In this document: positions 1 through 64,000 of the stretch, one piece after another
Position numbering within the stretch: position 1 is the stretch's first letter
Layout of the letters: each line of letters starts with the position of its first letter
Assembly (NCBI GenBank): GCA_021785265.1
Contig: JAJYFY010000003.1
Location: 1-64,000, forward strand
Source of the DNA: Pseudomonadota bacterium
Lineage (GTDB): Bacteria > Pseudomonadota > Gammaproteobacteria > JAKAQQ01
Reading direction: 5' to 3'
Length of the DNA: 64,000 nucleotides
Position numbers and translations under genes: made by a program
Notes under the pieces: generated by a model
What the model was told of the DNA's origin: nothing
Databases searched by the model: none
What the model saw: only the letters and a program-made list of their open reading frames with translations

Positions 1-1822
1 CCCAGGCGGGAGCGTCTGGAGGGGTGACCTTCTGCCAGCTTCCCCCCCCGTTCCGGGTAACCCAGACGAGGCCGTCGTCGGTGCCGACCCAGAGCACCTG
101 GGGGTTCGTTCGGGCGATGCTGATCGATTGGATCGTGTCGTAGTTTTCAGCACCGGAGAGATCGTTATTGACCGGTCCGCCGGTGAGACCCTCCTTGGCC
201 TTGTCATCACGGGTGAGATCGGGGCTGATCACCTTCCAGTGGCGCCCGCCATCGAGACTCCGGAAGAGCACGTTGGCGCCGAGATAGACCTCGTTCGGAT
301 CCGTGTAGGAGACCGCGATCGGCGCCGTCCAGTTGAAACGGTATTTTTCCTGGGCGAGGGGTCGGCTGCTTGAAAAACCGCTATAGGTCGGGATGATGAA
401 GTGGCTCTGTCCGGTCAGCCGGTTATAGCGGGCAATGAAACCGTTTTGGGAATCGGCGTAGATCCTTTGGGAATCGCTCCACGCCGGGACCGCGTATTGG
501 CCATCCCCGCCGGCCACGATGAACCAGTCACTGCCCGTGACCGAACCGCGGTTGTATTCGCTCGAGGGGCCGCACCAGGCGTTATTGTCCTGGATACCCC
601 CGCAGATCCAAAAAGGGTGACCGGGGGCGACCGCTACCGAGTAGAACTCCTCGATGGGGAGGTTATTGAGAAAACGCCAGTTCCGGCCGCCGTTCAGGCT
701 GAGCGCGACGCCCCCGTCATTGCCCTGGATGATGCGGTTGGCGTTGGCCGGGTCGATCCAGATCGCGTGGTGATCGACATGGATCATCGGGTCCGCGTAA
801 AAGACGGTTTTGCCGCCGTTCGTGGATTCCATCATCTCCATGGAGAGGAAAAAGATCCGGTTGGGATCGGTGGGCGAGACGGCCAGTTGGGTGAAGTAGA
901 AGGGCCGGACGTCCATGTTGTAGTTGTCGCTCACGAGGTGCCAACGGGTTCCGAGATCGTTCGAGCGCCACAGGAGTCCCTTCTTGGCCTCGATCAGGGC
1001 ATAGACCCGCTGCGGGCGGGAAGGGGCGAAGGCGAAGGCAATGCGTCCGTAGGGTTTGGGGGGCAGGCCTTGGGTCAAGGGCTTCCAGGTGCGGCCGCCG
1101 TCGACCGACCGCCAGAGTCCGCTGCCGGGGCCGCCGTCGACGAGTTTCCAGGGAAAGCGTCGCACCTGCCAGGTCGAAGCCAGGAGCACCTCGGGATTAC
1201 CGGGCTCGAACGCCACGTCGCCACAACCGGTCTCGGCATTGCCGGAAAGGACACGCTGCCAGCTCTTTCCCCCGTTGGCACTCCGGTAGAGCCCGCGCGG
1301 CCCACCCGTTCTCCAAATGTCTCCGAGTGCGCAGACGAAAACGAGGTTCGGGTTTTCGGGATCCACCACGATGCGGGGAATCTGTCCGGCATGACGGAAT
1401 CCCATGAAACGCCAACTCGCTCCGGCATCGGAGGAAAAGTACACCCCGCCTCCGGTAATCATGTCGTTACGGGGATTGGCCTCGCCGGTGCCGACCCAGA
1501 CGAGATTGGGATTGCTCGGGGCGAGGGTAATGTCACCGATCGAGGAGCTGTCACCGTGACGCAGGATCTCCTTCCAGCTATTCCCGCCATCGGTGGTCTT
1601 CCAGACGCCGCCCCCGGCTGCGCCCACGTAATAGACCATGGGGTCATGGGGGATGCCGACCACGGTGGCAACCCGCCCGCCGGCGATGGCGGGTCCGATA
1701 TTGCGGAGCTGGATCCCGGCCCAGGGGTTCGGGGTTGCCCACGCGGGAGCCATCGCGACGAGGAGGCCCAGGAGTAGGGTCGGAAAGGCTTGACGGAGGG
1801 AGTGGATGAGATGGGTTTTCAT
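1..1822 (-). CDS. Exported Asp-box (BNR/VPS10-like) beta-propeller protein, 5' part only
   Basis: About 607 residues are visible before the frame runs off the left edge. It starts with a signal peptide (basic start, then LLLGLLVAMAPAWA) and reads into repeated Asp-box motifs of the form S/T-x-D/N-x-G-x-x-W, for example TTDGGNSWK, SSDAGASWR, SANGGKSWQ, SVDGGRTWK, SNDLGTRWH, SLNGGRNWR and SLDGGRHWK. Such repeats build beta-propellers in sialidase-like, sortilin (VPS10) and photosystem-assembly (Ycf48-like) proteins. Relatives are often around 1000 residues, so a large C-terminal part is probably missing. The product should be periplasmic, surface or secreted. The catalytic or ligand role cannot be told from the repeats alone. 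The ATG is chosen because the signal peptide begins there. Confidence 0.8.
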   Translation of the reverse strand, partial: MKTHLIHSLRQAFPTLLLGLLVAMAPAWATPNPWAGIQLRNIGPAIAGGRVATVVGIPHDPMVYYVGAAGGGVWKTTDGGNSWKEILRHGDSSSIGDITLAPSNPNLVWVGTGEANPRNDMITGGGVYFSSDAGASWRFMGFRHAGQIPRIVVDPENPNLVFVCALGDIWRTGGPRGLYRSANGGKSWQRVLSGNAETGCGDVAFEPGNPEVLLASTWQVRRFPWKLVDGGPGSGLWRSVDGGRTWKPLTQGLPPKPYGRIAFAFAPSRPQRVYALIEAKKGLLWRSNDLGTRWHLVSDNYNMDVRPFYFTQLAVSPTDPNRIFFLSMEMMESTNGGKTVFYADPMIHVDHHAIWIDPANANRIIQGNDGGVALSLNGGRNWRFLNNLPIEEFYSVAVAPGHPFWICGGIQDNNAWCGPSSEYNRGSVTGSDWFIVAGGDGQYAVPAWSDSQRIYADSQNGFIARYNRLTGQSHFIIPTYSGFSSSRPLAQEKYRFNWTAPIAVSYTDPNEVYLGANVLFRSLDGGRHWKVISPDLTRDDKAKEGLTGGPVNNDLSGAENYDTIQSISIARTNPQVLWVGTDDGLVWVTRNGGGSWQKVTPPDAPAW

Positions 1823-2082
1823 GGGGAAGTCTCGAGGAGGGTGGTTTTCTGTTTTTCCGTGAGGCACGGACCGGGGGCCTTCCTATCGATCCCGCATCCC
1901 GGTCCCCGGATTCTATAACCCGCGGACCGTAAATCGCAAGCCGCATCTCCGGCCCTCTCGGATCTGCCCGAAGCGACCTCGAACTCCATGGCCATTCGCA
2001 GCCCAGTGCAACCCTCCGCTTTCCCCGATCCGCCTGGGCTTTGGACTTACAATAGGTAGGCTCAAACAAAGCCCCGAGTCCC
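1823..2082. other. Divergent spacer between the propeller gene and gpmA
   Basis: No convincing coding frame on either strand. It must carry both promoters. TACAAT at 2048-2053 is a possible -10 for gpmA but has no good -35 at 16-18 bp, and TATAAC at 1914-1919 is similarly isolated. No terminator is visible. Confidence 0.4.
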
Positions 2083-2820
2083 ATGTCCGATCTCATCCTG
2101 CTGCGTCATGGAGAAAGCCTGTGGAATGCCCAAGGCCGCTTTACCGGCTGGCAGGATGCGGACCTGAGCGAATGCGGGATCGAGGAAGCGCATCGTGCGG
2201 CATCCCTCCTGGCCGAGACCGGACTGACCCCGGACCGGGCCTGGGTCTCTCTCCTTACTCGGGCCATCCGGACCTTGGACATTGTCCTGGATGACCTGGG
2301 GCGTCTCTGGATTCCGGTCGAGAAGACGTGGCGGCTGAACGAGCGGCACTACGGGGCCCTCGAGGGGAAGAGCAAAAAAGAAGTCGCCCGGATGGCGGGG
2401 GAGGCGCAGGTGGCCTTATGGCGCCGCAGTTACGACGTGCCCCCCCCGGCTCTCGATTTCGACGATCCCCGTCATCCCCGTTTCGATGCCCGTTACCGGG
2501 AGTGGGATCCGCGGACGCTCCCCACCGGGGAGTCTTTGAAACAGGCCCAGGAACGGGTCCTGCCCTCCTGGACTGCGGGGATCCTGCCCGCCCTCCAGTC
2601 GGGTGCCTGCGTCCTCGTAGTCGCCCACGGCAACAGCCTCCGCGCCTTGATCAAGATGCTGGACGGGGTCGATGATCAGGCGATCAGCCATCTCAACGTG
2701 CCGACCGGGATTCCCCTCTGCTACCGGATCGATCCGGAGGGACGAGCGCTTGAGCACCGTTTTCTCGGGAACCCCCAAGCCACCCGGGATGCCATCGAGC
2801 GGGTCTCCCAGGGAACCTGA
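2083..2820 (+). CDS. gpmA: 2,3-bisphosphoglycerate-dependent phosphoglycerate mutase
   Basis: Interconverts 3- and 2-phosphoglycerate in cytosolic glycolysis and gluconeogenesis. At 245 residues it has the family's usual length. The phosphohistidine motif LLRHGES places the catalytic His at residue 9, followed by N-x-x-x-R-F-T-G-W. The general acid Glu is in NERHYGALEGKSK (E87), and the second active-site His is in VVAHGNSLRA (H182). It stands alone on the plus strand and converges with aguB, whose stop lies 4 bp beyond the gpmA stop. No hairpin with a T run separates them. Confidence 0.95.
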   Translation: MSDLILLRHGESLWNAQGRFTGWQDADLSECGIEEAHRAASLLAETGLTPDRAWVSLLTRAIRTLDIVLDDLGRLWIPVEKTWRLNERHYGALEGKSKKEVARMAGEAQVALWRRSYDVPPPALDFDDPRHPRFDARYREWDPRTLPTGESLKQAQERVLPSWTAGILPALQSGACVLVVAHGNSLRALIKMLDGVDDQAISHLNVPTGIPLCYRIDPEGRALEHRFLGNPQATRDAIERVSQGT

Positions 2821-2824
2821 AACC

Positions 2825-3739
2825 TCAGTCTTCGGGTGGCGCAAGCTCCGGAGCCGGCCCAGAGGTCGCTCGTTCGGTGATCGCACCGTAAGCGTCGATC
2901 CGCCGGTCTCTCAAAAACGGCCAGTGTGAACGGATCGCCCCCGTCTGCTCCCCGTCCCACTCCACGACCCGGACGGAGGCCTGGTCGGAGGCGGGAGGGG
3001 AGAGGTACTCGCCTTGCGGACCGGCGGCGAAGCCATGTCCCCAGAAATGGATTCCGCCGGATTGTCCGGACGGATCCGCCTCGTGTCCGGTCCGGTTCAC
3101 GACCAGGACCGGGCAGCCGTTGGCAATGGCATGTGAGCGCTGGATGGTGATCCAGGCATCGAGTTCACGGCTGCGAACGTCGGAGGGATCGCCGGGATTC
3201 CAGCCGATGGCCGTGGGATAGAGGAGACAGTCGGCGCCGGCCAGGCACATGAGACGCGCCGCTTCGGGGAACCACTGGTCCCAGCAGACGAGCACCCCGA
3301 GACGACCGGCCGAACAGTCGATGGGTCGGAATCCGGTGTCCCCGGGGGTGAAGTAGTACTTCTCGAAGTAACCGGGATCGTCGGGAATGTGCATTTTCCG
3401 GTAAATCCCGGCCACGGAACCATCCCGTTCCACGACCAGGGCTGTGTTGTGACAGATCCCCGGCAGACGCTCTTCGAAGAGGGAGGTCACGAGGACCATG
3501 TCGTATTTCCGGGCCCACTGCCCGAGACAGCGCGCGTGTTCCCCATCCAAGTGCTGGGCTCTCGCAAAATGGGCCGCCGATTCGGTCTGGCAGAAATAGG
3601 GATCGAACACGAGTTCAGGGAGCAGTGCGAGTTGAGCCCCCAGGGAACGGGCTTTTTCGAGGGCCGCCTCGATCTGTCCGCGGTGCTGGGCGGGTTCCGG
3701 ATCGTAGCAGAGGTCGATCAAGGCGAAGCGGCGTTTCAT
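2825..3739 (-). CDS. aguB: N-carbamoylputrescine amidase
   Basis: Nitrilase-superfamily enzyme of 304 residues that hydrolyses N-carbamoylputrescine to putrescine, CO2 and ammonia, the last step of the agmatine route to polyamines. The Glu-Lys-Cys triad is visible: E42 in LLPELVFDPYF, K115 in YRKMHIPDDPGYFEKYYFTP and C152 in GVLVCWDQWFPEAAR. The last two motifs are typical of AguB rather than of generic amidases. Its ATG overlaps the stop of aguA by 4 bp, so the two enzymes of the pathway are translationally coupled. No arginine decarboxylase lies in the window. Confidence 0.93.
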   Translation of the reverse strand: MKRRFALIDLCYDPEPAQHRGQIEAALEKARSLGAQLALLPELVFDPYFCQTESAAHFARAQHLDGEHARCLGQWARKYDMVLVTSLFEERLPGICHNTALVVERDGSVAGIYRKMHIPDDPGYFEKYYFTPGDTGFRPIDCSAGRLGVLVCWDQWFPEAARLMCLAGADCLLYPTAIGWNPGDPSDVRSRELDAWITIQRSHAIANGCPVLVVNRTGHEADPSGQSGGIHFWGHGFAAGPQGEYLSPPASDQASVRVVEWDGEQTGAIRSHWPFLRDRRIDAYGAITERATSGPAPELAPPED

Positions 3740-4899
3740 TTTGGGTCCTCAGGGCTCCCGGGTGCGGCGGGAGTAGGGGAGGGCGACTTCTCCTTCATGA
3801 TAGCCAGATGGCCGTCCGGGGATTCGGGGATCGTCCCGCGAGCGAGCTGCAGGCTCGCACAATGCAGGCTCCCGTACTGGGCGATGAGCGGACGGGCATC
3901 GATCGGGTAGGGATGGCGAGCCGGAAAGGCCTTGGAGAGGAGTTCGGCAGCCCAGCGGTCGGCGTCGACCCCGTACTGCGGGATCAGGAGAGCGTCATTC
4001 AGGATCAGGAAGTTGGCATAGGTGGCGGGCAAAGGACGGTCTTCGGAGTCGACGATCCGGCCGGGCGATGGCAGCTCGATTCGCGTGTAGGGCGATCCAT
4101 GGGCTCCCTTTAGGCTGGCAAGTTCCCGTGACAGGGACTCCAAGGCCTGTCGCACCCGGGCGTCCGGGTGTCCCACCCCGCCCTGGTAGATCAGAACCCG
4201 GGGGGAGGCGAAACGGACGAGGGTGTCGATGTGAGCGTCCGTGTCATCACCGGGGAGTGCTTCGGTATCGAGCCAAAGGACCCGGTGCGCGCCGAGCGTT
4301 TGTCCGAGCAGGGCCTCGATCCCCTCTTCATCGCGTGCCCCGCGATTGGGGTTGAGGAGGCAGCGCCGGGTGGTGAGCACGGTTCCTTGACCATCCGTCT
4401 CGAGGCTTCCCCCCTCGAGGATCTCCGGGCTGGATTCGACCAGAGCCTCCCCCCAGCTCCCCCTTTCCGAGAGCCGCTTCGTGACCAGGTCATCGTCCGC
4501 GTAGGAATACTTGCCGCCCCATCCATTGAAGCGGAAGTCGACGAGCCTGATCTCATTGCCCTCGAAGACGGTGAGCGGCCCGTAATCACGGACCCAGAGG
4601 TCATTCGTGGCCAGCGGAATCCAGTCGATCCGCCGGAGATCGCCACCGAGACGGGCGATGGTGGCCGCCGGGGCGGGGGTCGCGAAACCCGCGGGAGGAA
4701 CCAGGAACAGGACCATTTCATGACGGCTGATCGCGGCGGCCATGGCCAAAAGCACCTGTTCCACACCGCACCGTTCGGCCTCTTGAAATCCGCTCGTGGC
4801 GCGTGGCCAGCACAAGAGCACCGCACTCTGGGCTTCCCATTCGGCTGGCCAGCGCCGACGGGCGGAGACCGATTCCGCTCTTTGCTTGGGGGATCCCAC
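3736..4899 (-). CDS. aguA: Agmatine deiminase
   Basis: Converts agmatine to N-carbamoylputrescine plus ammonia in the cytosol. The 387-residue protein has the family opening PAEWEAQSAVLLCWP, the substrate-site stretch WVRDYGPLTVF and GGSLETDGQGTVLTT, and the catalytic Cys at about residue 347 in QYGSLHCASLQLARG. The family's usual G-G-G-x-H-C is changed to Y-G-S-L-H-C. The apparent start is GTG at 4899 and gives about 15 extra residues before the conserved opening; no better start is visible. It sits between a small exported protein gene (5 bp upstream) and aguB (4-bp overlap). Confidence 0.92.
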   Translation of the reverse strand: MGSPKQRAESVSARRRWPAEWEAQSAVLLCWPRATSGFQEAERCGVEQVLLAMAAAISRHEMVLFLVPPAGFATPAPAATIARLGGDLRRIDWIPLATNDLWVRDYGPLTVFEGNEIRLVDFRFNGWGGKYSYADDDLVTKRLSERGSWGEALVESSPEILEGGSLETDGQGTVLTTRRCLLNPNRGARDEEGIEALLGQTLGAHRVLWLDTEALPGDDTDAHIDTLVRFASPRVLIYQGGVGHPDARVRQALESLSRELASLKGAHGSPYTRIELPSPGRIVDSEDRPLPATYANFLILNDALLIPQYGVDADRWAAELLSKAFPARHPYPIDARPLIAQYGSLHCASLQLARGTIPESPDGHLAIMKEKSPSPTPAAPGSPEDPK

Positions 4900-4904
4900 C
4901 CCGT

Positions 4905-5204
4905 TCAGCGGGGAAGGGAAGGCAGGGGATCGGGCCGGGGGAGCCTGAGCGGGTGGGTCTCAATACTCGCGATGACCCTTCGCTCCTCGAAGACCACCAC
5001 GAAATGCGGATAGATCCATTGCCGGTAATGGTGGATGCCGATCGGTCCCGTCTTCGCGAGGGGATTGCCCCAGATGCCCCGGACATTGGCCAGGGTCATC
5101 GACCGGACCGGAAACCGGAGAGCTGCCGCCCGGGCCGAGGGCACGATCACGATCAGGAGGAGTCCCGACAGGACGCCGGCGGTGAGAATCGTTATGATAC
5201 GCAT
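4905..5204 (-). CDS. Small exported protein, first gene of the aguAB operon
   Basis: A 99-residue protein with a clean signal peptide (basic Met-Arg, then ILTAGVLSGLLLIVIVPSARA). The mature part has SMTLANVRGIWGNP, then GPIGIHHYRQWIYP and FVVVFEERRVI. This layout (V-R-x-x-W/F-G-x-P, then P-I-x-R-W-x-Y, then F-x-V-Y/V-F-E) recalls small gammaproteobacterial exported proteins of unknown function. The frame is open to 5255, but the ATG at 5204 is preferred because GGGGAGGG lies 6-7 nt upstream and the signal peptide starts there. It ends 5 bp before aguA. I cannot assign a function; an envelope role is inferred from the signal peptide only. Confidence 0.7.
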   Translation of the reverse strand: MRIITILTAGVLSGLLLIVIVPSARAAALRFPVRSMTLANVRGIWGNPLAKTGPIGIHHYRQWIYPHFVVVFEERRVIASIETHPLRLPRPDPLPSLPR

Positions 5205-5305
5205 GCCCCAGCCCTCCCCGTGAAGCGTTGTGAGCGGAAATGACTTTTCCATCATAAATCTTTTCCGGGGAAAGACAAGCCGCCGCTAGGGACGGAGTGC
5301 CCTTC

Positions 5306-6553
5306 ATGTACCGCCCGTTTCCCCTGTTCGTGGCCCTGCGTTATCTCAAGGTCCAGCGCCGTAACCGTTTCGTTTCGGTCATCTCCGTGATCTCGGTTCT
5401 GGGCATCACCATCGGGGTCGCGGCCTTGATCACGGTCCTGTCGGTCATGAACGGTTTTGACCATGAACTTCGGAAGCGCATCGTCGGTATGACGCCGGAG
5501 GTCACGGTCTCCGCTTTCAGCGGCGCGCTCCGGAACTGGCCCGCGGTGGCCCGGCTTGGCCGGGAGATTCCCGGCGTGACCGGGGCGGCCCCCGTGGCTT
5601 CGGGTGAGGCCATGCTGGCCGCCGATGGCAATCTCGGTGGGGCCCGCATCGAGGGCATCCGCCCACGACACGAAGCCGCCGTACTCAACCTCGCACCCAA
5701 GCTGGTCGCGGGACATCTCCAGGGACTGGAAGGCTCGCACTGGAACATCATCCTCGGGCGTGACCTCGCCTATGACCTCGGGGTCACCGTGGGCAACCAT
5801 GTCATTCTCATGGTGCCCGAGGGCCTGGTGACGCCGGCGGGTCTGATCCCGCGGGTCCGGCGCTTCCGGGTGGTCGGTATCTTCGATGCCGGGGACTACG
5901 CCTTCGACCATGGATTGGCCTTCATCGGTCTGGATCAGGCCCAACGGCTTTTCGGTCTCGGTCACCGCGTGAGTGCCGTCCAGTTTCACCTCCGTCATTC
6001 ACTCGACGCTCCCCGGGTGGCCCGAAAGCTCGTGAACCGGCTGGGCGGGAATGATTACGTGAGCAACTGGATGAGCGAAAACCGGAGCCTGTTCGACGCC
6101 ATCGCCACTGAAAAACGGGTCATGTTCCTGATCCTGCTCCTGATCGTGGCTGTTGCGGCCTTCAACATCATCTCCACGCTCGTGATGGTGGTGAACGACA
6201 AGGCTGCGGAAATCGCCATCCTGAGGACGATTGGGGCACGACAGGGGACGATCATGTCGGTGTTCATCCTGCAGGGGATTCTGATCGGGCTCATCGGCAC
6301 GGGAGTGGGGCTCGGGCTCGGTCTCCTGCTCGCCCACAACGTGGATCCGGTCATGCATTTCATCCGGACGGTCTTCCACGTCAATCTCTTCCCGACCCGG
6401 GTCTACTTCATCAACGAGCTGCCTTCCCGTCCCGAAAGTGGCCAGATCCTCGAGATCACTCTCGTGGCCTTCGGCCTCACGGTCCTCTCCACGCTGTACC
6501 CGGCCTGGCGGGCCACCCGCATCCACCCGGTCGAGACCCTGCGCCATGAGTGA
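5306..6553 (+). CDS. lolC: Lipoprotein-releasing ABC permease (LolC/LolE/LolF family)
   Basis: Inner-membrane permease of 415 residues that, with LolD, extracts mature lipoproteins for LolA. It has one N-terminal membrane segment ([22 protein letters not shown]), a long periplasmic domain, and three C-terminal segments (near 273-296, 310-340 and 385-405) ending [20 protein letters not shown], the classic MacB/FtsX-type end. The ATG at 5306 is preferred over the GTG at 5297 because GGAG lies 8 nt upstream. Only one permease precedes lolD and no lolE is in the window, which fits the single-permease LolF arrangement. It overlaps lolD by 8 bp. Confidence 0.9.
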
Positions 6554-7229
6554 GCCCGTTCTCGAGGCCCGCGGGCTCGGCAAGGATTTCCGGGAGGGCC
6601 GCTCGACCCTGACCGTTCTCTCCGCGGTCGACCTGACCGTGGACTGCGGCGAGCGTGTGGCGATCGTTGGCGCCTCGGGCTCGGGGAAAAGCACTCTCCT
6701 GCACCTCCTCGGCGGATTGGATCAGCCGACCCGGGGGACGGTTGCGATCCGGGGCCGAACCCTGTCCGGACTCGGGGAGCGTGAGCGGGCGCGCTTGCGC
6801 AACGAAACCCTGGGATTCGTCTACCAGTTTCATCACCTGCTTCCGGAGTTTACGCTCCTCGAAAATGTCGCCATGCCGCTGCTTCTCCGCCGGGGGGTTT
6901 CACTCGCCGACGTGCGGCGGGATGCCCTGACGCTCTTGGGCGAAGTGGGACTCGCCGACCGGAAGTCGCACCGTCCGGCGGAACTGTCCGGTGGAGAACG
7001 GCAGCGGGCCGCGGTGGCCCGGGCTCTCATTACCCGCCCCGCGCTCCTGCTGACTGACGAACCGACCGGCAACCTCGACCCGCATACGGGAGAGGGTGTC
7101 TACGATCTCCTGCTCGCGCTCAATGCCCGCCACGGCACGGCCCTCGTGGTCGTGACGCACGAAATGAAGCTCGCCCGGCGCATGGAGAGACGGTTCCGTC
7201 TCGATGAAAGCGTGCTTTCTCCCCTTTGA
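6546..7229 (+). CDS. lolD: Lipoprotein-releasing ABC ATPase
   Basis: ATPase that powers lipoprotein release together with the upstream permease. Of 227 residues, it has Walker [10 protein letters not shown] (about 42-50), signature [15 protein letters not shown], Walker [14 protein letters not shown] and the switch His in [10 protein letters not shown]. The LolD/MacB-type Q-loop reads [13 protein letters not shown]. The start at 6546 overlaps the lolC stop by 8 bp, which implies coupled translation and equal subunit supply. A hairpin with TTTT follows at 7264-7285, so lolCD probably forms its own transcript. Confidence 0.93.
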
Positions 7230-7263
7230 AATGCGGCCTCGAACTCTTCCGACTGCCATCCCG

Positions 7264-7285
7264 GACGGCAAGGTGGCCGTCTTTT
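7264..7285 (+). terminator. Intrinsic terminator after lolD
   Basis: GACGGC, loop AAGGTG, GCCGTC, then TTTT: a perfect 6-bp GC-rich stem followed directly by a short T run, 34 bp after the lolD stop. It would separate lolCD from the exbB-led operon. The T run is short, so termination may be partial. Confidence 0.6.
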
Positions 7286-7373
7286 CGTGGTATCTTGAGC
7301 CATGGAAAATCGGGTCGATGATGCGCATGTCCGGAACTGAGACACCGGACACCGCCGCCAGGTCGCGGTTCCC

Positions 7374-7997
7374 ATGCTAGCCATCATCGAATCCGGGGGC
7401 TGGATCATGCTCCCCCTGCTCTTCTGTTCCATCCTCGCGGCGGCGATCACGCTGGAGCGTCTCTGGAGCCTCAAGCGCAGCCGCATCCTGCCGGATCACC
7501 TGTTGGCCAAGGTCTGGGTCTGGATCCGTGACCGCGAGTTGACCGAAGAACGCCTGGAGGGCCTGCGCGAAGGATCCCCCCTCGGCCGCATTCTGGCTGC
7601 GGCGCTCGCGCACTGGGATGACGACCTTTCGGAAATCAAGGAACGGATGGAGGACACCGGACGCGAAGTCACCCATGAGCTCTATCGCTATCTCAATACG
7701 CTGGGCACGATCGCCGGGATCTCGCCCTTGCTCGGCCTGCTCGGAACCGTGATCGGCATCATGCGGGCTTTTGCCTCCATCGAGGCACATGGCGCGGGGG
7801 ATCCCCGCCTGCTCGCCGGCGGGGTCGCCCAGGCCCTGATCACGACGGCGGCCGGGCTCACGGTCGCCATTCCTTCGCTCGTGGCCTACCGGCTCCTTAG
7901 GGGACGGGCCGACAACCTGGTTTTGGCCATGGAACAGGCGGCGCTTCGCTTCGTCGATTCGCTCCGTCATCACGACCGCGGAACGGGGGGGTCATGA
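7374..7997 (+). CDS. exbB: TolQ/ExbB/MotA-type proton channel subunit
   Basis: Inner-membrane channel protein of 207 residues with three membrane segments: near 5-27 (GGWIMLPLLFCSILAAAITLERL), near 110-135 (GTIAGISPLLGLLGTVIGIM) and near 145-172 (GVAQALITTAAGLTVAIPSL). The second and third carry the family's conserved G-L-L-G-T-V-x-G and T-A-x-G-L motifs. With ExbD it uses proton flow to energise an outer-membrane or envelope process. Its place before exbD, msbA and lpxK is the common arrangement seen in Pseudomonas and relatives. It overlaps exbD by 4 bp. The TonB partner is not in the window. Confidence 0.88.
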   Translation: MLAIIESGGWIMLPLLFCSILAAAITLERLWSLKRSRILPDHLLAKVWVWIRDRELTEERLEGLREGSPLGRILAAALAHWDDDLSEIKERMEDTGREVTHELYRYLNTLGTIAGISPLLGLLGTVIGIMRAFASIEAHGAGDPRLLAGGVAQALITTAAGLTVAIPSLVAYRLLRGRADNLVLAMEQAALRFVDSLRHHDRGTGGS

Positions 7998-8422
7998 AAT
8001 TCCGGCGCGCAGAGCCGGAGATGCCTGAACTCAACGTCGTCTCCTTCATCGACGTGCTCCTCATGCTGCTCGTCTTCTTCATGTTGTCGACCACCTTCAT
8101 CCAGAGTGCCCATCTCAAGATCCAGCTGCCCAAGGCGGCCGTTGGGGCGACTTCGATGAAATCCGGGCTCGTGATCACGATCGATCGTCACGGCCGCTAT
8201 TACGTCGACCAGGAGGCGCTCTCGCGTTCGGGGCTCACCGCACTGGAGCAGGCCATCCGGCGTTTCATCGGCCACCGCCGACGGATCCCGGTCACGATTC
8301 GTGCGGATGGCCGGGTCCCCTATCAGTTCGTGGTGACGGCCTTGAATGCGGTCGGGCGCCTTGGGCTCCATCAGATCAACCTGGTGACCGTACGGACCGT
8401 GACGCCACCCCGGTCACGATGA
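7994..8422 (+). CDS. exbD: ExbD/TolR-family energy transduction protein
   Basis: A 142-residue single-span protein. It has a short cytoplasmic start (MKFRRAEPEMPELNV), one membrane segment (SFIDVLLMLLVFFMLSTTF) that includes the essential Asp of the family (FIDVLL), and a periplasmic domain ending GLHQINLVTV. It works with ExbB as the stator that couples proton flow to the periplasm. Its ATG overlaps the exbB stop and its stop overlaps the msbA ATG, each by 4 bp. Confidence 0.9.
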   Translation: MKFRRAEPEMPELNVVSFIDVLLMLLVFFMLSTTFIQSAHLKIQLPKAAVGATSMKSGLVITIDRHGRYYVDQEALSRSGLTALEQAIRRFIGHRRRIPVTIRADGRVPYQFVVTALNAVGRLGLHQINLVTVRTVTPPRSR

Positions 8423-10194
8423 AGCTGTCCTTTTTCCACCTCGACCCGACGGCGCGGAGGGCTTATTTCCGCCTTCTGGGTTATATCCGTCCGCACTGGA
8501 AGGCCTTTGCCGCCTCGGTCTTGGGGATGCTGCTTTATGCATTGAGCCAGCCGGCCTTCACCGCGCTGATCCGTCCCCTCCTGAACGGCAGTTTTGCCCA
8601 CGAGAAGGTTCCGTACCTGGACTGGATTCCGCTCGTCATCGTAGGCGTTTTTCTGATTCGCGGCATCGCCGGGTTTGGTGCGACCTACGGCATGGCGGGG
8701 GTGGGCCGACGTGTCATCGAGCGCTTGCGCAGCGAGATGTTCTCCCGGCTCGTGCACTGGCCGGCCGCGCAGTACGACCGTTTGCCGGGGGGGTTGCTGG
8801 TCTCGACCATGACCTACAACATCGAGCAGGTCGCGGAGGGGATCACCTATGCGCTCACCATCCTCATCCGGGACAGTCTCACGGTCTTGGGACTCGTGGG
8901 CTGGATGGTCTACCTCGCGCCCGGACTCTGTCTGTTTCTTCTGGTCGTGGCCCCCCTGGTCCTGATCCTGGTACGAACGTTGAGCCGGCGTTTCCGTCGG
9001 GTCAATACCCAGATCCAGCAATCGATGAGCGAGGTCACGGGATTGTCCGAGGAGGCGGTCGTGAGCCAGGCTGTGATCAAGACCTATAACGGAGCGGACT
9101 GGATCCGGAAGCGCTTCGAGGCGGCGAACCGCCGGAACCGGGATTGGAACCTCAAGCTGGCTGCGAACCTCGCAGCCTCCGGGCCGCTCATCCAGTTCGT
9201 GGCGGGGGTCGGGATCGCGCTCGTGGTCTACGCTGCACTCCTGTCACCCTGGTTCCATGTCGCCTCGGTCGGCACCTTCATCTCCTTCTTGAGCGCCTTG
9301 CTCCTGCTGCTCGCCCCTTTGAAGCACCTGACCAACGTCAATGCTCCGATCCAGCGCGGCGTGGCGGCCGTGATCCCGGTTTTCGAGATCCTCGACTCGG
9401 CCCCGGAGTGTCTGGAGGGGGGGTTGCCGCTGACCGAAAGTCGGGGGGACATCGAGTTCGACCGGGTTTCCTTCCGTTATGACGAGAGCCTTCCCTCCGT
9501 CCTTGAGGACATCACGTTCCGGATCCATCCGGGCCAATCAGTGGCCCTGGTCGGTCGCTCCGGGAGCGGAAAGACCACGATCAGCGAGCTTTTGGTCCGC
9601 CTCTACGATACGAGTTCCGGAACCATCCGGCTGGATGGGCGCGATCTCCGGGACTGGTCCCTTGCCGATCTCCGGAATCAAATGACGCTCGTAAGCCAGG
9701 ATGGCCTCCTGTTCAATGCCACGATTGCGGAAAACATCGCCTATGGATGCGAGGGGCCGGTGGAACGGGCAGCGCTCGAGTTTGCGGCAACGGAGGCCTC
9801 CCTGATCGAGGAGATCCGGAAGATGCCCTTGGGTTTCGATACCCCGGTGGGGGAACGCGGGATGCTCCTCTCGGGGGGGCAGCGCCAGCGCATCATGATT
9901 GCACGGGCCCTGCTTCGGAAATCGCCGATCCTGATCCTGGATGAGGCCACCTCCGCCTTGGACACGGTGGCCGAACGTGAGGTCCAGCAGGCCATCGCGC
10001 GGGCCATGAGCCGGAAGACCACGCTGATCATCGCCCATCGCCTGTCGACGGTGGAACGGGCCGACCGGATCCTGGTTCTCGAGAACGGACGGATCGTCGA
10101 AGAGGGCAGCCACGCCGATCTCGTTTCGAAGTCCGGTGCCTATGCCCAGCTGCAACGGAGTCTCGTTGATGCCCCGGGAGGAAGGGTGCCATGA
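8419..10194 (+). CDS. msbA: Lipid A flippase, ABC transporter with fused membrane and ATPase domains
   Basis: Half-transporter of 591 residues that dimerises and flips lipid A-core across the inner membrane. Six membrane segments fill about the first 320 residues, then the nucleotide-binding domain with Walker A GRSGSGKTTISELL, Q-loop LVSQDGLLFNATIAENIAYG, signature LLSGGQRQRIMIARALL, Walker B ILILDEATSALD and switch His IIAHRLSTVERAD. The match to MsbA rather than a generic exporter is supported by length and by immediate coupling to lpxK. The stop overlaps the lpxK ATG by 4 bp. Confidence 0.94.
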   Translation: MKLSFFHLDPTARRAYFRLLGYIRPHWKAFAASVLGMLLYALSQPAFTALIRPLLNGSFAHEKVPYLDWIPLVIVGVFLIRGIAGFGATYGMAGVGRRVIERLRSEMFSRLVHWPAAQYDRLPGGLLVSTMTYNIEQVAEGITYALTILIRDSLTVLGLVGWMVYLAPGLCLFLLVVAPLVLILVRTLSRRFRRVNTQIQQSMSEVTGLSEEAVVSQAVIKTYNGADWIRKRFEAANRRNRDWNLKLAANLAASGPLIQFVAGVGIALVVYAALLSPWFHVASVGTFISFLSALLLLLAPLKHLTNVNAPIQRGVAAVIPVFEILDSAPECLEGGLPLTESRGDIEFDRVSFRYDESLPSVLEDITFRIHPGQSVALVGRSGSGKTTISELLVRLYDTSSGTIRLDGRDLRDWSLADLRNQMTLVSQDGLLFNATIAENIAYGCEGPVERAALEFAATEASLIEEIRKMPLGFDTPVGERGMLLSGGQRQRIMIARALLRKSPILILDEATSALDTVAEREVQQAIARAMSRKTTLIIAHRLSTVERADRILVLENGRIVEEGSHADLVSKSGAYAQLQRSLVDAPGGRVP

Positions 10195-11213
10195 GCCGGA
10201 GGCGGATGGAGACCTTTCTGGTCCGACACTGGTATGCCCCCCGCCTCAGCCCGGTCCTCTATCCCCTGGTTCCCCTGGCCGGACTCTTCGGCATGGCGAG
10301 CCTCATCCGGCAGACTCTGGCCGAGCTGCGCCTGCCGGGACCTTACCGGCCCCCCGTGCCGGTCCTGGTCGTGGGCAACCTCACGGTCGGTGGGACCGGC
10401 AAGACCCCGCTCGTGATCTGGCTCGTCGAGGAGTTCCGTGAACGGGGGGTCAGGGTCGGTGTGATCAGCCGTGGCTACAAGGGGTGTCTGGCCGGTCCGG
10501 TCCGGGTCCCGCCCGAGGGTTCTGCCCGGGATTTCGGGGATGAACCGGTCCTGATTGCCCGGCGCACCGGCTCGCCAGTGGTGATCGGGCGCAACCGGGC
10601 CCAAGCCGCCCGCTGGCTTCTGGAACATGAAACCATCGATCTCATCCTCTCCGATGACGGCCTGCAGCACCACCGGCTCGCCCGGGATGTCGAATGGATC
10701 ACGGTCGATGGATCCCGGGGATGGGGTAACCGCTGGCTTTTGCCCGCAGGCCCCCTGCGTGAACGGGTGGGACGATCCCGGCAGGTGGATGCCGTCTGGG
10801 TCAAAGGGCCGGCTTCCGGGAGCCCTGCGGGTTATCCCTTCGAGCTCACCGCCCGGCAGGCGATTCACCTGTGCGACCAGGAGCACCGCCCGCTTGGGCA
10901 CTTCGCCGGACAAACCGTGCATGCCGTGTCCGGGATCGGGCACCCCGACTCGTTTTTCAGGCTTTTGGCTGCCCATGGTCTTGTGGTCCAGCCCCACCCG
11001 CTCGCGGATCACGGCCATCTGCCGGTAGGACAGCTTCACGCCTGGCGCCCCGAGGCCCCGATCCTCCTCACCGAGAAGGACGCCGTAAAATATGCTCCCG
11101 AAGAATGTTCCGACCGCATGTGGTCGGTTCCCGTCGAGGTCACCGTGGGCACACCGTCCTGTTTTTTGGCAATCGATGAACTGGCCGCACGAGTCCGGTC
11201 GTGGAACCGTTGA
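10191..11213 (+). CDS. lpxK: Tetraacyldisaccharide 4'-kinase
   Basis: Phosphorylates the 4' position of the lipid A precursor at the inner membrane, using ATP. The 340-residue protein has a membrane-associated N-terminal helix, the P-loop VGNLTVGGTGKTPLV (unusually far from the N-terminus, as is normal for LpxK), SRGYKG, GDEPVLIARRTG and ILSDDGLQHHRLARD. All are LpxK hallmarks. It lies between msbA (4-bp overlap) and a Trm112-type small protein. Confidence 0.95.
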   Translation: MSRRRMETFLVRHWYAPRLSPVLYPLVPLAGLFGMASLIRQTLAELRLPGPYRPPVPVLVVGNLTVGGTGKTPLVIWLVEEFRERGVRVGVISRGYKGCLAGPVRVPPEGSARDFGDEPVLIARRTGSPVVIGRNRAQAARWLLEHETIDLILSDDGLQHHRLARDVEWITVDGSRGWGNRWLLPAGPLRERVGRSRQVDAVWVKGPASGSPAGYPFELTARQAIHLCDQEHRPLGHFAGQTVHAVSGIGHPDSFFRLLAAHGLVVQPHPLADHGHLPVGQLHAWRPEAPILLTEKDAVKYAPEECSDRMWSVPVEVTVGTPSCFLAIDELAARVRSWNR

Positions 11214-11215
11214 CG

Positions 11216-11419
11216 ATGGATCCCCGCTGGCTCGAATGGGTGGTCTGTCCGCGTTGCCGGGGCCGACTGGACTTCCGGGAGGAGCCCGGTGAGCTTTGGT
11301 GCCCCACGGACCGTCTCATCTTCCCGATCCGTGAGGGGATCCCGGTCCTGCTCTTGGACGAGGCCCAGAGTCCGGACGAGTCGTCGACCCCGGCCGCTCC
11401 ACCGGATCCATCCCCATGA
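11216..11419 (+). CDS. Trm112-family small zinc-ribbon protein
   Basis: A 67-residue protein starting MDPRWLEWVVCPRCRGRL, with a C-x-x-C pair, a single later Cys in ELWCPTDRL, and the family ending FPIREGIPVLLLDEA. Trm112-like proteins activate methyltransferases in other organisms. In gammaproteobacteria they sit between lpxK and kdsB, as here, with the exact role unclear. The ATG at 11216 is chosen over an upstream GTG at 11201 that lies inside lpxK. The end overlaps the kdsB ATG by 4 bp. Confidence 0.88.
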   Translation: MDPRWLEWVVCPRCRGRLDFREEPGELWCPTDRLIFPIREGIPVLLLDEAQSPDESSTPAAPPDPSP

Positions 11420-12204
11420 ACGAATATGAGTACCAGGTGGTCATTCCGGCTCGGTGGGCCTCGACCCGTTTCCCCGGCAAGGTCCTCCATCCCATCCACG
11501 GTCAGCCCATGCTGGCCCATGTCGTGAGTCATGCCCGTGAAAGCGGGGCCTCCCGCATCATCGTGGCGAGCGAGTCCGACCAGGTCCTCGAGGTGGCCCG
11601 GAGGCTCGGGGTCGAGGGCTGCCTGACGTCAGAGGCGCATGCAAGCGGCACCGATCGGATCGGCGAGGTCGCCGATCAGCTCGGTTGGGACGATGAGACC
11701 CTGGTCGTCAACCTGCAGGGGGATGAACCCTCGATGCCCGGATCACTGGTCGAGCAGTGTGCCTTTCTTCTGGCCCGTTCGTCGGATGCGTCCATGGCGA
11801 CCTTGGGGGTGGCCCTTCATTCACGGGAAGATTTTGCCAATCCCAACATTGTGAAGATCGTGACCGACATCCGGGGGCACGCCCTGTATTTCAGCCGCGC
11901 ATCCATCCCCTATCCCCGTGGCGATTCCGGCCAGACCGAGGTGCCGACCCGCGTGCGGGGCGCCTTGCGGCACATCGGCCTCTACGCCTACCGGGTGGGT
12001 GCCTTAAGACGCCTGGTCCGCGAACCACCCTGTGAACTCGAGCAGATCGAGCGTCTGGAACAGTTGCGGGCGCTTTGGATCGGCTTCGCGATCGCCGTGG
12101 AAAGCGCGCGGGTGGTCCCCGGTCCCTCGGTCGACGAACCGGGGGACATTGCCCGGGCGGAAGCCTGGTCCGGAGCCGGGAGTCTGTTGCACAGCAGGGG
12201 CTGA
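11416..12204 (+). CDS. kdsB: 3-deoxy-manno-octulosonate cytidylyltransferase (CMP-KDO synthetase)
   Basis: Activates KDO with CTP for attachment to lipid A. The 262-residue protein carries the nucleotide-binding opening VVIPARWASTRFPGKVL, then TSEAHASGTDRIGEVA, VVNLQGDEPSMPG, YFSRASIPYPRG and RHIGLYAYRVGAL, all diagnostic of KdsB. It is the last gene of the lipopolysaccharide run and converges on the dehydrogenase at 12214 with only 9 bp between stops and no obvious terminator. Confidence 0.96.
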   Translation: MNEYEYQVVIPARWASTRFPGKVLHPIHGQPMLAHVVSHARESGASRIIVASESDQVLEVARRLGVEGCLTSEAHASGTDRIGEVADQLGWDDETLVVNLQGDEPSMPGSLVEQCAFLLARSSDASMATLGVALHSREDFANPNIVKIVTDIRGHALYFSRASIPYPRGDSGQTEVPTRVRGALRHIGLYAYRVGALRRLVREPPCELEQIERLEQLRALWIGFAIAVESARVVPGPSVDEPGDIARAEAWSGAGSLLHSRG

Positions 12205-12213
12205 AAGGCCGGG

Positions 12214-12951
12214 CTACCAGTCGATCTTCTTCCGGTCCTGCCAGAAAAAGCCGCTTTCCTTGAAATCCGGGTCGGTCGCCATCCAGACCAGGGTATCGAT
12301 GCCTTCCTCGATCGAACGCGGGGCTGAAGGACCACCCATGTGTGTCCGAACCCACCCGGGAGAGACGCTGTTGACCAGGATGCCGCGGTCCGCGAAAACC
12401 TGGGCAAAGACCCGCGTCGCCGCATTGAGCGCGGTCTTCGACATCCGGTAACCGAGGGAGCCGCCCGTCATCCGGCTCAGGGACGCCATCTGGGAGGACA
12501 CGTTGAGGATGCGGCTTCCCGTCCGGAAAAAGGGGGCGAGCACCTGGATGATCCGGACTGCTCCGACGGCATTGATTCTGAAACTTTCGATCAGAACCGT
12601 GGGGGAGACCCGGAGCGGGTCGGGATCCACGTCGGGGCCATGCGACCTCGGAGATTCCGGGTAGATGCCGGCATTGTTGACCAGCACGGCCACCGGAACT
12701 CCGGACTCACTCAGTCGGGCCACGAGCCGGGCGAGCGCGTCCTCGTCGGTGATGTCGAGCGGGAGGCACTCGGCCGTTCCGCCCTCTTCCCGGATCGCAG
12801 CTGCAACCGCATCTCCCCCGGCCTGGTCCCGGGCGCCCACGAGCACCCGAAATCCGGATCGGCCGAGCGCCTCCGCTACGGCACGGCCCAGTCCCCGGTT
12901 GGCCCCGGTGATGACCGCCCACTCGTCTCGACCGCGTGGAGTCTTTGTCAT
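12214..12951 (-). CDS. Short-chain dehydrogenase/reductase, carbonyl-reductase-like
   Basis: NAD(P)-dependent oxidoreductase of 245 residues. The cofactor motif is TGANRGLG (15-22), followed by LDITD, NNAGIYPE, catalytic Ser in ILNVSSQMASL (S152/S153), Tyr168 and Lys172 in GYRMSKTALN, and SVSPGWVRTHMGG. The Y-R-M-S-K site and the overall pattern resemble carbonyl reductases of the classical SDR family. The substrate is not predictable. It stands alone and borders the accessory region that begins upstream of its start codon. Confidence 0.82.
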   Translation of the reverse strand: MTKTPRGRDEWAVITGANRGLGRAVAEALGRSGFRVLVGARDQAGGDAVAAAIREEGGTAECLPLDITDEDALARLVARLSESGVPVAVLVNNAGIYPESPRSHGPDVDPDPLRVSPTVLIESFRINAVGAVRIIQVLAPFFRTGSRILNVSSQMASLSRMTGGSLGYRMSKTALNAATRVFAQVFADRGILVNSVSPGWVRTHMGGPSAPRSIEEGIDTLVWMATDPDFKESGFFWQDRKKIDW

Positions 12952-13336
12952 GGAAACAGTCTAGCCCGTCTCGCCATCAGGCGCCTTGGGTTACACGGGC
13001 AGTTCGACGCATGAGTCATGACGGCGTCAGTAGGGATTTTGGGGATTCAAGGGTGTTCCTCTGGCTGGTCAATCTGCCCTAGCAGCCTGTCGGACTTTTA
13101 TTCCGGTTAGCCTCGATCTTCACACCAGGGAATCCGACGTTCCCCCAGGGAATGGGGGTGGACTTGTCGATCGGGTCGGCATCGATGAGCAGGGGGTTAT
13201 GGGCGCGGCGCGGGAGCCGGGCGAACCCGGCGACCGCATCGGCGCCCATCCTGTCCGTTCCGTACCCCACCCTGATGGTCGTCCCATGCAACATCTCCTC
13301 TCGTATGATGTTGCCATGTTCGCATATCGGGTATGG
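12952..13336. other. Non-coding or decayed sequence at the left edge of the accessory region
   Basis: About 385 bp with no gene I can support. A minus-strand frame of 95 codons (13079-13366) contains NPLLIDADPIDKSTPIPWG but matches no family I know. The stretch near 13081-13103 (AGCAGCCTGTCGGACTTTTA) resembles terminal repeats of some insertion sequences, so this may be degraded mobile-element DNA. No intact transposase is present. Confidence 0.4.
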
Positions 13337-13400
13337 CGAGAGCCGGGGAACCCCTGCTGCCGGCATCAGAACCCCGCGGCTTTAGCCCTGGGGAGATTCA
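13337..13400 (+). mobile_element. IS200/IS605-type right end (omega-RNA tail) remnant
   Basis: Reads GAGAGCCGGGGAACCCC, then ATCAGAACCCCGCGGCTTTA, then GCCCTGGGGAGATTCA. This is the familiar end downstream of tnpB genes: a final hairpin with outer arms CCCC/GGGG (13372-13375 and 13390-13393) and an inner GGC-TTTA-GCC, closing in a TTCA-type tetranucleotide. No tnpB or tnpA frame is left upstream. In such elements this DNA is both the transposon right end and the 3' scaffold of the TnpB guide RNA. The last three bases (13398-13400) are also the cusA stop codon on the other strand, so the element abuts cusA exactly. Confidence 0.6.
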
Positions 13401-16400
13401 GCGCAGTTTCAAACGGGCTCTTTGCCAAAGGGCGTAGAGCGCCGGAATCACCAGTAGCGCCAGCAGGGCTGCGCTGAACATGCCGCCGATCATAGGGGCC
13501 GCGATGCGTTTTATCATGTCGGCACCGGCCCCGTGACTCAGCATGACGGGTAGCAGACCCACCACAACCAACGTGAAGGTCATGGCCAAGGGTCGCAGGC
13601 GTAACATGCTGCCCTCGATGATCGCGAGCTGCAGGTCGTGCCAGTTTTGGAGGGCGTCGTGGGCTTGGCGGCGCTGCAAGGCCTGATCCAGATACAGCAG
13701 CATCACGACCCCGAATTCCACCGCCACTCCAGCGAGTGCAATGAATCCCACGACTACGGCTACGGAAAGCTTGTAATCCAGGATATAGACCAGCCAGAGT
13801 CCGCCGACCAACGAAAAGGGCAAGGTTACCAAGACAATGGCCACCTCCACTGCATTGCGAAAGTTGAAGTACAGCAGTAAGGCAATCAGCAGTAGCACGG
13901 CCGGCACCACCAACAGCAGGCGCTGGTTGGCACGCTGCATGCTTTTGTACTCACCCACCCAGTCCAGGGTATAGCCGGGCGGGAGATGCACGGTCTTTGC
14001 TAACACTTGCTTGGCTTGCGCCACATATCTACCCAGGCTGGTCCCCGGTTGAAGATTGATGGTGACCCAATCGTTCAGCTGACTGTCGTCACTGGTCAGC
14101 ATGGGCGGGCCCTTCTCCACTTCTATTCGGGCCACTTGAGTGAGTGGAATCTGGGCTCCGTCCGGTGTAGCGACACGACTCTCCAGCAACGCCTCGAGGG
14201 ACTGTCGGCGATCGCGGGGATAGCGCAAATTGACCGGAAAGCGTTGCACCCCCTGAACCGCCGTCGTCAGCACCTTGCCACCAATCGCGGTTTCCACCAG
14301 TCGGTTCACGTCTGCCACGGAAATCCCATAGCGTGCCGCGGCATCACGATTCGTATGAATGACCAGATAGCGCCCGCCCAGCACTCGGGCTGCATAGGCG
14401 GTCTGCGTAGTCGGGAGGGTTTGTAGAGCGGCTTGAACCTCCTTCCCCAGACGGTTGAGGGTCGCCAGATCGGGTCCGGCGATCTTGATGCCGAGCGGTG
14501 TCTGCAGGCCGGTGGTCAGCATACTTTCCCGGTCCTTGATCGGTTGGGTCCAGATGTTGCTGAGTCCAGGAATCTGCAACGCCTGGTTGAGTTGGTCACG
14601 CAACTTATGCAAGGTCATCCCGGCGGGCCACTGGTTGGATGGCTTGAGGGTAACCACCGTGTCATACATGTAGATCGGTGCCTGATCGGTGGCGGTCTGT
14701 GCGCGGCCCGCCTGGCCAAATACCGTTCGTACTTCCGGAAAGGTTTTGATGATCCGATCCGTCAGTTGCAGCAGGGCAGCCGATTCCCCATTGGAAATCG
14801 CCGGACTCTGGGCGATCGGCATATACAACAAAGTCCCTTCATCCAGGGGCGGCATGAGCTGGGTACCGAGCTTTTGCCAAGGGAACAGGAGCGTCAGGGC
14901 AAACAGACCCGCCGCGATGATGACGAGCCCAGGTGCCCGTAGAACGGTGTGAATGACGGGCCGGTACAGCGCTGCCAAGGCCCGATTGAGTGGATTTTTC
15001 CGCTCCGGCGGAATCTTGCCGCGAATGAACCAGGCCATGAGCAACGGCACCAGCGTAATGGAAAGGATGGCTGCAGTGGCAATGGCGAAGGTTTTGGTAA
15101 AGGCCAGCGGCGCAAACAGCTTGCCTTCTTGTCCGCCCAGTGAAAAAATCGGCAGGAACGAAACCGCAATGATCAGTAAAGAGAAAAACAGGGCCGGGCC
15201 AACTTCCGCTGCCGCTTCGCGTGCGGTAATCCAGGGATTTGCTCCTTCACCACTTTCCAGGTGTTTGTGCAGGTTCTCGATCATGACCACCGGTGCATCC
15301 ACCATGACTCCAACGGCGATGGCGATCCCTCCCAAGGACATAATGTTCGCCGGGATCCCGAGACCGTACATCACCACGAACGCCCCGAGGATTCCCACGG
15401 GCAAGGCAATCAATACGACCAGTGCCGAACGTGCCCGCATGAGGAAGAGGACGGTGATCAGGAGTACGGCCAAGCATTCTTCCAGTAACTTTCCGCTGAG
15501 CGTCCGGATACTTCGCTGAACAAGCGATCGCTGACTGTAGGTGGTGACCACTTTCACTCCGGGTGGCAGTGAAGCTTTTAGGCTTTTCAGCTTTTGCTGT
15601 ATCCGTTTGATCAGCGCATTGGCATTCCCTCCCTGGTCCATCATCACAATCCCGCCCACCACCTGTCCTTGCCCATTGAGTTCGGCAATCCCACTCGGCA
15701 GAACCGGGCCCAGTTGCACGCGAGCAACCTGCTGCAGAGTCACCGGTATTCCGTCCCGTACGGCAAGGGGAGTCCGCCGCAAGTCCTGTAAGGAGTGAAT
15801 GTAGCCAGCCGTTCGCACGATATAACGCGATTCCCCCCGATCCACCACCGAACCACTGGTTTCCCCATTGGCCGCCCGAATGGCCGCCTCGACCTGTGGC
15901 AAGGTGAGCTGGTAGGCGAGCAGGCGATCGGGGTGGACCACCACCTGATACTCCTGCTCCATCCCCCCCACGGTGGCCACCTGGGCGACACCGTGAATAC
16001 CCTGCAGAGCGAATCTCAGAAACCAGTTCTGCAGGGTGGTGAGCTGGGCAAGATTGAGGGTGCCACGGGGGTCGGTCAGCGCATATTCATAGATCCAGTC
16101 CACGCCGGAGCTATCCGGTCCCAAAGCGGGAGTCACCCCTGGGGGTAGTTCACTCTGAGCCTGTTCCAGATATTGCAGGACCAGATTGCGCGCCTGAAAA
16201 ATAGGCGTGCCACTGCGAAAGAGAACATAGACGTACGAATCCCCAAACATGGAATAGGCACGTACTGCCCGAGCCCCCGGCACTTCCTGTAAGGTCGTTT
16301 CCAAGGGATAGGTCACCTGATCCTGGATGATCTGAGGGGCCTGTCCCGGAAAGCTGGTTTTGACGATCACTTCGGTCGGCGAGATATTGGGGAGGGCTTC

Positions 16401-16508
16401 CAGGGGGATCTCCCGCAGGGCCAAAACCCCGGCGACGACCACGACGAGGCTTGCCAGAACCACCAATAGCGGGTTGTCGATACACCAGCGCAGGATCGCC
16501 TTAATCAT
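13398..16508 (-). CDS. cusA: Copper/silver efflux RND permease, CusA type
   Basis: Inner-membrane RND pump of 1036 residues (E. coli CusA has 1047) that moves metal ions through the CusB/CusC-like partners. The fourth membrane segment reads GGIAIAVGVMVDAPVVMIEN, the monovalent-cation (Cu/Ag) variant rather than the CzcA divalent variant. The three metal-relay methionines of CusA have counterparts in LLYMPIAQ, IYMYDTVVT and RESMLTTGLQTPLGIKI. The C-terminus is intact, and its TGA is formed by the abutting mobile-element end. It overlaps cusB by 8 bp. Base composition and codon use are less GC-rich than neighbouring genes, which suggests transfer. Confidence 0.93.
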   Translation of the reverse strand: MIKAILRWCIDNPLLVVLASLVVVVAGVLALREIPLEALPNISPTEVIVKTSFPGQAPQIIQDQVTYPLETTLQEVPGARAVRAYSMFGDSYVYVLFRSGTPIFQARNLVLQYLEQAQSELPPGVTPALGPDSSGVDWIYEYALTDPRGTLNLAQLTTLQNWFLRFALQGIHGVAQVATVGGMEQEYQVVVHPDRLLAYQLTLPQVEAAIRAANGETSGSVVDRGESRYIVRTAGYIHSLQDLRRTPLAVRDGIPVTLQQVARVQLGPVLPSGIAELNGQGQVVGGIVMMDQGGNANALIKRIQQKLKSLKASLPPGVKVVTTYSQRSLVQRSIRTLSGKLLEECLAVLLITVLFLMRARSALVVLIALPVGILGAFVVMYGLGIPANIMSLGGIAIAVGVMVDAPVVMIENLHKHLESGEGANPWITAREAAAEVGPALFFSLLIIAVSFLPIFSLGGQEGKLFAPLAFTKTFAIATAAILSITLVPLLMAWFIRGKIPPERKNPLNRALAALYRPVIHTVLRAPGLVIIAAGLFALTLLFPWQKLGTQLMPPLDEGTLLYMPIAQSPAISNGESAALLQLTDRIIKTFPEVRTVFGQAGRAQTATDQAPIYMYDTVVTLKPSNQWPAGMTLHKLRDQLNQALQIPGLSNIWTQPIKDRESMLTTGLQTPLGIKIAGPDLATLNRLGKEVQAALQTLPTTQTAYAARVLGGRYLVIHTNRDAAARYGISVADVNRLVETAIGGKVLTTAVQGVQRFPVNLRYPRDRRQSLEALLESRVATPDGAQIPLTQVARIEVEKGPPMLTSDDSQLNDWVTINLQPGTSLGRYVAQAKQVLAKTVHLPPGYTLDWVGEYKSMQRANQRLLLVVPAVLLLIALLLYFNFRNAVEVAIVLVTLPFSLVGGLWLVYILDYKLSVAVVVGFIALAGVAVEFGVVMLLYLDQALQRRQAHDALQNWHDLQLAIIEGSMLRLRPLAMTFTLVVVGLLPVMLSHGAGADMIKRIAAPMIGGMFSAALLALLVIPALYALWQRARLKLR

Positions 16509-17907
16509 GACCCCGGCTCCCCAGGTGCATGCCTGCCATCGAGGCAGTCTGAGGGGTCACGACGGGCCTGTGGGTTGCAGATTGCTTGGGTTGCTGTAGG
16601 GGCTTTGGGGAACCAGGGGGTGTGGCATCCCGGGTCCCACCCAGCATCCGAGCCTGTACGGACTGGAATTGAGATTCCGAATAGAGCAGGAATTGCGCAT
16701 TGTCCACGACCTGCTCTCCTGCCCGTAACCCCTGACGAATGGCCGTCCAGCCGTCGGTTTCCGGCCCGACCCGAACTTGCACCGGGAGAAAATGCCCCTC
16801 GGCCTGACCCAGGATCACGAAGTCCCCCCGCTCCGTATGCAAAACCGCACTCGTGGGGACAGCGAGTTGTAGACTGCCTTGAGACAATACGTGCGCATCG
16901 ACATACATTCCGGGTCGCAGGATACCCCCCGGATTGGGGATGCTTACCCGTGCGGTCACCGTTCGGCTTTGTAAACCCACCGTCGGGTAAAGAAAGTCGA
17001 GATGCCCTTTCCAGACTGTTCCAGGATAATCGGGAGATCGCAAATCCACGTGATCACCCAGCCGTACCCAAGACATCTGATTTCCGTACAGGGCGATCAT
17101 GACCCAAACCCGGTTGAGATTGGCAATTTCCATCAGGTTGTTGTGCGGAGTGACATGGCCACCCTGTCGCAACGACAAGCGTTCCACCACCCCGGATGTG
17201 GGCGCAACGACCGTGACGTATTTCTGCGCCGCGCCCCGGATCGCAAGTGCATGCACCCCACCGTCGGACAATCCCAGCAGATGCAGACGGCTGGTTGCTG
17301 CCCGCAGTAGTTCCCGATCCAAGGCATTTGTCGAATCTTGGGCATGGCTGCGCAGGGCAATCAGATATTCCTGCTCCGCACCGTACAACTCAGGGGAATA
17401 GATCTCCGCAAGCACACGGCCAGCCGTGACCGGATCACCTATTGCGCGCACCGCTAAATGGGTGACCCAGCCTGAAAAACGGGGGTTGACCGCATACAAG
17501 CGATTCTCGTCCACCGCCACGCTCCCCACCGTCTGGATCCCACGACCCATCTGTCGACGTTCCACGGCGACCAATCGCACACCGAGACTCTGCGTCATTC
17601 GGGAATCGATTTTCAACCCCGCTTGAGAGCGTGCTGCCGCATGCGCGTACACCGGAATATAGGCCATTCCCATGTTGTCTTTCATGGAGTGATCGGCATG
17701 AATCGCCGGATTCATGGGATCTGCCCAATAAAGAATTCGGCGGTTGGATGACGATGCATCGGCCGGTTGGGTGGCTCTTTTGTCCACCCTTGCGGACATT
17801 GATGGGGTCGAGGTCGATGTCGGCATCCAAACCCAGACGCCCGCAGCACCCAGGCCCACACCCAGTGCAAAAATAACCACCGACGAAATGATGGGACGCG
17901 TTTTCAT
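16501..17907 (-). CDS. cusB: Efflux RND periplasmic adaptor, CusB type
   Basis: Membrane-fusion subunit of 468 residues linking CusA to the outer-membrane channel. An N-terminal anchor (IISSVVIFALGVGLGAAGVW) is followed by the heavy-metal-binding segment ILYWADPMNPAIHADHSM and GMAYIPVY, the CusB/CzcB signature, with Met and His residues suited to Cu(I). Then come a barrel-sandwich/hairpin region (SLRQGGHVTPHNNLMEIANL) and a beta-barrel domain. Its ATG overlaps the cusC stop by 4 bp and its end overlaps cusA. There is no separate cusF in the window. Confidence 0.92.
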   Translation of the reverse strand: MKTRPIISSVVIFALGVGLGAAGVWVWMPTSTSTPSMSARVDKRATQPADASSSNRRILYWADPMNPAIHADHSMKDNMGMAYIPVYAHAAARSQAGLKIDSRMTQSLGVRLVAVERRQMGRGIQTVGSVAVDENRLYAVNPRFSGWVTHLAVRAIGDPVTAGRVLAEIYSPELYGAEQEYLIALRSHAQDSTNALDRELLRAATSRLHLLGLSDGGVHALAIRGAAQKYVTVVAPTSGVVERLSLRQGGHVTPHNNLMEIANLNRVWVMIALYGNQMSWVRLGDHVDLRSPDYPGTVWKGHLDFLYPTVGLQSRTVTARVSIPNPGGILRPGMYVDAHVLSQGSLQLAVPTSAVLHTERGDFVILGQAEGHFLPVQVRVGPETDGWTAIRQGLRAGEQVVDNAQFLLYSESQFQSVQARMLGGTRDATPPGSPKPLQQPKQSATHRPVVTPQTASMAGMHLGSRGHD

Positions 17908-19190
17908 GTTCGGGGCGCTCCTTGATTCTGGGTGGCCAGAAAATCGAGCTCTGCGATCCTGAGCGCCCGATCGCGGCGAAATTTGAGGGTCTTCAGGGCC
18001 AAATCGAGCACTGCGTTCTGTGCCTGTAGTACCTCCTCCATCCGTGCCCGACCGGTGGTGAACTCCACCAGTGCGGTCCGAAACACCCGTCGGGCGGTCG
18101 GCAACAACACCTGATGACTCCGTTGATATTCCGCCTGTGCCGCCTGATAGTGAGCAAAAGCGCTCCGCGCTTGACGTTCCAACGCCAGATGCAGTTCGTC
18201 ATATTCGTCTCGCGCGGCAAAACTTTTGGCTCGTGCGGCGGCCACGGTCTGGTCCTGCCGGTCCGCCGGGAAAATGGGCAGACTGAGATTGATTCCTACC
18301 GACAACCAGTTCGGGCTGCCCGGCACAAAATCACGGCCGTAAGAGGCACTCACCGTGATGGAAGGCAGATAATCCCGGCGCGCCGCTCGGACTCCGAGAT
18401 CCGCGGCCCGGTCTTGTGCGGCGGCGGCCTGCAGTGCGGGGTGCCCGACCAGTTGTGACTGCAACGCAGTCAGGCTCGGGGGTTTTGGCAAATCAGGCCA
18501 GTCATCCACCAGCTCCGGCAGGGAGGAGAGATTGAGGAGTTGCGCAATGCGCGCCGTTTCACTACGCCGTTGTGCCTGGAGTTGGTCGATATCATTAACG
18601 AGATCTTCTCGCGCCAGTTGGCTGCGCAAGACATCGGCCTGCCCCACTCGGCCTGCACGGTAGGCGGCCATGGCCGCCTGTTCGGTTATTGCCGCCAATC
18701 TTCGCTGGTGTCCAACAATGTCCAGTTCCTTTTGGATTGTTATTGCCTGGATCCAGCTTTGCCGCAGGAACCACACCAGTTCCGCAACACGTTCGGCGCG
18801 GCTTGCCGCTTCTGCGTTCGCTTCCTGCTGCAACTGCCGTCTCCGGAGGGCCAGTTGCCCAAAGGGTGGGAAGGTCTGGCTGAGGCCTACGCCCAGCATG
18901 CTCATCTGTTGCTGATTCAGGGAAAAATTATTGGTCGGCAGATCCTCTGCACCCAGGCTGAGATGGGGATCCGGTAACTGTGCTGCAGCGACCGCCTGAT
19001 GGCGTAGCGCTTCGATCTTCTTTTGAAAAACAGCCAAACTGGGGTTCTGTTGCACCACTATCTGTTCAGCGGCAGGCAAGGTCAGTAACGTCGCGGCGTC
19101 AACGCGTAACATGACAAAGAGACACATCAATCCAAGGAGCAGGCCACGCTGAAGGTGCCAGACCGTTTTTGACGTAAGGGAGGATGGCAT
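17904..19190 (-). CDS. cusC: TolC-family outer-membrane efflux protein, CusC type
   Basis: Outer-membrane channel of 428 residues with a signal peptide (MPSSLTSKTVWHLQRGLLLG onward, ending VDA) and two TolC-type helical repeats. Hallmarks are NPSLAVFQKKIEAL, PDPHLSLGAEDLP, the SQTFPPFGQLALRRRQ stretch and, in the second half, ITVSASYGRDFVPGSP. There is no lipobox, unlike E. coli CusC. ATG 19190 is preferred over an upstream in-frame start at 19280 because GAGGG lies just upstream and the signal peptide starts there. First gene of cusCBA; no cusRS-type two-component system is near. Confidence 0.9.
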   Translation of the reverse strand: MPSSLTSKTVWHLQRGLLLGLMCLFVMLRVDAATLLTLPAAEQIVVQQNPSLAVFQKKIEALRHQAVAAAQLPDPHLSLGAEDLPTNNFSLNQQQMSMLGVGLSQTFPPFGQLALRRRQLQQEANAEAASRAERVAELVWFLRQSWIQAITIQKELDIVGHQRRLAAITEQAAMAAYRAGRVGQADVLRSQLAREDLVNDIDQLQAQRRSETARIAQLLNLSSLPELVDDWPDLPKPPSLTALQSQLVGHPALQAAAAQDRAADLGVRAARRDYLPSITVSASYGRDFVPGSPNWLSVGINLSLPIFPADRQDQTVAAARAKSFAARDEYDELHLALERQARSAFAHYQAAQAEYQRSHQVLLPTARRVFRTALVEFTTGRARMEEVLQAQNAVLDLALKTLKFRRDRALRIAELDFLATQNQGAPRT

Positions 19191-19509
19191 GGGGTTTCCC
19201 TCTGAAAAAAAACGCATAAAGGGCTCCTCGGCGTTTAGCCTGAAAAAATCGGTGTTGAAGACGAGCACGACCCGGACCAACCCCGGTCAGGTTGCGAGGA
19301 AACGTAAGGAACAAGCGCAAGAACAAGCGTGAGAATGCGAGTTCCCTCGCTCCTGCACAAGGCACGACCCGGTTGATGAGTTGAGCAGGCTGGAGGTCAC
19401 GACGATGTTCAGGCCAAAGATGAAGGTCGCACTGATAACCTAACCAGACCTGATGCTCGTTGCCGTCGAGGGCTTCTCCCGGATCCGGGGTGGGGTGTGT
19501 GGGGTTCAT
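19191..19509 (-). pseudogene. Probable decayed gene downstream of merR
   Basis: A frame starts with an ATG overlapping the merR stop (ATGA), which implies a coupled second gene. It reads MNPTHPTPDPGEALDGNEHQ and VWLGYQ, then turns into arginine-rich sequence lacking protein character. In the next frame the DNA encodes a hydrophobic stretch, ISATFIFGLNIVVTSSLLNS, as if one base were lost. Cation-diffusion-facilitator transporters often follow metal-sensing MerR genes and have a short acidic/His-rich start before such a segment, but identity with that family is only a guess. The rest seems replaced by the start of the cus operon. The region also acts as the cusC leader. Confidence 0.3.
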
Positions 19510-19916
19510 TCTCGGGAATCCTCCCCGTGGTTGAGGGCGGCAAGGATCGGACAGTCGGCACCCGGACCCTCACCCGGGCAGCGTTCGACGAGGGTGGCGA
19601 GGGCCTGGCGGATGCGGGTGAGTTCGAGGAGACGGCGGTCGAGATCGGCCAGTTTGCGGCGGGCGGCGGCCCGGACGGCCTGCATGTCTTCTCCCCGACC
19701 CAGGGTCAGAAGTTCGTCGATCTCGGCGAGGGTGAAGCCCAGTGCCTTGGCCCGGTGAATGAAACGCAGGCGATGGAGGGCGTCGGTTTCGTAACTGCGG
19801 TAACCGGAGGGACGGCGGGAGGGGGCGGGGAGGAGTCCCGAGCGTTCGTAGTAGCGGATGGTGTCGACCGGGAGTCCGGTGCGGCGGGCGACTTCACCGA
19901 TTTTGAGGCCGGCCAT
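19506..19916 (-). CDS. MerR-family metal-responsive transcription regulator
   Basis: A 136-residue regulator. The winged-helix start KIGEVARRTGLPVDTIRYYE is followed by GLLPAPSRRPSGYRSY, a dimerisation helix and a C-terminal metal loop, C113-P-G-x5-A-D-C122-P-I. The C-P-G...D-C-P-I sequence resembles CueR, but the eight-residue spacing between the cysteines is like MerR. No Cys occurs at the position (near residue 77-79 of CueR) that marks divalent-metal sensors. ATG 19916 is supported by CTGGAG 6-7 nt upstream. An excellent MerR-type operator lies at 19945-19976, so it is autoregulated. Whether it also controls cusCBA is not shown by any second operator that I can see. Confidence 0.88.
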   Translation of the reverse strand: MAGLKIGEVARRTGLPVDTIRYYERSGLLPAPSRRPSGYRSYETDALHRLRFIHRAKALGFTLAEIDELLTLGRGEDMQAVRAAARRKLADLDRRLLELTRIRQALATLVERCPGEGPGADCPILAALNHGEDSRE

Positions 19917-19944
19917 GGGTGCTCCAGAGCGGGGAAAGGCCTCC

Positions 19945-19976
19945 AGTCTAAACCCTGGAGTAGGCTCCAGAGTCAA
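19945..19976 (-). promoter_or_regulatory. MerR-type promoter/operator of the regulator gene
   Basis: On the minus strand: TTGACT (19976-19971), a 20-bp spacer, then TAGACT (19950-19945). The spacer holds the perfect dyad CTGGAG-CCTA-CTCCAG. An over-long 19-20 bp spacer covered by a dyad is the hallmark of MerR-activated promoters, in which the protein twists the DNA to realign -35 and -10. The TTGACTCTGGAG form resembles operators of the Pb/Cd/Zn sensors (PbrR, CadR, ZntR) more than the CueR operator. Confidence 0.75.
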
Positions 19977-20320
19977 GAGGGGGGGTGTCCGTTCCGAAGT
20001 CCGGCGCGAGGTGCCGGGGCCGGATTCGGTGGCCCGGGAACCTCACGGCTCATCCGGCTCGCCCACGAAATGACCCCGGTCGGTCCGGCCGGCGACCCCC
20101 AGGGCGGCGCCCAAGAGTAATTGCGAAACCGCCCCTCGGCATCCCGCCCATAGGGCGCCCACGGTAGGCCATTCGCGTCGACCCCAAACGGCGCGTCCCG
20201 GTGCGTCTCGAACGGAAGACAATCGATCCACACCCACCCGCTGTCCTGCGCGGTGGGCAACACCATGCCCGGGGTGATGTGGGCGGGCAGGGCGTCGGCG
20301 GGTAGCCCGTCTTTCGCTAT
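19973..20320 (-). pseudogene. Unidentified protein fragment
   Basis: A frame open from a stop at 20321 reads AKDGLPADALPAHITPG, then SGWVWIDCLPFETHRDAPFG and LPWAPYGRDAEGRFRNYSW. This is well-balanced, protein-like sequence, unlike the arginine-rich shadow frames nearby. It has no proper start or ribosome site and degenerates towards 19973, where it runs into the merR promoter. I do not recognise the family. It is best read as an internal piece of a lost gene. Confidence 0.3.
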
Positions 20321-20427
20321 TCACCCTGGAACAGGCCCGTTTTCGCCCATGAAAAGGAGGCGTGCGTGGGGCAACATTCTGTGTTATCACGATATTTTTC
20401 TCGGCACGATTGCTTTAACCCGTGTAG

Positions 20428-20547
20428 AGGGCGCTGCCATCTGCGCTCGAGCGCGACCCGGTCGACGCGCACAACGACGCGCTGGTCCTCGCAGAAGTGC
20501 TCGAAGTGCACTTGAGGAGGGAGCTCGGTTTGGAGGAGCCCTCGTAG
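20428..20547 (+). pseudogene. Unidentified C-terminal gene fragment
   Basis: After an in-frame stop at 20425-20427 the plus strand reads ALPSALERDPVDAHNDALVL and AEVLEVHLRRELGLEEPS before TAG. The acidic, helix-like composition looks like the C-terminus of a real protein. Upstream, AAAGGAGG at about 20355 precedes a GTG that starts a different, short frame (VGQHSVLSRYFSRHDCFNPC), so the locus looks rearranged. Family unknown. Confidence 0.25.
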
Positions 20548-20602
20548 GGGGAGACCGAGGGCAGGATCGAAAGGCTGAGCGTCCGCGGGGCCGGCCCTGT
20601 GG

Positions 20603-21022
20603 CTACGTCCAGGGGTTGAGGAGAGATTTCACGGTGGCCTGAAAGTCCGCCGCATTACGGGTCACGAGAGTGAGGCCATGGACCTGGGCGGTGGCTGCAA
20701 TGAGCGCATCCATGGCCTGAAGGGATCGACCGCCCGCTTCGCGGCGGGCGACCAGTCGTCCCCATTCATCGGCAATGGCTCCATCCACCCCGACGATTCG
20801 TCCCTCGAATCGCAGTGGCAGATCATTACAGAGCCATTCGTCGAGCCGCCGGCGCCGGGCACCGGCGGACAAGCGCTCAATGCCTTGGCGCAGCTCCGCG
20901 AACGTCACAACACTCAGGAAGACTTTGCCCTCGTCGACTTGCTCGAGCCATTCGATGACCCCTGCATTGAGCCGTGGCTTCGTCCACTCGGAGACGACGT
21001 TCGTGTCGAGGAGAAAGCTCAC
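20603..21022 (-). CDS. vapC: PIN-domain ribonuclease toxin (VapC/FitB family)
   Basis: Toxin of 139 residues of a type II toxin-antitoxin pair, expected to cleave RNA with Mg2+ or Mn2+. The PIN acidic residues are in place: D6 in FLLDTNVVSEW, E43 in VTFAELRQGIERL, D105 in LQAMDALIAATA and D126 in TRNAADF. The FLLDTNVVSE and AELRQGIERL motifs are FitB-like. It starts with GTG at 21022, whose GTGA overlaps the antitoxin stop, so the toxin is made only when the antitoxin is translated. The frame continues upstream without sense, so longer starts are rejected. Confidence 0.88.
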   Translation of the reverse strand: MSFLLDTNVVSEWTKPRLNAGVIEWLEQVDEGKVFLSVVTFAELRQGIERLSAGARRRRLDEWLCNDLPLRFEGRIVGVDGAIADEWGRLVARREAGGRSLQAMDALIAATAQVHGLTLVTRNAADFQATVKSLLNPWT

Positions 21023-21273
21023 AGGTCCGACGCGCGCAGCTGATCCTTCGAGCGGCGCACCTTCAACCCGGAGCCCCGAAGCGGTGAGGCCTTGAAGAAG
21101 TCGGCCAGCGAACCAGCATGCTGGGTCCGGCGCTCCCATTCCTCGGCATCGACGACGACCGCGGTCCGCCGGCCGTTGCGGGTGATGGTCTGGGGCCCGC
21201 ACGTATGAGCGTTCTCGATGACCTCGCTCAGTTTCGCCTTGGCCTGAGCGACCGTCCAAATTCCGGTGTCCAC
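21019..21273 (-). CDS. vapB: Phd/YefM-type antitoxin
   Basis: An 84-residue antitoxin. The N-terminal DNA-binding domain reads VAQAKAKLSEVIENAHTCGP and then QTITRNGRRTAVVVDAEEW, the standard Phd/YefM pattern. The C-terminal tail (SLADFFKASPLRGSGLKV) is the toxin-neutralising part. It is expected to bind the VapC dimer and repress its own promoter. The pair lies between gene fragments and the type II secretion operon, a typical place for an addiction module in an accessory region. Confidence 0.88.
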   Translation of the reverse strand: MDTGIWTVAQAKAKLSEVIENAHTCGPQTITRNGRRTAVVVDAEEWERRTQHAGSLADFFKASPLRGSGLKVRRSKDQLRASDL

Positions 21274-21538
21274 GGGTGATTCCTCACGAATTAGTCAAGA
21301 TGGTCATTATAGTCATTGCGCGATCCCGCGCCATCCTGCGCCTGGTCGACGTGCTGTCGAGACGTACTGAAAAACCGGGAAAGGGCGGGATTACCACGGC
21401 CGCCCGGTCAAGGACGTGGCTGCCCTGCTGGGCATCCACCGCTTGCAACATCCCACTGGATTTTTCACCGTTCCTCCAGGGGGCTTTGTTTCATTGTAAG
21501 GGGTCCGTTCCTCGAGGTTGGGAACGCTCGGAGTGAAG
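21274..21538. other. Spacer with possible gene remnant between the toxin-antitoxin pair and the secretion operon
   Basis: No intact gene. A plus-strand frame contains GRDYHGRPVKDVAALLGIHR followed by GFFTVPPGGFVSL and TAA (ending near 21500). This is protein-like with a possible helix-turn-helix flavour but has no start. The promoter of the antitoxin gene should lie near 21274-21330, which is AT-richer (GTCATTATAGTCATTG). Confidence 0.35.
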
Positions 21539-21552
21539 CCCCGGACTCGGGG
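21539..21552. other. Stem-loop downstream of the sugar dehydrogenase
   Basis: CCCCG-GACT-CGGGG, a perfect 5-bp stem, about 8 bp beyond the minus-strand stop at 21560. There is no T run in either direction, so it is not a convincing intrinsic terminator, although it may stabilise the 3' end of the secretion-operon transcript. Confidence 0.35.
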
Positions 21553-21559
21553 AATGCAG

Positions 21560-22846
21560 CTAAAGTCTTGCGTCCACGCCATCCCGCGGCAGGACGGACT
21601 TGACATCAAAGATGACATGGGGATTCCGGACAAGCCGGGCCAGGTCGGCTTTCGTCTGGGTCGCAAACTCGCGGTGGGCCACGGCCAGGATCAGGGCGTC
21701 GTAGCGCGCTTGGGGACCGGGGTTGACGAGCGTCCAGCCGTATTCCTCCCGGACCTCGTCCGGATGAGCCCAGGGATCGGTGATTTCGACGGCCACTCCG
21801 TAACTCCGAAGTTCAGAAACGAGTTCCGCGACGCGCGTGTTCCGGATGTCTGCGCAGTTTTCCTTGAAGGTAAAACCCTGGATCAGGACGGTGGCTTGGG
21901 GGAGGGCGATCCCTTTTTTCAGCATGAGTTTGACGACCCGGGTAGCCACCCAGCGACCCATTGAATCATTGATGCGCCGCCCGGCCAGGATCACTTCGGG
22001 TTGGTAGCCGGCCTGCTGTGCCTTATGGGTGAGGTAATACGGATCGACGCCGATGCAGTGTCCCCCCACGAAACCGGGGCGGAAGGGGAGAAAATTCCAC
22101 TTGGTGCCCGCCGCCTCGAGCACGTCCTGGGTGTCGAGCCCGAGATGCGAAAACAGAAGCGCGAGTTCGTTCATAAAGGCGATGTTGAGATCCCGCTGGC
22201 TGTTTTCGATGACTTTGGCGGCTTCCGCGATGCGGATGCTGGCCACCGGATGGGTCCCGGCCCGGACGATCCGGCGATAGAGACCATCGACCCACTCGAG
22301 GGCTTCCGGCGAGGAGGCGGAGGTGATCTTGATGATCTCGGTGAAGGGATGGCTCAAATCCCCTGGATTGACCCGTTCGGGGCTGTAGCCGACGACGAAG
22401 TCCTGGTTGAGCCGGAGCCCGGAATGCTCTTCCAGGAGGGGTACGGCGATCTCCTCGGTCGCTCCCGGGTAGACCGTGGACTCAAAGATGACGGCGCTGC
22501 CCGGCCCGAGACGGGATCCGACGGTGACGCAGGCGGTGCGAAGCGCCGTGAGGTCGGGGCGTTTGATCTCGTCGATCGGGGTGGGAACCGCCACGATGAA
22601 GGCATCGGACTGCCGGAGGGACTCCGGATCAGAAGTAAAATGCAAGGTGGGCCCCGGAGTCAGGTCCTCGGCGCGGGCTTCCCGCCGCCGGTCCTGTCCC
22701 GCACGGAGTTCCTCGATGCGGGTGGGATCCGGGTCAAAGCCCAGAACCTTGAAGTGGCGGCTCCAGGCGATGGCCAGTGGCAGGCCCACATAGCCCAGGC
22801 CGATGATGGAGAGGCGTGTGTCCGGGGTGAGTGCTTTGGGCATCAT
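21560..22846 (-). CDS. UDP-sugar 6-dehydrogenase, TviB/WbpO-like (UDP-HexNAc to uronic acid)
   Basis: NAD-dependent four-electron dehydrogenase of 428 residues. It has the Rossmann motif IIGLGYVGLPLAIAW (G16, G18, G21), then VAVPTPID, ESTVYPGATEE, EAAKVIENSQRDLNIAFMNE, catalytic Cys264 in GGHCIGVDPYYLTHKAQ, and FTFKENCADIRNTRV. The K-E-N-C-x-D-I-R-N-T-R-V form is typical of enzymes making UDP-N-acetyl-hexosaminuronic acids (Vi antigen TviB, WbpO), so a polysaccharide precursor is the likely product. The start ATG-ATG overlaps the gspN stop, which makes it the last gene of the secretion operon. No glycosyltransferase or epimerase neighbours are present. Confidence 0.87.
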   Translation of the reverse strand: MMPKALTPDTRLSIIGLGYVGLPLAIAWSRHFKVLGFDPDPTRIEELRAGQDRRREARAEDLTPGPTLHFTSDPESLRQSDAFIVAVPTPIDEIKRPDLTALRTACVTVGSRLGPGSAVIFESTVYPGATEEIAVPLLEEHSGLRLNQDFVVGYSPERVNPGDLSHPFTEIIKITSASSPEALEWVDGLYRRIVRAGTHPVASIRIAEAAKVIENSQRDLNIAFMNELALLFSHLGLDTQDVLEAAGTKWNFLPFRPGFVGGHCIGVDPYYLTHKAQQAGYQPEVILAGRRINDSMGRWVATRVVKLMLKKGIALPQATVLIQGFTFKENCADIRNTRVAELVSELRSYGVAVEITDPWAHPDEVREEYGWTLVNPGPQARYDALILAVAHREFATQTKADLARLVRNPHVIFDVKSVLPRDGVDARL

Positions 22847-23655
22847 GGCGGGATTCCGGGGGCCGAAGACCGGGTGGTCAGGAGCGAGGAAAGCGGAGGG
22901 AGGACCCCTTTCATCTGGAGGTGATAGAAGCCTTGTGGGTCCGGTTGGCCGGTACCTGCGAGGAGCCGTTCCAGGAAGGCCGGTGCATTGGGTTCCGGCT
23001 TGATGAGAGCGACCAACCGGTAGCCCTGCTTGTGGGTGAGGGTGATCGTGGCCGTTCCGGCAAAGTCCCCGGCAGATCCGGCGGTGAGGTGGATCACACT
23101 GACCTCCCGGGCGGCCGGATGGGCCTGAATGGAAAGGGGTCCCACTTGCAGGCGGATGGGGGATTGCAGGGTGATCCGGCGGGCACCGAGTTGCCCGGCC
23201 AGACGGAAGAGGCTTCCATGCCGGATCTCGAGCGTATGGATCCGAAGCCGGATTCGGCCGGACAGCTCGGGGAAAGAGGTGACTCCGGCGGCCGGGTCGA
23301 AGGTGGCCACGACGTGCTCGAGCCGGAAGTGGTTGAGACTGGTGAACCAGAGAGTGCCTTGCTCTGATCCCGCCCCCGGCGTGGTCATCTTGAACTGGAC
23401 CTCGAGCGTGCCGACAAGGAGGGGCCACGGATTCACGCTCCAGTCCAGATGCTGGATCGCGATCGCACCGATCCGGGCGGGTCCGGCCCGACCGTTCCAG
23501 AGGGTCCCGCTCACCCCCTGGACCCTGAAGTCCGGGGACGAAGGCCCGAAGAGATGGAAAGCCACGGCCGCCGGGAAGTCGGCGACGAGTGCGATCAGGT
23601 AAACCACCAGGGCAAGGGCGCCGAGACGGAGGACGGACTTAGAGGGTCTTCGCAT
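22843..23655 (-). CDS. gspN: Type II secretion system protein N
   Basis: A 270-residue bitopic inner-membrane protein. The membrane segment LGALALVVYLIALVADFPAA is followed by a long beta-rich periplasmic domain with VQGVSGTLWNGRAGPARIG and LDWSVNPWPLLVGTLEVQF, the typical GspN start. Its exact role in the secretion apparatus is not established. The end overlaps the dehydrogenase start, and the start overlaps gspM by 17 bp. Confidence 0.85.
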   Translation of the reverse strand: MRRPSKSVLRLGALALVVYLIALVADFPAAVAFHLFGPSSPDFRVQGVSGTLWNGRAGPARIGAIAIQHLDWSVNPWPLLVGTLEVQFKMTTPGAGSEQGTLWFTSLNHFRLEHVVATFDPAAGVTSFPELSGRIRLRIHTLEIRHGSLFRLAGQLGARRITLQSPIRLQVGPLSIQAHPAAREVSVIHLTAGSAGDFAGTATITLTHKQGYRLVALIKPEPNAPAFLERLLAGTGQPDPQGFYHLQMKGVLPPLSSLLTTRSSAPGIPP

Positions 23656-24145
23656 GGTCGGTCAGTTCGACGGTGACCCCGACGAGGTTCGAGCCCTGGG
23701 TCTGATGGTTGATCGTAATCCGGCGCAGCGCGATGCCATGCCGGACGAGAAAGGGGAAGAAATCCGACAACAGTGATTCGTACGGCACACTCTTCATCAC
23801 CACGGTGAGCCGGTCTCGGCCCGTCGTGTGGATCTTGAAGGCGTGGCGGTGGCCGAACAGGCGGTCCAGCCGTTCCTGGATGCCGGCACGGAAGGAGGGC
23901 GTGAGGGGGAGCGCAGTCGACCCGGCCGACTGCTCGAGACGGCTTTCGTGGCGCGCGATCCAGACATAAAGGGCCCGTTCGCGACTGATCCGGCGGGAGT
24001 CGGTGCGCAGGCCGTCGAGCAGGGGGCTCAGGATCAGGAGGTAGACGAGAAACAGGGCGAGCACCCCGCCGGCCACTCCTACGCCCACCTGTTCCCGCGG
24101 GGCCAGTCGTGTCCACGCCGCACGCAGTTCATCCATCCCTTTCAT
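23639..24145 (-). CDS. gspM: Type II secretion system protein M
   Basis: A 168-residue inner-membrane platform protein that partners GspL. It has a short cytoplasmic start (MKGMDELRAAWTRLAPREQ), one membrane segment (VGVGVAGGVLALFLVYLLIL) and a periplasmic ferredoxin-like domain (LTVVMKSVPYESLLSDFFPF). ATG 24145 overlaps the gspL stop as ATGA. A longer open frame extends upstream inside gspL but has no protein character. Confidence 0.85.
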   Translation of the reverse strand: MKGMDELRAAWTRLAPREQVGVGVAGGVLALFLVYLLILSPLLDGLRTDSRRISRERALYVWIARHESRLEQSAGSTALPLTPSFRAGIQERLDRLFGHRHAFKIHTTGRDRLTVVMKSVPYESLLSDFFPFLVRHGIALRRITINHQTQGSNLVGVTVELTDHAKTL

Positions 24146-25362
24146 GAAGACGGACCTCGCGCCCGGTAGACGACCTGGATCCTGATACCGCCCGGATCCT
24201 TCTCCACTTTCTGGTGCTGGCGGAGCCAGTGGGCTCTCCGGACGATCGATTGCTCGAAATCCCGGGCCGCCGTCAGACTGGGTGCGGTGAACTGGAGGCC
24301 GATTGCCCGCGCACGATAGCTCAGGGTGAGAAGATGGATCGTGGTCGGGCGGTTCTTGGACATCCGGACCAGCAAGTGGAGAAAGCGCAGCGTCCCGGCC
24401 GGACCGGCGGACCGGAGCCGGAGTGCCTGTTCGATCTGTGCGCGTGGGGACACGTAGGGCTGACCCGGCAGTACCCGATGGAAAATCTGATGGACCCGCG
24501 TTTGCCACGCCTGGGCGGTCGATGCGAGACGGATGCGCTGGATGATGAGGAGGGCAAGTGCCACTGCCAGGACGACACTGCCGAGCCGGGCGACAGGTTT
24601 CCAGCGGGCCCAGCGGGCCTGCCGCTGGTGGCCGGGAGCAAACGCACCCTGCAGGAGATTGAGGCCCTGGATGGGAGCGCGGCTGGCCTCTTCGTACCAA
24701 AACCCATCGCTAAACCTGAAGGAGCAACCCAGCTGGGTCGCCATGGGCTCGAGGATGGGGACTGCCGGATCAGTCGGTTCTCCCCAGAACGCGATTTCTC
24801 GGGGTCGGGCGACTTCAGGGAGGTCACGGAGGATCCGTTTCAGGATTTCCGGCGCCAGTCGGTCCGCCACCGCGCAGCCCGGCAAGCCCGGCCCACGGAT
24901 CAAAAGATCGGTGCTGCGGGCGATGTTCCAGGCGGAGGGGGAGGCGGGGAGGAGAAAGAGGTCCGGCCAGAGTTCGTCGGGATGAAGGCCAGCCTCGAAG
25001 AGGATGGCGAGCCATTTCTCGAGGCAGGCCCGTTCGACGATGGCGACGGGGATATTCCCGTTCTGGTCCGGGTTGCCGGAAGCGAAATGCAGGGTGTCGA
25101 GATCCCCGGCGACCTGCTCCTCCAGGGCAAACGGGATGGCTTCCGCCCATTGCCGACGGGATCGCATGGGCAGCCGGAGGCGGGTGAGCGTGATCTCGCG
25201 GCTGGGGATGGCTACCACGACGCGGCGCGAGGGCGTGTGGCGGGCGATCTCGTTAAGAGGCGCGTGACCGATGCCGCCGCGGCGGTGCCCCTGGGTGTCG
25301 AGGACCCACCAGTCCGCAGCGCTTGCGTCCTGCTCTAGTCGGATCAGGATCTGTTCCACCAT
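24142..25362 (-). CDS. gspL: Type II secretion system protein L
   Basis: Inner-membrane platform protein of 406 residues. The N-terminal cytoplasmic actin-like domain (VVVAIPSREITLTRLRLP, then EAIPFALEEQVAGDLDTLHF) binds the secretion ATPase GspE. A membrane segment near 260-280 (LGSVVLAVALALLIIQRIRL) is followed by a periplasmic domain that pairs with GspM. gspE, F, C and D are not in the window and must be encoded elsewhere. A 142-bp spacer (25363-25504) without a gene separates it from gspK; I see no terminator there. Confidence 0.88.
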   Translation of the reverse strand: MVEQILIRLEQDASAADWWVLDTQGHRRGGIGHAPLNEIARHTPSRRVVVAIPSREITLTRLRLPMRSRRQWAEAIPFALEEQVAGDLDTLHFASGNPDQNGNIPVAIVERACLEKWLAILFEAGLHPDELWPDLFLLPASPSAWNIARSTDLLIRGPGLPGCAVADRLAPEILKRILRDLPEVARPREIAFWGEPTDPAVPILEPMATQLGCSFRFSDGFWYEEASRAPIQGLNLLQGAFAPGHQRQARWARWKPVARLGSVVLAVALALLIIQRIRLASTAQAWQTRVHQIFHRVLPGQPYVSPRAQIEQALRLRSAGPAGTLRFLHLLVRMSKNRPTTIHLLTLSYRARAIGLQFTAPSLTAARDFEQSIVRRAHWLRQHQKVEKDPGGIRIQVVYRARGPSS

Positions 25363-25504
25363 CTCGGGCTCGCTGCGGAATCCATGACGTGATCGGTGAG
25401 TGGGGAGGAGACGCGAAAGATGTGCAGACTTTTCACCCCCCGGTGATCATACCTGATCTCACCCGCTTTGCGCATCTGGCGTAGCGGATCCGGGATCGTG
25501 AGGG

Positions 25505-26419
25505 CTAGCCCCCCGAGCCCAGGGTCTGGGTGTAGACCCGGAAAGAACCGCTGGGCTCGCGGTACAGCAGGCTGCTCAAGTGGAAGCGGGTCCCGGCAAA
25601 ATGGATATCCAGGTGGAGCCTAAAGAAGCTGCTGTCAGTGCCGATCGGAACGGTCACCGTCTGTCCCAAGAGCCCCTCGAACTCACCCACGCTCCCGAAC
25701 CCACCGGCGCGCTGCTGCTTGAGAATCGCCTCGAGCGCCGAGGGGGTGATGCCGGGGACCAGGGCGTCCAGCACCTCGAGCGGAGCGGTATTGACATTGA
25801 TGGCGGTGGGAACCGGCAGGGCGACGACCCACAGCCGCAGGCGCTGGTACTGGTTGATCGTGAGGCCGGCGATCAAGCGCAACTCAGTGGTGCTGGCCAT
25901 GGGGGCCATGGGAGCCCGGTAGGGCGGGTCTTCCGCGGCATAGGTGCTGTTCATCGAGGACATCGATCCGCCGGGTGAACTCGCGACCCAGCTGGCCACA
26001 GCCTGCGCGACCTCCGGGTTGATCCGGAGTTCGACGAGGAGCCGTTCGAAAACCCCGAGCTGGTTAGGATCGATTCCTCCTCCCTGGGCCGAGAGGTTGT
26101 TGAGATTGAAAAATCCTTGGAGGTCGGTGATTTGTCCGACGATGGCACCGTGCGGGATGGGAAAGGGCGGGAGCTTTTGGGCCCAGGTCTGGGTCAGGCT
26201 GACCGTGGGCCCGGTGCCCAGCTCTTCGTGCATCAGGCTGTCGATCCAGGATTCGGCACCCAATGCGTACTCATAGTTTTGCTGGAAGCGCAGCAGGTTT
26301 TCGGTCCGGTGCAACTCCAGGTTGCGATCCCAGATCATGCGGGCGGCGATGCCGGCCGCGATGGCGATGACCACGAGGGCGATCAGGATGGCGACTCCCC
26401 GCTGCGAGACCCGTTTCAT
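25505..26419 (-). CDS. gspK: Type II secretion minor pseudopilin K
   Basis: Large tip pseudopilin of 304 residues. The prepilin cleavage site is RG|VAILIALVVIAIAAG; the usual Glu at mature position 5 is absent, as is normal for GspK. The body has FFNLNNLSAQGG, AVASWVASSPGG, INVNTAPLEVLDALVPGI and a helix-hairpin-type region, all GspK features. With GspI and GspJ it caps the pseudopilus. Its ATG overlaps the gspJ stop by 4 bp. Confidence 0.9.
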   Translation of the reverse strand: MKRVSQRGVAILIALVVIAIAAGIAARMIWDRNLELHRTENLLRFQQNYEYALGAESWIDSLMHEELGTGPTVSLTQTWAQKLPPFPIPHGAIVGQITDLQGFFNLNNLSAQGGGIDPNQLGVFERLLVELRINPEVAQAVASWVASSPGGSMSSMNSTYAAEDPPYRAPMAPMASTTELRLIAGLTINQYQRLRLWVVALPVPTAINVNTAPLEVLDALVPGITPSALEAILKQQRAGGFGSVGEFEGLLGQTVTVPIGTDSSFFRLHLDIHFAGTRFHLSSLLYREPSGSFRVYTQTLGSGG

Positions 26420-27021
26420 GGCAACTCGAAAATGCGCTGGATCCGCCCCCAGGCCCGGGTCCGGAGCCGGATCTCGACGGCCAGGGGGCGATGGTTGAGA
26501 TCGGCCGCCGGAGGCACATCGAGCGGTGGCCAGTGGTGATGCCAGTGGCCCGCCGGGCCGAGAAAGCGGACGCGGAACGAGCGGACGCCGTGGAGCAGGG
26601 TATCCCGCTGCGGTGGGGCCGGTACGGCGCGGTCGAGGACCGGCCAGGTGAAGCGGACGAGATGGTGGCCGACTAATCCGTAACCCACCCGTTCGAGGTC
26701 TGATCGGTGGGCATCGGCCGGGTCGGCATCGCCATCCCGCGTGAGGACCAGGAGCGGGCCCGGTTCGCCCCGCCCGCCGTGCAGTGCCGGTTTGAGGATC
26801 CCGCTTGAGGCACGGATCGGGCGCGGGGCGGCTTCCGCGAGATCCTGGCTCATGAGCAGCATGGTCATCTGGAGTGCTTCGAGTTCGTGTCCCCGGCGAC
26901 GGGTGATGGTCCGTTCCCGGATAATGGTTTCGAGCGATCCGTAAGCCATGATCGCGAGCAGGGCCAGGATCGCGGTGGCGACCAGGATCTCGATCAGGGT
27001 GAAGGCGCGGGAGCGGTCCAT
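26416..27021 (-). CDS. gspJ: Type II secretion minor pseudopilin J
   Basis: A 201-residue pseudopilin with the prepilin leader MDRSRA|FTLIEILVATAILALLAIM, a very short leader cut after Ala rather than the usual Gly. The globular part has MLLMSQDLAEAAPRPIR and VGYGLVGHHLVRFTWP, in line with GspJ. It lies 4 bp from gspI in an operon of overlapping pseudopilin genes. The Ala at the -1 position is unusual for prepilin peptidase substrates, but Ala is tolerated in known cases. Confidence 0.86.
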   Translation of the reverse strand: MDRSRAFTLIEILVATAILALLAIMAYGSLETIIRERTITRRRGHELEALQMTMLLMSQDLAEAAPRPIRASSGILKPALHGGRGEPGPLLVLTRDGDADPADAHRSDLERVGYGLVGHHLVRFTWPVLDRAVPAPPQRDTLLHGVRSFRVRFLGPAGHWHHHWPPLDVPPAADLNHRPLAVEIRLRTRAWGRIQRIFELP

Positions 27022-27025
27022 GGGT

Positions 27026-27508
27026 TCAGGTGCCCGGGCCTCCCGGGAGTGGGGGACCCGGCAGTCCCGGCCCGATCGGGCTCGGCATGACCCCGGGAGG
27101 GGGAGGGGTGCTGGTCAGGGGGCTCGGCCGGTTGAGGAGCGAACGGCCCAAAAATCCGGTCAGGGTGACGAGTGCGCCCGTGCGGCTGCCGACCGGACGG
27201 ACGCCGACTTTGACCCGGAGGATCCCGGGGGCGGCGGTATGGTCGGCATGGACCGTCCACCGCCAGCGGATGCCCCCGAGACGGGCGTGGCCCGTACTCC
27301 GGCCCAGTGTGGGCCAGCTCGGGGCAAGGCGCAGTTCTTCGATCTCATTGGCGGCGACGTACCCGGCCAGAGTGCGGGCCTCGAGTCCATGCGCCACGCG
27401 CGTGTTTTCGATCGTGGTTCCGAGCAGGGCGAGCAGTCCGATGCCGACGATGGCGAGGGCGATCAGGACTTCAAGCAGCGTGAATGCGCGTTGTCCAGAC
27501 ATCCTCAT
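27026..27508 (-). CDS. gspI: Type II secretion minor pseudopilin I
   Basis: A 160-residue pseudopilin with leader MRMSGQRA|FTLLEVLIALAIVGIGLLAL and the GspI continuation VAHGLEARTLAGYVAANEIE. The C-terminus after about residue 120 is a proline/glycine-rich tail (PSPLTSTPPPPGVMPSPIGP) that normal GspI proteins lack. ATG 27508 overlaps the gspH stop as ATGA. Confidence 0.86.
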   Translation of the reverse strand: MRMSGQRAFTLLEVLIALAIVGIGLLALLGTTIENTRVAHGLEARTLAGYVAANEIEELRLAPSWPTLGRSTGHARLGGIRWRWTVHADHTAAPGILRVKVGVRPVGSRTGALVTLTGFLGRSLLNRPSPLTSTPPPPGVMPSPIGPGLPGPPLPGGPGT

Positions 27509-28092
27509 GTCGAGGCGTGATGCAGCGGGATCAGCGAGAGGTGTCCCGTGGCCGTGCCCCGGATGCGGTAGGACCGCTGGTGGCCACGTGCCGAGATGCC
27601 GATCTCGAAAGCGCTGAGCTCGCCGTTCGGCAGGATCAGGATGTCCGGTGGGCGGTGGGCGACCCGAAGGGGCTCTCGGTGGCCCGAGGCGTGGGCCTTG
27701 TGTCGGACCGTGGTTTTGGAGGGTTGCCGGGTCGGCAGGTGGAGTCGGGTTCCCGTCAAGTCCACGCTGATCGTGAGAGCCCGGGGCAGGCTTCGTCGAC
27801 GATAAATCGAGCCGTGGGCGAAATGCACCCACTGGCCGTGCTCGTCCCGAAGGAACCAGTAGCGGTGGGTTTCCAGGCACAGCCCATAGGTCTCGCCCTG
27901 GATCACGGCCTGCTGGGAGGCCAGTTCGATGAGGCCGGCCAGTCGCCGTGCCGCCTGTTCGCGTCGCGAGGCCTGGCCCAGTGAGCTGAGCGAAAGGACC
28001 GCGATACCGGTCAGGATGCCCACGATGAGCAGGACGACCAGGATCTCGATCAGGGTGAATCCGCGCGCCCCCGGCGCCTGATGCCGGATCAT
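27505..28092 (-). CDS. gspH: Type II secretion minor pseudopilin H
   Basis: A 195-residue pseudopilin with leader MIRHQAPGARG|FTLIEILVVLLIVGILTGI, then the GspH helix (ARRLAGLIELASQQAVIQGE) and GLCLETHRYWFLR. ATG 28092 overlaps the gspG stop as ATGA. The frame is open further upstream through gspG, but the prepilin leader fixes the start. Confidence 0.88.
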   Translation of the reverse strand: MIRHQAPGARGFTLIEILVVLLIVGILTGIAVLSLSSLGQASRREQAARRLAGLIELASQQAVIQGETYGLCLETHRYWFLRDEHGQWVHFAHGSIYRRRSLPRALTISVDLTGTRLHLPTRQPSKTTVRHKAHASGHREPLRVAHRPPDILILPNGELSAFEIGISARGHQRSYRIRGTATGHLSLIPLHHAST

Positions 28093-28559
28093 CGGGACCG
28101 GTCGAGGTTCCAGTTGCCGATCACCCGATGATGGCTGGACGACCCCGGGGGGCCGTCGGTCCAGACATCGAAAGTGCCATGGACCCCGGGGTAGAGGTAC
28201 TTGTAGGGATGGCCCCAGGGATCGATCGGGATCTGGTTCAGATAGTGATGCCAATGAGGCGGTATCGGGGAAGAGCTCGGTTTGACCACGAGTGCCTTGA
28301 GCCCCTGGGAGGTGGTCGGATACTGATAGTTGTCGAGTTTGTACATGTCGAGAGCCGCCACGATGGATCGGATGTCGGCTTTGGCTTTGGTGATCCGGGC
28401 CTCTTCGGGCTTGTTGATCACGTTGGGCACGATGATGGTCGCGAGAATGGCCAAAATCACGACCACGACCATGATTTCGATCAGGGTGAACCCGGGGTCC
28501 GGACGGTGTCCGGCCCGGAAAATCCGGTCAAGTCGTCGGCTGAGAGATCGGGGGGCCAT
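28089..28559 (-). CDS. gspG: Type II secretion major pseudopilin G
   Basis: Major pseudopilin of 156 residues. The prepilin site is PDPG|FTLIEIMVVVVILAILATI, then PNVINKPEEARITKAKADI and the family core LDMYKLDNYQYPTTSQGLKA and DPWGHPYKYLYPG. The leader is longer than usual (about 23 residues) and rich in Arg. It is the first gene of gspGHIJKLMN and diverges from the rhombosortase gene across a 127-bp spacer, so its promoter lies at 28560-28686. Confidence 0.94.
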   Translation of the reverse strand: MAPRSLSRRLDRIFRAGHRPDPGFTLIEIMVVVVILAILATIIVPNVINKPEEARITKAKADIRSIVAALDMYKLDNYQYPTTSQGLKALVVKPSSSPIPPHWHHYLNQIPIDPWGHPYKYLYPGVHGTFDVWTDGPPGSSSHHRVIGNWNLDRSR

Positions 28560-28571
28560 GGGGATCGGTTA

Positions 28572-28672
28572 CACTAGTTCCTGTAGCGACACGCGAAGAA
28601 CCTGTACCCTGCAACCGTCCGCAAGGATCGTGCCTGAAGCGGCGGGGTACGGTTCTCATCATAGCACTAGTT
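28572..28672. repeat. CACTAGTT repeat pair in the gspG/rhombosortase divergent spacer
   Basis: The octamer CACTAGTT occurs at 28572-28579 and again at 28665-28672, one near each divergent start. The first copy is followed by CCTGT and the second by GAAACAGGT, so short inverted CCTGT/ACAGG elements flank the spacer. A regulator binding both copies could control the two directions together. This is seen in the sequence; a function is inference. Confidence 0.3.
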
Positions 28673-28686
28673 GAAACAGGTCAGGC

Positions 28687-29379
28687 ATGGTTTCCTCTCC
28701 CGCAACCCACCGGCGAACTCGCCGCCCTCCCGTCCGCGAGTGGCTCCGTCGGGCCGGCCGGGAAGCGTGGCCGGCCATCGTGATCGTTCTGGTCTGTACC
28801 TTCCTGCAGTTCGGCGGTGCGGCCATGCGGCATGCGCTCCGCTATGATCGAGGGAAGGTCTTGGCGGGCCAGTGGTGGCGGCTCGTCACGGCGAATTTCA
28901 TCCACTCGAGCTGGGCGCATCTCGGACTCGACCTGTCCGGATTCGTCCTTCTCTGGCTGCTTTTTGGTGCCATCCTCGGCGTACGGCGTTTCTGGGTCGC
29001 AACGGCCGTGGGCGCCTTGGCGGTCGGTCTTGGCGTTTTCCTGTTCTCGCCGGGGGTTTTCTGGTTCGATGGCATCTCGGGGGTCCTCCATACCTACTGG
29101 GCCGCCGGTGCGCTCCTCGCCGTCTACCGCCGTGAGTGGGGCGGGCGCTGGCTTTTGGCCTTCCTGATCCTCAAGCTGACTTACGAACGGCTGTTCGGAC
29201 CGTTGCCGACTTCGCACTGGGCCATCGGCGGTCCCATTCTCACCATCGCCCACCTCTATGGCGCGATCGCCGGGACTCTTCTGGGCATCCTGTGGATCGC
29301 CCTCGATCGCAGGAGGGACCGCCGGCAGGCCAGAGCCGCAGCTCCAGTTCCCTCAGCGCCCGTTGGAGATCATCCATGA
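28687..29379 (+). CDS. Rhombosortase-like rhomboid intramembrane serine protease
   Basis: A 230-residue polytopic membrane protein with rhomboid features. WWRLVTANFIHSSWAHLGLDL carries the early His pair. Catalytic Ser131 is in FDGISGVLHTYW (G-x-S-G) and catalytic His189 in TIAHLYGAIAG. The short six-segment core and the opening LRYDRGKVLAGQWWRLVT match rhombosortases, which trim GlyGly-CTERM proteins exported by type II secretion. It diverges from gspG, supporting that role. Its stop overlaps the fabD start (ATGA), so it is expressed with fatty-acid genes. No GlyGly-CTERM substrate is visible in the window. Confidence 0.78.
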   Translation: MVSSPATHRRTRRPPVREWLRRAGREAWPAIVIVLVCTFLQFGGAAMRHALRYDRGKVLAGQWWRLVTANFIHSSWAHLGLDLSGFVLLWLLFGAILGVRRFWVATAVGALAVGLGVFLFSPGVFWFDGISGVLHTYWAAGALLAVYRREWGGRWLLAFLILKLTYERLFGPLPTSHWAIGGPILTIAHLYGAIAGTLLGILWIALDRRRDRRQARAAAPVPSAPVGDHP

Positions 29380-30305
29380 ACCAGATCGCCATGGTTTTTC
29401 CGGGTCAGGGATCGCAGAAGGTCGGCATGTTGGCGGACCTCGCCCACGATCCCATTCTGGTGGGTATTTTTGAAACGGTTTCACAGGCGGCCGGCCAGGA
29501 TCTCAGGCGCCTCGCGATCGAGGGCCCCCCCGAGGCCCTGGATGTCACGACCGTGACCCAACCGCTCATGCTCGCGACGGACATCGCCTTTTATGCCCTC
29601 CAGCGTGCCCAGGGGGGGATGATGCCGGTCGCGGTAGCCGGTCACAGCCTGGGTGAATATGCGGCGCTCTACGCGGCCGGTGTGCTCGAGATCCCGGCCC
29701 TGGCCCGCCTGGTTGCGGTGCGCGCGCGGCTCATGCAGGAGGCCGTGGTGCCGGGCACCGGTGCCATGGCGGCCGTTCTGGGCCTGGATGATGGCGTCAT
29801 CGAGGAGGTCTGCCGGACGGTGACCGCTGGGATCGTCGAGGCCGTCAACTACAACTGCCCCGGCCAGGTCGTGATTGCGGGCGAGCGGGTGGCCGTGGAA
29901 CAGGCCATCGGGGCTGCCCGGGCCGCCGGTGCGAAAAGGGCCCTCCTCCTGCCCGTGAGCGTGCCGGCCCACAGTTCGCTCATGAAGAAAGCATCCTGCG
30001 CCTACGCTCAGGAACTGGCCCAGGTCGATCTCAAGCCACCGGTCCTGCCGGTTGTGCATAATGCCGACCTCGAGGAGCATCTCGAAGCCGCGTCCATCCG
30101 CGAAGCCCTGGTGGCCCAGCTTGCAAGTCCGGTGCGCTGGACGGAAACGGTCCGGCATCTGCGGGACCGGTATGGGGTTTCCCGCATCGTGGAATGCGGC
30201 CCGGGACGGGTCCTCATCGGTCTCAATCGGCGCATCGCGCCCGAGCTCGGGCATGTGGGCCTTGAGAACCGCGAGACGATCCTTCAATATGCCGAAATCC
30301 GTTGA
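29376..30305 (+). CDS. fabD: Malonyl-CoA:ACP transacylase
   Basis: Loads malonate onto acyl carrier protein for fatty-acid elongation. The 309-residue protein starts MNQIAMVFPGQGSQKVGML and has the nucleophile motif VAGHSLGEYAAL (S91), then VNYNCPGQVVIAG and LPVSVPAHSSLM (catalytic His). ATG 29376 overlaps the rhombosortase stop; the longer frame upstream is noise. The usual plsX and fabH are absent upstream. Confidence 0.95.
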   Translation: MNQIAMVFPGQGSQKVGMLADLAHDPILVGIFETVSQAAGQDLRRLAIEGPPEALDVTTVTQPLMLATDIAFYALQRAQGGMMPVAVAGHSLGEYAALYAAGVLEIPALARLVAVRARLMQEAVVPGTGAMAAVLGLDDGVIEEVCRTVTAGIVEAVNYNCPGQVVIAGERVAVEQAIGAARAAGAKRALLLPVSVPAHSSLMKKASCAYAQELAQVDLKPPVLPVVHNADLEEHLEAASIREALVAQLASPVRWTETVRHLRDRYGVSRIVECGPGRVLIGLNRRIAPELGHVGLENRETILQYAEIR

Positions 30306-30317
30306 CCGGGGAGATCC

Positions 30318-31067
30318 ATGAACGGAAAGTCAGGTTTTGCTTTAGTCACCGGGGCCAGCCGGGGAATCGGACAGGCGATCCTCGAACGCCTGGGCGCCGA
30401 CGGGTTGACCGTGGTCGGGACGGCAACGACCGAGTCTGGGGCCACGCGGGTCGGTGAACTATTGTCCCGTCACGGCTGGGCCGGTGTCGGCTGGGCACTC
30501 GACCTCGGCCGGACGGATGCGCGGGCGCTGGAGGAGAGCGTGCGGGAATTCGAAGGTCGCTTCGGGCCAGTCCGGGTGCTGGTCAACAACGCCGGGATCG
30601 CCCGCGACGACCTCATGCTCCGGATGGGCGAGGACGCCTGGCAGACGGTGCTCGAGGTCGACCTCAACGCCGTCTTCCGCCTCACCCGGATCTGCCTGCG
30701 GACCATGCTCAAGGAGCGGCGGGGCCGCATCATCAACATGGCTTCCGTGGTGGCTCTGTCCGGCAATCCCGGCCAGGTCAACTACGCGGCCGCGAAGGGG
30801 GGATTATTGGGCCTCACGCGCTCTTTGGCCCAGGAAGTGGGGTCGCGGGGCATCACGGTCAACGCTGTGGCGCCGGGCTTCATCGAGACCGACATGACCC
30901 GCACGCTCAACCCGCAACAGCGGGAGCGGCTGAGGGAGCGGATTCCCCTGGGGCGGCTCGGCACCCCCGAGGATGTGGCCGCCTGTGTCGGCTTTTTGGC
31001 CTCGGAGGGGGCCGGATACATCACGGGAGAAACCCTGCAGGTCAATGGCGGCATGTACATGTCATGA
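30318..31067 (+). CDS. fabG: 3-oxoacyl-ACP reductase
   Basis: NADPH-dependent ketoreductase of the fatty-acid cycle with 249 residues. The cofactor motif TGASRGIG (11-18), NNAGIARDDLMLRM and the catalytic triad S143, Y156, K160 (INMASVVALSG, NYAAAKGGLLG) are present. It ends with the family's TGETLQVNGGMYM. It follows fabD by 12 bp and is separated from acpP by a 132-bp regulatory spacer. Confidence 0.95.
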   Translation: MNGKSGFALVTGASRGIGQAILERLGADGLTVVGTATTESGATRVGELLSRHGWAGVGWALDLGRTDARALEESVREFEGRFGPVRVLVNNAGIARDDLMLRMGEDAWQTVLEVDLNAVFRLTRICLRTMLKERRGRIINMASVVALSGNPGQVNYAAAKGGLLGLTRSLAQEVGSRGITVNAVAPGFIETDMTRTLNPQQRERLRERIPLGRLGTPEDVAACVGFLASEGAGYITGETLQVNGGMYMS

Positions 31068-31092
31068 ACACTTTCATGTCAAAGGTCATGAA
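31061..31092. repeat. GTCATGAA/TTCATG half-site cluster upstream of acpP
   Basis: GTCATGAA at 31061-31068 and again at 31085-31092, with TTCATG at 31073-31078 forming the inverted pair TTCATG-N8-CATGAA. The cluster spans the fabG stop and lies about 50 bp upstream of the acpP -10 candidate. It looks like an operator, but no regulator can be named from it. Confidence 0.35.
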
Positions 31093-31114
31093 TCTTATGG
31101 ACTTCATAACCGAG

Positions 31115-31145
31115 TTGCGGATCGGGGATTTTTTTTAGCTACAAT
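31115..31145 (+). promoter_or_regulatory. Candidate acpP promoter
   Basis: TTGCGG (31115-31120), a 19-bp spacer containing a run of eight T, then TACAAT (31140-31145). The -10 is good and the spacer is long. A strong separate promoter for acpP is usual because ACP is very abundant. Confidence 0.45.
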
Positions 31146-31199
31146 TGCCCTTCCGGCGCCGCGGCGTCATTTTGTCAATCTGATGAGGACTCGAGACAC

Positions 31200-31442
31200 A
31201 TGAGCAATATTGAAGAGCGAGTCAAGAAAATTATCGTGGAGCAGTTGGGCGTCAAGGAAGAGCAGGTCAAGCCTGAGGCCTCATTCGTCGACGATCTGGG
31301 TGCCGATTCGCTGGATAATGTGGAACTGGTGATGGCCCTGGAAGAGGAGTTCGAGTGCGAGATTCCGGATGAGGAGGCCGAAAAGATCACAACTGTCCAG
31401 CAGGCCGTGGATTACATCAAGGCCCATACCGAGGCCCATTGA
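31200..31442 (+). CDS. acpP: Acyl carrier protein
   Basis: The 80-residue acidic carrier of fatty-acid synthesis. The phosphopantetheine site is S37 in [20 protein letters not shown]. The remainder ([20 protein letters not shown]) is near-consensus. A GAGGA ribosome site lies about 10 nt upstream. Holo-ACP synthase (acpS) lies far downstream in the same window. Confidence 0.98.
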
Positions 31443-31518
31443 ACAGGGGTAGGAGATCCAGACAGTCCGGAGGCGGGAGGCGGGTGCCGGGACGGGCTCT
31501 TGAAAAGGGGGTCGGGCC

Positions 31519-32766
31519 GTGACCGGCACGCGGGTCGTGGTCACCGGCGCGGGTCTGATCTCGCCGGTCGGAGTCGATGTGGAGACGGCGTGGAAGAATG
31601 TCCTCGAGGGACGCCACGGTTTCTCCACCATCACTCATTTTGATGCCGCGAACTATCCCACCCGTTTTGCCGGTGAGGTCAAGGATTTCGATCCCAACCG
31701 GTACCTGGTTCCGAAAGAGGCCCGCAAAATGGACCCTTTCATGCAGTACGGGGTGGCGGCGGGACGGTTGGCCTTCGAGTCGGCCGGGCTGGAGGTGGCC
31801 GAGGGAGCGGCTTCAGAACGTCGGGGCGTGATCATCGGTGCCGGGATCGGGGGGATCCTCAGCATCGAGAAGATCCGTGACCTGGTCCGGGATTACGACG
31901 GACCCAAAAAGGTTTCACCGTTTTTCGTACCGAGTTCCATCATCAACATGGTCTCGGGACATCTGTCGATCCTCTATCAGCTGAGAGGCCCCAACCTGGG
32001 ACTGGCCACCGCCTGTACCACGGGAACCCACTGTATCGGTTATGCGGCGCGGATCATTGAACGGGGCGATGCGGATGTGATGCTCGCGGGCGGTGCCGAG
32101 ATGGCCATCTCGCCCGGCGGGGTCTCCGGTTTTTGCGCGGCGCGTGCCTTGTCGACCCGGAATGAAGATCCCGGCCGGGCCAGCCGGCCCTGGGACCGGG
32201 ATCGCGATGGTTTCGTGCTGTCGGACGGGGCCGCTGTCCTGATTCTGGAATCGCTCGAGCATGCGCGGGCCCGGGGAGCCCGGATCTGGGGGGAACTCAT
32301 CGGCTTTGGCGTCAGTGCCGATGCCTTCCACATCACTGCGCCTCCCGAAGATGGGGCAGGCGCGGCGCTCTGCATGCGGCTTGCCCTCAAAGATGCGCAC
32401 TTGGCACCCGGCGATGTCGACTACATCAATGCCCACGGGACCTCGACCGTGGTCGGTGATCTCGCCGAATCCCGGGCGATCGAGGCCGTCTGGGGAGCGG
32501 CCTCGCGACACGTCGCCGTGAGTTCCACCAAATCGGTGACCGGGCACCTCCTGGGGGCAGCCGGGGCCATCGAGGCCATTTTCTGCCTGCTCGCACTGCG
32601 CGATCAGGTCATCCCGGCGACATTCAACCTGGACCAGCCCGGTGAGGGATGTATTCTGGACTATGTCCCCCAGGAGTCCCGACCGGCCCGTCTGGATATC
32701 GTCCTGTCGAACTCCTTTGGGTTCGGCGGTACCAACGGCACTCTCGTCTTCAAGGCGTATCGTTGA
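31519..32766 (+). CDS. fabF: 3-oxoacyl-ACP synthase II
   Basis: Condensing enzyme that elongates acyl-ACP, 415 residues, with C166 in GLATACTTGTHCIGYA and the two catalytic His in NAHGTSTVVGD and SVTGHLLGAAG. It starts with GTG and ends in the family's SNSFGFGGTNGTLVF. After its stop the expected pabC (aminodeoxychorismate lyase) is missing: only 99 bp separate it from mltG. Confidence 0.96.
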   Translation: MTGTRVVVTGAGLISPVGVDVETAWKNVLEGRHGFSTITHFDAANYPTRFAGEVKDFDPNRYLVPKEARKMDPFMQYGVAAGRLAFESAGLEVAEGAASERRGVIIGAGIGGILSIEKIRDLVRDYDGPKKVSPFFVPSSIINMVSGHLSILYQLRGPNLGLATACTTGTHCIGYAARIIERGDADVMLAGGAEMAISPGGVSGFCAARALSTRNEDPGRASRPWDRDRDGFVLSDGAAVLILESLEHARARGARIWGELIGFGVSADAFHITAPPEDGAGAALCMRLALKDAHLAPGDVDYINAHGTSTVVGDLAESRAIEAVWGAASRHVAVSSTKSVTGHLLGAAGAIEAIFCLLALRDQVIPATFNLDQPGEGCILDYVPQESRPARLDIVLSNSFGFGGTNGTLVFKAYR

Positions 32767-32865
32767 ACGCGTGATGGCATCCTGCTCCGGCTGCCCTCCC
32801 GGGGGGTTCCGGCCCGGATGTCCCCGGTGCGGTGCGGGACGGTATCGTGAAGCGAGCACTGCCAG

Positions 32866-33903
32866 ATGAAAAAAATGGGTGGAATGAGCAGCCTCCGAGG
32901 GCTTCTCTTGGCCGGATTCGTCGTGGTGCTTTTGGCTTTTGCCGGCGCCGCGGGTCTTTGGCTCTGGGCGGTGAATACCCCCCTCGATCTCCCGCAGGCC
33001 GAAACGGTGACGCTGCACCGGGCCGAGACCCTCGATCGCCTGAGTCACCGCCTGGAAGCGCGAGGGATCCTGCCGGAGTGGTGGACCTTCGACCTCCTGG
33101 GACGCCTTTCGGGTGTGGCGCGAAAGCTCGAGGCCGGACAGTACCGGGTCCAGTCTGGGATGAGCCAGGTCGGGCTTCTGCGCCGCCTGGTCGCCGGCCG
33201 GGTCATCCTGCATCGCTTTACGATCATTCCCGGGGAGACCTTCTCCGAACTCAGGGCGGCCCTGATTGCGGATCCCGAACTCCAAAAGCCGAAGCACCAC
33301 CGGTTCTCGGCGTCCTGGACCATGGAGCAGGTCGGTCATCCCAACGAGAGCCCGGAGGGGGTTTTCGCGCCGGAAACCTACTTCTTTCCCGGGAAGACAC
33401 CGGTTGCCGCCCTCCTCGCGAGGGCCTATCACCGGATGGCGGATTTCCTCGGAGGCGCTTGGGCCCATCGTGAACGGAACCCGGTCATCAAGACCGCCTA
33501 CCAGGCCCTGATCCTGGCTTCCTTGATCGAAAAAGAATCGGCGTACCGGAAGGAGCGGCCGGAAATCGCCGGGGTCTTTATTCGTCGGCTGGAGCTCGGC
33601 ATGCCGCTCGAGAGTGATCCCACGGTCATCTACGCACTGGGCCCCCGGTTTCGGGGCGCGTTGACCGCGCGTGACATGGCGGTGGCGAGTCCCTGGAATA
33701 CCTATCGTCATCGCGGCTTGCCACCTTCGCCGATCTGCTATCCCAGCCGCAACGCCCTTCTGGCCGCGCTCCATCCCCGGATCGGACGGAATCTCTACTT
33801 CGTTGCGATGGGCAATGGGCGACATATTTTTGCCCGCACCCTGAGTCAGCAGGACCGTCACATTGCCCGCTATCTCCTGCGGAAGAAGGGGAAGAAACCG
33901 TGA
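32866..33903 (+). CDS. mltG: Endolytic murein transglycosylase
   Basis: A 345-residue inner-membrane enzyme that cuts nascent peptidoglycan strands. The N-terminal anchor is LLLAGFVVVLLAFAGAAGLW. A LysM-like region follows, then the catalytic part with GVFAPETYFFP, the active Glu (E222) in LASLIEKESAYRKERP, GVFIRRLELGMPLESDPTVI and NTYRHRGLPPSPICYP. A second ATG (32884) could also serve as start. It overlaps tmk by 4 bp. Confidence 0.93.
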   Translation: MKKMGGMSSLRGLLLAGFVVVLLAFAGAAGLWLWAVNTPLDLPQAETVTLHRAETLDRLSHRLEARGILPEWWTFDLLGRLSGVARKLEAGQYRVQSGMSQVGLLRRLVAGRVILHRFTIIPGETFSELRAALIADPELQKPKHHRFSASWTMEQVGHPNESPEGVFAPETYFFPGKTPVAALLARAYHRMADFLGGAWAHRERNPVIKTAYQALILASLIEKESAYRKERPEIAGVFIRRLELGMPLESDPTVIYALGPRFRGALTARDMAVASPWNTYRHRGLPPSPICYPSRNALLAALHPRIGRNLYFVAMGNGRHIFARTLSQQDRHIARYLLRKKGKKP

Positions 33904-34571
33904 GCCGGGGGCGCCTGATCACCTTGGAGGGCGGTGACGGTGCAGGAAAGACCACCCAGGCCGGGTGGATCCGTGATCTCATCCGTGCCCAAGGTGTCCT
34001 GCTCGTCGAGACGCGCGAGCCGGGGGGAACCCCACTCGCCGAGACGATCCGGGAATGGGTGCTGTCCCCGACCGCCGAGGAACCGGACGGCCTGGCCGAG
34101 CTTTTGCTCGTGTTTGCCGCGCGTCGGCAACACTGGGTGCGACGGATCGAGCCGGCACTGGAGTCCGGGATCTGGGTGCTGTGTGACCGTTTCATCGATT
34201 CCACCTATGCCTACCAAGGGGGAGGGCGGGGCCTGCCTCTCGCCTGGATCGCCACACTGGAACACTGGGTGCTGGGACCGGGCGGGCGGCCCGACCTCAC
34301 GCTTTACTTCGACACGCCCGTCGATCAGGCACTGGAGCGAGTCCGTCAGCGCGGGCATTTGAACCGGATGGAACGGGAGGGCCCCGACTGGCATGAGCAG
34401 GTGCGATCGGCTTATCGATCCCGCTGGGAGGCCGATCCCGAACGCTTCATCCGGATCGAGGGTGGCCGTCCTCCGGATGAGGTCCGGGCGATTTTGGAAG
34501 CCGCCTTGACCCATCGATTTGCGACCTGGCAGAGTCAGGCGTCAATCCGGCCTGAGGAGCCATCGGGATGA
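33900..34571 (+). CDS. tmk: Thymidylate kinase
   Basis: Phosphorylates dTMP to dTDP. The 223-residue protein starts with GTG and has the P-loop LEGGDGAGKTTQ, TREPGGTPLAE, the DR(F/Y) motif CDRFIDSTYAYQGGGRGL and DLTLYFDTPVDQALERVRQRG. It overlaps mltG and holB by 4 bp each. Confidence 0.95.
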   Translation: MSRGRLITLEGGDGAGKTTQAGWIRDLIRAQGVLLVETREPGGTPLAETIREWVLSPTAEEPDGLAELLLVFAARRQHWVRRIEPALESGIWVLCDRFIDSTYAYQGGGRGLPLAWIATLEHWVLGPGGRPDLTLYFDTPVDQALERVRQRGHLNRMEREGPDWHEQVRSAYRSRWEADPERFIRIEGGRPPDEVRAILEAALTHRFATWQSQASIRPEEPSG

Positions 34572-35494
34572 GTCCGGCTGGAGCGGCGCGCACTCCTGAC
34601 GAGCCGATCGACTGGGGAATCCCTCAGGCGTTGTTGGCTACGCTGGGCCCGGCACGGGGCCGGACGGTGGATTCCGGTGCGATCCTCCTCACGGGAGCGA
34701 CCGAATCCCGGCGATGGCTTTTGGCAGCCCATCTCATCGAGCGGCTCTTATGCGAGGCGGAATCCGACGAACCGCCCTGTGGTCGCTGCTGGTCATGCCG
34801 GCAGCGGAAGGCGGGTCATGCCCATCCCGATCTCCGGATCATCGCGGAGGAACCCGAGCAGATCGGGATCGACGAGATCCGTAGTCTGGAAGACGCGCTG
34901 GCGCTGACCGCCCATCGTGGTGGATGGAAAGTGGGCTGGATTCCGCGCGCCAACCGGTTGACGGAAGGGGCGGCGAATGCTTTTCTCAAGACCCTGGAGG
35001 AACCGCCCCCGCATGCCTTCTACCTCATGGAATCCGGTCGGCCCCGCGCCCTCAAGGCCACGCTCAGGAGCCGTTGCCAGCGCTGGACCTTGCACGCACC
35101 AGAGACCGGCTCCGGGCTTGGAACCCCGGAGTGGGAAGCGCTGGTCGGGGAATGGGCGAGCGAATGCGAGCGGATGTTTCAGGGGGAAACGAGTCCCTTG
35201 GTCTGGGTCCGGGAACGCCCACCTTTGACATGGGCTGACCAGGCCCGTCTCTGGTCCCAATGCCTGTGGACGACAAGTCGCGCGCGCCTGGGCTGGCCGG
35301 TCCGGACCCGGTTGCCCCAAATCCTCGAACGTCGACTGGGCGCCCTGCCCGTGGAAAGTCTCGAGCTCCTGTATACTCGGGCCCGCGAGACCGAGCGCAT
35401 GGCGCAGGCCGGCATCAATCAGCGGCTCGCCCTGGAAGCGCTGGTGGTGGGTATTACCCGGGAGGTCAATCGGCATGCCTCAAAACTCGACTAA
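34568..35494 (+). CDS. holB: DNA polymerase III delta-prime subunit
   Basis: Clamp-loader subunit of 308 residues. The P-loop is degenerate (LLTGATESRRWLLA), as is normal for delta-prime, which does not hydrolyse ATP. The zinc module CGRCWSCRQ, then [31 protein letters not shown] and LRSRCQRW (SRC motif) identify it. It works with DnaX, also encoded in the window. Its last 20 bp overlap pilZ. Confidence 0.93.
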   Translation: MSPAGAARTPDEPIDWGIPQALLATLGPARGRTVDSGAILLTGATESRRWLLAAHLIERLLCEAESDEPPCGRCWSCRQRKAGHAHPDLRIIAEEPEQIGIDEIRSLEDALALTAHRGGWKVGWIPRANRLTEGAANAFLKTLEEPPPHAFYLMESGRPRALKATLRSRCQRWTLHAPETGSGLGTPEWEALVGEWASECERMFQGETSPLVWVRERPPLTWADQARLWSQCLWTTSRARLGWPVRTRLPQILERRLGALPVESLELLYTRARETERMAQAGINQRLALEALVVGITREVNRHASKLD

Positions 35495-35837
35495 CCGCCT
35501 CATCAAGCGCGCCTTCACCGATCTGGATGAACTCTATCGCTGCTACATGCCGTTCATCAGCGGGGGGGGGCTTTTCCTGTCCATGGAGACCGGTTTTCAT
35601 TTGGGGGAGTCGGTGTATTTGTTGATCGAACTGCCCCGGGAAGCACAGCCGGTCGGAGTCGAAGGAAAGGTCGTCTGGGTCACGCAGGTGGGTGCGGGAA
35701 ACCGCTTTCGTGCCCAAGGCTCGAACCAGGGGATCGGCGTCCAGTTCATGGGGGAGTCTGCCAAAGGCGCCCAACTCAAGCTCGAAAAACTGTTGACCGG
35801 AAAACTTCCCGGTGTCGGGCCGACGCATACGTTGTAG
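35475..35837 (+). CDS. pilZ: PilZ-domain protein of type IV pilus biogenesis
   Basis: A 120-residue cytosolic protein like Pseudomonas PilZ: YRCYMPFISGGGLFLSMETG, then LLIELPREAQPVGVEGKVVW, VTQVGAGNRFRAQG and GIGVQFMGE. As in true PilZ, the c-di-GMP-binding R-x-x-x-R is not evident. Position after holB is the usual one. The Gly triplet near residue 30 is written GGG-GGG-GGG, a nine-G run (35562-35570), so slippage there would abolish the protein. The pilus genes it serves are not in the window. Confidence 0.92.
   Translation: MPQNSTNRLIKRAFTDLDELYRCYMPFISGGGLFLSMETGFHLGESVYLLIELPREAQPVGVEGKVVWVTQVGAGNRFRAQGSNQGIGVQFMGESAKGAQLKLEKLLTGKLPGVGPTHTL
35562..35570 (+). repeat. Nine-G homopolymer inside pilZ
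   Basis: An uninterrupted run of nine G in the codons for Gly-Gly-Gly early in pilZ. A one-base change would frameshift the protein after about 30 residues. Confidence 0.85.
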
Positions 35838-36154
35838 CAGGTGTGGGAATGCCCGACGTCGACGGGCTCACCCGCCCGTGCGAAAGGACCCCTGTCCCGA
35901 ATCCGCCGTGCGGACCGAGCTCGGCACTGCGTGAGGTTTCCGGAACCGATCCGCGCAGTCGTCGAATCTGTCGGTTTCAATGGCGCAATCCAGCGCCGCA
36001 AAGAACCACCCTTTGCGGGTCTCTACCGCGGATCGCTCATAAACCATGAGTCCTGGCCAGAAGCTCACCCGCCTTGGCCGGTTCGGAGTGCCGGAAGTAC
36101 TTCTGTTATCATAATCCTCACTCCGATTTTTCCCCAAGGTCGCCGATCCCGTCC
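35838..36154. other. Intergenic region upstream of the aldolase gene, with stem-loop
   Basis: About 317 bp without a coding frame of protein character. It holds a perfect 8-bp hairpin, CCGCAAAG-AACCACC-CTTTGCGG, at 35996-36018, and a smaller ACGGGC-TCACCC-GCCCGT hairpin after the pilZ stop. Neither has a T run. The AT-rich TATCATAAT at 36107-36115 is the best -10 candidate for the aldolase gene. A small RNA or leader is possible but unproven. Confidence 0.4.
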
Positions 36155-37177
36155 ATGAAGTCCCATCCGCTCGATGCTCTTGCGCAACAGTTGGTGGCAC
36201 CGGACCGGGGTATCCTGGCGGCTGATGAAAGTTCAGGAACCATCGAAAAACGCTTCCAGGCCGTGGGGATTCCGTCCACGGAGATCACGCGGCGGGATTA
36301 CCGCGAACTCTTGTTTTCGAGCCCGGGGATCGACCAATACCTCTCCGGCGTGATCCTTTACGAAGAGACCTTGAGCCAGATCGGTCGGGACGGCCGGCGG
36401 CTCGTCCAGATTCTCGAGGATCGCGGCATCCTGCCCGGCATCAAGGTGGACCGGGGGATCAAACCGCTGCCGGGGCAGCCCGATGAGTCCGTGACCGAGG
36501 GACTGGACGGCCTGCACGAGCGGCTGGCTGCCTACCGGGGGCAAGGTGCACGTTTTACCAAGTGGCGGGCCGTGATTCGCGTGGATGAAGAGCGTCCCTC
36601 ATCTCTGGCCCTCAAGGCCAATGCCGAGGTTCTGGCCCGTTATGCCGGACTGGTGCAGGAAGCCGGCATGGTTCCGATTGTGGAGCCGGAAGTCCTCATG
36701 GAGGGCAGTCACGATCTGGATCGCTGCGAGACCGTGACCACGGCTGCCCTCGATCAGCTGTTTATGGCCCTCAAGGCCTACCGGGTCCGGCTCGAGGCAC
36801 TGGTCCTCAAGCCCAACATGGTGGTTTCAGGAACGCAATGCAACCGGCCCGCATCCGTGGAGACCGTGGCTCAGGCCACGGTGCAAACCCTGGCCCGGAC
36901 GGTGCCGGCGGCTGTTCCCGGGATTGCTTTCCTTTCCGGGGGGCAGTCCCCGGAACAAGCCACCCAGCATCTCGATGCCATCAACCGGCTGGCCACCCGC
37001 CTGCCCTGGCGTCTCACCTTTTCCTTCTCGCGGGCGCTCCAGGAACCCCCGCTCCGCATGTGGGCCGGTAAGGAAGACCGGATCCGGCAGGCGCAGGAGC
37101 TGTTCAGTCAACGCGTTCGCCTGAACAGCCTGGCGAGCATGGGGCGCTACCATCCGGACCTGGAAAAAGTGGCCTGA
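36155..37177 (+). CDS. Class I fructose-bisphosphate aldolase
   Basis: Schiff-base aldolase of 340 residues, of the animal/plant-like glycolytic family. It has GILAADESSGTIEKRF, LSGVILYEETL, GIKVDRGIKPLPG, ARFTKWRAVIRV, PIVEPEVLMEG, the Schiff-base Lys219 in ALVLKPNMVVSG and AFLSGGQSPEQAT. It cleaves fructose-1,6-bisphosphate in glycolysis or makes it in gluconeogenesis and the Calvin cycle. ATG 36155 begins the conserved protein; the longer frame upstream covers the promoter. It is a single gene, 31 bp before mlaF. Bacteria more often use class II enzymes, so this is a less common choice. Confidence 0.93.
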   Translation: MKSHPLDALAQQLVAPDRGILAADESSGTIEKRFQAVGIPSTEITRRDYRELLFSSPGIDQYLSGVILYEETLSQIGRDGRRLVQILEDRGILPGIKVDRGIKPLPGQPDESVTEGLDGLHERLAAYRGQGARFTKWRAVIRVDEERPSSLALKANAEVLARYAGLVQEAGMVPIVEPEVLMEGSHDLDRCETVTTAALDQLFMALKAYRVRLEALVLKPNMVVSGTQCNRPASVETVAQATVQTLARTVPAAVPGIAFLSGGQSPEQATQHLDAINRLATRLPWRLTFSFSRALQEPPLRMWAGKEDRIRQAQELFSQRVRLNSLASMGRYHPDLEKVA

Positions 37178-37208
37178 AGCCGACCTGGCATCACGTCCCG
37201 AGATCCCC

Positions 37209-38075
37209 ATGACGACGCCCTCATCCTCCCGACAGTTGACTGGTTCGGCGGATTTCATATTGCCCTCGGGCCGGAATACGATCCGCGTCCAGGATGTCGA
37301 TTTCGGCTACGGTTCGCGTGTCGTTTTTTCCGGCCTGGATCTCACCGTTCCGGAAGGGCAGATCACGGCGATTCTGGGCCCGAGCGGATCCGGCAAGAGT
37401 ACCCTGATCGAACTCATGACCGGGCAGAAGAAGGCCCTCCGGGGGCAGGTCGAGGTGGGGGGCGAAGAAGTGGGCGCGCTGTCCCGTCAAGCGCTTTACC
37501 GCCTGAGACGGCGGATGGGGGTCCTGTTTCAGGACGGCGCCCTCTTCACGGATCTTTCGGTTTTCGAAAATGTCGCCTTTCCGGTCCGGGAACACACACA
37601 CCTCGCGGAAGCGCTGATTCACCATCTGGTGTTCATGAAGCTCGAGGCGGTGGGGTTGCGGGGGGCCCACTCGCTTTACCCGTCAGAACTGTCCGGAGGC
37701 ATGGCCCGTCGAGTGGCCTTGGCGCGCTCGATTGTCCTGGATCCCCTGATCATGTTCTACGATGAGCCCTTGGTCGGGCTGGATCCGATCGCCATGGGCA
37801 TGATCCTGCGACTCATCGTCCATCTCAACCGGAGCCTCGGCATCACGAGTGTCATTGTGAGCCATGATGTGACCGAGATGCTCGAGGTGGCGGACTGGTG
37901 CTATCTCATTGCGGAAGGCCGTGTGCAGGGAGCCGGATCTCCCGCCGTCATCCGGGAGATGGAAAGCCCGTGGGTTCGCCAGTTCGTGAGCGGGAGCGCT
38001 GAGGGACCGGTACCGTTCCATTATCCCAGCCGCGAGTACACAGCCGATCTGTTCGGCAAGGTCCGGCCGGCATGA
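37209..38075 (+). CDS. mlaF: Phospholipid-transport ABC ATPase MlaF
   Basis: ATPase of the MlaFEDB complex that keeps outer-membrane lipid asymmetry. Of 288 residues, it has Walker A GPSGSGKST, Q-loop VLFQDGALFTDLSVFENVAF, signature ELSGGMARRVALARS (the Mla-type S-G-G-M-A-R-R), Walker B IMFYDEPLVGLDP and HDVTEM. It is slightly longer than E. coli MlaF because of a 20-residue N-terminal extension. Coupled to mlaE by a 4-bp overlap. Confidence 0.94.
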   Translation: MTTPSSSRQLTGSADFILPSGRNTIRVQDVDFGYGSRVVFSGLDLTVPEGQITAILGPSGSGKSTLIELMTGQKKALRGQVEVGGEEVGALSRQALYRLRRRMGVLFQDGALFTDLSVFENVAFPVREHTHLAEALIHHLVFMKLEAVGLRGAHSLYPSELSGGMARRVALARSIVLDPLIMFYDEPLVGLDPIAMGMILRLIVHLNRSLGITSVIVSHDVTEMLEVADWCYLIAEGRVQGAGSPAVIREMESPWVRQFVSGSAEGPVPFHYPSREYTADLFGKVRPA

Positions 38076-38842
38076 GGCAGCTCGGATCCCTCGTCCGGCC
38101 GATTCTGGAGTTCTGCGCAGCCCTTGGACGCCGTCTGCATTTTCTGGTGACCAGTCTGACCCTGATTCCCTCCACCTTGGCCCGGCCGCGTCAGTTCGTC
38201 GAACAGCTTTTTTACGTGGGTTCCGTCTCCGTCATCCTGATCGCGGTGGGAGGGCTGTTTGTGGGCCTGGTCCTGGCTTTGCAGTTCTACACCGCCTTAT
38301 CCCGTTTCGGCGCCACGAGTTCCCTGGGAGGACTCGTGGCCCTGGCCTTGTTGCGCGAGCTCGGTCCCGTGCTGACCGCGCTCCTGTTCGCCGGCCGGGC
38401 CGGAACCTCCCTCGCATCCGAACTCGGACTCATGCGCGCCACCCGCCAGATCGATGCCATGGAGGTGATGGCCGTTGATCCCATGCGGCGGGTGGTGGCC
38501 CCGCGCTTTCTGGCCGGGATTCTGGCCATGCCCCTCTTGGCGGCTATTTTCAGTGCCATGGGCGTCCTCGGGTCCTACCTGATCGGTATCAAGATGATGG
38601 GACTCGATCCCGGAGTCTTCTGGTCGAGCATGCGGCACGAGGTCCGATTTCATGCCGATTTGGTGAATGGCATGGTGAAGAGTCTGATTTTTGGGGTGGC
38701 CTGTAGCCTGATTTCCCTCTATGAGGGTTTCCATGCGCGACCCACCGCCGAAGGCGTCGGCCAGGCGACAACCCGATCCGTGGTCATCAGTTCCATGGCG
38801 ATATTGGCCCTTGATTTTCTGCTAACCTCATTCATGTATTGA
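38072..38842 (+). CDS. mlaE: Phospholipid-transport permease MlaE
   Basis: A 256-residue inner-membrane permease with about five segments and the family core LRELGPVLTALLFAGRAGTS, then LASELGLMRATRQIDAMEVM and VAPRFLAGILAMPLLAA. It ends EGVGQATTRSVVISSMAILALDF, typical of MlaE. It sits between mlaF (overlap) and mlaD (22 bp). Confidence 0.95.
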   Translation: MRQLGSLVRPILEFCAALGRRLHFLVTSLTLIPSTLARPRQFVEQLFYVGSVSVILIAVGGLFVGLVLALQFYTALSRFGATSSLGGLVALALLRELGPVLTALLFAGRAGTSLASELGLMRATRQIDAMEVMAVDPMRRVVAPRFLAGILAMPLLAAIFSAMGVLGSYLIGIKMMGLDPGVFWSSMRHEVRFHADLVNGMVKSLIFGVACSLISLYEGFHARPTAEGVGQATTRSVVISSMAILALDFLLTSFMY

Positions 38843-38864
38843 CGGGTATTGCCAAGAGGGTTTT

Positions 38865-39329
38865 ATGCGTCCGATCCGCACACTGGAAGTCATCACCGGT
38901 CTCTTTGTGCTCCTGGGGGTCGCGGCCCTGTTCTACTTGGCCACGCAAACCACCAACTACCGCACCTATGGCGGGCAGAGTTATGAGGTCAAGGCGTTTT
39001 TCAACAATGTCGGCGGATTGCACGTGGGAGCACCCGTCCGCATGGGCGGCGTGACGGTCGGGCGGGTGACCGTGATCCGTTACAGCATGAAGCGGTACCA
39101 GGCCGAGGTCGATCTTCTCATCTCGGATCACTATGACAAGATTCCCGCCGATTCGACTGCCGCCATCCTGACCCAGGGAGTCCTTGGGGAGCAATACATC
39201 GGCGTGAGTCCGGGAGGGGCGCCGACCTTCCTCCACAATGGCAGTACGATTCATTTCACCCAGTCCGCGATTATCCTGGAAAACCTGCTGGGTCAACTCC
39301 TGACCCACGGGGGCCATTCCGGCAAATGA
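38865..39329 (+). CDS. mlaD: MCE-domain lipid-binding protein MlaD
   Basis: A 154-residue periplasmic protein anchored by one N-terminal segment (TGLFVLLGVAALFYLATQT) and holding one MCE domain: VKAFFNNVGGLHVGAPVRMG, VTVGRVTVI, STAAILTQGVLGEQYIGV. It forms the hexameric ring on MlaE through which phospholipid passes. Its stop overlaps an in-frame ATG of the next gene. Confidence 0.95.
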   Translation: MRPIRTLEVITGLFVLLGVAALFYLATQTTNYRTYGGQSYEVKAFFNNVGGLHVGAPVRMGGVTVGRVTVIRYSMKRYQAEVDLLISDHYDKIPADSTAAILTQGVLGEQYIGVSPGGAPTFLHNGSTIHFTQSAIILENLLGQLLTHGGHSGK

Positions 39330-39412
39330 GGAAAGCCCCCGCTTTTTGGACCATGCCCCCCCACCGGATCCGATCCCTGCCGCGAAATCCGCGGTCCTAC
39401 TGGTGTTCCGAC

Positions 39413-40069
39413 ATGAAAAGCCTCCTTCCCGCCTCCGCGCTCCTGGCCCTCTTGGTTATGCTTCCGGTTCAGGCCACACCCGTGACCCCTACGCCCCTCG
39501 TGGACAATCCGCAGGCCACGCCCACCGCTCTGATCAAACAGGCGACCGGAAAGGTCTTGGTCTTTCTCAAGACCCACCGGCCGGGGCTCCGCCAAGATCC
39601 CCGCCAGACGGCCCTCCTCCTGGCGGGCCAGTTGTTGCCTTACTTCGATTTCTCCCTGACCGCGGAATACGTGCTGGGCCGCTACTGGCGGTCGACGACC
39701 CCGGCGGAACAGAAACACTTTGAGCGCTTCTTCTACCATTACCTGATCCATACCTTCGCAACGGCCCTCAGGCACTACCGGGGGGCCCGGGTCCAGGTCA
39801 AGCCCTACCAGGGTTCCCTTTCGGGGCACTATGTGCAGGTGATGAGCGAGATTCACACGCAGGGAGGCCAGTCGGTGGGTGTCACTTATGCGCTCTACCG
39901 CACGGCTCGTGGCTGGAGGATTTTTGACGTGAGTGTCGAGGGGATTTCCTACGTCATGAGTTTCCGGAAACAGTTTGAACCGATCCTGGAACGGGTGGGT
40001 GTGGCCGGACTCATTCGCGAACTCCAGGACAAGACGATCCATCCCGCCGTGCATGCCCCGTCCGGATGA
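39413..40069 (+). CDS. mlaC: Periplasmic phospholipid carrier MlaC
   Basis: Soluble shuttle between MlaFEDB and MlaA, 218 residues from the preferred start, with a signal peptide MKSLLPASALLALLVMLPVQA. The body has LLPYFDFSLTAEYVLGRYWR, HFERFFYHYLIHTFATALRH and YRTARGWRIFDVSVEGIS, the MlaC signature. The frame is open from an ATG at 39326 that overlaps the mlaD stop. That start would place 29 residues in front of the signal peptide, so 39413 is chosen, although no strong ribosome site is seen at either. Confidence 0.9.
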   Translation: MKSLLPASALLALLVMLPVQATPVTPTPLVDNPQATPTALIKQATGKVLVFLKTHRPGLRQDPRQTALLLAGQLLPYFDFSLTAEYVLGRYWRSTTPAEQKHFERFFYHYLIHTFATALRHYRGARVQVKPYQGSLSGHYVQVMSEIHTQGGQSVGVTYALYRTARGWRIFDVSVEGISYVMSFRKQFEPILERVGVAGLIRELQDKTIHPAVHAPSG

Positions 40070-40395
40070 CGACGGTGCCTGAGTCCCGATCAGGCCGGAT
40101 GGGGGTCCGGATCACGGGTGACCGGATGACCGTGACCGGTCCGCTCACGGCTGCGACCCTGGTCCGGCCGGACCGGAAGACCCGGCGTGCCTTTGCCCGG
40201 ATCAGGACGGTGGATTTAGGTGAGGTTCCTTTCATGGACAGTGCGGGGGTGGCCCAGCTCATCGAATGGAAGCGGCTGGCCCTCGAGCAGGGCCGGTCAC
40301 TCGGCATCCAGAACCTGCCCGACCAGGCCCGGGCCATTGCCCGGCTTTGCCAGGTCGAAGATCTCCTCCTGGAAGACGCGTCCCGGCTTTCCTGA
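40066..40395 (+). CDS. mlaB: STAS-domain protein MlaB
   Basis: A 109-residue cytosolic STAS protein that binds MlaF and stabilises the transporter. The core TVDLGEVPFMDSAGVAQLIE with the conserved D-S-A-G, then WKRLALEQGRSLGIQNLPDQ, fits MlaB. It overlaps mlaC by 4 bp and ends 2 bp before the mlaA stop on the other strand. Confidence 0.9.
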   Translation: MTTVPESRSGRMGVRITGDRMTVTGPLTAATLVRPDRKTRRAFARIRTVDLGEVPFMDSAGVAQLIEWKRLALEQGRSLGIQNLPDQARAIARLCQVEDLLLEDASRLS

Positions 40396-40397
40396 AG

Positions 40398-41270
40398 TCA
40401 GCGCTTTGAAGGCAGGCGGGGCTTTCCGGCCGGCTGGGGGGCCGGGGTGGGCGGCGCATCCGTTCCCGGTGCCGGGCCGCCCGGCAGACCCGGGTAGACG
40501 ATGGGCGGATGGCCATGGTAGAGGCGGTAGCGCTGGTGTTGCTGGTAGGCGTCCTTCATCATCAGATACGGGTCGGGTGCAGAGTAGATGAGACGGACCT
40601 GGCCGATGAGCTGGGCCCGGATCTCGATCAGGTTGAGGATCGTGAGACTGTTGCGGATGGGGACGGATGAAATGTACTGGACCGGATTTCCGAGATAACT
40701 GTCCACGATGCGCCCCGTGAGGCCGCGCAGGCTGCTCGGGCCGAAGAGGGGCAGATAGAGGTACGGTCCCCGCGGCACGCCCCAGTGCGCCAGGGTCAGT
40801 CCGAAATCGGCATGATGGCGCTCGAGGCCCATGGCGGAGGCCACGTTGAAGAGACCCAAAACCCCAAAGGTCGAGTTGGCCAGAAAGCGGCCGCTTTCCT
40901 CAAGTCCCTGCCGGGGTCGGCCTTCCAGGAACTCGTTCACGACCACCATCGGATCCGACAGGTTCGAAAAGACATTGTGGATGCCGATCCGGATGGGATG
41001 GGGCACGACTGCCACGTAGGCATGGGCAGTCGGGCGGAGAACCGCCTGATCCACCGCCTCGTTCAGGGCAAAGTTCGCGCGGTTGATGTCGTGAAAAGGT
41101 CCCGGGCCATGGCCGGACAAACTCGCACAGGCGCCGAGCGTCAGGGTCAGCCCAAGGATTCCGGTGACCGCGACCACCCGGCGTCCGGCAACGAGGATCT
41201 CCGATCGAATCCGTGTGGGTCGGCAGTGTGGGGGGAGGATTCCATCGGTCTGGCGTCTGGGTAAAAGCAT
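40398..41270 (-). CDS. mlaA: Outer-membrane lipoprotein MlaA (VacJ)
   Basis: Lipoprotein that removes misplaced phospholipid from the outer leaflet and hands it to MlaC. The lipobox is LTLGAC (C48 if translation starts at 41270). The mature part has FHDINRANFALNEAVDQAVL, NVFSNLSDPMVVVNEFLEG, RFLANSTFGVLGLFNVA, FGLTLAHWGVPRGPYLYLPL and FGPSSLRGLTG. The first 30 residues look unlike a signal peptide, so a later GTG (41177) is a possible real start. A Pro-rich tail follows. Convergent with mlaB, so all Mla components are together here, which is not universal. Confidence 0.93.
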   Translation of the reverse strand: MLLPRRQTDGILPPHCRPTRIRSEILVAGRRVVAVTGILGLTLTLGACASLSGHGPGPFHDINRANFALNEAVDQAVLRPTAHAYVAVVPHPIRIGIHNVFSNLSDPMVVVNEFLEGRPRQGLEESGRFLANSTFGVLGLFNVASAMGLERHHADFGLTLAHWGVPRGPYLYLPLFGPSSLRGLTGRIVDSYLGNPVQYISSVPIRNSLTILNLIEIRAQLIGQVRLIYSAPDPYLMMKDAYQQHQRYRLYHGHPPIVYPGLPGGPAPGTDAPPTPAPQPAGKPRLPSKR

Positions 41271-41383
41271 GATCGGTTTCGGGCTCCGTTCGGTTCAGGT
41301 GAGGAGTCAGGCACAAGCAGGTTCCCGTCGGGTCGCCGGTGGGCGCCGGGACCCCTAAAGCCCGCTTCAGCAGGACCGGGGAT

Positions 41384-41411
41384 GGCGGACGCGATGGCTT
41401 CGCGGTCCGCC
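41384..41411. other. GC-rich stem-loop after the FadL-type gene
   Basis: GGCGGAC-GCG-ATGGCTT-CGCG-GTCCGCC, a 7-bp perfect outer stem with a partly paired inner part, 10 bp beyond the minus-strand stop at 41422. No T run follows, so termination would not be of the classic intrinsic type. Confidence 0.4.
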
Positions 41412-41421
41412 GGTTTCCGGT

Positions 41422-42789
41422 TCAGAACTGGTAGCCAAACTCCAGGGCATAGAGATTGGCAGCCAGGTTCCAGGTTCCGACCACCTGGTCACCCGATGGA
41501 CTGATGTTGTTCATCGGGATATGACTGTTCAGGAACAGGTGCGCATAACCAAACGACAAACTGGTGGCCGGGTTGACCAGGTAGGTGAAGCCTACGGCCA
41601 GCCAATCCCGGTTGCCGTCGGGCAGACGGGCGTTGCGGGTCGAGTCCGGGACCGGGCTCTGGTCCCAGCCGAGGCCACCCCGGAAAGTCCAGTGCTTGTT
41701 GTAGCGCCAGCTGGTTCCCACGCTGCCGTACCAGGTATTGTGATAATCCTCGGGCGTGGTGGCTGTCGGCTGGTTGGGGTTCGCAAAGAGAATCTGGATC
41801 TGCTGGAAGGAGTCCCAACGGGTGTAGCTGGCCGTTGCACCGATCGACCATGCATGGGACAGCTGCTGGTTGAAGCTCAGAGTCGCCGTGTCCGGCGTTT
41901 CGAGGTTGGCGCTGGCGTCGGTCGGGGAGAAGAGGGCACTTTGCGTAAAGAGGGCCGGCACGTTGTTGAAGGAGGCGGTTCCGACAAGATTGTGGGTGAT
42001 CCGGCTCCGGTAGGTGAGACCGATCCGAGTTCCCGAGTCATGCCACAAGAAGCCGATGTTCCAGCCAAAAGCCGTGTCGCTCCCTTGCACCTCTGAAAAG
42101 ATGTCGTGCGACTGGGGGGTGAGGTTCAGGCTCTCGCAATTCAAGGGTCCCAGTTTTGCGAAACAGACCGCGCCGGCATCGACCGCGTTCGTGAACTTGG
42201 CGTAGGCTTTCGAGATATCCAACCCGAGACCGATGGAAAAGTGAGGGGACAGACGGTAGGCCAAAGACGGGTTGATGTTGATGACGTCCAGGGAGGTGTA
42301 GATGGCCTCGTAGCGGAGAATCGACGAGGCGTTGTAATCGGTGCTGAGCCCGAAGGGGACGTAGATACCGATGCCCCACGACCAGTGGTGGTTGATGGGC
42401 GCGGCAAAGAACCCCGAGGGGACGAAGTTAAGTTTCCGGCCGGCGTTGCCGCCATTATTCCCGGATAGGGGTTCCCCGATGGCGTCGATGGCCGAGGTTG
42501 GGGTGAACTCACCATAGAGCTTGATAATGGTGGCGGTCAGGTTGAGGGTCGGTTTCTTGAGGAGGGTCAAGAGGGCCGGGTTGAAGTAAACGGCGGTTGC
42601 TCCGTCCGGGTTCGCGGCGCTGCCGGCATAGGCTTTTCCCATCTCACGGGCGCTGGTTTCGTTCAGTGCGAATCCCGACCCCCATGCCGGAGGGGTGAGG
42701 GCGGTGCCCAGCCCCGCCACAGCCAGTAGGGCAAACAGGTAAAGATTCCGGGCAGTTTTCTTGGCGGACAGACGGGTCATCGTCAGCAT
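41422..42789 (-). CDS. FadL/TodX-family outer-membrane hydrophobic-substrate channel
   Basis: Outer-membrane barrel of 455 residues. After a signal peptide ending PPAWG come the family hallmarks GFALNETSAREMGKAYAGSA, NPDGATAVYFNPALLTLLKK, and a 14-strand-type body ending in Phe (YALEFGYQF). FadL relatives take up long-chain fatty acids or aromatic hydrocarbons; which one applies here cannot be told. ATG 42780 is an equally good start. It lies next to the Mla genes, so outer-membrane lipid handling is grouped. A promoter candidate lies at 42904-42931. Confidence 0.9.
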   Translation of the reverse strand: MLTMTRLSAKKTARNLYLFALLAVAGLGTALTPPAWGSGFALNETSAREMGKAYAGSAANPDGATAVYFNPALLTLLKKPTLNLTATIIKLYGEFTPTSAIDAIGEPLSGNNGGNAGRKLNFVPSGFFAAPINHHWSWGIGIYVPFGLSTDYNASSILRYEAIYTSLDVININPSLAYRLSPHFSIGLGLDISKAYAKFTNAVDAGAVCFAKLGPLNCESLNLTPQSHDIFSEVQGSDTAFGWNIGFLWHDSGTRIGLTYRSRITHNLVGTASFNNVPALFTQSALFSPTDASANLETPDTATLSFNQQLSHAWSIGATASYTRWDSFQQIQILFANPNQPTATTPEDYHNTWYGSVGTSWRYNKHWTFRGGLGWDQSPVPDSTRNARLPDGNRDWLAVGFTYLVNPATSLSFGYAHLFLNSHIPMNNISPSGDQVVGTWNLAANLYALEFGYQF

Positions 42790-42903
42790 GTTCGTCGCTC
42801 CTGCGCAGGCTCATTGTTGGGTCGTTGACGGGGAGCCGGACCTCCGGATTCCCCCTGAAACATCGCGTGATCGCAATGCAATCGTTCCGTTATGTCCACT
42901 TTT

Positions 42904-42931
42904 ATGGTAACACATGCGCCTCTTGGCACAA
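42904..42931 (-). promoter_or_regulatory. Candidate promoter of the FadL-type gene
   Basis: On the minus strand TTGTGC (42931-42926), 16-bp spacer, TACCAT (42909-42904), about 115 bp before the start codon. The match is moderate; the surrounding 42790-42959 spacer is AT-richer than average and holds no gene. Confidence 0.35.
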
Positions 42932-42959
42932 CCAAGGGGCCGCCTGGGGATCTTGCAGC

Positions 42960-44387
42960 TCATAGCGACTGACTGGCGAAATCGGCGAGGCGGGACCGTT
43001 CGCCACGGGACAGGGTGATGTGGCCTGAATAGGGCCAGTTTTTGAAGCGATCGACCACATAGGTGAGACCGGAGGTCGTTTCGGTGAGATAGGGAGTGTC
43101 GATCTGGGCAATGTTGCCGACGCAGATCATCTTGCTGTGCGGGCCAGCCCGGGTGATGAGCGCCCGCATCTGCTTGGGTGTCAGGTTCTGGGCTTCGTCG
43201 ATGATGACATAACGGTTGAGAAAGGTCCGACCGCGCATGTAGTTCAGGGAACGGATCTTGATGCGTTGGGCGAGTAGATCCTGGGTGGCGGCTCGTCCCC
43301 AGCTGCCGCTCCCCGAAGAGCCGCTCAGGACCTCCAGGTTATCCAGGAGGGCACCCATCCAGGGTGTCATTTTCTCTTCCTCCGTCCCGGGCAGGAAGCC
43401 GATGTCCTCGCCCAGGGGGACGGTGATGCGGGTCATGATGATTTCCCGGAACCGATTGTGCTCCAGGGTTTCCTGGAGACCGGCTGCGAGCGTCATGAGC
43501 GTCTTGCCGGTCCCGGCCGGACCCAGCAGGGTCACGAAATCGAGATCAGGATGCAGGAGGAGGTTCAAGGCAAAGTTCTGTTCCCGGTTGCGGGCGTGGA
43601 TGCCCCAGACGGGCGCGTGGGGGGCGCGGAAATCCCGGACCAGCTCGAGAACCGCACGCTGTCCATCCGTCTCGCGGACCAGGGCCTCGATCGGGGTTTC
43701 CCCGGCTCCATACAGGCAGAGGTTGGGGAACCACCCGGAAACGAGAGGGCCTTCCACGGCGTAGTAGGTCAGGCCCTCGCGATTCCACGACTGGACCCGT
43801 TCGCCGTGGGTCTGCCAGAAATCCACAGGCAGGTTCCGCATGCCGCTTTCCAAAAGGCTCAGGTCCTCGAGCACCTGGTCGCTCGCGTAGTCTTCCGCGC
43901 GGACGCCGAGCACGGCCGCCTTGATGCGCAGGTTGACATCCTTGGTGATGAGCGTGACCACATGCTCAATCTGGCGTTGGCCCAGCGCCAGACAAACTGA
44001 AAGGATCGCATGGTCGGGATGATGGCCCGGCAGTTCGAGGGGCAACGGCTCGAGGAGGGTTTCGGTTTGGAGGAACAGCCGTCCCTGAGCGCCGCCGGTC
44101 CGGGTTCCATTGGAGGCGGATGGCCCCGACTTCAGGGAGAAGGGTTCGAGCGGCAATCCCTGGTGGATCGCGTCCCGGGTTGCGCCGTGGATCATCTGTT
44201 CGAGGAAGCGGCTGGCCTGACGCGCATTCTGTGCCACCTCGCTCAATCCTTTCTTCGCGGCGTCGAGTTCCTCGATCACCACCATGGGCAAGAACAGGTC
44301 GTCCCCGTGGAAGCGGAAGAGGGCCGCCGGATCATGCATCAGGACATTCGTATCCAGGACGCAGAGACGCTTGCCCGGTCTCGTCAT
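42960..44387 (-). CDS. PIN-PhoH fusion ATPase (PhoH2 family)
   Basis: A 475-residue two-domain protein. The N-terminal PIN nuclease domain has D12 in VLDTNVLMHDP, EELD and later TKDVNLRIKA. The C-terminal PhoH ATPase has Walker A LLGPAGTGKTL (289-296), TRITVPLGEDIGFLPGTEEE, and Walker B VIIDEAQNLTP (DEAQ 397-400). PhoH2 proteins couple RNA unwinding to RNA cleavage. Sometimes an antitoxin-like gene precedes them; none does here. It leads away from bcp with 7 bp between. Confidence 0.92.
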   Translation of the reverse strand: MTRPGKRLCVLDTNVLMHDPAALFRFHGDDLFLPMVVIEELDAAKKGLSEVAQNARQASRFLEQMIHGATRDAIHQGLPLEPFSLKSGPSASNGTRTGGAQGRLFLQTETLLEPLPLELPGHHPDHAILSVCLALGQRQIEHVVTLITKDVNLRIKAAVLGVRAEDYASDQVLEDLSLLESGMRNLPVDFWQTHGERVQSWNREGLTYYAVEGPLVSGWFPNLCLYGAGETPIEALVRETDGQRAVLELVRDFRAPHAPVWGIHARNREQNFALNLLLHPDLDFVTLLGPAGTGKTLMTLAAGLQETLEHNRFREIIMTRITVPLGEDIGFLPGTEEEKMTPWMGALLDNLEVLSGSSGSGSWGRAATQDLLAQRIKIRSLNYMRGRTFLNRYVIIDEAQNLTPKQMRALITRAGPHSKMICVGNIAQIDTPYLTETTSGLTYVVDRFKNWPYSGHITLSRGERSRLADFASQSL

Positions 44388-44394
44388 GGATCGT

Positions 44395-44865
44395 TCAGGG
44401 AGCCATCCGGGTCGTCATCACCCGCTCGAGAACAACTTGGGCGTGCCCCCGTGCCTTGACGTTGTGCCAGACCGCACGAAGCCGCCCTTCGGCGTCGAAA
44501 AAGAAAGTACTGCGGTCGATCCCGAGGTATTTACGGCCATAAAGCGATTTTTCGCGGATCACATCGCAGGCCCGGCAGAGCGTGGATTCCGTATCGGCTA
44601 CGAGCGGGAAGGGGATCGCATACTTCAGCGCAAATTTTTCATGGGAACGGAGCGAGTCCCGTGAGACACCCACAATCCCAATGCCGAGCTGCCGGAACCG
44701 GGGATGGAGTGCCGTGAACTCGACAGCCTCCACCGTGCACCCGGAGGTGCTGTCCTTGGGATAGAAGTAGAGAACGGTCGGGTGACCCTGAAGGGCGCCG
44801 GAGCGGAGGTGGCCACCCGGGTAGGCGGGGAGGTCGAAGGCGGGGATCAGAAGCGGGTCGGGCAT
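44395..44865 (-). CDS. bcp: Peroxiredoxin of the Bcp/PrxQ family
   Basis: Thiol peroxidase of 156 residues with peroxidatic C43 in FYPKDSTSGCTVEAVEF. The resolving Cys five residues later found in E. coli Bcp is replaced by Val48, so it is 1-Cys-like or uses C96/C99 (TLCRACDVI). The family pattern GVSRDSLRSHEKFALKY, then IPFPLVADTE, is intact. Substrates are H2O2 and organic peroxides, reduced through thioredoxin or a similar donor. It lies 6 bp after gcvR in the same direction. Confidence 0.92.
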   Translation of the reverse strand: MPDPLLIPAFDLPAYPGGHLRSGALQGHPTVLYFYPKDSTSGCTVEAVEFTALHPRFRQLGIGIVGVSRDSLRSHEKFALKYAIPFPLVADTESTLCRACDVIREKSLYGRKYLGIDRSTFFFDAEGRLRAVWHNVKARGHAQVVLERVMTTRMAP

Positions 44866-44871
44866 GGGGCT

Positions 44872-45402
44872 TCAGGATTTCACGGGTTCCATGATGGCAT
44901 CCAGGTTCAGTTTGTCACAGAAATCGGTGAACTCCTCCCGGAGGTGGGCAATGGGTTGTGAGGCGGGAACCAGGATCGTCATCTGGAAAGCCATCATGGT
45001 AGCCCCCGTGTAGCTCGCCACATAGGTTCGGGAACTGAGTTCGCAGACGGTGATTTCCCGTTCGGTGAAAAAGCTCGTCAGGTTGAACAAGGTTCCCTCC
45101 TGGTCTAGGGAGACCACGTCGACGGCATACGGGGTCATTTCCTTGACGAGCGAACGCTCGGTCGTGCGCTGCAGGGTGAGCGTCACCTGGAGCTTACGTT
45201 CCATCTTTTTGCTACCGCTTTCCAGCCGGGCGATCGCATCCCACGGTCCCGAAATCAGGAGAAAGCAGGCGAACTCGGTGCCCAGCACCGACATGCGACT
45301 TTCCAGGATGTTACAGCCGCACTCGAGGATATAGCGGGTCAGATCCGGTAGGAGGGCGGATTGGTTGGGGCCCATGGCGTTCAACACCAAGACCTGCTTC
45401 AT
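44872..45402 (-). CDS. gcvR: GcvR-like ACT-domain regulatory protein
   Basis: A 176-residue protein with two ACT domains: VLVLNAMGPNQSALLPDLTR, NILESRMSVLGTEFACFLLI, then VDVVSLDQEGTLFNLTSFFT and DFCDKLNLDAIMEP. In E. coli GcvR binds glycine and inhibits GcvA activation of the glycine-cleavage genes. The gcv operon is not in the window. The placement beside bcp and divergent from dapA is common in gammaproteobacteria. Confidence 0.88.
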   Translation of the reverse strand: MKQVLVLNAMGPNQSALLPDLTRYILECGCNILESRMSVLGTEFACFLLISGPWDAIARLESGSKKMERKLQVTLTLQRTTERSLVKEMTPYAVDVVSLDQEGTLFNLTSFFTEREITVCELSSRTYVASYTGATMMAFQMTILVPASQPIAHLREEFTDFCDKLNLDAIMEPVKS

Positions 45403-45448
45403 GGATGCGGCTTCTCGGCCCTGCGGGGCAACGCCGATCCGGTGGGAC

Positions 45449-45478
45449 TTGAGCGCTCTCTCCGTAAACGATTAAGAT
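45449..45478 (+). promoter_or_regulatory. Candidate dapA promoter
   Basis: TTGAGC (45449-45454), 18-bp spacer, TAAGAT (45473-45478), about 36 bp before the dapA ATG in the gcvR/dapA divergent spacer. Fair match to the housekeeping sigma consensus. No lysine-riboswitch-like leader fits in the short 5' region. Confidence 0.45.
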
Positions 45479-45513
45479 AGTTCAACAGCGTGCCCCCTAG
45501 GCGTGTGTGAGCC

Positions 45514-46413
45514 ATGTTTCAGGGTAGTTTGGTGGCTCTGGTCACCCCCATGGCCCAAGACGGCCAGATTGATTATACAAGTCTTGACCATTTGGTTGAA
45601 TGGCATCTCGCATCCGGCACGCAAGGGTTGGTGATCGGTGGTACCACGGGGGAAAGCGCAACGCTCCGGCCGGTCGAGAAAGTAGCCCTGGTCGAGGCGG
45701 TCCTGAGGCGTGTACGGGGTCGAATCCCGGTGATTGCCGGCAGCGGCACCCATGCCACCGACGAGACCCTTAAGCTGACCCGCCGCATGGCGGAACTCGG
45801 GGTCGATGCCTGCCTGCTCGTGGCTCCCTACTACAACAAGCCGGGTCCCGAAGGGCAGTTCCGCCACTTCGAAGCGGTAGCCCGGTCGGTTTCGGTCCCG
45901 ATCATCCTGTACAATGTGCCGAGCCGGACGGCCTGTGACCTCCTGCCGGAGACGGTGGCCCGTCTGAGCCGGGTTCCCGGCATCGTCGGCATCAAGGAAG
46001 CTATACCGGGAGTCGAGCGCCTGCGGGCGCTTTGCGAGCTCTGCCGGCCTGATTTCGGCTACTGGAGCGGTGATGACGGGACGGCGCTCGATTTCATCGA
46101 GGCGGGTGGTGGCGGAGTGATCTCGGTCACCGCGAACGTGGCCCCCGAGCGGATGGCCCGGTGGGTGGGTCACGCGCTCCGGGGCGAGTGGTCCGCGGCG
46201 CGGGCGATGCAAGACTCGCTCGCGCCGCTCCACGAAGTTTTGTTCATCGAGTCGAACCCGATCCCGGTCAAATGGGCCTTGGAAGAGATGGGGTGGATCC
46301 CCGGGGGCATCCGGTTGCCGCTGGTCCCCCTCTCCGAAAGGAACCGGGAGACGGTCCGTATCACTCTGGAACGGCTTGCCATCGGCCGGTCCGGATCCAG
46401 CGCCGGGAGATGA
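45514..46413 (+). CDS. dapA: 4-hydroxy-tetrahydrodipicolinate synthase
   Basis: Condenses pyruvate with aspartate semialdehyde in lysine and diaminopimelate synthesis. The 299-residue protein has the Schiff-base Lys161 in GIVGIKEAIPG, Tyr133 in IILYNVPSRTACDL, and GTTGESATL in the pyruvate site. Lengths and spacing are normal. The stop is followed within 5 bp by a small lipoprotein gene. Confidence 0.96.
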   Translation: MFQGSLVALVTPMAQDGQIDYTSLDHLVEWHLASGTQGLVIGGTTGESATLRPVEKVALVEAVLRRVRGRIPVIAGSGTHATDETLKLTRRMAELGVDACLLVAPYYNKPGPEGQFRHFEAVARSVSVPIILYNVPSRTACDLLPETVARLSRVPGIVGIKEAIPGVERLRALCELCRPDFGYWSGDDGTALDFIEAGGGGVISVTANVAPERMARWVGHALRGEWSAARAMQDSLAPLHEVLFIESNPIPVKWALEEMGWIPGGIRLPLVPLSERNRETVRITLERLAIGRSGSSAGR

Positions 46414-46417
46414 TGCA

Positions 46418-46681
46418 TTGCCTGACCGTGTTTCGAAAAGTCTGATCGTTCTGGGTTGTCTGGTCCTCCTTGCGGGTTGCGCAGGCGTCGCCTGTCCCGT
46501 GCCGCACCATCCACCCCAGGTTCTTCCGGCGCAGGCGCCCCGCACCAACGGGGTTTCTGTCTTGCCGTCCGGCCGTTATCGCATCCCGGAGATCAAGGCC
46601 AAAAGTCCCCTGTCCGGTGGGGAATGCCCGATTGTCCCCCCCGGACTCACGCCGGCCCACCCGGGAGCGGGGGGCGGTTGA
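46418..46681 (+). CDS. Small lipoprotein after dapA
   Basis: An 87-residue lipoprotein starting with TTG at 46418 (MPDRVSKSLIVLGCLVLLAG, then Cys). The lipobox is LLAGC and the mature part is short, Pro/Gly-rich and without a fold I recognise (RIPEIKAKSPLSGGECPIV). The TTG is favoured because GGGAGA lies 7-8 nt upstream and the Lys-rich start follows. In gammaproteobacteria the lipoprotein gene bamC (nlpB) often follows dapA, so this may be a shrunken BamC or an unrelated small lipoprotein. Confidence 0.6.
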   Translation: MPDRVSKSLIVLGCLVLLAGCAGVACPVPHHPPQVLPAQAPRTNGVSVLPSGRYRIPEIKAKSPLSGGECPIVPPGLTPAHPGAGGG

Positions 46682-46803
46682 GTCACGGAGTCCCGTGAGG
46701 GTGGAATCCCGGTCTCAAAGTCCGGCGCCCGGTGGCTTCATGGCTCCGGGTGAGAGGGGAAGGGGAGCCCCGGAGCGCACCGGTTCCCCGACAGCGGTTA
46801 TGC

Positions 46804-46893
46804 GGAGAGGTGTCCGAGCGGTCGAAGGAGCACGCCTGGAAAGTGTGTATACGGGTAACCGTATCGTGGGTTCGAATCCCACCCTCTCCGCCA
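46804..46893 (+). tRNA. tRNA-Ser (anticodon GGA)
   Basis: A 90-nt class II tRNA. Acceptor arms GGAGAGG and CCTCTCC pair fully, followed by discriminator G and encoded CCA. The anticodon loop CTGGAAA puts GGA at 46838-46840 on a CACGC/GTGTG stem. The long variable arm (TATACGGGTAACCGTATC) and T arm GTGGGTTCGAATCCCAC confirm serine. It reads UCC and UCU codons. It lies just upstream of dnaX, as in several gammaproteobacteria. Confidence 0.97.
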
Positions 46894-46907
46894 TGGAGCG
46901 CGGCGGT

Positions 46908-46927
46908 CCCTCCCCCGTCAGCGAGGG
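46908..46927 (+). other. Stem-loop overlapping the dnaX ribosome site
   Basis: CCCTC (46908-46912) pairs with GAGGG (46923-46927), and the CCCCC between can pair with the G8 run (46925-46932), which is also the dnaX Shine-Dalgarno region just before the GTG at 46934. Pairing would hide the ribosome site; any regulatory role is inference. Confidence 0.35.
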
Positions 46928-46933
46928 GGGGGC

Positions 46934-48568
46934 GTGAGTCCGACGGAGCCTCCCTTGTCCCCCCTGGTGACCCACCAGCCCCTGGCCCGCAAGTGGAGAC
47001 CCCGTTCCTTTCCGGCGCTGATCGGCCAGGAACCCGTGGTGCGCGCCCTGCAGAATGCCCTGCGGAAAAACCAGCTGCATCCGGTCCTATTATTCTCGGG
47101 CACCCGGGGGGTCGGGAAGACGACCCTCGGTCGGCTGGTCGCCAAGGCACTCAACTGCGAGCAGGGAGTGACCCCGGAGCCCTGTGGAGTCTGTGCCCAT
47201 TGCCGGGAGATCGATGCCGGCTCTTTTCCGGATTTTCTCGAAATCGACGCCGCCTCGCGGACCCGGGTCGAAGAGACCCGGGAACTCCTCGCGAACGTTC
47301 CCTACCTGCCGACCCGGGGGCGCTTCCGGGTTTACCTGATCGATGAAGTGCACATGCTGTCGGCCCACTCATTCAATGCCCTCCTGAAGACGCTGGAAGA
47401 ACCCCCTCCCCATGTCTACTTTCTCCTGGCGACGACGGAACCGGAGAAGGTTCCGCCGACGATCCAGTCCCGCGCCTTGCGTTTTGCCCTGCGGCGTGTC
47501 CCGGCGGATCGGATCGCCGGACATCTCGCGGAGGTGGTCCGGGCGGAAGGCGTCGATGCCGATCCTTTGGTTCTCGATCTTTTGGCCGGTGCAGCGGGCG
47601 GCAGCGTACGGGATGCACTGAGCCTCTTGGATCTCGCCCTGTCCTATGGGGGAGGGTGTATCCGGGAAAAGGACGTGGTGGAAATCCTGGGAACCCTTGG
47701 CCCGGAGCAACTCGATGCGCTGGTGGGTGCGGTCCTGGAACGCGACCCGGTCCGTCTGGGGGCACTCCTCGAGACCCTGCATGCGCTCGAGCCCGATTAT
47801 GCGGGAATTCTCGAGGCCATGGGCCGTCGTTTCGTCGATTTGGCGGCCCGGCTCGAATGGGGAGCCGGCCTCAGGGTCCGTGCCGGGGAAATGGCGCGGT
47901 GGGAGGATCTTTTGAAACGGGTCGATCCGCTTGATCTCCAGCTGGACTACGAGATCGTCCGCCGTGGGTTGGAAGAAATCCGGGTGATCGATGATCCGCG
48001 GATGACGTTCGACATGACGTGCATCCGCTTGCTGAGTTTCCGGCCGGCATCGTCCGGACGCCCACCCGGGCCGGTCTCTCCCCCTCCTCGGGAGCGCGCC
48101 CCCGCACCGGATATCCCCGCGGCGGGCTCGACCGATCCGTCTCCGATCGGATCCGCTCTTGCCCTGTCTCCGGAAAACTGGCCCCTCTATGTGTCCCGGC
48201 TGACCTTGGGCGGGGCTGCCCGGCAGGTGCTCAACCAGTCGGTCTGCAGAAAGTTTACAAACGGTGAGCTTGTGCTTGGCCTGCCTTTGGGGATGGAGGC
48301 CCTGCTCACCGAACAGCTCAAGGGCCGGATCGAAGCCGCGCTCCAGGAGACACAAGGGGAGGCCGTGAAGGTGCTTTTCGAGTCGGGCTTGGGGGAAGGT
48401 CCGACGCCCGCCCGTCACGAGGAAGCGCTTCTTGAAGTCAAGCGACAGCAGGCCCAAAAGACCTTGGAACAGGATCCCGGCGTGCAGAAGCTTTTCGCAG
48501 CGGGCTTTGTGATCCAACCCGGCTCGGTGACAGGCGATGGGGCGGATGCGGAAGCGGACCATGAGTAG
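46934..48568 (+). CDS. dnaX: DNA polymerase III tau subunit
   Basis: Clamp-loader ATPase of 544 residues, starting with GTG. It has [20 protein letters not shown], Walker [15 protein letters not shown], the zinc module with CGVCAHC, Walker [15 protein letters not shown]-equivalent IQSRALRF and sensor 2 [14 protein letters not shown]. The C-terminal polymerase-binding domain is present ([20 protein letters not shown]). I found no A-AAA-AAG type slippery site, so production of gamma by frameshift is not indicated. It is followed by recR at 34 bp; the usual ybaB between them is missing. Confidence 0.94.
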
Positions 48569-48601
48569 GAACGGTCGGGACCTCCGGATCCAGTCCCCGT
48601 C

Positions 48602-49204
48602 ATGAAAGTGATGCCCCCGCCGCTTGAGCATTTGACCGAAGCCCTGAGGCAGCTCCCGGGCGTGGGACCCCGTACGGCGCAGCGGCTGACCCTCGCCCTG
48701 ATCAATGACCAGGGGGGGCGGGCTCGGCGGCTGGCCCATGCCTTGGGTGAGGCCCTCGACCGACTGCAGTTGTGCCAGTCGTGCCGGATGTACGCCGAAG
48801 AAGCGCTTTGTACGATCTGCCGATCGGAATCGCGCGATCGGAGCCAGGTCTGCGTGGTGGAGACGCCGGCGGACGTGATTGCGCTCGAGAACACCGCGAG
48901 CTACCGCGGTACCTATTTTGTCCTTTATGGGCACCTGTCCCCGCTCGACCAGGTGGGGCCGGATGACATCGGGCTTGACCTTCTCGTCGAGCACCTGGCC
49001 TCAGGACGAGTCCGTGAGGTCATCCTCGCGACCAATGCCACCGTGGAAGGGGAGGCCACTGCCCACTTCATCGCCAACCTGTGCCGGAGTCGGTCCATCC
49101 CGTCGACGCGGATTGCCCAGGGGATCCCGATGGGTGGCGAACTCGAGTATCTGGATGGTCATACACTGATCCAAGCCATCCAGGGCAGGCGGAACTATGA
49201 ATGA
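48602..49204 (+). CDS. recR: Recombination mediator RecR
   Basis: A 200-residue ring-forming DNA-repair protein that with RecO loads RecA. Helix-hairpin-helix LPGVGPRTAQRLTLAL, zinc finger C58-x2-C61...C70-x2-C73 (LCQSCRMYAEEALCTIC), and a Toprim domain with VVETPADVIALENT and TNATVEGEATAHFI are all in place. recO lies elsewhere in this window. Confidence 0.95.
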   Translation: MKVMPPPLEHLTEALRQLPGVGPRTAQRLTLALINDQGGRARRLAHALGEALDRLQLCQSCRMYAEEALCTICRSESRDRSQVCVVETPADVIALENTASYRGTYFVLYGHLSPLDQVGPDDIGLDLLVEHLASGRVREVILATNATVEGEATAHFIANLCRSRSIPSTRIAQGIPMGGELEYLDGHTLIQAIQGRRNYE

Positions 49205-49237
49205 CCGGGAGAGGAGCCGACGGGGGGATTTTGCGCC

Positions 49238-49582
49238 ATGATTGAATGTGTGTTCTGCCGGATTGCCCAGCATGAGTTGGATGCGCAAATCGTGGACGAA
49301 GACCCCGACTTCATCGCCTTCCACGATGCGCACCCCGTGGCGCCCGTGCACCTCCTGCTCATCCCCAAGCGACATGTGGCCTCCTTGGCCGAATGGACCG
49401 AGGTGGAACCCGATCTGGCCGGCCGGTGGTTGCTCCGGGCCCGTGACCTCGCGGCGAGATCCGGTCTCGCCCCAAGCGGCTACCGCCTGGTGATCAATAC
49501 CGGCGAGTGGGGAGGGCAGACCGTGGCCCACCTGCATCTCCATCTTCTGGCTGGGCGTTTGCTCAAATGGCCGCCGGGATGA
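49238..49582 (+). CDS. hinT: HIT-family nucleoside phosphoramidase/hydrolase
   Basis: A 114-residue protein with the start [40 protein letters not shown] and the histidine triad HLHLHLLAG. HinT proteins hydrolyse AMP-linked phosphoramidates. The third motif His normally stands two residues later and is matched here (H-L-H-L-H). The stop overlaps the orn ATG by 4 bp. Confidence 0.93.
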
Positions 49583-50154
49583 GCGAGCCTGCCGGAGTGG
49601 GGCCGGCCGCGAGCCACCGATCGCTTCGTCTCGTCTGGATTGACCTCGAGATGACCGGACTCAATCCACTTGAGGATCGCATTCTCGAAATCGCGACCGT
49701 CGTGACCGGACCGGATCTTGAGATCCTTGCACAGGGGCCGGTTCTGGCCATTACCCAGCCGGAGTCCGTGCTCGCCGGGATGGGAACCTGGTGTCGCCAG
49801 CATCACGGCTCCTCGGGTCTCACCGAGCGGGTTCGGGGTAGCCGGTGCACGGAGGCGGAGGCCGAACGCCTGACCCTGGATTTCCTGTCCGATCTGGTCC
49901 CGGACGGGGCCTCTCCCATGTGCGGCAACAGCGTTTGCCAGGATCGCCGTTTCCTGGTCCGCTGGATGCCCCGGCTCGAGGCCTATTTCCACTACCGCAA
50001 CCTGGACGTATCGACCCTCAAGGAACTGGCCCGGCGCTGGAATCCGGCCGCGCTTGGCGCCTTGAGCAAGGAAAGCCGGCACACGGCCTTGGCCGACGTC
50101 CTCGACTCGATCGCGGAACTTGCTTATTATCGGAAAACCCTCTGGAAATCCTGA
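49579..50154 (+). CDS. orn: Oligoribonuclease
   Basis: DEDDh 3'-5' exoribonuclease of 191 residues that degrades 2-5 nt RNA and pGpG. Motifs are [20 protein letters not shown] (Asp, Glu), [17 protein letters not shown], the Orn-specific [16 protein letters not shown] and [14 protein letters not shown] (His, Asp). It starts at the ATG overlapping the hinT stop. The N-terminus carries about 13 extra residues compared with E. coli. Confidence 0.95.
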
Positions 50155-50252
50155 GGCCGGTTGCAGGCCCCGGTTCTGCGATACCTCACCGAGCGCTCGG
50201 GGAAGTCGACACCCATCCGGTCAACTTTGCTTTCATCCCGTCCCCTGAAGCG

Positions 50253-50281
50253 TGATGGGTATCCCCGCGCCGTTCTATAAT
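50253..50281 (+). promoter_or_regulatory. Possible housekeeping promoter upstream of rpoE
   Basis: TATAAT (50276-50281) is a perfect -10, but the -35 at 17 bp is TGATGG (50253-50258), only a weak match. It would give a leader of about 220 nt for rpoE. Confidence 0.35.
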
Positions 50282-50455
50282 CCAGCGGGTGCCGGTTGCG
50301 ACAGTCCGCACGGGTCATTCGGAGAAGGTCGCGGTATCTTATCAAGTGACTGATTTTCCATATGAAATCCATTATTCCTCCGTTTTCCTTCGCGCGGGTT
50401 CTGCAAAGCTTCGCTTGCCCCCGTCGCTGTGGGCTCGGCCGGAGGGAGGAACATC

Positions 50456-50482
50456 GAACTCTTTCGCTTCCCGAAGGTCATA
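50456..50482 (+). promoter_or_regulatory. Candidate sigma-E autoregulated promoter of rpoE
   Basis: GAACTC (50456-50461), 15-bp spacer, GTCATA (50477-50482), 24 bp before the rpoE ATG. It closely resembles the known sigma-E pattern GAACTT-N16-GTCTAA, and sigma-E operons usually carry such a self-activated promoter. Confidence 0.5.
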
Positions 50483-50506
50483 TTACGTGACCGAGGTTCT
50501 CCCGTC

Positions 50507-51109
50507 ATGAGTCCTGGGCCGGGGGCGAGCGCCGACAATGATCAGGTCCTGGTGGGGCGGGTCCAAGCGGGAGATCGGACGGCCTTTGATCTTTTGGTCC
50601 GCAAGTACCAGTACCGGATCTGCAAATTCATCACCCGATATGTGCACGATGCCAATCTGGCGTTTGACATTACCCAGGAAACCTTCCTGCGGGCTTACCG
50701 GTCGATCCGGTCCTTCCGGGGAGACAGCGCGTTTTATACCTGGTTGTACCGGATTGCCATCAATGTCGCAAAAAACCACCTGGCACTCGAAGCCAAGCGC
50801 CAGGAGTCTGCGTTCATGGAAAACGGCGACCATGACGCGGCCAACAGCCTGGAAGGCTTGCAGTCACTCGAGACGCCTGAAGCACTCTTGATCTCCGAGG
50901 AGATGCGCCAAGTGATCGTTCACGCCATTCAAGAACTCGCCCCCGACCTGCGGATGGCGATCCTGCTCCGGGAGGTCGAAGGGTTCAGCTACGAGGATAT
51001 TGCCGAGACCATGAATTGTCCGATTGGGACGGTCCGTTCCCGGATCTTCCGGGCGCGCGAGGCCATCAACAGTCGTTTGGAACCGCTTCTGAGCGGAGGA
51101 GGAAACTGA
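50507..51109 (+). CDS. rpoE: RNA polymerase sigma-E factor
   Basis: ECF sigma factor of 200 residues for envelope stress. Region 2 is VRKYQYRICKFITRYVHDAN, then AFDITQETFLRAYRSIRSFR and FYTWLYRIAINVAKNHL. Region 4 has LREVEGFSYEDIAETMNCPI and GTVRSRIFRAREAI. ATG 50507 has GAGG 10 nt upstream. It is followed 2 bp later by its anti-sigma gene, and the gene order rpoE-rseA-rseB matches E. coli and Pseudomonas (algU-mucA-mucB). Confidence 0.96.
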   Translation: MSPGPGASADNDQVLVGRVQAGDRTAFDLLVRKYQYRICKFITRYVHDANLAFDITQETFLRAYRSIRSFRGDSAFYTWLYRIAINVAKNHLALEAKRQESAFMENGDHDAANSLEGLQSLETPEALLISEEMRQVIVHAIQELAPDLRMAILLREVEGFSYEDIAETMNCPIGTVRSRIFRAREAINSRLEPLLSGGGN

Positions 51110-51111
51110 TT

Positions 51112-51708
51112 ATGGAATCACTGCAACCTGAAATCGGACCCCCGGGCGGGGAGTCCTTGTCCGCCTTCCTGGATGGTGAACTCTCGGAGGTCGACTGCGC
51201 CGAGCTGATCGAGACCGTCCGGGTGCATCCGGGGGTGGGTCGGGCACTGTCCCGCTACAGTCTCATCCGTGAAGTCCTGCAAAGCGAGGAATGGCGGCTC
51301 TGCGACTGGATGAGCGAGACGGTGCGCGTTCCGTCGCCGGCAGGTCGGCAACCCAAGCAGGGAAGATCGGGGGCCGGAATCTGGTCCTGGCGGGGGGCTT
51401 TCGCCCTGTCTTTTGTCTTCCTCCTGGCCGTCGGACTGCGTTACGATGGGTCGCGGACCGGGTTGTCCCATCCGCCGCCGGGCGTGCTGACGATCCGCCG
51501 CATGGCGCCTGCAGCCGCGCCCTATGGCCGAGTCCGCTCGGTTTCGTGGAGCGTGCCCTCTCGGGCGCTGCGCCGCGAGCTCACGACGTACTGGATGCTG
51601 CATGCCGCCTCCATCTCGGCCACCTCGACCATGGCTTATCCGAGGATCGCGGCCTACAACTATGCCGTTTCGGGTCGGGGGCAACGGTGGCGGCACCGGC
51701 ACCCGTGA
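51112..51708 (+). CDS. rseA: Anti-sigma-E factor RseA (MucA)
   Basis: A 198-residue single-span inner-membrane protein. The cytoplasmic domain ESLSAFLDGELSEVDCAELI binds sigma-E, a membrane segment spans about 89-110 (GIWSWRGAFALSFVFLLAVG), and a periplasmic tail binds RseB and is cut by stress proteases. The sequence is divergent beyond the N-terminal domain, as is normal. Its TGA overlaps the GTG start of rseB. Confidence 0.88.
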   Translation: MESLQPEIGPPGGESLSAFLDGELSEVDCAELIETVRVHPGVGRALSRYSLIREVLQSEEWRLCDWMSETVRVPSPAGRQPKQGRSGAGIWSWRGAFALSFVFLLAVGLRYDGSRTGLSHPPPGVLTIRRMAPAAAPYGRVRSVSWSVPSRALRRELTTYWMLHAASISATSTMAYPRIAAYNYAVSGRGQRWRHRHP

Positions 51709-52679
51709 CCGCGTCTGCCCACACCCGCTGGTGGGGCGGATTCGGCCTCGGGCTCCTCGCGCTGGGCACGGCCGTGGCCCGGCCGCTACCCCCGTTCAGG
51801 CCGGAACAGGCCCTGCTCCGCATGCAGCAGGTTCTGCTCTCGGTCAACTATCGAGGGATTCTGGTCTTCCAGCACAACAGCATGCTCAAATCCATCGCGG
51901 TCGAGCATGGGGTGGCCCGAAATGGCGGCTGGGAGCGGATCCGGACGCTGAATGGGCCACCGCGCCAGCTTCTCAAAAACGGCCACCGTCTCCAGTTTCT
52001 GTTCCGTGGTCACCCGGTGCGTATGATGCACGTCCTCGGCAGCTATACCGGCCTGCCGCAGAACTGGATCGGATTCCGCAAGCACTTCCGCCGGGATCTG
52101 GCCCGGGAGTACCGGTTTATCCCGGTGCCGCGCGTGGGCCGGGTGGCCGGCCATATGGCCCGGATCATCGTCGTTCGACCCCTGGACCGCTACCGTTACG
52201 GTTACCGACTCTGGATTGATTCCCGTAACGGTTTCCCCCTGCGCTCCGACCTGCTCAACGCGGAAGGACAGGTCATCGAGCAGATGATGTTCGTGACCAT
52301 TCACTGGTATCCACCGGCGGCTTGGCACCTCGAGCCCCCTAAAATCCCACCCATTCCGCTTCCGAACGCGCGCGGGGCCGTAATCCCGCAGTGCGAGTTC
52401 CAGCGTGTCCCGCCGGGATTCCGCGTAATCGAGAATACGACGACGCTCGCTCCCGGTCCGGTCCGACATGTCCTCCTGAGTGATGGTCTGGCCACGGTCT
52501 CCGTGTTCATCCACCCGCTGGGTGCTCGCTTCCCCATCCTGACCGGCCCGGCCCGGATGGGACCGGTTTCGGCTTTCGGCCGGAAGATCGGTGGCTTCTC
52601 CTTCACGGTCATCGGCGAGGTGCCGCTTCGCACGGTCCGCTTCATTGCCGAGCAGGCCCGGCTGGTCTTTTCCCAGTGA
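51705..52679 (+). CDS. rseB: Periplasmic sigma-E regulator RseB (MucB)
   Basis: A 324-residue periplasmic protein that shields RseA from cleavage and senses lipoproteins or lipid. Signal peptide RWWGGFGLGLLALGTAVA, then ALLRMQQVLLSVNYRGILVF, YRFIPVPRVGRVAGHMARII, YRYGYRLWIDSRNGFPLRSD and LLNAEGQVIEQMMF, all RseB-like. GTG 51705 (GTGA overlap with rseA) is preferred over the in-frame GTG 51687. Confidence 0.92.
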   Translation: MTASAHTRWWGGFGLGLLALGTAVARPLPPFRPEQALLRMQQVLLSVNYRGILVFQHNSMLKSIAVEHGVARNGGWERIRTLNGPPRQLLKNGHRLQFLFRGHPVRMMHVLGSYTGLPQNWIGFRKHFRRDLAREYRFIPVPRVGRVAGHMARIIVVRPLDRYRYGYRLWIDSRNGFPLRSDLLNAEGQVIEQMMFVTIHWYPPAAWHLEPPKIPPIPLPNARGAVIPQCEFQRVPPGFRVIENTTTLAPGPVRHVLLSDGLATVSVFIHPLGARFPILTGPARMGPVSAFGRKIGGFSFTVIGEVPLRTVRFIAEQARLVFSQ

Positions 52680-52951
52680 AGCCCGTCCCTCCCTGGCGGC
52701 TCATCCGCCGCCGGAACTGCCCTCCCTGCGAGCGGCTGGAACAATACCTTCGGGGATATTTCGGCGAATCCGCCGATGCCTGGCTCGATGTGCTGGATGT
52801 GGACAGTGCGCCTCATCTGGTCGACCAGTATGGATTGCGGGTTCCGGTCCTTCTCAAGGACAACCAGGTGATCGTCGAGGGCTGCTGGAACCGGGAGACC
52901 CTGGACCCGGCACTACCCCCGCCGCCCCTCCGGCCCCGTGGACGGTCTTGA
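52676..52951 (+). CDS. Glutaredoxin-like protein (DUF836 type)
   Basis: A 91-residue thioredoxin-fold protein with active site C15-P-P-C18 (RRNCPPCERLEQYL), cis-Pro region YGLRVPVLLKDNQ and a short C-terminal tail. It starts with GTG that overlaps the rseB stop. Small glutaredoxin-like proteins are often found between rseB/degP-type genes and lepA. The redox partner is unknown. Confidence 0.85.
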   Translation: MKPVPPWRLIRRRNCPPCERLEQYLRGYFGESADAWLDVLDVDSAPHLVDQYGLRVPVLLKDNQVIVEGCWNRETLDPALPPPPLRPRGRS

Positions 52952-53072
52952 ACCCGTAGAATGTAGCCTCGCCCCGAAGACGGAATCCCCGAGCGTGAAT
53001 GACAGCGTGCCGGTTGTGACCGGAAGCAGGAGACCGGTCCGGACGGGTTATGGGTGGGAGCACTGACCCGGC

Positions 53073-54872
53073 ATGGATCGGATCCGTAACTTCTGCATCC
53101 TGGCCCATGTCGATCACGGGAAGTCCACTCTGGCCGACCGTTTCATCGAGCTCTGCGGCGGTCTTCCCAAGCGGGCCATGATGGACCAGGTGCTCGATTC
53201 GATGGAAATCGAACGCGAGCGAGGAATCACCATCAAGGCGCAGAGCGTCGCCCTCGACTACCGCTCGAACAGTGGTCAGCTCTTCCGCTTCAACCTCATC
53301 GATACACCCGGACACGTGGATTTTTCCTATGAGGTGTCCCGATCGCTGGCCGCCTGCGAAGGGGCGCTCCTCGTGGTGGATGCGGTTCAGGGCGTGGAGG
53401 CACAGAGCGTCGCGAACTGTTACCAGGCCATCGAGCAGGGACTCGAGATCATCCCGGTCATCAACAAGATCGATCTGCCGGCTGCGGATCCGGACCGCGT
53501 CATCGCGGAAATCGAGGACGTGATCGGGATCGAGGCCCACTCGGCACTTCGGGTCAGTGCCAAAACGGGGGCCGGGGTGCATGAACTCCTCGAGGCGGTG
53601 ATCCATCGGATCCGTCCGCCGTCTGGTCGCTCCACGGATCCGCTCCGTGCCCTCATCATCGATTCCCGTTTCGACAACTATGTCGGGGTGGTTTCACTGA
53701 TCCGGGTCCAGGAGGGCCGCTTGGCGGCCCACTCCCGGATCGAACTCTTTTCGACGCGCCGGGTTCACCAGGCCGATCGGGTCGGACTCTTCCGGCCACT
53801 CCAGATGGAGGATTGCCCGGCATTGGAAGCCGGCGAGGTCGGCTATCTCATTGCCGGCATCAAGGAGGTCGAGGGCGCACCGGTGGGCGATACGGTGACG
53901 CAGGCGGACCATCCGGCATCGGTGCCACTCGCGGGGTTCGAACCGGTTCATCCCCGGGTCTATGCCGGACTGTTCCCCACCGATTCGGAGCAGTACGAAG
54001 CCTTCCGCGATGCCCTCTCCAAGCTCCGTCTCAATGACTCCGCCCTGAGTTACGAACCGGAGACCTCGGTTGCCCTCGGATTCGGATTCCGGTGCGGCTT
54101 TCTCGGCCTGCTCCACATGGAAATCGTCCAGGAACGGCTCGAGCGGGAATATCACCTGAGCCTGATCACGACCGTGCCAACCGTGCATTACGAGGTGGTT
54201 GAGCTGGATGGGCAGACCCTCATGGTGAACAATCCAAGCGGCCTGCCGGCCATCTCGCAAATCCGGGAGATCCGCGAGCCAATCATCCTGGCCCGGATGC
54301 TGACGCCCCCGGATCACCTGGGCGCGCTGATCGCCTTGTGCCAGGAAAAACGCGGTCGGCAGACCGGCCTGCACTACTACGCGCGGCAGGTGGCCCTTGA
54401 ATACGAGCTTCCGCTGAGCGAGGTGGTTCTGGATTTCTTCGATCGCCTGAAGTCCGCCTCCCGGGGTTATGCCTCCTTCGATTACCGTTTTGTGGGATTC
54501 CGCCCCTCCCGGCTGGTCCGGCTGGATTTCCTGGTCAATGGGGAGGCAGTCGATGCCTTTTCCACGATTGTGCACCGGGACGTGGCTTATGCCCGGGGCC
54601 GGGAACTCGTGGATCGCCTGCAACAGTTGATCCCGCGTCAGATGTTCGAGGTGGCCCTGCAGGCCACGATCGGCACCCAGGTCATCGCCCGGGCCACCGT
54701 CAAGGCCTTGCGAAAAAATGTCATCGCCAAGTGCTACGGGGGGGATGTGACCCGGAAACGCAAGCTGCTCGAGAAGCAGAAAGAGGGAAAAAAACGTATG
54801 AAGCGGCTCGGCAAGGTCGAGATTCCTCAGGAGGCGTTTTTGGCCGTGCTCAAGCACTCGGCGGTGGACTGA
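53073..54872 (+). CDS. lepA: Elongation factor 4 (LepA)
   Basis: Ribosome-bound GTPase of 599 residues. G1 [13 protein letters not shown], switch [13 protein letters not shown]3 DTPGHVDF, G4 NKIDLP and the LepA C-terminal domain ([20 protein letters not shown], then FLAVLK) are all present. It follows the sigma-E operon after a 121-bp gap and precedes lepB, the common proteobacterial order. Confidence 0.97.
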
Positions 54873-54901
54873 GTCCGTGAGGCGCCCCACGGCCCGGCCA
54901 T

Positions 54902-54930
54902 TCCTTGCGGGTCTGGGGACACTATATAAT
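54902..54930 (+). promoter_or_regulatory. Candidate lepB promoter
   Basis: TATAAT at 54925-54930 is a perfect -10; the -35 at 17 bp is TCCTTG (54902-54907), a weak match. It lies in the 154-bp lepA/lepB spacer and would give a GC-rich leader of about 90 nt with potential to fold (GCCCGGTGGGC). It would head the lepB-DUF4845-rnc-era-recO-pdxJ-acpS run. Confidence 0.45.
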
Positions 54931-55026
54931 GCAGGCGATCGTCGCGCGGCCTCGGGGAGCGCCCCCGCCCGGTGGGCGACCGGGTCCTGGCCCATTCGAT
55001 TGACCCCTTCTGACTGAGGCCCTGTG

Positions 55027-55788
55027 ATGGCAGTTTTCGGATATTCGGCAGTCTTTCTGATCATCCTTGCGGTGTCCGGCCTGATCTGGCTCGCCGATGT
55101 CGTCTGGCGGAAACGGCGGGGCACGGGACTGCCAACCCGGAGCCTGGTCGAGTATGCCCGGTCCTTCTTTCCCATTCTCTTGGTTCTGGTGCTCATCCGC
55201 TCCTTTCTTTTCGAGCCCTTCCGGATCCCCTCGGGATCCATGGTTCCGACCCTGCTCATCGGTGATTTCATCCTGGTCAACAAGTTCGACTACGGGATCC
55301 GGCTGCCGGTGACCAACACGGTGATCATCCCGACCGGCCACCCCCGGGTGGGTCAGGTGGTGGTGTTCCGCTACCCGCTCAACCCCTCCGTCGATTACAT
55401 CAAGCGGGTGGTCGGAGTGCCGGGGGACTGGGTCCGCTACCAGGGCAACCGGTTGTGGATCAATCATCGTTTAGTCCCTCACGTCTGCAAGGGCCCCTAC
55501 CGGGGGCCGGACGGGGAGTCGGGATCCCTGCTCTGTGTGGAGCGGCTGGGACAGATCGAGCACGAGATTCTCATCACGCCCGGTCTCACGGCCCCCACGG
55601 GCGGTTACCTCGTCCCTCCCCGGCACTACTTCATGATGGGGGACAACCGGGACGACAGCGATGACAGCCGCTACTGGGGTAGCGTTCCCAACCGGGATCT
55701 GATCGGGCGCGCAGTGGTCATCTGGTTCAACTGGGATGCCTTTTCCCGGATGCCGATCTGGAGCCGGATCGGCCGTATAATCCGCTAA
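55027..55788 (+). CDS. lepB: Signal peptidase I
   Basis: Inner-membrane peptidase of 253 residues that removes signal peptides from exported proteins. Two N-terminal membrane segments are followed by the catalytic Ser71 in FRIPSGSMVPTLLIGDFILV, Lys126 in VDYIKRVVGVPGD, and box E MMGDNRDDSDDSRYWGSVP. ATG 55027 is favoured over a GTG directly before it. Confidence 0.96.
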   Translation: MAVFGYSAVFLIILAVSGLIWLADVVWRKRRGTGLPTRSLVEYARSFFPILLVLVLIRSFLFEPFRIPSGSMVPTLLIGDFILVNKFDYGIRLPVTNTVIIPTGHPRVGQVVVFRYPLNPSVDYIKRVVGVPGDWVRYQGNRLWINHRLVPHVCKGPYRGPDGESGSLLCVERLGQIEHEILITPGLTAPTGGYLVPPRHYFMMGDNRDDSDDSRYWGSVPNRDLIGRAVVIWFNWDAFSRMPIWSRIGRIIR

Positions 55789-55802
55789 GCGAGGATTGCA
55801 GC

Positions 55803-56189
55803 ATGCCGAAGTTCAAACGAAAGCAGCGGGGGATGAGTTTCGTGGGATGGGTACTGTCGTTGTGCCTGTTCACGATTTTTGCACTGGCGGCCGTCCGCCT
55901 GATTCCCGTCTATCTCGAATATCTCACGATCCGGTCGGCGGTCGATGCAGCGGCACACAACGAGCCCACGATCAGCCGTCACCAGATTTTCCGCGCCGTC
56001 GTCCGGCAGTTCGTGGTCAACCAGATCGATGCCATCCATTCCCGTAATGTGGAAATCACCCGGGTTCACCATCACCTGGTGTTGACCGTCGATTATTCGG
56101 AAAAGACTCCGTTCATCGGCAATGTCGGATTCATCGTCCATTTCCATCACAGCGTCAACGTGCCGGTGCCCCCGCCCGGTTCGGAGTAG
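55803..56189 (+). CDS. DUF4845 membrane protein
   Basis: A 128-residue protein with a basic start (MPKFKRKQRGMSFVGW), one membrane segment (VLSLCLFTIFALAAVRLIPV) and a periplasmic part (EYLTIRSAVDAAA, then VDYSEKTPFIGNVGFIVHFH). This family regularly sits between lepB and rnc in beta- and gammaproteobacteria; its function is unknown. The start resembles a pilin-like helix. Confidence 0.88.
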   Translation: MPKFKRKQRGMSFVGWVLSLCLFTIFALAAVRLIPVYLEYLTIRSAVDAAAHNEPTISRHQIFRAVVRQFVVNQIDAIHSRNVEITRVHHHLVLTVDYSEKTPFIGNVGFIVHFHHSVNVPVPPPGSE

Positions 56190-56193
56190 GTTC

Positions 56194-56859
56194 TTGCCGG
56201 AGCCGTTCGAAACCGGACTGGGCCATGTCTTCCGTGACCGTGTGCTGTGCACCCAGGCGCTGACCCACCGCAGTCGGGGGGGGGGCCATAACGAGCGGCT
56301 CGAGTTTCTGGGAGATGCCGTGCTCGGTTGGGCCGTGGCCGACGGACTCTATCGCCGCTTCGGCGACTGGGACGAGGGCCGGCTGACCCGGGCCCGTGCG
56401 AGACTCGTCAGTCGGTCGGTTCTGGCCGAGCTGGCCCGGGAGATCGACCTGGGGGCCGCGTTGCGGGCGGGTCCCGGGGCGTTGTCCGAACCCGCGGCCC
56501 AGGAGCGCGCACTCGCCTCGACCCTCGAAGCCGTGATCGGTGCGATCGCCTGCGAAGCGGGCGCGGAGGCGGCGCGGGCCGCCGTCGAGCGCTTGCTGTC
56601 ACAGCGCTGGCCGGTCGTGGAACGACTGGCAGACCAGAAGGACCCGAAAACCCGTCTGCAGGAACTTTTGCAGGGTGATGGACTGCCGCCACCGGCATAT
56701 GTCCTGCAGTCGGCGGTCGGGCCGAGCCACCACCGATCGTTTCTGGTTCGTTGCGAAGTCCCGGCGCGAGGGTGGGCCGAACAGGGACTCGGTTCCAGTG
56801 TGCGCCTCGCCGAGCAGGCCGCGGCGGCTGCCCTGCTCGACCGGATTGGGCATGACTGA
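56194..56859 (+). CDS. rnc: Ribonuclease III
   Basis: Double-strand-specific endoribonuclease of 221 residues, involved in rRNA and mRNA processing. Catalytic motif NERLEFLGDAVLG (E34, E37, D41), later STLEAVIGAIACEAG, then a C-terminal double-stranded-RNA-binding domain (DPKTRLQELLQGDGLPPPAY). It starts with TTG at 56194, supported by GGAG about 8 nt upstream; there is no better start. A G10 run (56276-56285) encodes R-G-G-G just before the catalytic motif. Overlaps era by 8 bp. Confidence 0.92.
   Translation: MPEPFETGLGHVFRDRVLCTQALTHRSRGGGHNERLEFLGDAVLGWAVADGLYRRFGDWDEGRLTRARARLVSRSVLAELAREIDLGAALRAGPGALSEPAAQERALASTLEAVIGAIACEAGAEAARAAVERLLSQRWPVVERLADQKDPKTRLQELLQGDGLPPPAYVLQSAVGPSHHRSFLVRCEVPARGWAEQGLGSSVRLAEQAAAAALLDRIGHD
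56276..56285 (+). repeat. Ten-G homopolymer inside rnc
   Basis: Ten consecutive G in the codons for Arg-Gly-Gly-Gly, about residues 28-31 of RNase III, directly before the N-E-R-L-E-F catalytic motif. Slippage here would inactivate the enzyme and, through overlap, may lower era expression. Confidence 0.85.
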
Positions 56860-57769
56860 GACGACCGGAAGCGCGAGGGCGGCCGTTCTCTTGGGCCGGC
56901 CCAATGTCGGCAAGTCGACCCTTTTCAACGCCCTGGTGGGCAGCCGGCTCAGCATCGTCACCCCGAAACCGGCGACCACCCGCCTCGTGGTGGCCGTGCC
57001 CCTGCCTGGGGCCGGGGCCGAGATCCGGATCTGGGACACACCCGGCGTCTTGGACCGTCCCCAGCATCGTCTTCAGCGCCGGCTGAACGAGCTGGTCTGG
57101 AATGCGGCGCTCGAGTCGGATCTCCTCTTGATCGTGGTGGCCGGTCTCGAGTGGCGGGATGAGGAAGATCGTCTGCTCGAACGGTCTCTCGCGCTCGGCA
57201 AGCCGATCGGGGTTGTGGTCAACCAGATTGACCGCATCAAGCCACGAACGGCGCTTCTGCCGTTTCTTGAACAACTCGCGAACCGCTCTTCCTTTTCATT
57301 TCTGGTGCCGGTCTCCGCCCGCCGGGGTGAGAACCTCACGGTACTCGCCGACCAGATCCGCTCTTCGTGTCCCGCCCCGACCCGGCCGACTTCCGGAACG
57401 AGAGGCACCGGGCTCGCCTGGCCCGACCAGGCGGCCGAGCTTTTCCGGGAACAGCTCATGCTGGATCTCACGGCGGAGTTGCCCTACGCCCTGCATGTGG
57501 TCTGCGAGTCGTGGCAGGAGACCGGGCGAGGAGTGGAGGTGGATCTCCGGGTCTGGGTGGAACGTCCGGGCCAGAAGGGGATCGTGATCGGCTCCGGCGG
57601 GCAGCGGCTCAAGATGGCAGGCACGCGGGTCCGCCATACACTCGAAGCGCGTCTCGGCCGTCCGGTCCTGTTGCATAGCCGGGTCGAGGTCGACCCCGAT
57701 TGGACCCTCCATCATCCCCGCGAGTCCCAGTCGGCTTCGGTGCCACGGGCTCCGGAGACGGGCGGATGA
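56852..57769 (+). CDS. era: GTPase Era
   Basis: Ribosome-assembly GTPase of 305 residues that binds the 3' end of 16S rRNA. G1 GRPNVGKSTLFNALVG, G3 WDTPGV, G5 VSARRG and the C-terminal KH domain (GQKGIVIGSGGQRLKMAGTR) identify it. G4 is VVVNQID, with Gln in place of the nearly invariant Lys of N-K-x-D, and switch I reads PKPATTR instead of the common P-Q-T-T-R. ATG 56852 overlaps rnc by 8 bp; the stop overlaps recO. Confidence 0.9.
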   Translation: MTETTGSARAAVLLGRPNVGKSTLFNALVGSRLSIVTPKPATTRLVVAVPLPGAGAEIRIWDTPGVLDRPQHRLQRRLNELVWNAALESDLLLIVVAGLEWRDEEDRLLERSLALGKPIGVVVNQIDRIKPRTALLPFLEQLANRSSFSFLVPVSARRGENLTVLADQIRSSCPAPTRPTSGTRGTGLAWPDQAAELFREQLMLDLTAELPYALHVVCESWQETGRGVEVDLRVWVERPGQKGIVIGSGGQRLKMAGTRVRHTLEARLGRPVLLHSRVEVDPDWTLHHPRESQSASVPRAPETGG

Positions 57770-58485
57770 TCCGGGTCTGGGATGAACCGGCCTGGGTCTT
57801 GCATACCTGGGACTACGGGGAGACGAGCCAGATCGTCGAACTGCTCACGGGACGTGAGGGCCGCATCGGTGTCCTCGCCCGCGGAACCCGACGCTCCCGA
57901 AGGACTTCGCGTCTCGAGCCCTTTACGCCCTGGAGTGTTTCCTGGAGCGGAGGCGAGAATCGCCTGCCGACCCTGAGAGGCGCGGAACGGGCCGGTCCTC
58001 CAGTCCACCTAAAGGGGGATGCCCTCTGGGCCGGCTTCCACCTCCATGAACTGATCCTCCGCTTGACCGAACGCTTTGAACCGCTGATTTCGCTTTATGC
58101 CCGCTATACCGGTGCGCTGGATGCCCTGGGGGAGGGGGTCCCGCCGGCTCAGGTGGTGTGTCTGTTCGAACGGGACCTTCTGGTCGAGCTCGGCTATGGC
58201 CTCAATCTCCTTGAAGAAGCGGGGAGCCGCGAGCCGATCCATCCGGCGGCTCACTACGCGTTTGATCCCTGCTCCGGCGCCCGGCGACTGCCGGCCGGGG
58301 TGTCCGGCATCGAGGGACGTGTGCTTTTGGACCTGGCCCACGGGACCTTGAGTAATGAAGTCTCGCTCAAGGCCAGCCGCTCCCTGCTCGAAGGGGTCTA
58401 TACCTTTCATGGGAAGGGGCAGAGCCCGGGCGTGCGACCCTGGATGGAGTCGCTTTTAGTCTTCGCAAAGCGCCATGGCGCCTGA
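57766..58485 (+). CDS. recO: DNA repair protein RecO
   Basis: A 239-residue recombination mediator that binds single-stranded DNA and RecR. OB-fold start WVLHTWDYGETSQIVELLTG, then REGRIGVLARGTRRSRR, helix bundle (HELILRLTERFEPLISLYAR) and CLFERDLLVELGYGLNL. The zinc-finger cysteines of some RecO proteins are mostly absent, as in many proteobacteria. It overlaps era by 4 bp and pdxJ by up to 11 bp. Confidence 0.93.
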   Translation: MIRVWDEPAWVLHTWDYGETSQIVELLTGREGRIGVLARGTRRSRRTSRLEPFTPWSVSWSGGENRLPTLRGAERAGPPVHLKGDALWAGFHLHELILRLTERFEPLISLYARYTGALDALGEGVPPAQVVCLFERDLLVELGYGLNLLEEAGSREPIHPAAHYAFDPCSGARRLPAGVSGIEGRVLLDLAHGTLSNEVSLKASRSLLEGVYTFHGKGQSPGVRPWMESLLVFAKRHGA

Positions 58486-59245
58486 TGTGGCCGAGCGTGG
58501 CGGCCCGATGATCCGGCTCGGGGTCAATGTCGATCATGTGGCGACCCTCCGCGAAGCCCGACAGACCCGCTACCCGGACCCGATGGAGGCGGCCCGTCTG
58601 GCACTCCGCGGCGGGGCGGACAACATCACGGTCCATCTGCGCGAGGATCGTCGCCATATCCAGGAATCCGACGTGACCCGTCTCGTCCGGGAGCTGCCAC
58701 TCCCGATCAACCTGGAGATGAGCCTGAACTCGATCATCGTCGAGTTCGCGGAATCACTCCGGCCGGCCGAGGTCTGTTTTGTGCCGGAACGGCGGGCGGA
58801 ACGGACCACGGAAAGCGGGCTCGCGGTTCGTTTCCTGGCACACCGCCTGTTTCCGGTGGTGCGTCGACTCACGGAGTTCGGGATCCGGGTGGCCCTGTTC
58901 GTCGATCCTGTGGCCGACGAGATCGAGGCGGCAAGCGAGCTTGGGGTCAGTACCGTCGAACTCCACACGGGCGCCTATGCCGAATCCCGGGATGCTGCGT
59001 CCCGCGCCCATCGCCTCGAGCGCCTCCGGAACGCCGCCCGCCTGGCCCGCTCCCGGGGGCTTATGGTGCATGCCGGTCATGGGTTGGATTACGACTCGGT
59101 CGGTGGGGTGGCGGCGATTCCCGAGATCGAGACCTTGAATATCGGACATTCCATCGTGAGCCGGGCGGTGTTCATCGGACTGGAGTCCGCCACCCGTCTC
59201 ATGAAGGAGCGGATGGTGGAAGCCCGCCGGGGCGGGGCGGTGTGA
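58475..59245 (+). CDS. pdxJ: Pyridoxine 5'-phosphate synthase
   Basis: Makes pyridoxine phosphate from 3-amino-1-hydroxyacetone phosphate and deoxyxylulose phosphate. 256 residues from 58475, or 245 from ATG 58508, where the conserved IRLGVNVDHVATLREARQTR begins; the second start gives the family's usual length. Further motifs: ITVHLREDRRHIQ, LPINLEMSLN, ELHTGAYAE and VHAGHGLDYDSV. The stop overlaps the GTG of acpS. Confidence 0.95.
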   Translation: MAPDVAERGGPMIRLGVNVDHVATLREARQTRYPDPMEAARLALRGGADNITVHLREDRRHIQESDVTRLVRELPLPINLEMSLNSIIVEFAESLRPAEVCFVPERRAERTTESGLAVRFLAHRLFPVVRRLTEFGIRVALFVDPVADEIEAASELGVSTVELHTGAYAESRDAASRAHRLERLRNAARLARSRGLMVHAGHGLDYDSVGGVAAIPEIETLNIGHSIVSRAVFIGLESATRLMKERMVEARRGGAV

Positions 59246-59637
59246 TTTACGGGGTCGGGACCGATCTCGTCTCCATTCCGCGGATGGACGGCCTCTGGAG
59301 GCGACATGGAGCGCGAGCCGTCCAGCGCATCCTGACTCTATCCGAGCAGCAGGAACTGGGCCGCCGGCGTGAGCCGGCCCGCTACCTGGCCCTGCGCTTC
59401 GCGGCCAAGGAGGCGGTCGCGAAAGCTCTGGGGACCGGTTTTTCCGCCGGGGTTTCACTTCAGTCCATGAGCATCCTGGCCGATTCAAGAGGCAAGCCGG
59501 TCGTGCACTTTGCACCGGGTCCGCTGGCGGACCGTCTGCGCGAGATGGGGGTGGCTGGCGTGGAACTCAGCTTGGCGGACGAGTTGGACTGGGCACTGGC
59601 CTTTGCGGTGGCCTTTGGACGCGGGACGAACGGCTGA
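59242..59637 (+). CDS. acpS: Holo-ACP synthase
   Basis: Transfers 4'-phosphopantetheine from CoA to ACP. The 131-residue protein starts with GTG overlapping pdxJ and has IYGVGTDLVSIPRM (Mg-binding Asp8), RFAAKEAVAKALGTGF (Glu57), and a trimer-forming C-terminal part (VELSLADELDWALAFAVAF). Its last 71 bp overlap the 3' end of the kinase gene on the opposite strand. Confidence 0.95.
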   Translation: MIYGVGTDLVSIPRMDGLWRRHGARAVQRILTLSEQQELGRRREPARYLALRFAAKEAVAKALGTGFSAGVSLQSMSILADSRGKPVVHFAPGPLADRLREMGVAGVELSLADELDWALAFAVAFGRGTNG

Positions 59638-62284
59638 GTACCCGCTGGATGGTTTCGGCCAGCGTAATCGCCCGGATCGGTTTGACCAGATACTCGCGGA
59701 TTCCGGAGTTGAGGGCGCGGATCCGGGTCTCCGGGAGAATGTCGGCGCTGATCGCGACGAGCGGGAGAGCCGGGTGGTTGGCCGTAATTTGGCGTGCGGT
59801 TTCGATGCCGTCCATTTCGGGCATGTGGATATCGAGGAGCACGACGTCCGGTTCCACGCTCTCGATCATGCCGACCAGGCCAACCCCGTTCGGGCAGAGC
59901 CACACCCGGGCCCCCTGCTGTTCCAGCATGCGACCGATCAGGGTTCGGTTGATGGCGTTGTCCTCGGCCACCAGCATGCGGATCCCGGCAAGGAGCCCTG
60001 AGGGGTTCGCCTGAGACGGACGGGCGGGCGTCGGGATACGGGTCGTCGGGTCTTCAAGGATCGCCGTGACGGCCTGCTCAAGATCCTGCCAGGCAGCGGA
60101 GTCGAGGCCATGATCGTCCGGGTGGGTCTGTCCGTGGCTGCGGAGACGCGAGATGGCCACCTGCAGGGCGGGTAGTTTGCAGAAGCGGGCCGTGCCTTCG
60201 AGCTGATGCAGGGCTTCCCGGATTTTCTGTGGATCCGGATGGATTGTCCAGGCGTTGCGCAGGACCTCTACCTGGCGGGGCAGTTCCTGACGGAAGAGAT
60301 TCCAGAAATCCGCCTCCGAGTCGCGTCGCTTCGGCGCCGGTGCAGAAGGCGTGGCTTGGAGCAGTTCGACAAGCGCCTGTTTGAGGTCGCGGACGGTGGC
60401 ATGGACAGGCAGGCAGATGGCATTCCGAACCTGACCAATCCGCCGATGCTCCCGACGGTCGGCGGTGGCGGCCAGAACCAGCCGCCGCAGCCCCTCCGGG
60501 CCCGGCGCGGGTAACTCCCGGGTCAGCTCCGCGAGCCCGAGAATCTCGACCTCGAGAGCCGGTGGGCTGGCGTCCGGCCCGGGAGGTCCTTCGGCCGGAG
60601 GAATGATCTCAAAACCCCAGGCCGCGAAACGTCGTTCGAAACAGTCACGGTAGGCGGGAGGGCCCGAAAGGCGGATCGGATACGGGAAACTCGTGACCGG
60701 AACGGGAAGCGCTTCGGGAACCGGTGAAAAGCTGAGGCAGACTCCGAAACGGGTCCCCACTCCGGGCAGGCCCTCCACCCGGATGCTTCCTTTCATGGCT
60801 TCGACGATGCGCCGGCAGATCGCAAGCCCCAGTCCGACGCCGCCGAACCGGCGGGAGGTTGAACTGTCGGCTTGGGCGAAGGGCTCGAAGATGCGTGCCC
60901 GATCCTCGGGAGACAGGCCGATGCCCTCATCCTCCACGTCGAGATGGAACGTGATCCGGTCCGCCAGAATCTCCTGCCGTGCCCGGACACGGATCAAGCC
61001 ATGCTCGGTGAATTTGATCGCATTGCCGATCAGGTTGTTCAGGATCTGGCGCAGGCGGCCGGCATCCGCCAGCACCTGGAGCGGCGGTTCCTCATAGAGG
61101 TCCGGCAGGAAATCCAAGCCCTTCTGCAAAGCCTGTGGGGCGAGGGCGGCAATGACTTCCTCGAGCAGGATGTGGACATCGCAGGGCGCGTGCGAGAGGT
61201 CCAGGTGTCCCGCCTCGATCCGGGAGAAATGCAGGACTTCGTCGATGAGGCTGAGCAGGTGCTGCCCGGAGCGCTGGATCCACCCGAGGTACTCCTGTTG
61301 ATCCGCATCGAGGGGCGTGGCCGTGAGGAAATCGGCGTAGCCCAGAATGGTGTTCATCGGGGTGCGGATCTCGTGGTTGATGTTGGCCAGAAACGTCGTT
61401 TTGGCGCGGTTGGCGGCTACGGCCTGCTTGCGCGCGAGATCCAGGGCGACATTTTTGCTTTCCACCTCCTCCAGGGTTTCCCGGAGTTCCTGGGTGGCCT
61501 GGATGACCTCGGCCTCGAGCTGCCGGGTGCTGTGCCCGATCTGCTCCGCGAGCTGGTTGATGCCGTGCTCGAGTCGCCCCAGTTCCCCGTAGGAACTTTC
61601 CGGCAGACGGATCGACATCTGCCCTTCGGACAGTTTACTCACCGATTGCAGCATGCGGAGCACCGGGTGGGTGATCGAGCGGCTCATTCGCTCGGCCAGC
61701 ACAAAGGTCGCGAGCAGTCCCAGCATCATGAGGACCAGACCCTCGATCAGGATCCGACTTTCCTGGTCGCCCAGGTGCTCGGCGGAGAGCGTGACCCGGA
61801 CGGTGCCCAGGGTCTCCTCGGGTGCGGAGAGCTTTTTACTTCGGTGGTGGAAGAGTCCGTACACCGGGCCCACCGGAAGCGGCCGGATCGTGACCGGAGA
61901 GGAAAAGGTCCTGGCATTGCCGGGCGATCCGGAAATGAGGTTGGCGATGAGTTGGCCACTGCGTTCGACCCAGTTCATCGGCTCCCGCTTGCGGAATCCA
62001 CTGGCCAGAATTCGACCGGAATGGTTTTCGATCACGATCGAGGAGATAGCCGATTGGGCCAGTGCCGGATCGATCAGCCGGCGGAGGATCGTGGCGTTGT
62101 TCGACAGCACGCCGTACTGGGCGGCGGGTGCCAGCTGTCGGGACACGGTCTGTCCCAGGATCCGGCGGGAAGCCCGTAGGGCGGCCAGGTTGCTCGAGAC
62201 GAAATAGACGGCCAGGGCGATGGCGATCAATGCGGCGGGGCCCCAGGCGATCAGGAGCACCCGGCCGCGGATTCCGAGATTCAT
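59567..62284 (-). CDS. Hybrid sensor histidine kinase, BarA/GacS-like with permuted phosphorelay
   Basis: A 905-residue inner-membrane phosphorelay kinase. TM 9-30, periplasmic sensor about 31-178, TM 178-197, HAMP to about 250, coiled coil, HisKA with H304 (NINHEIRTPMNTILGYADFL), HATPase (N-box LRQILNNLIGNAIKFTEHG, GGVGLGLAICRRIVEAM). A degenerate receiver-like region covers 530-640. Then an HPt-like domain with H693 (ALHQLEGTARFCKL) precedes the real receiver, with acidic pair E774/D775, D818 (VVLLDIHMPEMDG) and K868 (YLVKPI). BarA and GacS end receiver-then-HPt, so this order is reversed. It is coupled to the upstream binding protein by a 4-bp overlap. Confidence 0.9.
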   Translation of the reverse strand: MNLGIRGRVLLIAWGPAALIAIALAVYFVSSNLAALRASRRILGQTVSRQLAPAAQYGVLSNNATILRRLIDPALAQSAISSIVIENHSGRILASGFRKREPMNWVERSGQLIANLISGSPGNARTFSSPVTIRPLPVGPVYGLFHHRSKKLSAPEETLGTVRVTLSAEHLGDQESRILIEGLVLMMLGLLATFVLAERMSRSITHPVLRMLQSVSKLSEGQMSIRLPESSYGELGRLEHGINQLAEQIGHSTRQLEAEVIQATQELRETLEEVESKNVALDLARKQAVAANRAKTTFLANINHEIRTPMNTILGYADFLTATPLDADQQEYLGWIQRSGQHLLSLIDEVLHFSRIEAGHLDLSHAPCDVHILLEEVIAALAPQALQKGLDFLPDLYEEPPLQVLADAGRLRQILNNLIGNAIKFTEHGLIRVRARQEILADRITFHLDVEDEGIGLSPEDRARIFEPFAQADSSTSRRFGGVGLGLAICRRIVEAMKGSIRVEGLPGVGTRFGVCLSFSPVPEALPVPVTSFPYPIRLSGPPAYRDCFERRFAAWGFEIIPPAEGPPGPDASPPALEVEILGLAELTRELPAPGPEGLRRLVLAATADRREHRRIGQVRNAICLPVHATVRDLKQALVELLQATPSAPAPKRRDSEADFWNLFRQELPRQVEVLRNAWTIHPDPQKIREALHQLEGTARFCKLPALQVAISRLRSHGQTHPDDHGLDSAAWQDLEQAVTAILEDPTTRIPTPARPSQANPSGLLAGIRMLVAEDNAINRTLIGRMLEQQGARVWLCPNGVGLVGMIESVEPDVVLLDIHMPEMDGIETARQITANHPALPLVAISADILPETRIRALNSGIREYLVKPIRAITLAETIQRVLSRSSRVQRPPQRPVPSPTRPPS

Positions 62285-63252
62285 ATCCCAAACTCGACCG
62301 GTTTCGGTCGGACGTGGCGATGCAAGGCCTTGAGAATCTGTGACAGGGACGGAAGCGGAATGCCCAGCGTGCCGGCGACCGAACGGTTGAGCAACACCGT
62401 GAATCGCCGGGGATAGGCCGGGGCGGGCAGTCGGGAGAGCCTGTGACTTGCTGCCGCGAGCACGATCGGCAGGGCCTGGCGACTGAACTGGTCGGGTGTG
62501 GAATAGAGGCCGGCTAGGGCACCGTCATGGACGTACTCGGGTGCGTAGCCGATCACCGGAACGCCATAGCGGAAGGCCCGCAGGAAGATTTCTGGAAGGG
62601 TGAGCGCATTGTAGACTGTGGCATCGGGGAGTTCGATCAGGGCATCGGTGCCGGGCAGGGCAAATCGGAATGCGCTGAAAATGGCTCGCGGTTCGGGTGG
62701 CGTCACGATGACATGGGCGGTATAACCGTGGGCATGGGCGATCCGTTCAATGCTTCGGCGTCGCCATTTCTGATTCTGGCTCAAAACCGCGGAGATCGCG
62801 TGCAGGCGCGGGATCAGGGTCACGGCCAGATCGAGAAAGCGTCCGAAGGGCTGGTTCAAGTAGATGGCCGTCACGGAAGCGTGTACGGATCGGGTCAGTC
62901 GGCGGAACGTTTCGCGGGTCACGTACAGGGCCAGAACCGGTGTCGTGGGATGTTGAGCGAGAAGCCAGGCGAGGCTCCCGGGTCCCACGGTCACGATGAG
63001 CACCGACCGGTCGAGGCGACCGATCTCCAGCGGGTCCATTCGGGTTCCCGATTGTCGCTTGAAAATCTCGATGCGGGTCACGCCCCGCCGGGACAAGGCG
63101 GCCTTGAGGTCACGGCCGAACGCCTGGTAAACCGGTTGACCCGCCCGCTCGATGAGGGTGAGTTCCGGGGCGGTCGGTCGGGCTCCGTGTGCCGGGGTCA
63201 TCCCCAAGCCAGCCACTAGCGCCAGGAGGCCCCCGATCAGGGTTTTACGCAT
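62281..63252 (-). CDS. Periplasmic ABC-type substrate-binding protein (TrpX-like), partner of the kinase
   Basis: A 323-residue exported protein with signal peptide LIGGLLALVAGLGMTPAHG and the fold pattern of the PF04392-type binding proteins (LIVTVGPGSLAWLLAQHPTT, PVLALYVTRETFRRL, ISAVLSQNQKWRRRSIERIA, LPDATVYNALTLPEIFLRAF, GVPVIGYAPEYVHDGALAGL). No permease or ATPase gene is near. Its stop overlaps the kinase start, so it more likely presents a ligand to the kinase than feeds a transporter. ATG 63252 is fixed by the signal peptide. The ligand is unknown. Confidence 0.82.
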   Translation of the reverse strand: MRKTLIGGLLALVAGLGMTPAHGARPTAPELTLIERAGQPVYQAFGRDLKAALSRRGVTRIEIFKRQSGTRMDPLEIGRLDRSVLIVTVGPGSLAWLLAQHPTTPVLALYVTRETFRRLTRSVHASVTAIYLNQPFGRFLDLAVTLIPRLHAISAVLSQNQKWRRRSIERIAHAHGYTAHVIVTPPEPRAIFSAFRFALPGTDALIELPDATVYNALTLPEIFLRAFRYGVPVIGYAPEYVHDGALAGLYSTPDQFSRQALPIVLAAASHRLSRLPAPAYPRRFTVLLNRSVAGTLGIPLPSLSQILKALHRHVRPKPVEFGI

Positions 63253-63298
63253 AGAATGAGATTCTAGCAAGAGCGGTGCGACCGGAACAGGGGGGGGT

Positions 63299-64000
63299 TT
63301 GAGCGAGCCGATACTGGCCTTTGATATCGAAACCATTCCGGATACTGCGCTGGGATCCCGCCTGTGGGGGCTCGAGGATCTCTCGGAAGCGGAGCAGATG
63401 GAGGCCATGCTGCAGAAGCGTCGGCAGGACACCGGCGGGAGTGAGTTCATGCCGATCCATCTCCATGCCGTGCTCGTGATCGGCATGGTCCTCCGGACCG
63501 ATCACGAACTCAAGTGTTTTTCCCTGGGCGCCCGTCTTGACAGCGAACACGAGCGGATCAAACGTTTTTTTTCCGGCCTGGACCGCCACAAGCCTCGTCT
63601 CGTCAGCTGGAATGGAAACGCCTTCGATCTCCCGGTCCTTCAGTACCGGGCTTTCCGGTACGCGATTCCGGCGGCCACCTATTGGGAAACCGGAGACCAT
63701 CTGCCGGAGTTCCGCTTCAACCACTACCGGTCCCGCTACCACTGGCGCCACACGGACCTCATGGACGTCTTGGGGGGCTACCAGTCCGGGCGCAACGCCG
63801 TCCGCCTCGATGAGGCCGCGCGCCTGGTCGGGCTGCCCGGCAAGCTGGACCTGTCCGGATCCGAGGTGCTCGCGTCCTATCTCGCCGGCGAACGGGACCG
63901 CATCGACCGTTATTGCGAGGTCGATGCGCTCACCACGTACCTTCTGTTTCTCCGTCTGGAACGGATGCGCGGCCGCCTGGCGGGCGATCGCTTTCAAGCC
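63299..64000 (+). CDS. DEDDy-type 3'-5' exonuclease, PolB-like, 3' end missing
   Basis: About 234 residues are visible and the frame is open at the right edge. It starts with TTG at 63299 behind a G-rich ribosome site. Motifs: ExoI AFDIETIPD (D9, E11), ExoII VSWNGNAFDLPVL, and ExoIII with Y-C-x-x-D in DRYCEVDALTTYLLF. This is the predicted PolB-like 3'-5' exonuclease family, probably acting in DNA repair or processing. It diverges from the binding-protein gene. Relatives are about 230-280 residues, so little is lost. Confidence 0.87.
   Translation, partial: MSEPILAFDIETIPDTALGSRLWGLEDLSEAEQMEAMLQKRRQDTGGSEFMPIHLHAVLVIGMVLRTDHELKCFSLGARLDSEHERIKRFFSGLDRHKPRLVSWNGNAFDLPVLQYRAFRYAIPAATYWETGDHLPEFRFNHYRSRYHWRHTDLMDVLGGYQSGRNAVRLDEAARLVGLPGKLDLSGSEVLASYLAGERDRIDRYCEVDALTTYLLFLRLERMRGRLAGDRFQA

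Follow-up and report, generated by a model that had tools for sequence, protein, structure and literature searches.

A putative binding-protein-coupled BarA/GacS-type phosphorelay sensor with exchanged HPt and receiver modules

Genes and domains of the locus

The window (the whole 64,000-nucleotide stretch of DNA that was analysed) carries a binding-protein gene directly followed, on the reverse strand, by the gene of a large hybrid kinase. The features of the locus are listed below.

62281-63252, reverse strand: binding protein of 323 aa, type I periplasmic-binding-protein fold, PF04392-like and TrpX-like, with Sec signal (ORF, profile and structure match)
59567-62284, reverse strand: BarA/GacS-type unorthodox histidine kinase of 905 aa (ORF, Pfam and NCBIfam)
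61778-62155, reverse strand: sCache_4, predicted periplasmic sensor domain, aa 44-169 (Pfam)
61538-61687, reverse strand: HAMP, aa 200-249 (Pfam)
61208-61405, reverse strand: HisKA with phospho-acceptor H304, aa 294-359 (Pfam and conservation)
60731-61066, reverse strand: HATPase_c, aa 407-518 (Pfam)
60350-60682, reverse strand: pseudoreceiver without phospho-Asp, aa about 535-645, counterpart of the GacS p-REC (model and profile)
60053-60319, reverse strand: HPt with H693, aa about 656-744 (Pfam, model and conservation)
59648-59974, reverse strand: terminal receiver with D818, aa 771-879 (Pfam, model and conservation)
58475-59637, forward strand: pdxJ (58475-59245) and acpS (59242-59637), conserved neighbours of BarA-type kinases
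63299-64000, forward strand: PolB-like 3'-5' exonuclease gene, PF10108, running off the window (Pfam); rlmD is next, beyond the window

The stop codon of the binding-protein gene and the start codon of the kinase gene share the letters ATGA, an overlap of 4 bp (junction ...GGATATGAATCTC...). A sequence-only reading of the same DNA had described these open reading frames, the overlap, the domains and the residues H304, H693 and D818, and it was right in every point. The 3' end of the kinase gene also overlaps the convergent acpS by 71 bp (59567-59637).

Pfam places the kinase domains in the order sCache_4, HAMP, HisKA, HATPase_c, Hpt and Response_reg. Two membrane helices flank sCache_4 (hydrophobic aa 7-38 and about 176-201). 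The HPt domain that had been predicted at residues 660-720 was matched by Pfam Hpt at 660-740 with 33.2 bits (cut-off 24.6), and Response_reg was matched at 771-879 with 81.7 bits. Residues 522-905 were modelled with AlphaFold2 from eight relatives, with a mean pLDDT of 76. Three units follow one another in the model: a receiver-like fold (about 536-643) without the acidic pair, the phospho-Asp and the Lys, a four-helix HPt bundle (656-744) and a receiver (769-884). H304, H693, D775, D818, S846 and K868 are invariant in all eight family members. The proposed order of degenerate receiver, HPt (H693) and true receiver (D818) is thereby confirmed by Pfam, by the model and by the eight family kinases.

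The binding protein has a Sec-type N-terminus. It scored 22.2 bits with Pfam ABC_sub_bind (PF04392), just under the cut-off of 25.9, and its more distant homologues scored 41-55 bits. The predicted type I periplasmic-binding fold has its best fold and profile matches in the TrpX-like PF04392 proteins 3lft, 3lkv and CD0873; XylFII-LytS (5xsd) was also among the structural matches. Unlike these PF04392 proteins, the window protein has no adjacent ABC transporter genes. Neither permease nor ATPase genes were found beside it, as had been claimed from the letters, and an ordinary ABC importer was rejected because these partner genes are absent.

A BarA/GacS-type kinase with a lineage-specific tail

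The best NCBIfam match of the kinase was BarA, over residues 2-520, with 460 bits (460.6), followed by LetS (384) and TorS (336). The score lies under the BarA equivalog cut-off of 890 bits, and so do those of the canonical-order relatives that were checked (578-796 bits). On one side of the kinase gene lie acpS, pdxJ and recO and on the other the PolB-like exonuclease gene and then rlmD, a neighbourhood common to BarA-type kinases across the gammaproteobacterial class; barA of Klebsiella adjoins rlmD-relA-mazG. GacS has a pseudoreceiver (p-REC) between its kinase part and REC plus HPt (PMC12148439). The window kinase has all these parts of the BarA/GacS family, namely sCache_4, HAMP, HisKA, HATPase, a post-HATPase pseudoreceiver and a BarA-type REC and HPt, but its HPt precedes its REC. 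The pseudoreceiver, the surrounding genes and the profile matches at residues 2-520 place the kinase in the BarA/GacS type; as it misses both the equivalog score and the REC-HPt order, we label it a permuted homologue and not BarA proper.

Eight kinases were read from the family, covering its three genera, and each has the order pseudoreceiver-HPt-REC; every other kinase read with both domains at a BarA-type locus has REC-HPt. A profile of the pseudoreceiver plus HPt unit, searched against 369 gammaproteobacterial genomes, gave end-to-end matches only inside the family. Among 399 pseudomonadotal genomes only the window's own kinase gave a full match, and neither survey found the HPt-REC order outside the family. 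A scan of genome contigs returned mostly unrelated hybrid kinases and one real relative. The HPt-REC order is real and lineage-specific. In G209 and G294 the two halves of the same profile are parted by a receiver-sized gap, and this layout, with the gap between pseudoreceiver and HPt, is the ancestral arrangement. The genomes are incomplete drafts (G000 consists of 125 contigs), which could favour an assembly or frameshift artefact. Such an origin is extremely improbable, since eight independent genomes of three genera, with 37-89% identity to the window kinase, have the same order in uninterrupted frames; an assembly artefact was rejected on the identical domain order of the relatives.

In a held-out profile test the RECs of the family scored +6.7 to +14.6 bits (95th percentile of other hybrid receivers, -0.7; median of BarA-type receivers, +14.3 bits) and the HPts +8 to +37, and both were thus classed as BarA-type. 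The best BLAST hits of the terminal REC favour other hybrid receivers and disagree with the profile scores, and where this domain came from cannot be read from a REC tree alone; we relied on the held-out calibration. Since both domains score as BarA-type, they are most likely BarA-type domains that were moved and not foreign replacements. The BarA REC-HPt pair would have been swapped within the gene, once, in the ancestor of the family, possibly by tandem duplication to REC-HPt-REC-HPt and loss of the outer copies.

Partner regulator and route of the phosphate

As had been noted from the letters, no response regulator gene lies near the kinase. Elsewhere in the genome, one UvrY/GacA-like regulator was found (213 bits; next best 64), under the UvrY cut-off of 280, with a receiver and a LuxR-type helix-turn-helix. 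Downstream of its gene come a thioredoxin-NHL gene, uvrC and a pgsA-like gene; E. coli and Marinomonas share the conserved uvrY-uvrC-pgsA arrangement (PMC8523701). The thioredoxin-NHL-repeat gene (L062:8421-10028) stands between the UvrY-like gene and uvrC, and a gap of similar size occurs in L324-L327. Each of the nine family genomes encodes the regulator; where the contig extends far enough, its gene lies close to uvrC in most cases. CsrA was also found in the genome. HPt domains above the cut-off occur only in this kinase and in one open frame of 1658 residues with several HPts; no free-standing HPt above the cut-off was found in the genome.

Because the regulator is single and kept family-wide, CsrA is present and the HPt is nearly the sole one, H304 to D818 to H693 to the UvrY-like regulator is likely the simplest relay. 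As judged from the chemistry, the orthology of the domains and the partner genes, the terminal receiver would fold back so that D818 takes the phosphate from H304, and H693 of the HPt would then pass it to the regulator encoded near uvrC, whose output may feed the CsrA network. The linear order of the domains should be no chemical obstacle to such a relay. The logical last donor is likely the HPt and not the terminal receiver, which would need no extra acceptor. The question of what takes the phosphate after a terminal receiver, raised by the sequence-only reading, then dissolves, with the UvrY/GacA-like regulator of the uvrY-uvrC-pgsA cluster as the probable recipient. A search of the 85%-complete genome for the GacA box (TGTAAGN6CTTACA) yielded no site with 0-1 mismatch, and sites with two mismatches were at chance level, so the downstream RNA step is unsupported.

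Another possibility is that the swap rewired the relay, the terminal receiver being the output, as a phosphate sink or by donating to another HPt or partner, and the HPt inside the kinase being vestigial or acting in dephosphorylation only. The intact receiver at the terminus would fit this, and hybrid kinases with a terminal receiver are common. We consider it unlikely: the HPt His is invariant and its fold intact across three genera, the other HPts above the cut-off all belong to one large protein rather than to a free-standing HPt, and the UvrY-like regulator is kept throughout the family.

BarA-UvrY of E. coli, GacS-GacA of Pseudomonas and LetS-LetA resemble the window system in their sCache_4, HAMP, HisKA, HATPase, pseudoreceiver, REC and HPt domains, in the gene neighbourhood, in the UvrY/GacA-like regulator beside uvrC-pgsA and in CsrA. 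In contrast to them, the window kinase has its HPt before its REC and a coupled binding protein, and the system scores under the equivalog cut-offs and yielded no GacA box. The profile match, the neighbourhood and the UvrY-like partner point to a variant of BarA/GacS-UvrY/GacA instead of the distinct sensory system that had been suggested.

Linkage of the binding protein to sCache_4 sensors

Homologues of the binding protein were found in 84 of 369 gammaproteobacterial genomes. In 71 of the 79 loci read, the gene immediately precedes that of a sensor carrying sCache_4 or a histidine kinase core, and the same 4-base overlap is frequent among the linked loci. A TonB-dependent receptor gene precedes the binding-protein gene at 56 of the 79 (Pfam-verified in six), and a GacA-like regulator is nearby at 18. 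In at least four loci (L045, L046, L280, L309) the sensor is an sCache_4-HAMP-PAS-GGDEF-EAL protein and not a kinase, so the input module appears, by domain content, to be joined to c-di-GMP output too; a TonB-dependent receptor was seen in three of these four. Three other arrangements were observed. In L043 and L055 the kinase gene comes before the binding-protein gene, the reverse of the usual order. In L056 (4346-11136) the kinase and REC-HPt are in two ORFs and the TonB-dependent receptor is in three pieces, which may be decay, sequencing error or real. In L332 (NZ_CP131792.1), an 847-kb P. aeruginosa record called a plasmid, gacS lies beside pirA, a TonB siderophore receptor gene, and pirRS; the record is either a chromosomal segment or a translocation.

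Within the family the two genes are not unlinked in close relatives: the pair is linked in all same-genus genomes and in the two sister-genus genomes that yielded the locus. The third genus (g2; L094, L095, L096) has kept the swapped tail and the locus; the binding protein and a recognisable sCache_4 region are gone and a different periplasmic region is present, which we read as joint loss of the sensor domain and its presumed partner. This loss, together with the linkage to sCache_4 sensors, is what one would expect of a binding protein that communicates with sCache_4. The putative two-part ligand sensor that was proposed from the gene overlap is thus well supported, with a pairing conserved far beyond this genome. 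The linkage of the binding protein is a bigger finding than the swapped tail.

LuxP-LuxQ and XylFII-LytS are likewise sensor kinases coupled to binding proteins, with other sensor folds, ligands and outputs. The putative mode of action of the pair resembles that of TorT-TorS-TorR (TMAO sensing), whose periplasmic binding protein TorT docks on the unorthodox kinase TorS (PMC3795677). TorS belongs to a different kinase subfamily, as the window kinase scores 336 bits with TorS against 460 with BarA.

On this evidence the pair is probably a binding-protein-coupled BarA/GacS-type phosphorelay sensor with the relay given above and a tail swapped once. The periplasmic protein would bind a small ligand, dock on sCache_4 and, via HAMP, set the balance of kinase and phosphatase. 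It is probably an older partner, and in other gammaproteobacteria a TonB-dependent receptor usually goes with it. Alternatively, it could be an ABC solute-binding protein, orphan or used for scavenging, whose gene just shares a transcript with the kinase gene, and the kinase would sense its own ligand via sCache_4 as proposed for BarA/GacS. For BarA and GacS, signalling does proceed via the periplasmic domain and no binding protein is known (PMC8639471, PMC12148439), and several BarA-type kinases stand at the equivalent locus without the binding-protein gene. This explanation is nevertheless improbable in view of the tight linkage to sCache_4 sensors of two output types (histidine kinase and GGDEF-EAL), the lack of a transporter partner and the loss of binding protein and sCache_4 region together in one genus. 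Moreover, the coupled sensors show no conservation of R94, H97 and H124 from the GacS pocket, which fits, without proving, a shift from direct to indirect ligand recognition.

For the coupled phosphorelay sensor a wider setting is conceivable, though we hold it with somewhat less than even confidence. TonB-dependent receptor, binding protein and sCache_4 sensor may form one module from the outer membrane to the cytoplasm, and a ligand that crosses the outer membrane and is handed to the binding protein may be the stimulus of many BarA/GacS-type kinases and GGDEF-EAL proteins; the window family would be a receptor-less version with a swapped relay tail. We found no description of a receptor-binding protein-BarA module in the open-access literature, which by itself does not prove that it is undescribed.

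The GacS stimulus is still described as unknown in the literature (PMC12148439), where the orthologues of BarA are also considered to have come to sense different signals (PMC8639471). Since a binding protein is linked class-wide to BarA-type kinases, in many cases together with an outer-membrane receptor of its own, a small soluble protein can be used to ask what the ligand is. By its sequence, the kinase is a variant of the known BarA/GacS switch to which a binding protein is attached and in which the last two relay modules are exchanged. With the same REC and HPt in either order, the swapped tail serves as a natural experiment on whether a His-Asp-His-Asp relay depends on the linear order of its domains.
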